Made by a program: the position numbers and the translations under genes
Notes under the pieces: generated by a model
Told to the model about the DNA's origin: nothing
What the model saw: the letters and a program-made list of their open reading frames with translations, nothing else
The model's database searches: none
In this document: in pieces, positions 1 to 27,952 of the stretch
Position numbering within the stretch: the first letter of the stretch is position 1
Layout of the letters: each line of letters begins with the position of its first letter
DNA from: a virus
Virus record (IMG/VR): IMGVR_UViG_3300013126_000189
Location: 1 to 27,952 of that record
Reading direction: 5' to 3' (one strand)
Length of the DNA: 27,952 nucleotides

Positions 1-231
1 AGGAGCTTCACCACCTCTATCTTTTGCATAATCTCCACCAAACATATCATTTGGTTTTACATCTGCTTTAGATTTTCCACCTTTTTTAGCTTTAGGGTCT
101 TCGTGTGTACCTGCCTTTAGTGCAGCTTGGTATGAATCTTTTGATTTAAAGTGTACCAACTTTCCAGTTTCTTTACTTCTAGCTTTAAAATCTTCAGCTT
201 CAAATAGTCTTTTTAAACTTATGTTTGCCAT
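1..231 (-). CDS. Partial phage protein with capsid-targeting-like N-terminus
   Basis: The first 77 codons of a leftward gene are visible and the frame is still open at the window edge, so the protein is truncated here. It begins MANISLKRLFEAEDFKARS and continues with a lysine-rich, hydrophilic stretch. I do not recognise a domain. The first 11 residues end in L-F-E followed by A, which fits the T4 prohead protease gp21 consensus ((L/I)-x-E, cut after E). It is also the length of the T4 capsid-targeting peptide found on internal head proteins. That suggests a protein packaged in the head and processed during maturation, but this is inference. The ATG lies 17-20 bases downstream of a good promoter-like element, and there is no Shine-Dalgarno sequence. 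Confidence 0.7.
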   Translation of the reverse strand, partial: MANISLKRLFEAEDFKARSKETGKLVHFKSKDSYQAALKAGTHEDPKAKKGGKSKADVKPNDMFGGDYAKDRGGEAP

Positions 232-250
232 TATGTGTTATTATATTCTA

Positions 251-283
251 TAAATATACCAGTTTTTTAATTACCTTATCAAA
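251..283 (-). promoter_or_regulatory. Bacteroidota-type promoter upstream of the left-edge gene
   Basis: On the coding strand, TTTG (283-280) is followed after 21 bases by TATATTTA (258-251) and then TAG. This matches the Bacteroidota -33 TTTG / -7 TAnnTTTG architecture except that the final G is A. The start codon at 231 lies 20 bases further on. The -33 box sits just past the endolysin stop codon, so transcription of the left-edge gene can be independent of the lysis gene. Confidence 0.55.
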
Positions 284-286
284 TCC

Positions 287-1120
287 TTACGCTAATAAGT
301 GATAGTATTCTTTAAAGTGTTTGATACGGTCTGCCAATCCAATTGTTCCACCATTTACTCTTTTAGTAATAGATGTTACTACTGCATCAGTTGCACCACC
401 ATCCGCCATCTTATGTAATCCGTTTTTAGAGAAGAACCAAGCTGCTGATAATAATGCATATTTTTCAGCTACTACTTGTGGGTTAGCACAAACATCTTCA
501 CCGATTGATTTACCAAATGCTGTATAGTTATCTTTTCCTGTTAATTGAATATATCCTCTACCGCAAAACTTTGCACCATCACCAGATGATTCAGGACCGT
601 TACCCATTCTACCACCATATACTTTGTTTGCAATCTTCTCCGGCTTTCTTTCGTAAGGTAGAGCTGATTCTAAAGTTGGAAAGTATTTCTTAAAGATACC
701 ATTCAAACCTTTAGCTGAATAGTTTAAATTTTCTTTTGTAAGTCTAAATCCACCACTTTCATGTCCGCATTGTGCTAAGAAGTGTGCCAATCTCAATGGA
801 GTATTAATTTCAAACTTAGCCGCAGTATCAGGAATCATTTGGATTACCGCATCAGGAATATGTCCTTTAAGTTTATCCAATTTCAATCCACCTACTGGTG
901 CTATTGGAGCTGCAGGTGCTGGAGCCGGAGTTCCTTCTCCCATTATTTTAGCCCAAGTTACATCACCAACTATACCATCCGCAGGTAAACCATGCTTAGC
1001 TTGGAATTCTTTTACAGCTGCTTCAGTCTTAGGTCCAAAATTAGTTACTGCTGGGGAGATACCTAGTTTCTCCTGCATTAATTTTACGTTTTCGTTGTTA
1101 TCGCCTTTTTTTAATAACAT
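287..1120 (-). CDS. Endolysin: peptidoglycan-binding domain plus GH19 glycosidase
   Basis: This 277 aa cell-wall hydrolase probably cuts the glycan strand of peptidoglycan at lysis. Residues about 1-60 form a PG_binding_1 domain with the typical pattern of LKKGD, an FGPKTEAAVKEFQ helix and a GLPADGIVGDVTW motif. Residues 61-76 are a Pro/Ala linker. Residues about 80-277 are a GH19 (chitinase-like lysozyme) domain. The likely catalytic acid Glu121 lies in QCGHESGGF, a second candidate is Glu130, and the substrate-cleft motifs YGGRMGNG (168-175) and GRGYIQLTG (187-195) are present. There is no signal peptide or membrane segment, so export would need a holin, and none is visible in the window. 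It follows the 256 aa gene with only 2 bases between stop and ATG, so the two are co-transcribed. Confidence 0.92.
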   Translation of the reverse strand: MLLKKGDNNENVKLMQEKLGISPAVTNFGPKTEAAVKEFQAKHGLPADGIVGDVTWAKIMGEGTPAPAPAAPIAPVGGLKLDKLKGHIPDAVIQMIPDTAAKFEINTPLRLAHFLAQCGHESGGFRLTKENLNYSAKGLNGIFKKYFPTLESALPYERKPEKIANKVYGGRMGNGPESSGDGAKFCGRGYIQLTGKDNYTAFGKSIGEDVCANPQVVAEKYALLSAAWFFSKNGLHKMADGGATDAVVTSITKRVNGGTIGLADRIKHFKEYYHLLA

Positions 1121-1122
1121 GA

Positions 1123-1893
1123 TTAATATTTTTTTATTTGTTTATATGTTATAACTTCTTTTGGATTTATTATAATCTCATTCCACAAATGAGTTTTATT
1201 TTGAGTACAATCATTAGGATTTCTACATAAATTAGTTTCACGTTCGGGATATCCCAATCTATACATATTAGCCACTTTATGTCCACTATCAGTTGCAAAT
1301 GTTTTTGCGTCTGATTTAAATGCCGCAACCAAAGTTCCTTTTAATTTTACTATTATATTTTGTTCTGGTCTAAAGAACTTTTGAGCTTGTGTTGTAAATG
1401 TTGATAAATCAAAAGTCCATCCGTTTTCAATACTATCAATTATGTTAATTAAACCAGCTTTATTTGTCCAATGAAACGTAACCAACTCTAAATCGGTTTT
1501 ACCATAAGTATCAACAGTAAATTGTTCATTTAAAAGAATATATGGTTCAATATTATCTCTTGAATTAAAAAAAGCTATTCTATCATTATCAATATTAACA
1601 ATAAAATCTTTAAACTCAGTTCTTAATTGCCAAACTCTATGATTTACAAAATCTTCAATAAAATCTAATACCTTTTTTCTAGTTAAAGATGGAAATTGTT
1701 CAGTTTCTATGTATAACTGATATCCAAAGTATTTGTTAATTAATCCTATTAAGTTTGGATTATAATCTATCTTACCACCTCTAGTGTCAAACCCATCACC
1801 CTCCAACTTTAAAAATTCGTTGGAAATATCTTCCCACTCTTTTAACGTGTGAAAAGATGATTCTGGTTTAAAATATCCTCTGACTGGGTACAT
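1123..1893 (-). CDS. Unknown phage protein, possible ADP-ribosyltransferase-like fold
   Basis: This is a 256 aa soluble protein with no signal peptide. I do not recognise a family with certainty. The C-terminal half has the order expected of an ADP-ribosyltransferase: H141-W-T (like the Y/H-x-T NAD-binding strand), S164-T165-F (like the STS motif) and N238-E239 inside WNEIIINP (like the catalytic E strand). Phages such as T4 carry injected or early ADP-ribosyltransferases (Alt, ModA, ModB), so the idea is plausible, but it rests on three short motifs only. Cysteines at 223 and 229 are isolated. The gene sits between the 138 aa gene and the endolysin with 2-15 base gaps, so it belongs to the same operon. 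The start codon is the first ATG after the upstream stop. Confidence 0.6.
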   Translation of the reverse strand: MYPVRGYFKPESSFHTLKEWEDISNEFLKLEGDGFDTRGGKIDYNPNLIGLINKYFGYQLYIETEQFPSLTRKKVLDFIEDFVNHRVWQLRTEFKDFIVNIDNDRIAFFNSRDNIEPYILLNEQFTVDTYGKTDLELVTFHWTNKAGLINIIDSIENGWTFDLSTFTTQAQKFFRPEQNIIVKLKGTLVAAFKSDAKTFATDSGHKVANMYRLGYPERETNLCRNPNDCTQNKTHLWNEIIINPKEVITYKQIKKY

Positions 1894-1905
1894 ATAAAAT
1901 AAATA

Positions 1906-2322
1906 TTATTCCACATTTGTTTTTGTTTCCCCAAAATCAATTACTTCAAAAACTCTTGTTTGAATTTTTTTAGTTCCTTCGGCGTTTGTTAATATAATTG
2001 AATTCTTAAATTTTTGCCAATTAATGACAAAAGAATTATCCAAAACACCACCATTTTCCTCTTTTACCAATTCGTTAAGAGCATTAATAGTATATAGTGA
2101 ATTAGATTCTTTCTTTCTATGTATTAAAATTGTATTTTCCAACGGAGTTTCCGGTTGGAAAGCTGTATCAATATTATACGTGATAAATAATTCATCTAAA
2201 TTCCCCTTATTTTGGAGAATATAGATGTAATTATAAACTATGTGATAAGTTTCACGAATTAATTGTAATGTATTCTGTAACTCACCTTTCGTTGTAAACG
2301 TACATAGTAACTGTGTTTTCAT
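1906..2322 (-). CDS. Hypothetical phage protein, 138 aa
   Basis: This is a small soluble protein beginning MKTQLLCTFTTKGEL. No family is recognised. It is probably alpha/beta with an N-terminal strand-helix (the residues after LLCTFTTK resemble a short ferredoxin-like half), but that is only an impression. It is the first gene of a three-gene operon with the possible ADP-ribosyltransferase-like protein and the endolysin. A purine-rich AAAGAGG lies directly before the ATG, one of the few Shine-Dalgarno-like sequences in the window, and a promoter-like motif lies 27 bases upstream. Confidence 0.75.
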   Translation of the reverse strand: MKTQLLCTFTTKGELQNTLQLIRETYHIVYNYIYILQNKGNLDELFITYNIDTAFQPETPLENTILIHRKKESNSLYTINALNELVKEENGGVLDNSFVINWQKFKNSIILTNAEGTKKIQTRVFEVIDFGETKTNVE

Positions 2323-2348
2323 CCTCTTTTACCTTTTCTTTTAATCAT

Positions 2349-2358
2349 CTATAAATAT
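2349..2358 (-). promoter_or_regulatory. Late-type promoter motif before the lysis operon
   Basis: The coding-strand sequence ATATTTATAG lies 27 bases upstream of the ATG at 2322, in the short gap after the 1422 aa gene. It matches the recurrent (n)ATATTTAT(A/T) motif of this window. There is no TTTG box at the 20-21 base spacing. Confidence 0.45.
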
Positions 2359-2382
2359 TAAAAAAGGGTTCAAAGGGTATTT

Positions 2383-5300
2383 TTACTTTTTCTTCTTAGT
2401 TGCAGCCGTTTGTTTAGCAGTTTGAACAGTTTTATTATTACTATTTAAGTACTTTTTCTTAAATTTCTTTAGAGATGGACTATTAGGATAAATTGTTTCC
2501 AAATCTTTCAATCTTTTAGCAATTTCCGCAGATGTTTTATCATCTAAGAATTCCAAATCTTCAGAAAAATCATCTTCAATATCTTTAATAGCAGAAGAAA
2601 CTACAATTTCTTTATCTTCATCCACCCATTCATTATAACGAGTGTGTCCATATTTGTACGCCAATCCACCGAATACGGTTTGTGGCATTTCAAATGTTGG
2701 TGAATTTCCAAAACCTCTAGTTCTAATTTTAGCTTCAAATAATGGAAGTTGAGATTCCTGACCATTTTTATCACTAATTGTAATTGCTACTGACATCACA
2801 CCTTTTTTATTATTGATTACAATTTTAGAATCAATAATATCTTCCATTTTTTTCTTTAATGCAGCTTTCTTATTTGGGTCTTTTTCGTTTTTGTATTGTT
2901 CATGTAATTTTTGAATTCCAAACAATTCTGCCAATTTTTCAGGCTTCATTGATATTGCTGGTTCAGTACCAAATACTACTTTCAATTCATCCAAATTAGG
3001 ATTATCTGCAAAAAGAATATCGGAAATGTGGGTTTCATCTCTTACTAATTTTTTTACAACTGCCTGATTTTCAGGTTTCATAAAATCGTTAGCAATACCA
3101 TCTGTCATTTCTCTATCCAAAGCTCTTAACTTTTTATATGCTTCTTTTAATTCAGGATTAGTTGATGTTTTAGACAAATCACCAATAACTTTCATAGCAT
3201 CAACCGTAGGTGGTTTTTCATTAATAATACTCTTAACGAAATCCGCACAACTTACTTTTGATAAATCTGATTTTCCAGTTTTTTTAAGTATATCATTAAC
3301 TCTACTTTGAACGTTTTGTGGTTTAGTACTTATTCTCGTTGGGTTATCTCTCAAATGTTTAAAATCTTTACAAAAAGCTGCATTATTTTCTGTTGCAAAA
3401 TCTCTTATCTTAGAAAGTTCCTCATATCTTCTTTTGTTATAATATTCCATTGTGGATTTTTCACCTAAGTTAAATCCTCTATCGGTTACTACTTTTTCTA
3501 ATTTTGCCCAGCCACCATTGAATACAAATACTTTAAGGTCTTTTTTAAGAGAAATACCAATTCGTTTACCATTTGGAAATTCTTTAGTTGGTTTAGCTTT
3601 AATAAACATATCTGCAGAAGTTCCATGTCCTTGTGAACCAACTAATGCTCTACCTTGTTGATTATCCCATCCTATTTCTTCAATGTTTTCAAATCCAATT
3701 TCATCGTGAATTAAATCCAATGTATTCATAGCGGAATCAATCCATTCTGTGGTAAGATATGAATCAGCTCCTAAAAAGGTTTCAAGTTGTTTTCTCGCAG
3801 CCTCTCTAGCTTTTTGATAACATCCATTTCTATCTTTAGATTTTGAAACACATTTAACAAATTCATTTCTTAATGTTAAACAACCTTTAACTACTGCAGA
3901 TTCTCCTGCTCTACTTTCTGGACTACCTGCTCCTAAACCTTTTGTAAATTGTGGTTTAGGTCCTTTCTTTCCACCCTTTTCCCAAGCTTTGACTGCTTTT
4001 TCATATTCATCTTTAGCCTGCTTTTCTTGTGCTTTAACATCACTTTTTGTAAGTTCCAATGAGCTTGTTACTGATTTATCGGTAAAAGTTCTCATTTTTT
4101 TCTTTTCAGCTTCCGTCTTTGGAGAGTCTAGCTCTTGTCTTCCAGATTCTTTTTCTTTTGGTGGTTCTGCAGAAGGTTGTGGTTGTGTAGTTTTCTTTTT
4201 TGAAGCCGCTACCGTTTGTTTGGCTTGTGCAGTTGCTTTCTTTTGCTTTGACCTATCAATAGTTACTAACTTTACAACTTTACCTCTTGAAGTTTTTTTA
4301 GTAACCTTTGCTTCAAATAATAAGTAAGCAAGAGATTCGTTTCCTTCTATCAATACTTCTTCAACTATACCCTCAGCCACTCTATATTGTGCAGGTCCTC
4401 CTGGTGTATCTGAATAATATCCACCACCTAAACTATAAACTATACCACCATCTTCCGTTGATGGTTCTTCAGGTTCTGGTAATTTTTCGGTTGGTGTTTC
4501 TTCAGGCTTTTCTTCACCTTTTCTACTCATTTTATCAACCAACTCAACATGACTTTCACCTGCAATAGTAATAGGTATTTTACCTTGTGCCGTTAATTCT
4601 TTATTTTTTTCAATAAGATTTTCATCCCTTGCTTCATTAAATGCAACTTGAATATCATTTATTTTAGTTGGGGTATCACCATTATCTTCTGGAAATGATA
4701 ATCTATAAAGAGTATCTTTATCTTGTTCCGTTGGTTCATCCCAATTTTCTATTGGTGGGAATCCAGCTTCTTTAGCCGCATCTTGTAAGAATTGCTTACC
4801 TTCATCATCTAAATAATCATTTGGTGACATTGTATCAGTTCCCTCACCTTGTCCAATCATACTAGCCCAGTTACCAGCTTTAATTTGAGAGTCACTTAGA
4901 CCTGTTTTTTCTTTTTGTTTTTGATATAATTTAGATTCTGGTTTATGTACATCCATATCATCACCATCCCATGTATCTACACTTGCACCTATTTCTTTAA
5001 ACTTAGGAGCTGCATAATCCATTTCATCGTTGAATTCTAACTCACCTGCATCATTTGTTGCACCACCTTCACCTACAAATACAACATCCTTCCATCTTTC
5101 TTTTGGTATTTTGGATTTAACATCATCTAATATATCATCAACCATTGCGGTGTTTCCGTGCTTTGTTCCATATACAAATCCACCACCTTCCATTTCCATT
5201 GTTTGGATATTTTCACCAGATGATTTTCCTTTAAATTGTTGTGCTTTAGATTCCGGGTCATCATTAGCAGGTTCTCTTTGTGCAGGTTCTTTAGGAGCTT

Positions 5301-6651
5301 CAGCAGGAGTATCTTCTTTATTTGCATCTGCTTTCTTTGCAGCTACACCTTGCTCTTCTGCAAATTTGTTACACATTGGTATAGCATCTTTTATATCCTG
5401 GTCAATTACTTGTACCTTCATTGGTATCTGTGCATCAGGATGCGATGCATTATAAGCCGCTATTGCTGCCCATCTATGGTGTCCATCAATCACAAACCCA
5501 TCTCTACTCACATAAATTGGAGCCGTTATTGATGGGTGTTGAGGATTTTCTTCCAATGCTCCCATCATACCAACTACTTTAGCACCAACTAATTCCGATT
5601 GAGTTGCTTTTAATTTATCAGCAGGTACTTCAGTTTGTGTTACCGTAATACCTTTTTCGTCTAACATTTTTTTGAAAAGTGGTTCAGTATCTACTTCACC
5701 ATTCTTATCAACTGGCATATCTTCTGCAGGTGTACCAGGTTGTGGTTTGCCTTTAAATTGTGGCATTTCTTCTCTTGGTATTCCTAAGTTATCATCACAA
5801 TATAAGTTGGTACCAGGTACTGTTATTTGACACAAATTAATATCCGGTGCTTTTTCACCTTTAGCTTTTGCATCATCAACAATTTGTTTTACTTTAGTAA
5901 TATCAGTATTGAATTTGTTTAAATCTTCTTTATCAATTCCATCTGGTATATCAGATTCTCCACCAAATGTTTCAGGATCCGCTTGAGGAATTTCTTTTTG
6001 TACATCAACTGCTGGGATTGGATTAAACCCATCTTCTTTTTTAGGTTCTTCTTTTGGAGTTTCTTCTTCTTTATCTCCTGCTATTTTAGCAAGTGTTTCT
6101 TTTTCTTTATCCAAACGTGCTCCCATTGCAGGGTCTAACTTAGGGTCATACATTGGAGCAGCCTTTTGAATTGGGTCTTCCTTTTCGCCACCCGCTTCTT
6201 CACCACCTTTATCATCTTTTGGTTCTTGTGCACCCTGTGGTTGACCTTGTCCACCCAAATCTTTATTTAGTGAATCTCTTTCATCCGAACCATCTGCTGG
6301 TAATAAAGCCTCTGCTGCTTTACGTCCAGGATGGTCAGCTGGTAATCTTAACAAGTTACCAACAATACCTTCTGCATCTTCACCTTTTGTATTTTTATAT
6401 TTAATTTTTTTATTAAGAATTGGGTTTTTAAATGCTCCCTCATCTTCAACAACAGGTTCTGGAGTTTTTCCTTTTTCAGTAAGTAAGTTTTCTACTAAAT
6501 CGTTTTTGATATGAGATAATCCCATTTCAGAAAGTACAATACCCAACTCCTTTAAGTGGATTGGGTTCTTTGGGTTTGGCATACCATCTTCAACTCGGTA
6601 AGCCCATTCAGAAAGTATTTCGTTAATTAATTCAGATAAGGTCATATTCAT
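2383..6651 (-). CDS. Large multidomain 'polyvalent-like' protein (ParB-like, TraB/ChaN-like, possible nuclease)
   Basis: This 1422 aa protein consists of folded islands joined by Glu/Lys/Pro-rich linkers. Residues about 345-430 look like a ParB/Srx-type domain, with a VGAKVVGM helix followed by APIYVSRDGFVIDGHHRW. Residues about 475-705 resemble the TraB/ChaN/EreA superfamily: a GTKHGN turn, then VVFVGEGG, a NEARDENLIEKN helix and an IAGESHVELV strand. Residues about 880-1080 contain four cysteines and then S-A-D-M-F-I, with G-I-S-L-K-K-D about 25 residues later. That is the spacing of a PD-(D/E)XK nuclease core, though this part is weaker. L-F-E-A sites at about 778 and 1304 fit the T4 prohead-protease consensus. 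The ATG overlaps the nuclease stop (TAATG), so expression is coupled. Polyvalent proteins of this style are thought to be packaged and injected with phage DNA. The function here is inferred. Confidence 0.8.
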   Translation of the reverse strand: MNMTLSELINEILSEWAYRVEDGMPNPKNPIHLKELGIVLSEMGLSHIKNDLVENLLTEKGKTPEPVVEDEGAFKNPILNKKIKYKNTKGEDAEGIVGNLLRLPADHPGRKAAEALLPADGSDERDSLNKDLGGQGQPQGAQEPKDDKGGEEAGGEKEDPIQKAAPMYDPKLDPAMGARLDKEKETLAKIAGDKEEETPKEEPKKEDGFNPIPAVDVQKEIPQADPETFGGESDIPDGIDKEDLNKFNTDITKVKQIVDDAKAKGEKAPDINLCQITVPGTNLYCDDNLGIPREEMPQFKGKPQPGTPAEDMPVDKNGEVDTEPLFKKMLDEKGITVTQTEVPADKLKATQSELVGAKVVGMMGALEENPQHPSITAPIYVSRDGFVIDGHHRWAAIAAYNASHPDAQIPMKVQVIDQDIKDAIPMCNKFAEEQGVAAKKADANKEDTPAEAPKEPAQREPANDDPESKAQQFKGKSSGENIQTMEMEGGGFVYGTKHGNTAMVDDILDDVKSKIPKERWKDVVFVGEGGATNDAGELEFNDEMDYAAPKFKEIGASVDTWDGDDMDVHKPESKLYQKQKEKTGLSDSQIKAGNWASMIGQGEGTDTMSPNDYLDDEGKQFLQDAAKEAGFPPIENWDEPTEQDKDTLYRLSFPEDNGDTPTKINDIQVAFNEARDENLIEKNKELTAQGKIPITIAGESHVELVDKMSRKGEEKPEETPTEKLPEPEEPSTEDGGIVYSLGGGYYSDTPGGPAQYRVAEGIVEEVLIEGNESLAYLLFEAKVTKKTSRGKVVKLVTIDRSKQKKATAQAKQTVAASKKKTTQPQPSAEPPKEKESGRQELDSPKTEAEKKKMRTFTDKSVTSSLELTKSDVKAQEKQAKDEYEKAVKAWEKGGKKGPKPQFTKGLGAGSPESRAGESAVVKGCLTLRNEFVKCVSKSKDRNGCYQKAREAARKQLETFLGADSYLTTEWIDSAMNTLDLIHDEIGFENIEEIGWDNQQGRALVGSQGHGTSADMFIKAKPTKEFPNGKRIGISLKKDLKVFVFNGGWAKLEKVVTDRGFNLGEKSTMEYYNKRRYEELSKIRDFATENNAAFCKDFKHLRDNPTRISTKPQNVQSRVNDILKKTGKSDLSKVSCADFVKSIINEKPPTVDAMKVIGDLSKTSTNPELKEAYKKLRALDREMTDGIANDFMKPENQAVVKKLVRDETHISDILFADNPNLDELKVVFGTEPAISMKPEKLAELFGIQKLHEQYKNEKDPNKKAALKKKMEDIIDSKIVINNKKGVMSVAITISDKNGQESQLPLFEAKIRTRGFGNSPTFEMPQTVFGGLAYKYGHTRYNEWVDEDKEIVVSSAIKDIEDDFSEDLEFLDDKTSAEIAKRLKDLETIYPNSPSLKKFKKKYLNSNNKTVQTAKQTAATKKKK

Positions 6652-7253
6652 TAAAATTTGTGGTCAGCTTCTTCACAAATCATTTCCAACTCATACCATT
6701 TGAATTTTGGTTTTTGATTTAGAAATACAAAACATCTCCATTTATTTGATTTCTCAAAATAGATATGCTTTTGTAAGTGTGATGGAACTGCCGCTCCAGT
6801 TGATACTCTTTTAGCTGGAGTATCAAAGAATGATTTTATAATTATTGTAAGATTTTCACTATCATCCCATTTTCTTTCTTGCTCTTCCAACAATCTCCAT
6901 TCACCTCTATTAAGGTATTGGTCTTGCATAATACAATTTAAGTAAGAAAATGTTTGTTTTAGATTTTCCATATTATCAGAAAATGTTGCAGCTGGTGCTC
7001 CATGTCCTTTATCGTAAATGTTTGCTTTGTAATCTTCACCATCTGATGTTTTAATACCCTTTTCGGTATAGAAGTCCATCGAACCTCTATTCACATTTGT
7101 AGGTCTATTAGTGGAACGATACTTAATGATTAGTGGTTGTTCTAACGATTGAGAATAAAGTACATCAAATACTTCATTTTTAATTCTCACATCTTGTCCC
7201 AAAGAAACTAAGGAAACTAAGAGAAACGATAAAAGAAACATCAATTTTTTCAT
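6651..7253 (-). CDS. Secreted NUC1-family DNA/RNA non-specific endonuclease
   Basis: This 200 aa protein has a clear Sec signal peptide: KK near the N-terminus, hydrophobic residues 4-18, and likely cleavage near G19/Q20. The mature part carries the beta-beta-alpha-metal nuclease signature of the NUC1 (EndA/Serratia nuclease) family. D81-K-G-H84-G-A-P corresponds to DRGH-x-x-P with His84 as the general base. A helix with N115-R-G-x-W119 supplies the metal-binding Asn, followed by E123/E124. Cleavage of DNA and RNA outside the cytoplasm is therefore likely. It is short for the family (usually about 230-300 aa). A promoter motif lies 25 bases upstream, and its stop overlaps the start of the 1422 aa gene. 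The role could be degrading superinfecting or extracellular DNA, recycling host nucleotides, or being carried on the virion. Confidence 0.85.
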   Translation of the reverse strand: MKKLMFLLSFLLVSLVSLGQDVRIKNEVFDVLYSQSLEQPLIIKYRSTNRPTNVNRGSMDFYTEKGIKTSDGEDYKANIYDKGHGAPAATFSDNMENLKQTFSYLNCIMQDQYLNRGEWRLLEEQERKWDDSENLTIIIKSFFDTPAKRVSTGAAVPSHLQKHIYFEKSNKWRCFVFLNQKPKFKWYELEMICEEADHKF

Positions 7254-7277
7254 AGGGATAGCATATTTTTGTATATA

Positions 7278-7287
7278 CTATAAATAT
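7278..7287 (-). promoter_or_regulatory. Late-type promoter motif before the secreted nuclease
   Basis: ATATTTATAG on the coding strand lies 25 bases upstream of the ATG at 7253, in the 39-base gap after the polymerase gene. No TTTG box occurs at the expected spacing, and no clear terminator hairpin is seen in this gap. Confidence 0.45.
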
Positions 7288-7292
7288 GTTCT

Positions 7293-8579
7293 TTAGAGGT
7301 TTCCGTAAGTTTTCCCCCAACTCGCTTTAATCGGAAATCCACCTTCTTCGATTATATCCTTCAACCCTTTAATTAAACTCTTATCAATATCCGTAGGTAC
7401 ATCAAATAGGAACGAGTCATAAGTATAGAGTTCCAAAGAGATTCCACTCCCCTTTATATAATCCAATATCTTCACCATCTTATCCACATTCATTTCAGTC
7501 TCATACGCTTGAAGTAAGTAGTTGAATACCTTTTGTGCATTTGGTTGTTCTACCCAACTTAGTGGAATCAATCGGTTTGGTGTTCGGATATAATCACACT
7601 CTACGGAATCATCCCAAAACTTTTCTATGAAGTCTGCCACCTTATCAAAGTATGGTATTTGTCGAAACTCATCATCAATTCCACCATAAAGAAGGCGGAA
7701 CGTTACACCTTTACCTTCGGCCAAATCACATCCATACTGGTCAGCTAACCATTGGTGAACGTTGGTTTGTGGTAAGGGAAACCCAATCAGTTTACCAATA
7801 AGACGTGGGTGATATGAATCGTAGTCCATTTGTAGGAATATCCCATCCGCAATTAGGGTATCTCGACTACCATCCGATTTGTTTAGAGCCGCATAGTTCA
7901 CACCCGCATGTCTATTGGATGGTCTACCCGTTATTGTAAATGGATTGTATTCGGTATAAACGGTATCATCGGATGAGATATGTTTTTGAGACTGTGGCCA
8001 TCTATCAATAAATTTTCCTCTATCGACCCGAATTCCGAATTGTTCAATCTGAGAAAGGATAGGAATGAAGATTTCATTATACCAATTATACGTTTTAGTT
8101 TTTTGATTACGATGTTTTAGGAATTCATCATCTACCGCTTCCGCAAGTTTAAGAATAGGAAGGGATTGAATGATATCTTCTTTGTAACCTTTGTGTAGTA
8201 AGGGAGCTACTAAACCTTGTAGTGGTTGGTTGTAATCTATTGTTTCTCCGCTTTTGAGATAGTGAGCCGTATCAATATCATTCAATCCTTCCCTTAGATT
8301 GGAGAACGATTGTAGTAGCTTTTTCTTTTGGAAAACCCACTTATCTCCTTTTGTATTCAACACACCCTCTATAACCGATTTAGAGAGGGATAGAGTATCA
8401 GTATGCCGATGTGGTAGAATATACCTATCTTCCACAGTTCGTATCAGGATAAAGGATATATCGGTGTTTCGTGGATGTTTATCGTTATCCACCCAAAATG
8501 GATACCAAAGAGATACTTCGGTTTCTAATTTCACCCTTAATTCATCTACCTCACCAATATTTTCCAGTATCTTTATCAT
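7293..8579 (-). CDS. Compact divergent family-A (PolA-like) DNA polymerase
   Basis: This 428 aa protein retains the palm and fingers motifs of family-A DNA polymerases. IEQFGIRVD (178-186) opens the polymerase domain and TITGRPSN (215-222) matches the T-x-TGR-x-S motif. Motif A is QMDYDSYHPR with Asp252. Motif B is K290-x3-F294-x3-Y298-G. Motif C is TYDSF with Asp388, where the canonical sequence is HDE. Both metal-binding aspartates are therefore present. The O-helix Arg (Klenow R754) is replaced by Leu, and motifs A and B are only 38 residues apart against about 53 in Klenow, so the fingers are shortened. The first 150 residues look like a degenerate 3'-5' exonuclease domain. The ATG overlaps the 88 aa gene by 29 bases. 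It is surrounded by virion genes rather than replication genes, so its role is unclear. Confidence 0.82.
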   Translation of the reverse strand: MIKILENIGEVDELRVKLETEVSLWYPFWVDNDKHPRNTDISFILIRTVEDRYILPHRHTDTLSLSKSVIEGVLNTKGDKWVFQKKKLLQSFSNLREGLNDIDTAHYLKSGETIDYNQPLQGLVAPLLHKGYKEDIIQSLPILKLAEAVDDEFLKHRNQKTKTYNWYNEIFIPILSQIEQFGIRVDRGKFIDRWPQSQKHISSDDTVYTEYNPFTITGRPSNRHAGVNYAALNKSDGSRDTLIADGIFLQMDYDSYHPRLIGKLIGFPLPQTNVHQWLADQYGCDLAEGKGVTFRLLYGGIDDEFRQIPYFDKVADFIEKFWDDSVECDYIRTPNRLIPLSWVEQPNAQKVFNYLLQAYETEMNVDKMVKILDYIKGSGISLELYTYDSFLFDVPTDIDKSLIKGLKDIIEEGGFPIKASWGKTYGNL

Positions 8580-8817
8580 TCTTTTTTGCCGCCTGTGCTT
8601 TTTCTAATACGGATTTCTTTTTTTCCAATTTAGCTTCTTTCATCTGCTTCTTCATCATCTTATCATACCCAGCTGGAAACTTATTACTAACTTCTATTGG
8701 TCCATTTGGAAACCTCTTCAAATCATACTTCCAAATGGATTCAACTCCATCATCATCCTTATATGTTATTTCAAACTTTGTAGGTTTATCTATTGGTTTT
8801 TCCGGCCATCTACCCAT
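8551..8817 (-). CDS. Small conserved-looking phage protein upstream of the polymerase
   Basis: This is an 88 aa soluble protein. It has a beta-rich N-terminal half (KFEITYKDDDGVESIWKYD) and a strongly charged Lys/Ala/Glu helix in the second half, with no recognised domain. It overlaps the polymerase start by 29 bases and ends in TGA, the only non-TAA stop among the genes that end in this window. Translational coupling with the polymerase is likely, so it may be an accessory or regulatory protein for it. It has its own Bacteroidota-consensus promoter just after the tmRNA terminator. Confidence 0.72.
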   Translation of the reverse strand: MGRWPEKPIDKPTKFEITYKDDDGVESIWKYDLKRFPNGPIEVSNKFPAGYDKMMKKQMKEAKLEKKKSVLEKAQAAKKNDKDTGKYW

Positions 8818-8832
8818 AAAAACAATTTGTTA

Positions 8833-8864
8833 CAAATATACAAAAAAAATCCCAAACTACCAAA
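8833..8864 (-). promoter_or_regulatory. Consensus Bacteroidota promoter for the 88 aa / polymerase operon
   Basis: On the coding strand, TTTG (8864-8861) is followed after 20 bases by TATATTTG (8840-8833), an exact match to TAnnTTTG. The ATG at 8817 is 16 bases downstream. The TTTG box falls in the loop of the tmRNA terminator hairpin, so the terminator and the promoter physically overlap. Confidence 0.65.
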
Positions 8865-8879
8865 TAATAGTTCGGGATT
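8842..8879 (-). terminator. Rho-independent terminator of the tmRNA
   Basis: On the minus strand, AATCCCGAACTA (8879-8868) and TAGTTTGGGATT (8859-8848) form a 12 bp stem with one G-U pair and an 8-base loop. The stem is followed directly by a run of T. It begins 5 bases after the mature tmRNA 3' end. Confidence 0.9.
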
Positions 8880-8883
8880 GTAG

Positions 8884-9255
8884 TGGAGATGGGGAGATTC
8901 GAACTCCCGTCTTACGAAGTAACCATAATACCAGCTTTTCACACGTTTAGGATAAGGTTTAATCTTATTCACCTTCCAAAATAATTGGGGCCGTTTGGTT
9001 AGAACAGCGCTACCACCAACCGATTTATAGTTTCGGTAAACTTAGGTTTCACTTCTTTTTAAATTCCACGAGTGATGCGGAAGGGATTAGGCTGCTACAG
9101 CGTAATCAGCACCTACGAATGCCATAGCATCTTCGAAGGTCCAAGTAGATAATTCTACGTCATTTATTGTTTGATTCCGAGATTTAAGTGGTTTGAGAAC
9201 CTTCCCACTACGTGTGATACTATGTCTCGCATCGTAATCAATTCCAGTCATCCCC
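8884..9255 (-). ncRNA. ssrA: Transfer-messenger RNA (tmRNA, ssrA), phage-borne
   Basis: This is a complete one-piece tmRNA of about 372 nt. The 5' end GGGGATG pairs with CATCTCC at the 3' end to form a 7 bp acceptor stem with discriminator A. CCA is not encoded, so it must be added. The T arm is GGGAG-TTCGAAT-CTCCC. TCACACGT near the 5' end pairs with ACGTGTGA before the T arm as helix P2. The open tag frame ends G-A-D-Y-A-V-A-A then TAA (stop at 9089-9091), which resembles the YALAA-type degrons recognised by ClpXP. The resume codon is not certain; an 11-residue tag starting A-F-V-G is one possibility. tmRNA with SmpB rescues stalled ribosomes and tags the nascent chain. The gene sits between baseplate and polymerase operons and has its own promoter and terminator. 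Confidence 0.93.
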
Positions 9256-9261
9256 ATTATG

Positions 9262-9293
9262 TAAATATACGAAAAGTATTTCTAGTTTCCAAA
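9262..9293 (-). promoter_or_regulatory. tmRNA promoter
   Basis: TTTG (9293-9290) is followed after 20 bases by TATATTTA (9269-9262) on the coding strand, with the tmRNA 5' G only 7 bases further on at 9255. This fits a -33/-7 Bacteroidota promoter with transcription starting at or next to the mature 5' end. The TTTG box directly follows the stop of the 121 aa gene. Confidence 0.65.
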
Positions 9294-9659
9294 TTAAATT
9301 CTTGCAAATTGAAAATAATTTGGTAAATATAAAAGTATAGCAGACATTTTTTTTGATGCTTTTTTTACAGAGGCTTCATTTGAAAATTTTATTTCATCTG
9401 CTCTACCCGTCAATCTCCATTCTAAAGTTACTGAATTATAAAAAGGGTCATTAACAAATTTTTGATATTCCACCGCATTTACTTCATAAACATTTGTATT
9501 ATCATCATTAAATCTTTGAATAAAATATCTATTTATATATCCTCGTCTATAATCTAATACTACCGGTGATGGAATAGATGGTTTTATAGTGTGAGATGGG
9601 ATAGATGGCTTTTTTTCCGTAAAAAGCAACAAATTATAATCTAGTGTTGAAATTGCCAT
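9294..9659 (-). CDS. Small virion/baseplate-associated protein, 121 aa
   Basis: This is a 121 aa protein with a low-complexity N-terminal stretch (PSIPSHTIKPSIPSP) and then a compact part ending in LPNYFQFARI. No family is recognised. It follows the hub-like gene with a 2-base gap and ends the baseplate operon, so a structural or baseplate-assembly role is inferred from position only. There is no terminator between it and the tmRNA promoter, so read-through into the tmRNA is possible. Confidence 0.7.
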   Translation of the reverse strand: MAISTLDYNLLLFTEKKPSIPSHTIKPSIPSPVVLDYRRGYINRYFIQRFNDDNTNVYEVNAVEYQKFVNDPFYNSVTLEWRLTGRADEIKFSNEASVKKASKKMSAILLYLPNYFQFARI

Positions 9660-9661
9660 AG

Positions 9662-12600
9662 TTATTGTATTTGTCTAAATTCTCCTTGAACACGAGTTAC
9701 CCATTTCATATCTTGTATCGTATGCTCAACTTCCGTAACTTGAAAAAATCCATGTCTTGAATATTTTTCAGGAATTCCTTTAATAGTAAATGTATCACCT
9801 CTCCTTATACCACTTTTACCTAAAATTGTAAATGAGTATTTAATTGGTAGGGGATGTGAAAGTCTAGTGCCAGTTGTAGTACTAACCTGCAAATTATTCA
9901 TTTTTAATACGTTAAAAAACTTTTGGTCTTTACAACAATATATTTTAAATTTTTCGTCAAATAGAGTAATATCAGTTAGAAAATTCTTTAAATCATCTTG
10001 AGTTATACTATTTTGCAATGGATTTGGTACAATATCTATTATATCTAAATTATTAGAAACGTTAGTTGCAACTTGCTGCTTTGCACCTTCAAGATATTTG
10101 TCTACTTCTATATCCAAATCTTTTTTCGCATCTATTAATGCTTTTCTTGCCGATTCCAACTCATCAGACAATCTAGTTATTTCTGGTTCTAATTTAGCCA
10201 ATTCTTTCTGATATTTTTCCTTTTGCAGATTATTTGCTACTAATTTGGCTCTGGCCTCCCCTGCTAAAATTCCAGTATCTATTCCAGCCTGATTAACAAT
10301 ATTTTGTAGGTTTATAGTATCTATTTCATCGTCTAAAAAGTCTTTTCTAGCTCTTGCAGATTGTAACTCAGCCTTTTTATTTGCATTATTTGTATCGAAA
10401 TTTTCTAAATCATTATCTAAACTAGCCTTTCTTTGATTAAATGCAGCTTGTTGTGCCCTTTGTTCTTCGGTTAATGCACTTTGATTTAAAACAGAGAATT
10501 TATCATCATAGGCTCCTCTAGTTTTACCTGCAGTACCATTAGTTCCAGCAGTCCCTGCTCCACCCGCTTTATATTCTGGTCCAACATATTTAGGAAGAAA
10601 TATATCTTTTTGCTCGGTAAAAACTCCTCCTAATGCAACCTGTGGTTGGTCTGGATTTGAAGCTAAATTTAATCTTTTTGCTATGATTTGTTGTGTTAAA
10701 CTTCCACCCACATCCATAGTTAATTCTGCAGATATAAATCTACTTTCCGCACCACTATGTATAAATGATTTTGGAATTGATACATTCTTTCCTATCCAGT
10801 TTTCATCAACAACGGTATAAACCGTAGTTTTTATATCTTTTCCACCAACTTTAATCGTATTCGTTTTCTCAACTATCTGAAAGTTCCAAAACGAATTTAC
10901 TGCTAGACTCATTTCATTTAAAATACTTTCCAAAACCTCTCGCATTGTTCGATTTGGTTTTTCTAGTTCTTTTTTAAATAAATCAAAATTGATATATAAC
11001 CATTCTAATTTTCCCCATTTATATTTTTCTTCTTTTAAACCGTTTGAATCCAAATCATTTCGTTGAGCAAATTCTATATAAGGCATAGCGGGATTATTTG
11101 TTGGAATTGAATTATCTATAAATGCACTTTTTTCACTTAATTCTACTAAATTTTGTTGCATAAAAAATTTACTAAAATCTGGTATTCTACCTGGTATAAG
11201 TAAACTTTCAGGTTTTGTTGAATATATACCTTCAAACGCACCAATATATGCATCTTTAATATCAACAATAGTATTTACTGGTTTACCTGCAATAAGATAT
11301 TGTGACAACTCTGAATTTGCATTTAAAACCTGTATAGCCCTTGCAAAACGAAGATATCTATTTTTGGAAAAGAATTTTTCTTTAGGTATAGGATATCCAT
11401 CAGCAAGTCTGACTTCAGTTTTAGTAAATTGTACCGTACCTATTGTAAAACCTTGTGTATCATCGGTGACAGCTCCGGTTGTTCCAGCAACTGGCTCTGT
11501 TACTTCTGGTTCAGGTTCTGGGGGTGGTGGTGGCCAATCTGACTTAGGTTTTAAGTAATATTTATTATATATAAGCCCGTCGAAGTAGTCGACGTCTTCG
11601 ACAAGGTGATATCTTGTTCTTAAAATTTCATTTACCTCATCAGTTGTTGGTGCGGCTGCACCGAGATTGGTCTTATAAGCTATCCAATCTTCATTTCTAT
11701 AAAACTTGGTCAAATCTATATAATATTGCCAATAACCAGGATCATAATTACCTTCTTTATCATAATCAAGAGGTCTAAGGTCTTCAATTCTTGCCATTTC
11801 ATATGCAATAATATCAAGTCTTTTCCATTGTAAATAAGGTGCATCCTTTCTTTCTTTGTCAGTACCCTCTTGTGATTCGGTTAGTTTTGCTTGTCCTGAC
11901 TGTTGGTTTTCAGTTACTGTTGCTTCATTCGTTGAATTTGCTTCTTCTTCTGCAGTTTTTTCTCTTGCATCGGTAAAAGTTGATATTTCAGCATCAATTA
12001 TTGGGTCAAAATTTATAAAATCTAAAGAACCCCATCCTTGACCTGGAGTAAAAGGTAAATTTACAACTTGATTTGTCTGCCTTGTTTTTGGAAGTAAATT
12101 AAACATTTGTTTAAATCTTCTTTCGGCTTGTTCTGATACATCTGTCATATTTAAACTAGTCACTCCAAATGGAGGATGAGAATCATCATTTGTAATTTTA
12201 TTATCTGCTATTTTTGATATATTCGCATGACTTTGTAAATATGTTGGAAGACCAGGTGCACCTCTTAATTTAATACTTATATCGAATGCATCTCCATTAG
12301 TATCAACATTTCCCCCAACGATAAAACCAAAAAAAGAATCATAATCACCATTAGTTTTTATTCGATGAGAATGTAAAGAATCATTATCAAGATTTCTTTC
12401 ACCTATTAATGACACTATTTTAGTTGTAGGAAATAATGGTACTAATCCACTCACTCCTTCTGGTGTATTCCATCCCCATTCAATTAATAAGGAATATCCA
12501 GGCTCCATTAAATATTTTTGTATTAATTCTACCTGAGCCAATGTATATGCTGTGATTTTAATATCACAATGTCTTGAAATTTGGTCTTTACCTTCCTTTG

Positions 12601-12967
12601 AGTTGATTGCAGTTAAAACTGGAGATGGTTTAAATGGTACATCAACTTCAGTTGATTCACTTGTATTTACAGCATTTCCAAACCAATCTACACCAATTGT
12701 ACCACTTCTATCAGGCGTTCCATAAAAAGATGGTCCACTTTGTCCTGCCGCTTGAAACAATCCCCAATCTGGATTTGAAACCATTATTAATCCACCTTTT
12801 CCTGGTTGAACAATTTTTGTTCCAGTTTCTTTATCAGTTTTAGCATACGAAACACCTACGCCAGAGATTATTCTGGCAAAACAATTATACTTAGAATATT
12901 CTAAAGATGGAGTTGCAACTATTTTTTGAAAAATTGTTTCGTTTATATTTGATAATTTAGGCCACAT
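9662..12967 (-). CDS. Large baseplate hub-like structural protein
   Basis: This is an 1101 aa protein. The N-terminal about 300 residues are hub-like: a CDIKITAYTLAQVELIQKY strand-helix followed by MEPGYSLLIEWGWN, then a beta-rich part ending in KLRGAPGLPTYLQ. A Glu-rich linker follows at about 335-375, and a proline-rich hinge (WPPPPPEPEPE) lies at about 473-483. Residues about 840-960 form a long Lys/Glu/Ala coiled coil. The C-terminus (GDTFTIKGIPEKYSRHGFFQ, then WVTRVQGEFRQ) has the beta pattern seen at the end of phage hub/gp27-like and late-control proteins. The TAATG overlap with the LysM-like gene indicates coupled synthesis. The baseplate assignment comes from position and general pattern; the exact T4 counterpart is not certain. 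Confidence 0.75.
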   Translation of the reverse strand: MWPKLSNINETIFQKIVATPSLEYSKYNCFARIISGVGVSYAKTDKETGTKIVQPGKGGLIMVSNPDWGLFQAAGQSGPSFYGTPDRSGTIGVDWFGNAVNTSESTEVDVPFKPSPVLTAINSKEGKDQISRHCDIKITAYTLAQVELIQKYLMEPGYSLLIEWGWNTPEGVSGLVPLFPTTKIVSLIGERNLDNDSLHSHRIKTNGDYDSFFGFIVGGNVDTNGDAFDISIKLRGAPGLPTYLQSHANISKIADNKITNDDSHPPFGVTSLNMTDVSEQAERRFKQMFNLLPKTRQTNQVVNLPFTPGQGWGSLDFINFDPIIDAEISTFTDAREKTAEEEANSTNEATVTENQQSGQAKLTESQEGTDKERKDAPYLQWKRLDIIAYEMARIEDLRPLDYDKEGNYDPGYWQYYIDLTKFYRNEDWIAYKTNLGAAAPTTDEVNEILRTRYHLVEDVDYFDGLIYNKYYLKPKSDWPPPPPEPEPEVTEPVAGTTGAVTDDTQGFTIGTVQFTKTEVRLADGYPIPKEKFFSKNRYLRFARAIQVLNANSELSQYLIAGKPVNTIVDIKDAYIGAFEGIYSTKPESLLIPGRIPDFSKFFMQQNLVELSEKSAFIDNSIPTNNPAMPYIEFAQRNDLDSNGLKEEKYKWGKLEWLYINFDLFKKELEKPNRTMREVLESILNEMSLAVNSFWNFQIVEKTNTIKVGGKDIKTTVYTVVDENWIGKNVSIPKSFIHSGAESRFISAELTMDVGGSLTQQIIAKRLNLASNPDQPQVALGGVFTEQKDIFLPKYVGPEYKAGGAGTAGTNGTAGKTRGAYDDKFSVLNQSALTEEQRAQQAAFNQRKASLDNDLENFDTNNANKKAELQSARARKDFLDDEIDTINLQNIVNQAGIDTGILAGEARAKLVANNLQKEKYQKELAKLEPEITRLSDELESARKALIDAKKDLDIEVDKYLEGAKQQVATNVSNNLDIIDIVPNPLQNSITQDDLKNFLTDITLFDEKFKIYCCKDQKFFNVLKMNNLQVSTTTGTRLSHPLPIKYSFTILGKSGIRRGDTFTIKGIPEKYSRHGFFQVTEVEHTIQDMKWVTRVQGEFRQIQ

Positions 12968-13257
12968 TAAGTTGTATAATTATTTACTATTTCAATATAT
13001 TGTATAGGTATTCTCAACACAGTTCCATCTGGAAATGAGAATTTTGCGTCATGAATATTATTTGCCGCTGCAATAATCCACCACAGTGATTGGTCTTTAT
13101 AAAAGAATTTTGCCAATGTATCTAAACGGTCACCAGTTTCAGTTGCTACATATACATCAGATTCTCTTAATGGAATATTTGGAAATCTTTTTACAGCATA
13201 AACAAGTCTACCATCAACTGTTTTTTTAACTCTATTATCGTAATATCTACTTCTCAT
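12967..13257 (-). CDS. Small LysM-type baseplate wedge protein (T4 gp53-like)
   Basis: This is a 96 aa protein. The segment from VATETGDRLDTLAKFFYKD to QSLWWIIAAANNIHDAKF and PDGTVLRIP has the strand-helix-helix-strand pattern of a LysM domain, including the W-W-I-I-A-A-A-N signature common in phage baseplate proteins. T4 gp53 and small gpX-type proteins use this fold to connect wedges to the hub. Its stop overlaps the start of the 1101 aa hub-like protein (TAATG), and it lies 11 bases after the 727 aa gene. Confidence 0.82.
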   Translation of the reverse strand: MRSRYYDNRVKKTVDGRLVYAVKRFPNIPLRESDVYVATETGDRLDTLAKFFYKDQSLWWIIAAANNIHDAKFSFPDGTVLRIPIQYIEIVNNYTT

Positions 13258-13268
13258 ATATAATTAGT

Positions 13269-15452
13269 TTATCCCAGAATTGAACCACGTGTTAAAGGAT
13301 TTTGTTGTGAAGCGTTTATCATTGCGTTATTTTGTTCTTTTAAATCAGGCCCAATGCCTTTTTTATTGTATATAGCAGTATATGGAGTACCATCTCCATA
13401 ATAGTAATATCCTGTTCTTTTTTGGATATAAATTCTTCTCGGTGAACTTGCACCATCTGGAGTGTGATATATATTTGTTTCAACTAATTTTTGTTCTTTT
13501 CTAAACCTCTTAGTTTCTTCACTATTATCCATTGGCCAAGGGTCTTCACCATTTTTCTTTCTCACTTCATCAGGTTTTTGATTTAGTGTTTCAGATGAAG
13601 TTGTTTTATAAGTGTTTGATGTTGACCTAAATTGTTCTTTTTTAGCTATTCCCCCTGCTTTTGCTGCATCGGCCTGAGAGGGTTGCCATCCATATAATAA
13701 TTTACCGATTGCTTTTTTATCATTTTGAGTTGTAGAGCCACTAACATAATTATATGTGTTAGATTTAGTTTCAACAAATTTAAGAGTCATTGTAACTTCT
13801 ACAATCATAGGTAAACGATAATTTTTAAGAGTATTATCATTTAATCCAATTTCCCAAGGAAAATCATCATCAATATTATAAGTCATGTTTTCAATAAAAC
13901 ATTCTTTATTTCTATACATGTCTCCTAATGTAAATTTTAAAAATGGAGCAGTTACGGCACCAGTAGCGGATTCATAATTTTGTGGATAACAAAGACTGGA
14001 TAAATATCCCAATTTTTTCCAATTTTCTTTATGTTCCTGACTACTTAAAGCAAAAACTTTAAAAGTAAATTGGGTTGTTCTTTCTATGCTTTGATATGTA
14101 AAAAAATTAAACGGCGAACCAATAAATCTACTATTATCCCAAGATGGAGAAAATTGTTCACTCAATCCTGAAATTGTAGCTCTAAATTGTACACTTGTAT
14201 TATTTGCAACCGATGTAATCTTTAATGGAACAAAATCGGCTTCATCCATTGTTCTAGCACTCTCTGTAGATTGTGGTTCATCAAAAACCCCATTTTCATT
14301 TATACTATCAGTTTTAAAATCCCAATCTTTTCTTTTAAATAGGCCTGTAACGGGTTTCCAACTTTTTGAATAAATTAAACTTTGATTATCATCAGGATTA
14401 TTATCCACGTAATTTGATGCCCACATTTCTTTAGCAAATTTTTGTTTACCTCTTTTTTTAGCATCTGTCTCACCTGAATATTCACTAGTCCATTTTATTG
14501 AAAGGTCTAAACCACGTTTAGCAGCATCATTATCGGATTTATTACCTTCGGCGTTTGCAGGTTTTCCATCATTAATTCCAAAAGTTTTTTCACCACCAAC
14601 AATCTCACTATATTTTCTTAATGATGAATATCTTACATATGCATTATTATTTAATCGTAATTCTCTTGCCAACTGTTGAGCTTTCTCTCCTCCTTTTGAT
14701 AACAAATTACTCAAACCTTTTGCTACAAATCTTTTAGTTTCTTGTTGAGCAATGTTTATTACTTGTCCTTGTAGTGCTTGTCTTACTTGGTCTGGTGTAC
14801 CTGTTGCACTTCTTGCTAATGCAGTTGCTAATTTAGTACCAGTTGATAATGCTTTTAAATTAGCTAAAATTTCATGAGTACGATATTCTTCACTCACACC
14901 TGGTACGGATACCGAAAAAATTGGATTTGCAACAATTTTGGATGGAATCAATACATCTGGTATCAAACTACCTAATGAGTTTTTTACTGCTCCTGCTGTC
15001 TTTGCAAATAAAGATTTTGGTTGAAAAGTTGCAGGTACACCTAATGCTCTAGAACCACCAAATTTTACCGCTTCTCCTACCGTATCACCTACAATTTGTG
15101 ATGTCAAAAATGATAATCCCCTACCACCAGTTCCCGCTTTCATAGCTTCAAGTAATGGAGTTGATTGAGATGTGATTCTTAATGTATCGACAAGTCCATA
15201 TATAGCAGGAGAACCCACAACCATATATTGATAAAGACCGGAATTTTCTTGTTCTAATCTTGTTTCACCTAATCTTATGCTATTATTTTTTCTGGCTTTG
15301 TTTAATAATGGGTCTGCAACCTTATTTAAAGTATAACTCGTACTTTTAATCTGAATATCTTTACTATTTTGGACAGTAAATGCTTCCTGTGGAGTTTTAT
15401 TTCCTAGAGTATCGTATTTTTTACTTTTAAATAATTCTTCTAATGTTGGCAT
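13269..15452 (-). CDS. Baseplate / tail-tube-initiator-like structural protein, 727 aa
   Basis: The N-terminal half is hydrophilic with Ala/Leu helices (about 200-285). A Lys/Asp-rich linker follows around 285-350. The C-terminal part (about 400-575) is a beta-rich domain with FRATISGLSEQFSPSWD, then SPFNFFTYQSIERTTQFTFK and FTLGDMYRN, ending in MIVEVTMTLKFVE. This resembles the tube-protein-like domain carried by baseplate tube-capping proteins (T4 gp48/gp54 type), which often sit beside a LysM protein, as here. The last 130 residues are polar with a YYYYGDGTPY segment. The exact counterpart is uncertain, and the virion role is inferred from position between tape measure and LysM genes. Confidence 0.72.
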   Translation of the reverse strand: MPTLEELFKSKKYDTLGNKTPQEAFTVQNSKDIQIKSTSYTLNKVADPLLNKARKNNSIRLGETRLEQENSGLYQYMVVGSPAIYGLVDTLRITSQSTPLLEAMKAGTGGRGLSFLTSQIVGDTVGEAVKFGGSRALGVPATFQPKSLFAKTAGAVKNSLGSLIPDVLIPSKIVANPIFSVSVPGVSEEYRTHEILANLKALSTGTKLATALARSATGTPDQVRQALQGQVINIAQQETKRFVAKGLSNLLSKGGEKAQQLARELRLNNNAYVRYSSLRKYSEIVGGEKTFGINDGKPANAEGNKSDNDAAKRGLDLSIKWTSEYSGETDAKKRGKQKFAKEMWASNYVDNNPDDNQSLIYSKSWKPVTGLFKRKDWDFKTDSINENGVFDEPQSTESARTMDEADFVPLKITSVANNTSVQFRATISGLSEQFSPSWDNSRFIGSPFNFFTYQSIERTTQFTFKVFALSSQEHKENWKKLGYLSSLCYPQNYESATGAVTAPFLKFTLGDMYRNKECFIENMTYNIDDDFPWEIGLNDNTLKNYRLPMIVEVTMTLKFVETKSNTYNYVSGSTTQNDKKAIGKLLYGWQPSQADAAKAGGIAKKEQFRSTSNTYKTTSSETLNQKPDEVRKKNGEDPWPMDNSEETKRFRKEQKLVETNIYHTPDGASSPRRIYIQKRTGYYYYGDGTPYTAIYNKKGIGPDLKEQNNAMINASQQNPLTRGSILG

Positions 15453-15464
15453 TTTAAATTACGT

Positions 15465-16403
15465 TTATGCTAATGCAAATTTATTCCTAGTACTATTATC
15501 CATTGTGTTGGTAACATTTGCAGTAACTTTTGAACCGTCCATATAAACTCCTATCTTTCCATTTGCCATATCGGCTCTTACACCTCTAAATTCTTGAATA
15601 AGTGCACTTAACATATTGTTATTAGTTGCTGCTATTGGAGAATCAGTAATTTTTCTAGATGCTACCGTATCAGATTTATTATCAAACATCTTAGTACCGG
15701 CTAATACCGTATCCTTATCATTGAGTTGAATAGCTCCTTCGGGCCCAAATAATGTTCTTTTTCCATACCCAGCTTTACTACCAAATGAAGCAATATCGTT
15801 TCCAAATTTCATTGCTTTTGCAGCCGCCGCAAATAATGCACCAACCATAGTCGCTGCTATAACGGCACCAATAATTGGTAATTTACCCTGACCACTAAAA
15901 ATACTAGCAACAGCACCTAGTAAACTTGCACCAGTTTTTCGTCTTTCTGCAATTTGCTCAGCAATAGTAACTCGCAATGATTGTAACTTATGTTTATATA
16001 TTAAAAAGGTTAAAGCGGCCAATGTTACAAAAAATCCAACCAATCCTGCGGCGTTTTGTGTAACATAAGCAATAACATTTGAAATTGCTCCAATTATATT
16101 TAGAATCCCCGCAACAACGTTTCCTAATAATTGAAACGCAGGTGTTAAATTACCACCTACCTTTTCAATGATACCTGCGATTGCGTTATTTATTTGTTCG
16201 GTAACTCCTGCAATTTTTTCATTTGCGGCTATAGAATCTGCTTTTTTCTTTAAATCTTCTTCACTTAAATCTCTAATATCAATTCCAGCATCAATTGCTT
16301 TTTGTGCGTTTTTTAATGCATCTCCACTTAAACTTTGCAATTTATCTCTTACACCTAACTCTTTAGTAATTTCTTCTACAGTTTTACCCGCTGCTTTTGC
16401 CAA
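15465..16403 (-). CDS. Tape measure protein, C-terminal part (after in-frame TAG)
   Basis: This 312 codon segment is in the same frame as the gene upstream and separated from it only by TAG at 16449-16451. The frame is open back to 16448, adding 15 residues (D-S-C-D-F-R-Q-Q...) before the TTG at 16403. The sequence has a helical region, then strongly hydrophobic stretches at about 95-150 and 165-200, typical of the membrane-active part of tape measure proteins. A GAIQLNDKDTVLAGT segment near the end is common at the C-terminus of myovirus tape measures. It has no plausible start site of its own: no promoter, no ribosome site, and a weak TTG inside a coherent helix. It is best read as the second part of one 798-residue protein made by TAG decoding, or as a broken gene. 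Confidence 0.75.
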   Translation of the reverse strand: MAKAAGKTVEEITKELGVRDKLQSLSGDALKNAQKAIDAGIDIRDLSEEDLKKKADSIAANEKIAGVTEQINNAIAGIIEKVGGNLTPAFQLLGNVVAGILNIIGAISNVIAYVTQNAAGLVGFFVTLAALTFLIYKHKLQSLRVTIAEQIAERRKTGASLLGAVASIFSGQGKLPIIGAVIAATMVGALFAAAAKAMKFGNDIASFGSKAGYGKRTLFGPEGAIQLNDKDTVLAGTKMFDNKSDTVASRKITDSPIAATNNNMLSALIQEFRGVRADMANGKIGVYMDGSKVTANVTNTMDNSTRNKFALA

Positions 16404-16448
16404 TGCTTCTTGAGTAAAATAGTCCTGTTGTCTAAAATCACAACTATC

Positions 16449-16451
16449 CTA
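16449..16451 (-). other. In-frame TAG codon inside the tape measure gene
   Basis: Reading on the minus strand gives GAT GCA ATT TAG GAT AGT and continues open for 327 more codons to a TAA. Both halves are in the same frame (both start coordinates leave remainder 2 on division by 3). The 21 genes whose ends are in the window stop at TAA (20) or TGA (1), never TAG. The codon may be suppressed, reassigned (for example to Gln), or a mutation or sequencing error. Confidence 0.85.
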
Positions 16452-17861
16452 AATTGCATCTAAAGTTGCTTCATTGGCATCTGCAATTTTTCCTTCATAC
16501 GCTAAAGCTCTTGCTCTACTAAGATTAAATTGACCACCAACCATAGTTGCCGCCGCCAATTCAGCTTCAATACCACTTTCAAAATCTAAAAGTTTTTCAG
16601 CAGTTTGGCTTAAATCTTTAAGACTAGTTCCTAACATTTTTGCTTTTACCGCCTGTTGAACAAAAAGCTGAACATTTCCTTTCATATGTTTAGAAAGAAC
16701 ACCCGCACTAGCTGCCATATCCTCAAACCCTTCTTTAGCAGAAACCCCAACATCCGCAAACATTTTTGCAGCATCTAATGTTGCACCAGCGGCAGCAGAT
16801 TCACTTAATTTACCAACCTGCTCAAACATAGAGGAAACTTTTGCAGAATCTTTAACTGCAATACCCATTTGAGTATTTAACAATCCCATTGAAACCTGTG
16901 TTGCTTCACTAAAGTGAAACATATCAGATTGGGCGTTTGCTAATTCTTCAATAACTTTATAAGCCTTTTCCGCATTTAACCCAAATTGACGATACCCCAT
17001 TGCAATATGATGTACATCATGGTCAATTTTTTCAGTCATTCTTGCAGTAAAACCTGTATTTTCTCTAAAAGCTTGAGCCTGTTTATCTAAATCCATAAAT
17101 ACATGCAATCCAGCTCCTAATATGGCTACCATTAAAATCAAAGGTCCCATAGCAATCCCCGCTGATGCTACTGCTTTAAATAATACCATTGCACCCTTTG
17201 CCGCACCTACTAAACTTGCAGGCAGACCGTGTGCAGCATGCTGAATTGCATGCATTAATGCATGTTGTCTTTTATCAATTTTTATTAATTGATGTTTTAT
17301 TTTTAAAAGTTTTAATTCTCTTTGAATTACTTCATCACTTGCTCCTTTTAGTTTTTGTATCAAATCATTTCTTTCTTCATCAAAAGTTTTTTCTTTAGAT
17401 TTATGCCCATTTACTTTTTCCGCTAATTCAATTACTTCAACTGCGAGAGAAGTCATTACACCTCTTCTTTCTTGTGCTTGTTTTAATGCATCTCCTTCTA
17501 AATTATTTTCTTCTTCTCTAGCGGCAATAACATCCGCTAATACCGATGCCATCAAATTATTACCTTTAACTCGATTGGTTAAAGTATCTAAAGCACCTTT
17601 ATCTGTTACTTTTAATTTTTTAGTGATATCAGCAATATCATCATATGTATCTTTCTGCTTTTGTAATTTTTGAATTTTAGCCGAAAGTTGAGCAGATTCT
17701 TCATCACCTTTTTTAATTAACTCTTCGAGACGCTTTTTTTCCATATGACGAGCGTTAGCAGCTTTCTCTACATTTATAGAAATCTGCTTTTCTACTCGTT
17801 CTTTTTCTTTTAAGAGACTATTGAGTTCTTTTTGTTCAGCTGGTGTTAATTTTTCTGCCAT
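16449..17861 (-). CDS. Tape measure protein, N-terminal part
   Basis: This 470 aa segment is the beginning of the tail-length-determining protein. Residues about 5-75 are a Lys/Glu coiled coil. About 95-210 are further charged helices. About 215-255 form a hydrophobic block (GAAKGAMVLFKAVASAGIAM, ILMVAILGAGLHVF). About 265-470 are Ala/Met-rich helices with FRENTGFTARM, LLNTQMGIAVKD and a terminal GGQFNLSRARALAYEGK segment that recurs in tape measures of contractile-tailed phages. Position agrees: after the chaperone pair and before the baseplate genes. The frame meets TAG at 16449, while the downstream 327 codons supply the missing C-terminal half, so 470 aa alone would be a truncated ruler. 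The start ATG follows the 79 aa gene by 9 bases. Confidence 0.85.
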   Translation of the reverse strand: MAEKLTPAEQKELNSLLKEKERVEKQISINVEKAANARHMEKKRLEELIKKGDEESAQLSAKIQKLQKQKDTYDDIADITKKLKVTDKGALDTLTNRVKGNNLMASVLADVIAAREEENNLEGDALKQAQERRGVMTSLAVEVIELAEKVNGHKSKEKTFDEERNDLIQKLKGASDEVIQRELKLLKIKHQLIKIDKRQHALMHAIQHAAHGLPASLVGAAKGAMVLFKAVASAGIAMGPLILMVAILGAGLHVFMDLDKQAQAFRENTGFTARMTEKIDHDVHHIAMGYRQFGLNAEKAYKVIEELANAQSDMFHFSEATQVSMGLLNTQMGIAVKDSAKVSSMFEQVGKLSESAAAGATLDAAKMFADVGVSAKEGFEDMAASAGVLSKHMKGNVQLFVQQAVKAKMLGTSLKDLSQTAEKLLDFESGIEAELAAATMVGGQFNLSRARALAYEGKIADANEATLDAI

Positions 17862-17870
17862 TTATTTATA

Positions 17871-18110
17871 TTACTTAAAATCTGGCCCTATAAATCCATT
17901 ATCTTTAAGATACTTAAACATTTTAGGGTCTTCTTTTTGTATTTTTTTTAGATGTGGATAAAATGAACCAATCATATCCTGTAGTTCATCATCTAATTTT
18001 CTTAATACAGGATCGTTATCTATTACATTTTGTAATTTATTTGGTTTCTTTTTACCAAACCATCCCCAAAATTCATTGAGTTTTGTCTCTGATATTTTAT
18101 ATTTTTTCAT
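17871..18110 (-). CDS. Small conserved-looking phage protein before the tape measure
   Basis: This 79 aa protein begins MKKYKISETKLNEFWGWFGKK and contains QNVIDNDPVLRKLDDELQDM followed by a basic helix and a KYLKDNGFIGPDFK end. It is soluble and mostly helical. The 'IDNDPVLxKLD ... DPxxxKxLxxxGF' arrangement looks like a small conserved protein of myovirus tail clusters, but no function is known to me. It opens the tape measure and baseplate operon, has a promoter motif 20 bases upstream and follows a terminator. Confidence 0.75.
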   Translation of the reverse strand: MKKYKISETKLNEFWGWFGKKKPNKLQNVIDNDPVLRKLDDELQDMIGSFYPHLKKIQKEDPKMFKYLKDNGFIGPDFK

Positions 18111-18130
18111 AATAGGTATAATTTAACAGT

Positions 18131-18139
18131 TATAAATAT
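18131..18139 (-). promoter_or_regulatory. Late-type promoter motif for the tape measure / baseplate operon
   Basis: ATATTTATA on the coding strand lies 20 bases upstream of the ATG at 18110 and just after the chaperone terminator. There is no TTTG at 20-21 base spacing. Confidence 0.5.
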
Positions 18140-18149
18140 CCCATAAAAG

Positions 18150-18183
18150 AAAAAAGTTAGGATTATCTTCTAACCCTAACTTT
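18150..18183 (-). terminator. Rho-independent terminator after the chaperone pair
   Basis: AAAGTTAGG (18183-18175) pairs with CCTAACTTT (18161-18153) around a 13-base loop, followed by a T-rich tail. The TAA stop of the frameshift extension (18165-18163) lies inside the loop. Confidence 0.75.
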
Positions 18184-18384
18184 ACTAGATTTATTAACTT
18201 TTTCTATTTCATCATTTTCTTTTTTCTTTGCGTCTGCTAGCTTATTATAATAAAATAATCTCAATCTTGTTGGCATATGATACAACTCGGTTACACTAAA
18301 CCCATTTCCATATTGAACCATATCAAATATTTGGGAGTGTAATTGTATAGAATGATTAGCTGCTAGGCCAAAAAAAGCCAACAC
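18163..18384 (-). CDS. Tail-assembly chaperone extension (T part, frameshift-expressed)
   Basis: This reading frame overlaps the end of the upstream chaperone and lies in the frame reached by a +1 or -2 shift at the 7-T run. Its own first possible start is a GTG at 18384, inside the upstream gene and without a ribosome site. The useful part begins after the slip (GLAANHSIQLHSQ) and contains GYGN-like and MPTRLRLFYYNKLADAKKKE segments, ending in a basic helix. The size and position match the T domain of G/GT chaperones, which sits between tail tube and tape measure genes and recruits tail tube subunits to the tape measure. In T4 terms the counterpart would be gp51. Independent initiation is possible but less likely. 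Confidence 0.68.
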   Translation of the reverse strand: MLAFFGLAANHSIQLHSQIFDMVQYGNGFSVTELYHMPTRLRLFYYNKLADAKKKENDEIEKVNKSSKVRVRR

Positions 18385-19111
18385 CTAATGTAATAGGCGC
18401 CTCCTCCACCTCACCATCTTCATGAGTATATTTAATAGTCATATCCATATCTGGAGATATTTGTTTAACATATTCTCTCAAAGCTCTACTATCCAATGCA
18501 CGCATTCCATTTATGAATTTATTAATATGTCCAATATCAGAAATACCGTCCACTGCTTTAATCATATATCTTAAACGTGTGGTAATATCATAAGAAGTCT
18601 CTTTATTTAATTTTTCAAGTGCTGCAATTTCTTTTTCTATTTCTCTTTCATCACCATGTGTAAGGAATTTAAAAGTAATCTTATTTTTTCCTAATGGTGT
18701 TACGAATTCAAATTCATTTTTATTATTAAATAAAGAATAATCTATATCTTTTGTCTTTACCTGTGTTAAATCTGCGGTAACAGTAATAGTTTCACTTTTC
18801 TTAGTTGAATAAAAATTAAATTCATATTCTGGTCCATAACCCAATACTCTTGTAGCTAAAATAATTGCATTTTTATCACCAATGATAATATCATTTATAT
18901 CTATTTTATCAACTATAATAGATTCAAATAATTTATCTAACACAACCCCTTTCTTAATAAGGTTCGTAGAAGAAAGAATATCTTCTTCTTTTGCAGTCAT
19001 TAATTTTATTGTAATTCTTCCAGATGATAGTGGATGTTCTTTTGGATACACTTTTCCTTCTGATGGTAAATCCAACACTTCCGTTGGAAAATCGTATTTT
19101 TGTTCTTGCAT
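18356..19111 (-). CDS. Tail/baseplate assembly chaperone, T4 gp26-like (G part)
   Basis: This is a 251 aa protein starting MQEQKYDFPTEVLDLPSEGK. The conserved core is GRITIKLMTAKEEDILSSTN with LIKKGVVLDKLFESIIVD, the pattern of the T4 'base plate protein' family (gp26-like) found in T4-type phages. Position between tail tube and tape measure matches the tail-assembly chaperone slot of long-tailed phages. I chose the ATG at 19111 because the longer frame (to 19225) would run through the tail tube terminator and the promoter motif, and gives an implausible hydrophobic leader. The gene ends 14 bases after a run of seven T, where a shift gives the T extension. Confidence 0.8.
   Translation of the reverse strand: MQEQKYDFPTEVLDLPSEGKVYPKEHPLSSGRITIKLMTAKEEDILSSTNLIKKGVVLDKLFESIIVDKIDINDIIIGDKNAIILATRVLGYGPEYEFNFYSTKKSETITVTADLTQVKTKDIDYSLFNNKNEFEFVTPLGKNKITFKFLTHGDEREIEKEIAALEKLNKETSYDITTRLRYMIKAVDGISDIGHINKFINGMRALDSRALREYVKQISPDMDMTIKYTHEDGEVEEAPITLGVGFFWPSS
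18370..18376 (-). other. Candidate programmed frameshift site (7-T run)
   Basis: The coding strand reads GGC TTT TTT TGG in the chaperone frame. Slipping +1 (or -2) on the T run gives GGC CTA GCA GCT and the 70-codon extension. The zero frame stops at TAA 18358-18356, shortly after the run. Confidence 0.6.
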
Positions 19112-19131
19112 AACGTTATTGTTTTTGTATA

Positions 19132-19140
19132 TATAAATAC
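19132..19140 (-). promoter_or_regulatory. Late-type promoter motif before the chaperone gene
   Basis: GTATTTATA on the coding strand lies 21 bases upstream of the ATG at 19111 and follows the tail tube terminator. It is a one-base variant of the window's ATATTTATA motif. Confidence 0.45.
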
Positions 19141-19163
19141 ATAAAATCAAAAAAATTGAAAAT

Positions 19164-19190
19164 AAAAAAGGGATACCTTTTGAGTATCCC
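19164..19190 (-). terminator. Rho-independent terminator after the tail tube gene
   Basis: GGGATAC (19190-19184) pairs with GTATCCC (19176-19170) around a 7-base loop, followed by TTTTTT. It begins 25 bases after the tube stop codon. Confidence 0.85.
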
Positions 19191-19214
19191 CTTCTTAATA
19201 TTGTTTTTCTTAGA

Positions 19215-19712
19215 TTAGAATTCAAGAACTGCGTAATCGTAAGTAAGTGTTAAAGTAATAGTTGTAGGTTCATTAGTTGTGTTGTATGCCAAATCTCCAA
19301 AGTTTGCTTGAGAGATAAATGCTCCTTTTAATGTCCATTGTTCAACAACATCACCAACAGGTCCTAACATTTTAAAATTAATATCTTTCTTATACATTTC
19401 TCCGTATCCATCTCTACCTGTAATAGATTCATGCGAAAGACGAATCCATTCCATTACCGCTTGTGCTGCTGAAGGAACGATTGGGTCATAGAGTGTGATT
19501 TCTATATCCTGCCACTCACCTTTACCTTTCAACTTTCTATATACGTTGATGTGGTCTAATTTTACAGTCTCAAACTGAATGTTTGGTCTGTTAGCCGCAC
19601 TAACTACAAATGAAGGAATTGCTATTTCACCGAATTCCATGATATAGCGGTTCTTCATTTTAGGTTCGAAGTTCGTATAGAACATCTTATCGAAGGATAG
19701 TATCTCTGCCAT
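19215..19712 (-). CDS. Tail tube protein (T4 gp19-like)
   Basis: This is a 165 aa major tail tube subunit. The N-terminus MAEILSFDKMFYTNFEPKMK is followed by NRYIMEFGEIAIPSFVVSAA, and there is a central GEWQDIEITLYDPI strand pair and a C-terminal TTITLTLTYDYAVLEF. This is the gp19 tube fold pattern, and the length matches T4 gp19 (about 163 aa). It polymerises inside the contractile sheath and forms the DNA channel. It lies directly after the sheath gene, as in T4 (18-19), with a 51-base gap that carries a promoter motif, so it can be made in greater amount than its neighbours. A terminator follows. Confidence 0.92.
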   Translation of the reverse strand: MAEILSFDKMFYTNFEPKMKNRYIMEFGEIAIPSFVVSAANRPNIQFETVKLDHINVYRKLKGKGEWQDIEITLYDPIVPSAAQAVMEWIRLSHESITGRDGYGEMYKKDINFKMLGPVGDVVEQWTLKGAFISQANFGDLAYNTTNEPTTITLTLTYDYAVLEF

Positions 19713-19735
19713 TTTTAATTACCTTTTATTTTATA

Positions 19736-19743
19736 ATAAATAT
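19736..19743 (-). promoter_or_regulatory. Late-type promoter motif before the tail tube gene
   Basis: ATATTTAT on the coding strand lies 24 bases upstream of the tube ATG at 19712, in the short sheath-tube gap. No TTTG box occurs at 20-21 bases. Confidence 0.45.
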
Positions 19744-19763
19744 CTACTTTGTTCTTTTTTATA

Positions 19764-22121
19764 TTATGCTGAGAAACTTGCTCCAGTTGGTAAGATGTTG
19801 AAATCCACTACAATGAATTCCGCTGTCTTAGCAGGTTGTAAGAAAATTTGTCCAGCCATAATATTTCTATCAATCACATCTGGAGTGTTGTTGGTTTCAT
19901 CCATCACCACTTTGAATGCGAATAAACCTTGTCTTTGCTGAATAGTTTCTAAGAAAGGATTTACAGTACTTAGGAATCTTCCTCTTGTCTCAGAAGTGTT
20001 TTGTTCGAACACTAAGAAACGAGATGTAGATGCGATAAACTTCTTAACTGCAATCAATAATCTTCTTACGTTGATTCTATCTAATGCAGATGCTTTATCT
20101 TGCAAAGTTTTTTGTCCGAATGCCACAATACCTTGTCCAGGAAATGTTGCAATTGGGTTTACTTTGTTTTCATAAAGTGTATCTCTTTCAGCGTGTGTTA
20201 ATCTATTCAATACACTAACTGCTCCTACAATACCACCTCTATTCAAACCAGCTGGTGCGAACCACTCAGCCGCTAATCTATCGTTACTTGCATAAACAGC
20301 TGGTAACAATGTAGAAGGTGGAACAGTTGTAAGTTTGTTTGTGTTTGTATCAATTGTTTTTACCCAAGGGTAGTAAGTTGCTACATAGTTTGAATCAACT
20401 GCGTTTGCTTGCTCAGTTGCTTCAGTAATTGTATCATCGTAATCGTTAAAATCAGCGATATAGAAGCAATCTTGTCTTTCCTCAACCATATCAATTACTT
20501 TAGATACAATAGAAGGATGTAATTGTCTTACAATACCTGGAGTCACAACCAAGTTGATATCATATTCATCCGCATTTGAAATTGCGTTAATTGCTTTAGT
20601 ATATGCTACTGAACCAGATGATGTTGAAGTTGAACAATTGAATCCTTGTGTATTCGCATTACCCCATATTTCATTGTTATTATAATCTTTAATACCTGGT
20701 CTAGCAACTCTAATCACTACATTTGAACCATCAAAACCACCTTGAAATCCTAAAACAAATTGTCTCTTAACCATATCAGTTGATGCAGAACCTGTCATTT
20801 GATATGATAATGCTACACCACTAATACTTCCATCAAATGCAAACGCTGTATTTGAACCAGTATATTGAGTTATTGGAAGTGGTTTTAAATAATTGTGGTT
20901 ATCAGCTGAAATGCCCGCAGATTCAAAATCAAAACCTGAAAAATATACAGGTGATGATGCACTATTTCCGGTAGATTGTGTTTGGAATCTTACCTTTGGA
21001 ACTTTTACTGAATCACCTAAAGTTGTTGTGATTGAGTTTGTGTATGCCCCATGTCCAAATGGTGCTGCTGAAATTGGGAATGAACCCGCATCTGATACAA
21101 CTACTCTTACATATTTTGATTTGTTTGAGTAATCACCATTTTCGGTAATTTTACCATTTGCATCAATTGTATTCCATCTATCACCAATTCTTCTAGAAAT
21201 ATAATTTGGAGAAGCAGGGTCTAAGTTTACATTATTATATGTTTCTAAAACCGTCTTTCTCTTATCAGTATCATTAAATCCTCTAATTGTTACTGTAAAC
21301 GTTGCGTAATCAGTTCCGCCATCTTCACCAGCTGCTTTTACATTAGAAATACCAATTTTGAATTTAGTATTATATAATGTACCATGTCCTAAAGTTACAA
21401 ATTTAAATAAATTAAATCTCTCACCACTAATCAATTGTGATTGTACATAAGGAGTTTCAGCTGATTGTGCATCTTGTGCAAAGTTTTGTACTGGCAAAAT
21501 ACCTGAACTAACAACAGTACCACCTTCTAATCCCATTGCAGCATTTGTATAAGATGCTGATGCTTCATGTTCAAAATATGCGTAAGTATATGCTTTCTTT
21601 GAACCGAATGGAGAAGTTCCGAATACATCAGAAAGGTCATTTGTATCTCTTGGAAGAATAGATGCTGAAACAAAGCCAAAATCTGAACCAGAAAGTAAAA
21701 AAGAACCAGAGTATCCAGCTCTTGGGTCAGATATTAATTGTGCTACTTTAGCTACATCTTGATTGCCTCTTTCAGTTGTGTGTAAAACACCAATTAGTTT
21801 TTCTCCAACTAAACCACCAGATGCAAATATACCGATAGGTGCAGCTTCTTGATAACCACCGATACCAGCAACTCTTACAATTGTTGCTACACCAGCCTCT
21901 CTCAAATAGTTTTGTACTGCATATTCAGTAAAATATGTTCCATCAGGTGTTCCGAAGATTTCTTCAAATTCTGATTGTGTTCTTACGATAGTTGGAACAA
22001 AAGCAGGTCCTTGTTTGAAAGGTCCTATAAATGCTGCTCCTATTTCTCCTATTCCTTGCGCTAAGAAGGAAAGGTCATTTTCTCTCGTAAATACGCCAGG
22101 TGATACGATTCTTTCTGCCAT
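19764..22121 (-). CDS. Contractile tail sheath protein (T4 gp18-like)
   Basis: This is a 785 aa major sheath subunit. The N-terminus (ERIVSPGVFTRENDLSF, then GEIGAAFIGPFKQGPAFVPT) and the C-terminus (NPFLETIQQRQGLFAFKVVMD, then DRNIMAGQIFLQPAKTAEFI) are typical of gp18-like sheaths: the N-arm and C-terminal strands that interlock neighbouring subunits. The middle (about 100-470) is a long beta-rich variable insertion with Thr/Ser/Gly-rich sequence, the surface-exposed domain. It is somewhat longer than T4 gp18 (659 aa), mainly in that insertion. A GGAG Shine-Dalgarno-like sequence lies about 8 bases before the ATG, unusual for this window. It has its own terminator-promoter boundary upstream. 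Confidence 0.95.
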   Translation of the reverse strand: MAERIVSPGVFTRENDLSFLAQGIGEIGAAFIGPFKQGPAFVPTIVRTQSEFEEIFGTPDGTYFTEYAVQNYLREAGVATIVRVAGIGGYQEAAPIGIFASGGLVGEKLIGVLHTTERGNQDVAKVAQLISDPRAGYSGSFLLSGSDFGFVSASILPRDTNDLSDVFGTSPFGSKKAYTYAYFEHEASASYTNAAMGLEGGTVVSSGILPVQNFAQDAQSAETPYVQSQLISGERFNLFKFVTLGHGTLYNTKFKIGISNVKAAGEDGGTDYATFTVTIRGFNDTDKRKTVLETYNNVNLDPASPNYISRRIGDRWNTIDANGKITENGDYSNKSKYVRVVVSDAGSFPISAAPFGHGAYTNSITTTLGDSVKVPKVRFQTQSTGNSASSPVYFSGFDFESAGISADNHNYLKPLPITQYTGSNTAFAFDGSISGVALSYQMTGSASTDMVKRQFVLGFQGGFDGSNVVIRVARPGIKDYNNNEIWGNANTQGFNCSTSTSSGSVAYTKAINAISNADEYDINLVVTPGIVRQLHPSIVSKVIDMVEERQDCFYIADFNDYDDTITEATEQANAVDSNYVATYYPWVKTIDTNTNKLTTVPPSTLLPAVYASNDRLAAEWFAPAGLNRGGIVGAVSVLNRLTHAERDTLYENKVNPIATFPGQGIVAFGQKTLQDKASALDRINVRRLLIAVKKFIASTSRFLVFEQNTSETRGRFLSTVNPFLETIQQRQGLFAFKVVMDETNNTPDVIDRNIMAGQIFLQPAKTAEFIVVDFNILPTGASFSA

Positions 22122-22178
22122 TTTATTTCTCCAATTAGATTTTTAAATTGTATTTTGTATTCCATCTAAAAATACACA

Positions 22179-22188
22179 TATAAATATA
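22179..22188 (-). promoter_or_regulatory. Late-type promoter motif for the tail sheath gene
   Basis: TATATTTATA on the coding strand lies 58 bases upstream of the sheath ATG, giving this gene the longest leader in the window (about 45-50 nt). It begins 3 bases after the upstream terminator. Confidence 0.5.
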
Positions 22189-22190
22189 AA

Positions 22191-22226
22191 GAAAATATCC
22201 AAAACACATAATCGTGCTTTGGATAT
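22191..22226 (-). terminator. Rho-independent terminator upstream of the sheath gene
   Basis: ATATCCAAAGCAC (22226-22214) pairs with GTGTTTTGGATAT (22207-22195), a 13 bp stem with one G-U pair and a 6-base loop, followed by TTTCTTT. It ends the operon of the 130 aa gene. Confidence 0.85.
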
Positions 22227-22251
22227 ACTCTATTTATTAAATTATATTAAA

Positions 22252-22644
22252 TTATGCTGGTATTGGTCTCGCAACTGAACCAGATGTAGGTGACCAAGGT
22301 AAATCATCTGACATTACATTCATAATAGATGCTTTCTTAGCCAATATCTCTTTATCCATTCTACCTTGAATATGGTCCCAATAATTAGTTGGTTTAGAAC
22401 CACTAACATGGTCTTTAATCCATTCTATTACTTGAGATTCAGATAAACTATCATAAGGAGTAAAATTATCTGGATCAACACTTCTTAAATCAAATGGTGT
22501 TGCTCCCATAAATTCTCCAGTAACACCATCTTCATCGGTGCATTTAACTTTCCATTGAGTACCAATTATAACATTATCCAAATTATGGTCAAGATTATTA
22601 CCTTTTTTAAGACCTACAATTTTCCATTCATATGTATATCCCAT
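22252..22644 (-). CDS. Phage structural-cluster protein of unknown function, 130 aa
   Basis: This is a 130 aa soluble protein. Recognisable segments are YEWKIVGLKK at the start, NVIIGTQWKVKCTDEDG with GEFMGATPFDL (a beta-hairpin-like unit), a YDSLSESQVIEWIKDHV helix and a Pro/Ser end (LPWSPTSGSVARPIPA). The pattern looks like a small conserved protein found in many marine and T4-like phages (I believe a DUF-type family), but I cannot give a function. It is the last gene before the sheath terminator. Confidence 0.75.
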   Translation of the reverse strand: MGYTYEWKIVGLKKGNNLDHNLDNVIIGTQWKVKCTDEDGVTGEFMGATPFDLRSVDPDNFTPYDSLSESQVIEWIKDHVSGSKPTNYWDHIQGRMDKEILAKKASIMNVMSDDLPWSPTSGSVARPIPA

Positions 22645-22663
22645 ATATTATTATTTTTTAAAT

Positions 22664-22951
22664 TTAACCTAATGACCCACTTAAAGGATTTAATCCCAAG
22701 TGTTCACACATTTTTTCAGCCAAATAATAGTTACTTCCACTCCAAGAATTTAAAATATTACTTGGAACTTTCCATTCACCATTAATTAAAACATCATCTG
22801 GAATAGCTACCGATTCCCTATTTGGGTCTCTATATCTAATCTCGTATCTTAATCTACAATCATCATTATTTAAATCGTAGCTAAGTACATTTGTAAATAC
22901 AACATTAGCAGTTTTACCGAAAATGTTTTTTTCTTCTATAAAAGTAAGCAT
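22664..22951 (-). CDS. Hypothetical phage protein, 95 aa
   Basis: This is a 95 aa soluble, acidic-to-neutral protein beginning MLTFIEEKNIFGKTANVVFT, with a beta-rich first half (DCRLRYEIRYRDPNRE) and a helical end (NYYLAEKMCEHLGLNPLSG). No family is recognised. It sits between the fibre-associated 192 aa gene and the 130 aa gene, with 19-27 base gaps. It may be an adaptor or a neck/tail accessory protein, but that is a guess from position. Confidence 0.7.
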   Translation of the reverse strand: MLTFIEEKNIFGKTANVVFTNVLSYDLNNDDCRLRYEIRYRDPNRESVAIPDDVLINGEWKVPSNILNSWSGSNYYLAEKMCEHLGLNPLSGSLG

Positions 22952-22966
22952 ATATTTTTATTTTAA

Positions 22967-22974
22967 ATAAATAT
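22967..22974 (-). promoter_or_regulatory. Late-type promoter motif before the 95 aa gene
   Basis: ATATTTAT on the coding strand lies 16 bases upstream of the ATG at 22951, in the gap after the 192 aa gene. No TTTG box occurs at 20-21 bases. Confidence 0.4.
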
Positions 22975-22978
22975 TAGT

Positions 22979-23557
22979 TTAATCAAAAGATGATATATCA
23001 CCTCTTTCTCTCGCTAGAATATCTGATGTTAATTCGTTTGCAAATGGTCCTACACCAACTGAAACGGTAGTATCATCTACTACATTTTCTGCACCATATA
23101 ATTCTACAAGTCTATCTTTTAAAACTGCGTATCCAAATTCAAATATATTATTATTTTGCAATGCATTCCAATTTGGTACTTTAATTTTAGTTTCATAAGT
23201 GTGTAAACTTGATGTAATCATATTTTCAGTAACTTCATAGCTATGTGAACCTATTGTTTTAGTCCTCTTAACGGTCATTGGTATTTCTTTAGGTACAGTA
23301 ACCGTCTTTACAATTTCTCTTCCTAAATCAATTTTTACCTCTTTTCCTATTTCTAAACTAAAACAAGTTCTTTCGTTCGCTTTACCAATAGTAGCCATAC
23401 TAGAATCTGCAATAATTGCATCTTCTTGACTTTTGTAGATATGAATATCAAATATACATTCGCCAGTTTTTAAAACCCTATACTCGCCAATTCTTATGTA
23501 AGCGTTTTGGATTAAACCTCTATCAGTTCCAATTGGAGTAGTTACTCTTAATGCCAT
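22979..23557 (-). CDS. Fibre-linked hypothetical protein, 192 aa
   Basis: This 192 aa protein begins MALRVTTPIGTDRGLIQNAY with an N-terminal beta-rich part (RIGEYRVLKTGECIFDIHIY). A run of Lys/Val/Thr strands follows in the middle (VKIDLGREIVKTVTVPKEI). The last 50 residues are helical with a YAVLKDRLVELYG segment. There is no signal peptide and no recognised domain. It follows the tail fibre with a 3-base gap and is co-transcribed with it, so it may be a fibre attachment or fibre-assembly protein. The family is unknown to me. Confidence 0.72.
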   Translation of the reverse strand: MALRVTTPIGTDRGLIQNAYIRIGEYRVLKTGECIFDIHIYKSQEDAIIADSSMATIGKANERTCFSLEIGKEVKIDLGREIVKTVTVPKEIPMTVKRTKTIGSHSYEVTENMITSSLHTYETKIKVPNWNALQNNNIFEFGYAVLKDRLVELYGAENVVDDTTVSVGVGPFANELTSDILARERGDISSFD

Positions 23558-23560
23558 ACC

Positions 23561-26500
23561 TTATTGATTTTCTAAATTTTCGATTCTTTCTAATAAATAT
23601 TCGTTTTGTGCTTTTATGAAATTGATTTCATTTCTTAATTCTTTTACACCTTGAATAAGTGTTGGAATAAGACTTTCCATACTTAATGTCAACAATCCAC
23701 TTAATTCATCTTCCTTAACCAATTCAGGATAAATAGATTGAACTTGTTGTGCCAATACACCATGTTTAATTCGTGTATCTTCTTCTGGATTTTCTTTAAT
23801 CGTATCAAACTTATATGTGTAGTATATAGGAGTAAGAGTATCTATTTTATCCAATACATCACTAATGTATCCTGTGATATTTTTCGCTCTTAAGTCCGAA
23901 TAACCAACCCAGCCATAATAATATGGATACAAAACTACACCACCAAAAGAACCTCCACCATTAATCATGTAGATGTTATTATATCCATCCGTCTGTCCTA
24001 CCCAATGGTAACCACCAGAACTTCTCCAATATACACCAAATCCATTTAATGCATCAATATTACCATCGGCATTCCAGTTTACATTTATGAATTGACGTAC
24101 TCTTAGTGGTCCTTCAATATTAAAACGCATCCATCCGTATGTAGTTGAACCCGGTGCTGTAAAACAGTTATTAGGTCTACTATAATACCAACTCCATCCA
24201 TTACCATTTTGAACATAAACACCACCATTACCACTTTCAAACATCAAATGGTTATGATATCCAGAAGGGTCATTGAAGTTTTGTCCACCCCAACCGCTCT
24301 TATAATATCCAAATGTTTCCCAAGGTGTGTAAGATGAACTAAAGTTTGTTCTAAAGTGCCCACCATAAGATTGTTGATACAATCCACCACCACCTTGGTT
24401 TCTAAACCATCCATTACAATATACTTCACTAAATGTTGGACCAGAGTCAGTTCTTACGTTTTGGTTCATGTAGTTGGACATCCAACCCATGTATCTGTTC
24501 CAATAGTTACCGTCTCTCGCCATGTAGTGAGATTCTAAACCATCACCACCATAACGGAAAATATGATAACCATTTGCTACAGTTTGATAATAAACATGTG
24601 AGCTATGCCATTGAATCTTATAATATTCACCTGTCCAACCACCTGGATCACTATACAACATATAGCCAGGATAGATGTAATGGTTATTTGAGCCAAGCCA
24701 GTTTACTCTTGTATCACCTTGTCCGCTACCAAAATAATATCCAGTATTATCTCTATCATAATAAATGTTTGCTCTAAAATCGTTACCATAAGTAATACGA
24801 TACAACTCCATATGAGCATTACCATACTCAATACGAATTTGCCAGTTTCCGGAGTTATTCAACATACCGAAACCACTACCATCCCAATACCCAGCGTATC
24901 CTCTTAAATCAGATTCGTAGTTGTTATACAATACAATACCACCATATCCATATCCACCACCTGCTGATTTCCAATATCCATTATTGGTGTACCAGTGCAT
25001 ACCTCTGTTTTGGTTATAGAGTCCAGTACCATTACTATTATTTCTAAACCAACCATTTACATAAACTTCCGCAAATGTTGGTCCCGCATCAGTTCTTACG
25101 TTTTGGTTCATGTAGTTGGACATCCAACCCATGTATCTGTTCCAATAGTTTCCATCTCTTGCAAATTGATGTGATTCAAGACCATCACCACCATAACGCA
25201 AAATATGATAACCATTTGCTAAAGTTTGATAATAAACATGTGAGCTATGCCATTGAATCTTATAATATTCACCTGTCCAACCACCTGGATCAGAGTATAA
25301 CATATATCCAGGATAAATGTAATGGTTATTTGAACCTAACCAGTTTACTCTTGTATCACCTTGTCCATTTCCGAAATAGTATCCGGTATTGTTTCTATCA
25401 TAGAATATTGTTGCCTGTATTTCATTTTCAACATATACAGGTCCACCCGCATACCAGTTAAGATATGTGCCATATCCATTTCTAGGGTCTAAATGTAAGT
25501 TACCATTTGTAGTTACAACTGATGCCCAGCTATCTACTCTACCGTTTGAACCAACATATAAATATGCACCCCATGATGGGTTAGGACCGTGTAGAGTACC
25601 ACCTCTAAATCTACCAGCATTTCCACTATCGGTTGGGTCTACATAATATCCACCATCATTCGCATCTCTATATATTGTTGCATACATATCACCACCCGTA
25701 CCAAAGTACAAGTTTCCAACCCAAATATTATATAATGCCATTCGATAACCGAGTGCATACAATTCAGTTGTATTAAAATAGAAATTAGAACGGTCAGTAT
25801 AAATGTGAGCATGTGATGAGTTGGCAGGACCAAATTCAATGTATCCATAAGGGGTAACATTTCGCATACCCCAAGAACCTGCGGTAATATAATATGATGC
25901 GTTACCAAAATCAATTCTATTTAAACGGCTTGTTCCATCAGGATCCACATACCAACCAGTACTACTATAATTGTAGAAAATAGTTGAACGCATATCTCCA
26001 TAAGAGATTGCAACACCATTTGTAGAATCAATTGAAAATCTTAAAGAGTTACCACCTGTACTATTGTTTCTTTGAGAGTTTGTTTCGCCCCAGAAACGGA
26101 AGATACCATGTGCTTGGTTAGTACCAAATGAAATACCATCATAGTACCAAATCTTATGGAAGTTATCACCACTAGCTCTTACTAATATTGCACCATCATT
26201 TGCAATGAAAGCAACACCACCATTTCTACTATTTCCACTACCAGACCAAACTTCACCTAATACATAAAGTCTCGCATCGTGGTTAAGACTCATTTTTACA
26301 GTATTCCAATCAGTACTACCTGCTCTTGATGTGTACCAATAGTGTGAGTGGTTTTCAGATGAAGTATTACCATTACTTCTCCAATGACCCGAATAGTATC
26401 TAATATCGTTTCCATAACTACGAATCATACCATCGTAGTTATCAATTATACCCAATTCAAGTGATGGATAATCACCCAATCCACCAAATTTTAATCCAAC

Positions 26501-27952
26501 GGTTCCATTACTGCCACCGCCACCTTGTCCGTTTTGAATACCCAAATACCAAATACGAGAGTTGCCATTTGGATTAACAAAATAATTTGTTGGGTCATTT
26601 GAATCTCTAAATATCGTACCATACACCTCACCAGCTGCGTACATTGTACCACCTGTGTAAATACTTTGATTTGTATTAAATCCAGGATAAGAGTTTGGAA
26701 CAATTTCACAAAATGTTGATGAACCAGGATTACCAGTACCACCATTTGTTAATGTCCATCCAGATGAATGGTAATTATCAGTAATTGCAATATATAAAGT
26801 ACCACTATTTGTACAATAAATTTGTAAATAATGAGTATCATAAGTTCCAGTACCTCTAATACGAATGTTGTTTACAACACCACCCGCATTATACCAAGAT
26901 TTACCTAATAATGTAAGAGTTGATGCACCCGCTGAACCAAAGTGTACACCTGCATTAAATTTTTGATGATGGTGTAAACTACTATTGTAATCCCAAGTAT
27001 GGAATGTAGCCATTGCTCTATTACCAGGATTTGTAGCAATTGTGTACCAGTTCCCTGCAGTTACCGAAATAGTTAAAGTATCTATTAAAGCCCATCCTCT
27101 TATATTTAGATAATTTAATACTGATGTAGATGCGGGGTCTAAATAATAGTTAGTATCGTTTCTATCTCTGAATATAGGTGCATCAATTTGTCCATTTGTA
27201 TAAATTAATGCTCTTTCAGGATCGCCCGTTGAACCAAATCCAAAATAATCATTTGTATCATTATCATCTGATGCTGCAAACCACATTCTCGCAGTATTAG
27301 ATGATTCGTAATGTCTAATATATCCAGGATCGTTTGTTTGTGCTGCAAAATTTATATATGAGTTATTACCACTTTTTTGAATTGTAATATCACCACCATA
27401 CACATTTAAATCACCACCGATTAAAAGGTCACCATTATTTTGGTCAAATCTATGTTTTACATATGCAGTTCTATTACCACTTTGTCTTGATGGTACAGTA
27501 AATCCACCACCAATTGCTCCAGTTGAACCTTCAGATGTTATTAAGAAATAATTTAAAGGATTATCATGATATAATCCCCATCCAGTATATGGTTCATAAT
27601 CCACAAAGATACCTGTCCAACCTTCTCCGGTCACTTGCTGCATACCAAACGCAGCTCCTGCTGATGATGTTCCAGATGAATTTAATAGTAAACCAGGTTT
27701 ATTATAGGTTACGGCATTTACCGAACCTTGCATATTAATTGATGTACCTGTGCTTGATAAATCCGCATAATATGTTGTAGCCGAATCATAATAAATTGGA
27801 GAAATAATAGAACCATATACTTCTAATTGAGCATTACCTCTAATTACCATATTACGGTCACCACTTAATCCACCATCTCTAAATACAATATCTTCACCAC
27901 CAGATGTTGCAATAATTAAATGATTATCATCAGTATCCGTAGCTTGTAAGTA
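23561..27952 (-). CDS. Long tail fibre/tip protein with S74 chaperone domain (5' end missing)
   Basis: The frame is open to the window edge, so 1463 residues are visible and the N-terminus lies outside. The ATG at 27850 is internal: upstream codons continue the same beta pattern (HLIIATSGGEDIVFRDGG). The shaft contains at least seven copies of a short unit of the form (I/Y)(F/Y)(Y/R)D-x-N-x-T-x-YY-x-D-P, common in phage fibre shafts. Regions rich in Gly, Tyr, Asn and Trp suggest a carbohydrate-binding beta-structured fibre. A block of about 120 codons is duplicated nearly exactly. The last about 120 residues are a Peptidase_S74-type intramolecular chaperone: YSDLRAKN with the Ser-Asp pair, GVLAQQVQSIYPELV, then a coiled coil (NEINFIKAQNEYLLERIENL). 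It probably folds the trimer and is then cut off. Confidence 0.9.
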   Translation of the reverse strand, partial: YLQATDTDDNHLIIATSGGEDIVFRDGGLSGDRNMVIRGNAQLEVYGSIISPIYYDSATTYYADLSSTGTSINMQGSVNAVTYNKPGLLLNSSGTSSAGAAFGMQQVTGEGWTGIFVDYEPYTGWGLYHDNPLNYFLITSEGSTGAIGGGFTVPSRQSGNRTAYVKHRFDQNNGDLLIGGDLNVYGGDITIQKSGNNSYINFAAQTNDPGYIRHYESSNTARMWFAASDDNDTNDYFGFGSTGDPERALIYTNGQIDAPIFRDRNDTNYYLDPASTSVLNYLNIRGWALIDTLTISVTAGNWYTIATNPGNRAMATFHTWDYNSSLHHHQKFNAGVHFGSAGASTLTLLGKSWYNAGGVVNNIRIRGTGTYDTHYLQIYCTNSGTLYIAITDNYHSSGWTLTNGGTGNPGSSTFCEIVPNSYPGFNTNQSIYTGGTMYAAGEVYGTIFRDSNDPTNYFVNPNGNSRIWYLGIQNGQGGGGSNGTVGLKFGGLGDYPSLELGIIDNYDGMIRSYGNDIRYYSGHWRSNGNTSSENHSHYWYTSRAGSTDWNTVKMSLNHDARLYVLGEVWSGSGNSRNGGVAFIANDGAILVRASGDNFHKIWYYDGISFGTNQAHGIFRFWGETNSQRNNSTGGNSLRFSIDSTNGVAISYGDMRSTIFYNYSSTGWYVDPDGTSRLNRIDFGNASYYITAGSWGMRNVTPYGYIEFGPANSSHAHIYTDRSNFYFNTTELYALGYRMALYNIWVGNLYFGTGGDMYATIYRDANDGGYYVDPTDSGNAGRFRGGTLHGPNPSWGAYLYVGSNGRVDSWASVVTTNGNLHLDPRNGYGTYLNWYAGGPVYVENEIQATIFYDRNNTGYYFGNGQGDTRVNWLGSNNHYIYPGYMLYSDPGGWTGEYYKIQWHSSHVYYQTLANGYHILRYGGDGLESHQFARDGNYWNRYMGWMSNYMNQNVRTDAGPTFAEVYVNGWFRNNSNGTGLYNQNRGMHWYTNNGYWKSAGGGYGYGGIVLYNNYESDLRGYAGYWDGSGFGMLNNSGNWQIRIEYGNAHMELYRITYGNDFRANIYYDRDNTGYYFGSGQGDTRVNWLGSNNHYIYPGYMLYSDPGGWTGEYYKIQWHSSHVYYQTVANGYHIFRYGGDGLESHYMARDGNYWNRYMGWMSNYMNQNVRTDSGPTFSEVYCNGWFRNQGGGGLYQQSYGGHFRTNFSSSYTPWETFGYYKSGWGGQNFNDPSGYHNHLMFESGNGGVYVQNGNGWSWYYSRPNNCFTAPGSTTYGWMRFNIEGPLRVRQFINVNWNADGNIDALNGFGVYWRSSGGYHWVGQTDGYNNIYMINGGGSFGGVVLYPYYYGWVGYSDLRAKNITGYISDVLDKIDTLTPIYYTYKFDTIKENPEEDTRIKHGVLAQQVQSIYPELVKEDELSGLLTLSMESLIPTLIQGVKELRNEINFIKAQNEYLLERIENLENQ
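24405..24774 (-). repeat. Internal direct repeat of the tail fibre, copy 2 (C-terminal copy)
   Basis: About 370 bases match the segment 642 bases (214 codons) to the right with few differences. The matched protein runs from NTGYYFGSGQGDTRVNW to NQNVRTDSGPTFSEVY. Long stretches are identical at DNA level (for example around 24451-24510), so the duplication is fairly recent or is kept uniform by recombination. Confidence 0.9.
25047..25416 (-). repeat. Internal direct repeat of the tail fibre, copy 1 (N-terminal copy)
   Basis: This is the partner of 24405-24774, in the same orientation and frame. Differences include L/V and L/F in the YQTLANGYHILRY part and HQF/HYM before ARDGNYW. The 270 bases or so between the copies are unrelated spacer sequence. 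Confidence 0.9.

Follow-up and report, generated by a model that had tools for sequence, protein, structure and literature searches.

How is a single in-frame TAG in the middle of an otherwise continuous phage tail gene to be read? The stretch of DNA in which it occurs (hereafter, the window) is the entire virus record of 27,952 bases, which is probably a fragment, its completeness not being given; its source is a contractile-tailed phage. The tail sheath gene, the tail tube gene and a baseplate-hub or chaperone-type gene, all identified by PHROG matches, are followed directly by the interrupted gene. The same gene order is found in Flavobacterium phage immuto, in which the homologue is annotated as a tail tape measure protein, and profile comparison showed homology both to this immuto protein and to its positional counterpart in Microcystis phage Mel-JY01. 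The gene thus combines a position after a tail-chaperone gene with homology to an annotated tape measure. We also scanned bacterial genomes with the sheath protein and found no relative there.

The tape-measure gene occupies positions 15465-17861 of the minus strand. Read from 17861 to 15465, the frame consists of 470 amino acids (the N-terminal part, 16452-17861), a TAG at codon 471 (16449-16451) and a further 327 amino acids closed by TAA (the C-terminal part, 15465-16448), and reading through the TAG gives 798 residues. A preliminary description of this sequence had claimed that the two halves lie in exactly the same frame, that both belong to a tape measure and that the second half has no start site of its own, and our analysis agrees on all three points. 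Across the TAG, both parts align without gaps to homologues that are single, uninterrupted proteins of about 790-800 amino acids, with 44-60% identity to the closer homologues in the N-terminal part and 44-57% in the C-terminal part. The start-like codons in frame after the TAG are TTG at 16403, 16 codons on, and TTG at 16340, and the first in-frame ATG, at 15848, lies within conserved sequence; no recognisable ribosome site was found at any of the three. It is therefore very improbable that the gene is truly split, with the 470-residue product working alone or the C-terminal part being made separately by re-initiation: both parts are intact, as this would require, but the nearest start is a TTG that lacks a ribosome site, and all relatives make one protein. 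Substitutions in the C-terminal part are least frequent at codon position 2 and most frequent at position 3, so that it resembles coding sequence under constraint. Given that the C-terminal part contains no other stop and no frameshift, we rejected a decaying pseudogene, and translational bypassing of the kind known from T4 gene 60 was rejected as well, the alignment showing no extra segment where the TAG stands.

To place the TAG among its relatives, we used homologues from IMG/VR scans, which comprised 154 loci with 87 distinct sequences and 62,358 codons. No in-frame stop occurred in any of these tape-measure genes, and none occurred in eight structural genes of the relatives (189,154 aligned residues in 502 gene-by-locus pairs). 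One such codon in the window is therefore uncommon, with the qualification that the window was picked because it shows an in-frame stop. The same structural genes showed a few apparent frameshifts, which affect the tape-measure gene of L023 and the sheath genes of L023 and L015 (L023, 3815-5981; L015, 2-1551) and are likely assembly errors. In the alignment of homologous tape measures that the preliminary description had called for, almost every homologue has CAA, GAA or GAG at column 471, the most distant ones carrying Asn or Gly. Since the relatives mostly have Gln or Glu at this column, the TAG is one substitution away from CAG or GAG. Three codons downstream, codon 474 encodes Cys in the window versus a near-invariant Gly in the homologues. 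This could, weakly, fit a locally poor consensus; four of the 107 near-invariant columns differ in the window, however, so that one of them near the TAG is not significant.

The quality of the consensus can also be judged from a contig of the same species, L024, which is 99.79% identical to the window over 9,839 bases and ends at window position 18114, just before the tape-measure gene. In the tail module, about 5.4 kb of shared sequence contains a single difference, an indication that the consensus is good in this part, and the others lie in the tail fibre. Protein scans and an exact-flank scan of contigs found no near-identical copies of the tape-measure gene itself. In the large S74 tail-fibre gene, 16 of the 21 differences from L024 cluster within about 120 bases (26889-27008), a pattern suggesting recombination or local diversification.

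If the TAG were read as an amino acid, likely Gln, then an amber-suppressor tRNA would have to come from the host or from a part of the phage genome that lies beyond the fragment, and the case would be one of partial suppression or of the start of a code change. The conserved, in-frame state of both gene parts, the frequency of Gln at column 471 and the precedent of suppression and code 15 in other phages are in line with this reading, which we nevertheless consider unlikely, on account of how TAG is used in the window and in its relatives. As the preliminary description had noted, the other 21 complete genes of the window all end in TAA or TGA (20 in TAA and one in TGA). However, TAG is a real terminator in relatives with the same gene order, where it ends the tape-measure gene (L026 and L031), the sheath gene (L007 and L008) and, at 59 loci, the chaperone gene. 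Outside the chaperone gene it ends about 3% of the relatives' genes, so that none would be expected in 20 window genes and its absence is uninformative. The chaperone gene ends in TAA in the window, as opposed to TAG in the 59 relatives; this favours suppression in that it would fit avoidance of TAG, but it is one event. When TAG was read as sense across the window, only the tape-measure gene gained from it, and no second in-frame TAG was found within a window gene, as had also been claimed. The remaining TAGs either precede gene starts or belong to frames overlapping real genes; those at 8606 and 7280, for example, come before the start of the gene in question, and the relatives begin at the same start. 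Phages of code 15 carry many in-frame TAGs, particularly in late genes, and do not use TAG as a terminator in their lineage, whereas here there is one such codon in 28 kb of mostly late genes, and the relatives end genes in TAG, though the window has none. A search for a suppressor tRNA(CUA), which had been proposed for the rest of the genome, covered the window and a 188-kb relative and yielded no candidate: the window contains no tRNA at all, and none of the 22 tRNAs of the relative was read as an amber suppressor, one anticodon among them being unreadable. We also considered recoding in the nearest huge phage, LR756508, and rejected it, as the stretch that we read has TAG stops and its genes are intact by the standard code. 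More doubtful still is the specific proposal of a lineage that gained an amber suppressor only recently and now tolerates, for the first time, an in-frame TAG in an essential gene; this phage would then have been caught as a code change begins.

Programmed read-through of a leaky TAG, giving two tape-measure lengths, is another reading to which we attach very little weight. A local hairpin on the minus strand (16415-16451) includes the TAG, the 101-nt fold around it has an energy of -24 kcal/mol (z about -2.8 to -3.2), and the codon is flanked by an 8-bp inverted repeat, TGCCAATG/CATTGGCA. Taken alone, this structure is suggestive. In a sliding fold scan of the same strand, however, 25 of 1,116 segments had z below -3 while the TAG site had z of -2.8; given that about 2% of segments fold better by this measure, the hairpin is within the background, and we rejected it as a signal. 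In L011, the corresponding stretch does not fold more stably than shuffled versions of itself. Read-through of this kind is recognised by conservation of the stop codon together with a stimulating structure, but the codon is missing from all 87 distinct homologues, and a second, shorter tape measure would have no evident use.

We therefore consider it highly probable that the TAG is an isolated one-base change to amber, and that the tape-measure gene is otherwise intact and read by the standard code. Codon 471 is one substitution from CAG or GAG, the 87 homologues have no stops and TAG terminates genes in relatives; in addition, the C-terminal part is undamaged and evolves like coding sequence, and there is no second in-frame TAG. 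The amber change is either a real mutant allele, picked up by the assembly, or a consensus error, that is, a wrong base. We infer a recent single event; a mutant allele would be recent, since the gene has gathered no further damage. Translation would end at residue 470 and the last 327 residues would be lost, so that defective tails are to be expected in a phage with this TAG if the codon is not suppressed. Three considerations speak against a lone amber change: consensus substitution errors are rare in assembled contigs, a lethal allele should not become the population consensus unless it is tolerated, and the portion of the window shared with L024 agrees closely. Among the three readings offered by the preliminary description, then, the single mutation is best supported; reassignment is contradicted by the use of TAG as a stop in relatives, by the single occurrence of in-frame TAG in the window's genes and by the absence of stops from the homologues, and programmed read-through has gained no positive support. 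More generally, one in-frame stop in a metagenomic contig does not amount to evidence of recoding when the relatives encode an amino acid at that position and continue to terminate genes with the same codon. Should the TAG prove to be fixed and suppressed, it would represent a useful early stage of stop-codon capture.

The window has several other features. On the minus strand, the chaperone-type gene (18356-19225) overlaps the next frame (18163-18384) at a seven-T run, CTTTTTTTGG. In every one of the 75 distinct loci, the downstream frame is offset in the same direction (+1, or, as in phage Mu, -2), in most cases at a T6-T7 run, which makes it likely that a T4-like tail module here has a conserved programmed frameshift. 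According to a review (PMC5009743), the related G-T frameshift shows wide conservation among long-tailed phages, T4 being an exception. A tmRNA gene is also found at 8883-9255 of the minus strand (Rfam, 75.5 bits), with the predicted tag DVELSTWTFEDAMAFVGADYAVAA. ARAGORN detected tmRNAs in the relatives L011, L016, L018, L029, L033, L070 and L075 as well; the tags of L011 and L075 resemble that of the window. Phage tmRNAs are known (PMC9004378). The gene at 6651-7253, also on the minus strand, encodes a predicted DNA/RNA non-specific endonuclease (PF01223) with a signal-like N-terminus, which shows >80% identity to its counterparts in L011 and L016.

Finally, we compared the locus with known systems. 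The tape measure of immuto (vB_FspM_immuto, QQO92151.1; 1006 amino acids) and the hypothetical protein of Mel-JY01 (WWT39328.1; 1348 amino acids) occupy the same place after the sheath, tube and chaperone genes and show detectable homology to the window gene over its central part, but they are uninterrupted and longer. Phage phAss-1 is reported to have TAG in 41 ORFs. TAG-recoded phages (code 15, crAss-like, phAss-1) resemble the window in carrying in-frame TAG where Gln is common; they differ from it in having many TAGs and often a suppressor tRNA, whereas the window has one TAG, no such tRNA was found, and its relatives terminate genes with TAG. Nonsense mutants in structural genes of phages, such as the classical amber mutants of T4, were obtained on suppressor hosts, whereas the TAG of the window is known from the contig alone. 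Like the window, these mutants have a single amber codon in a late gene that is otherwise intact.
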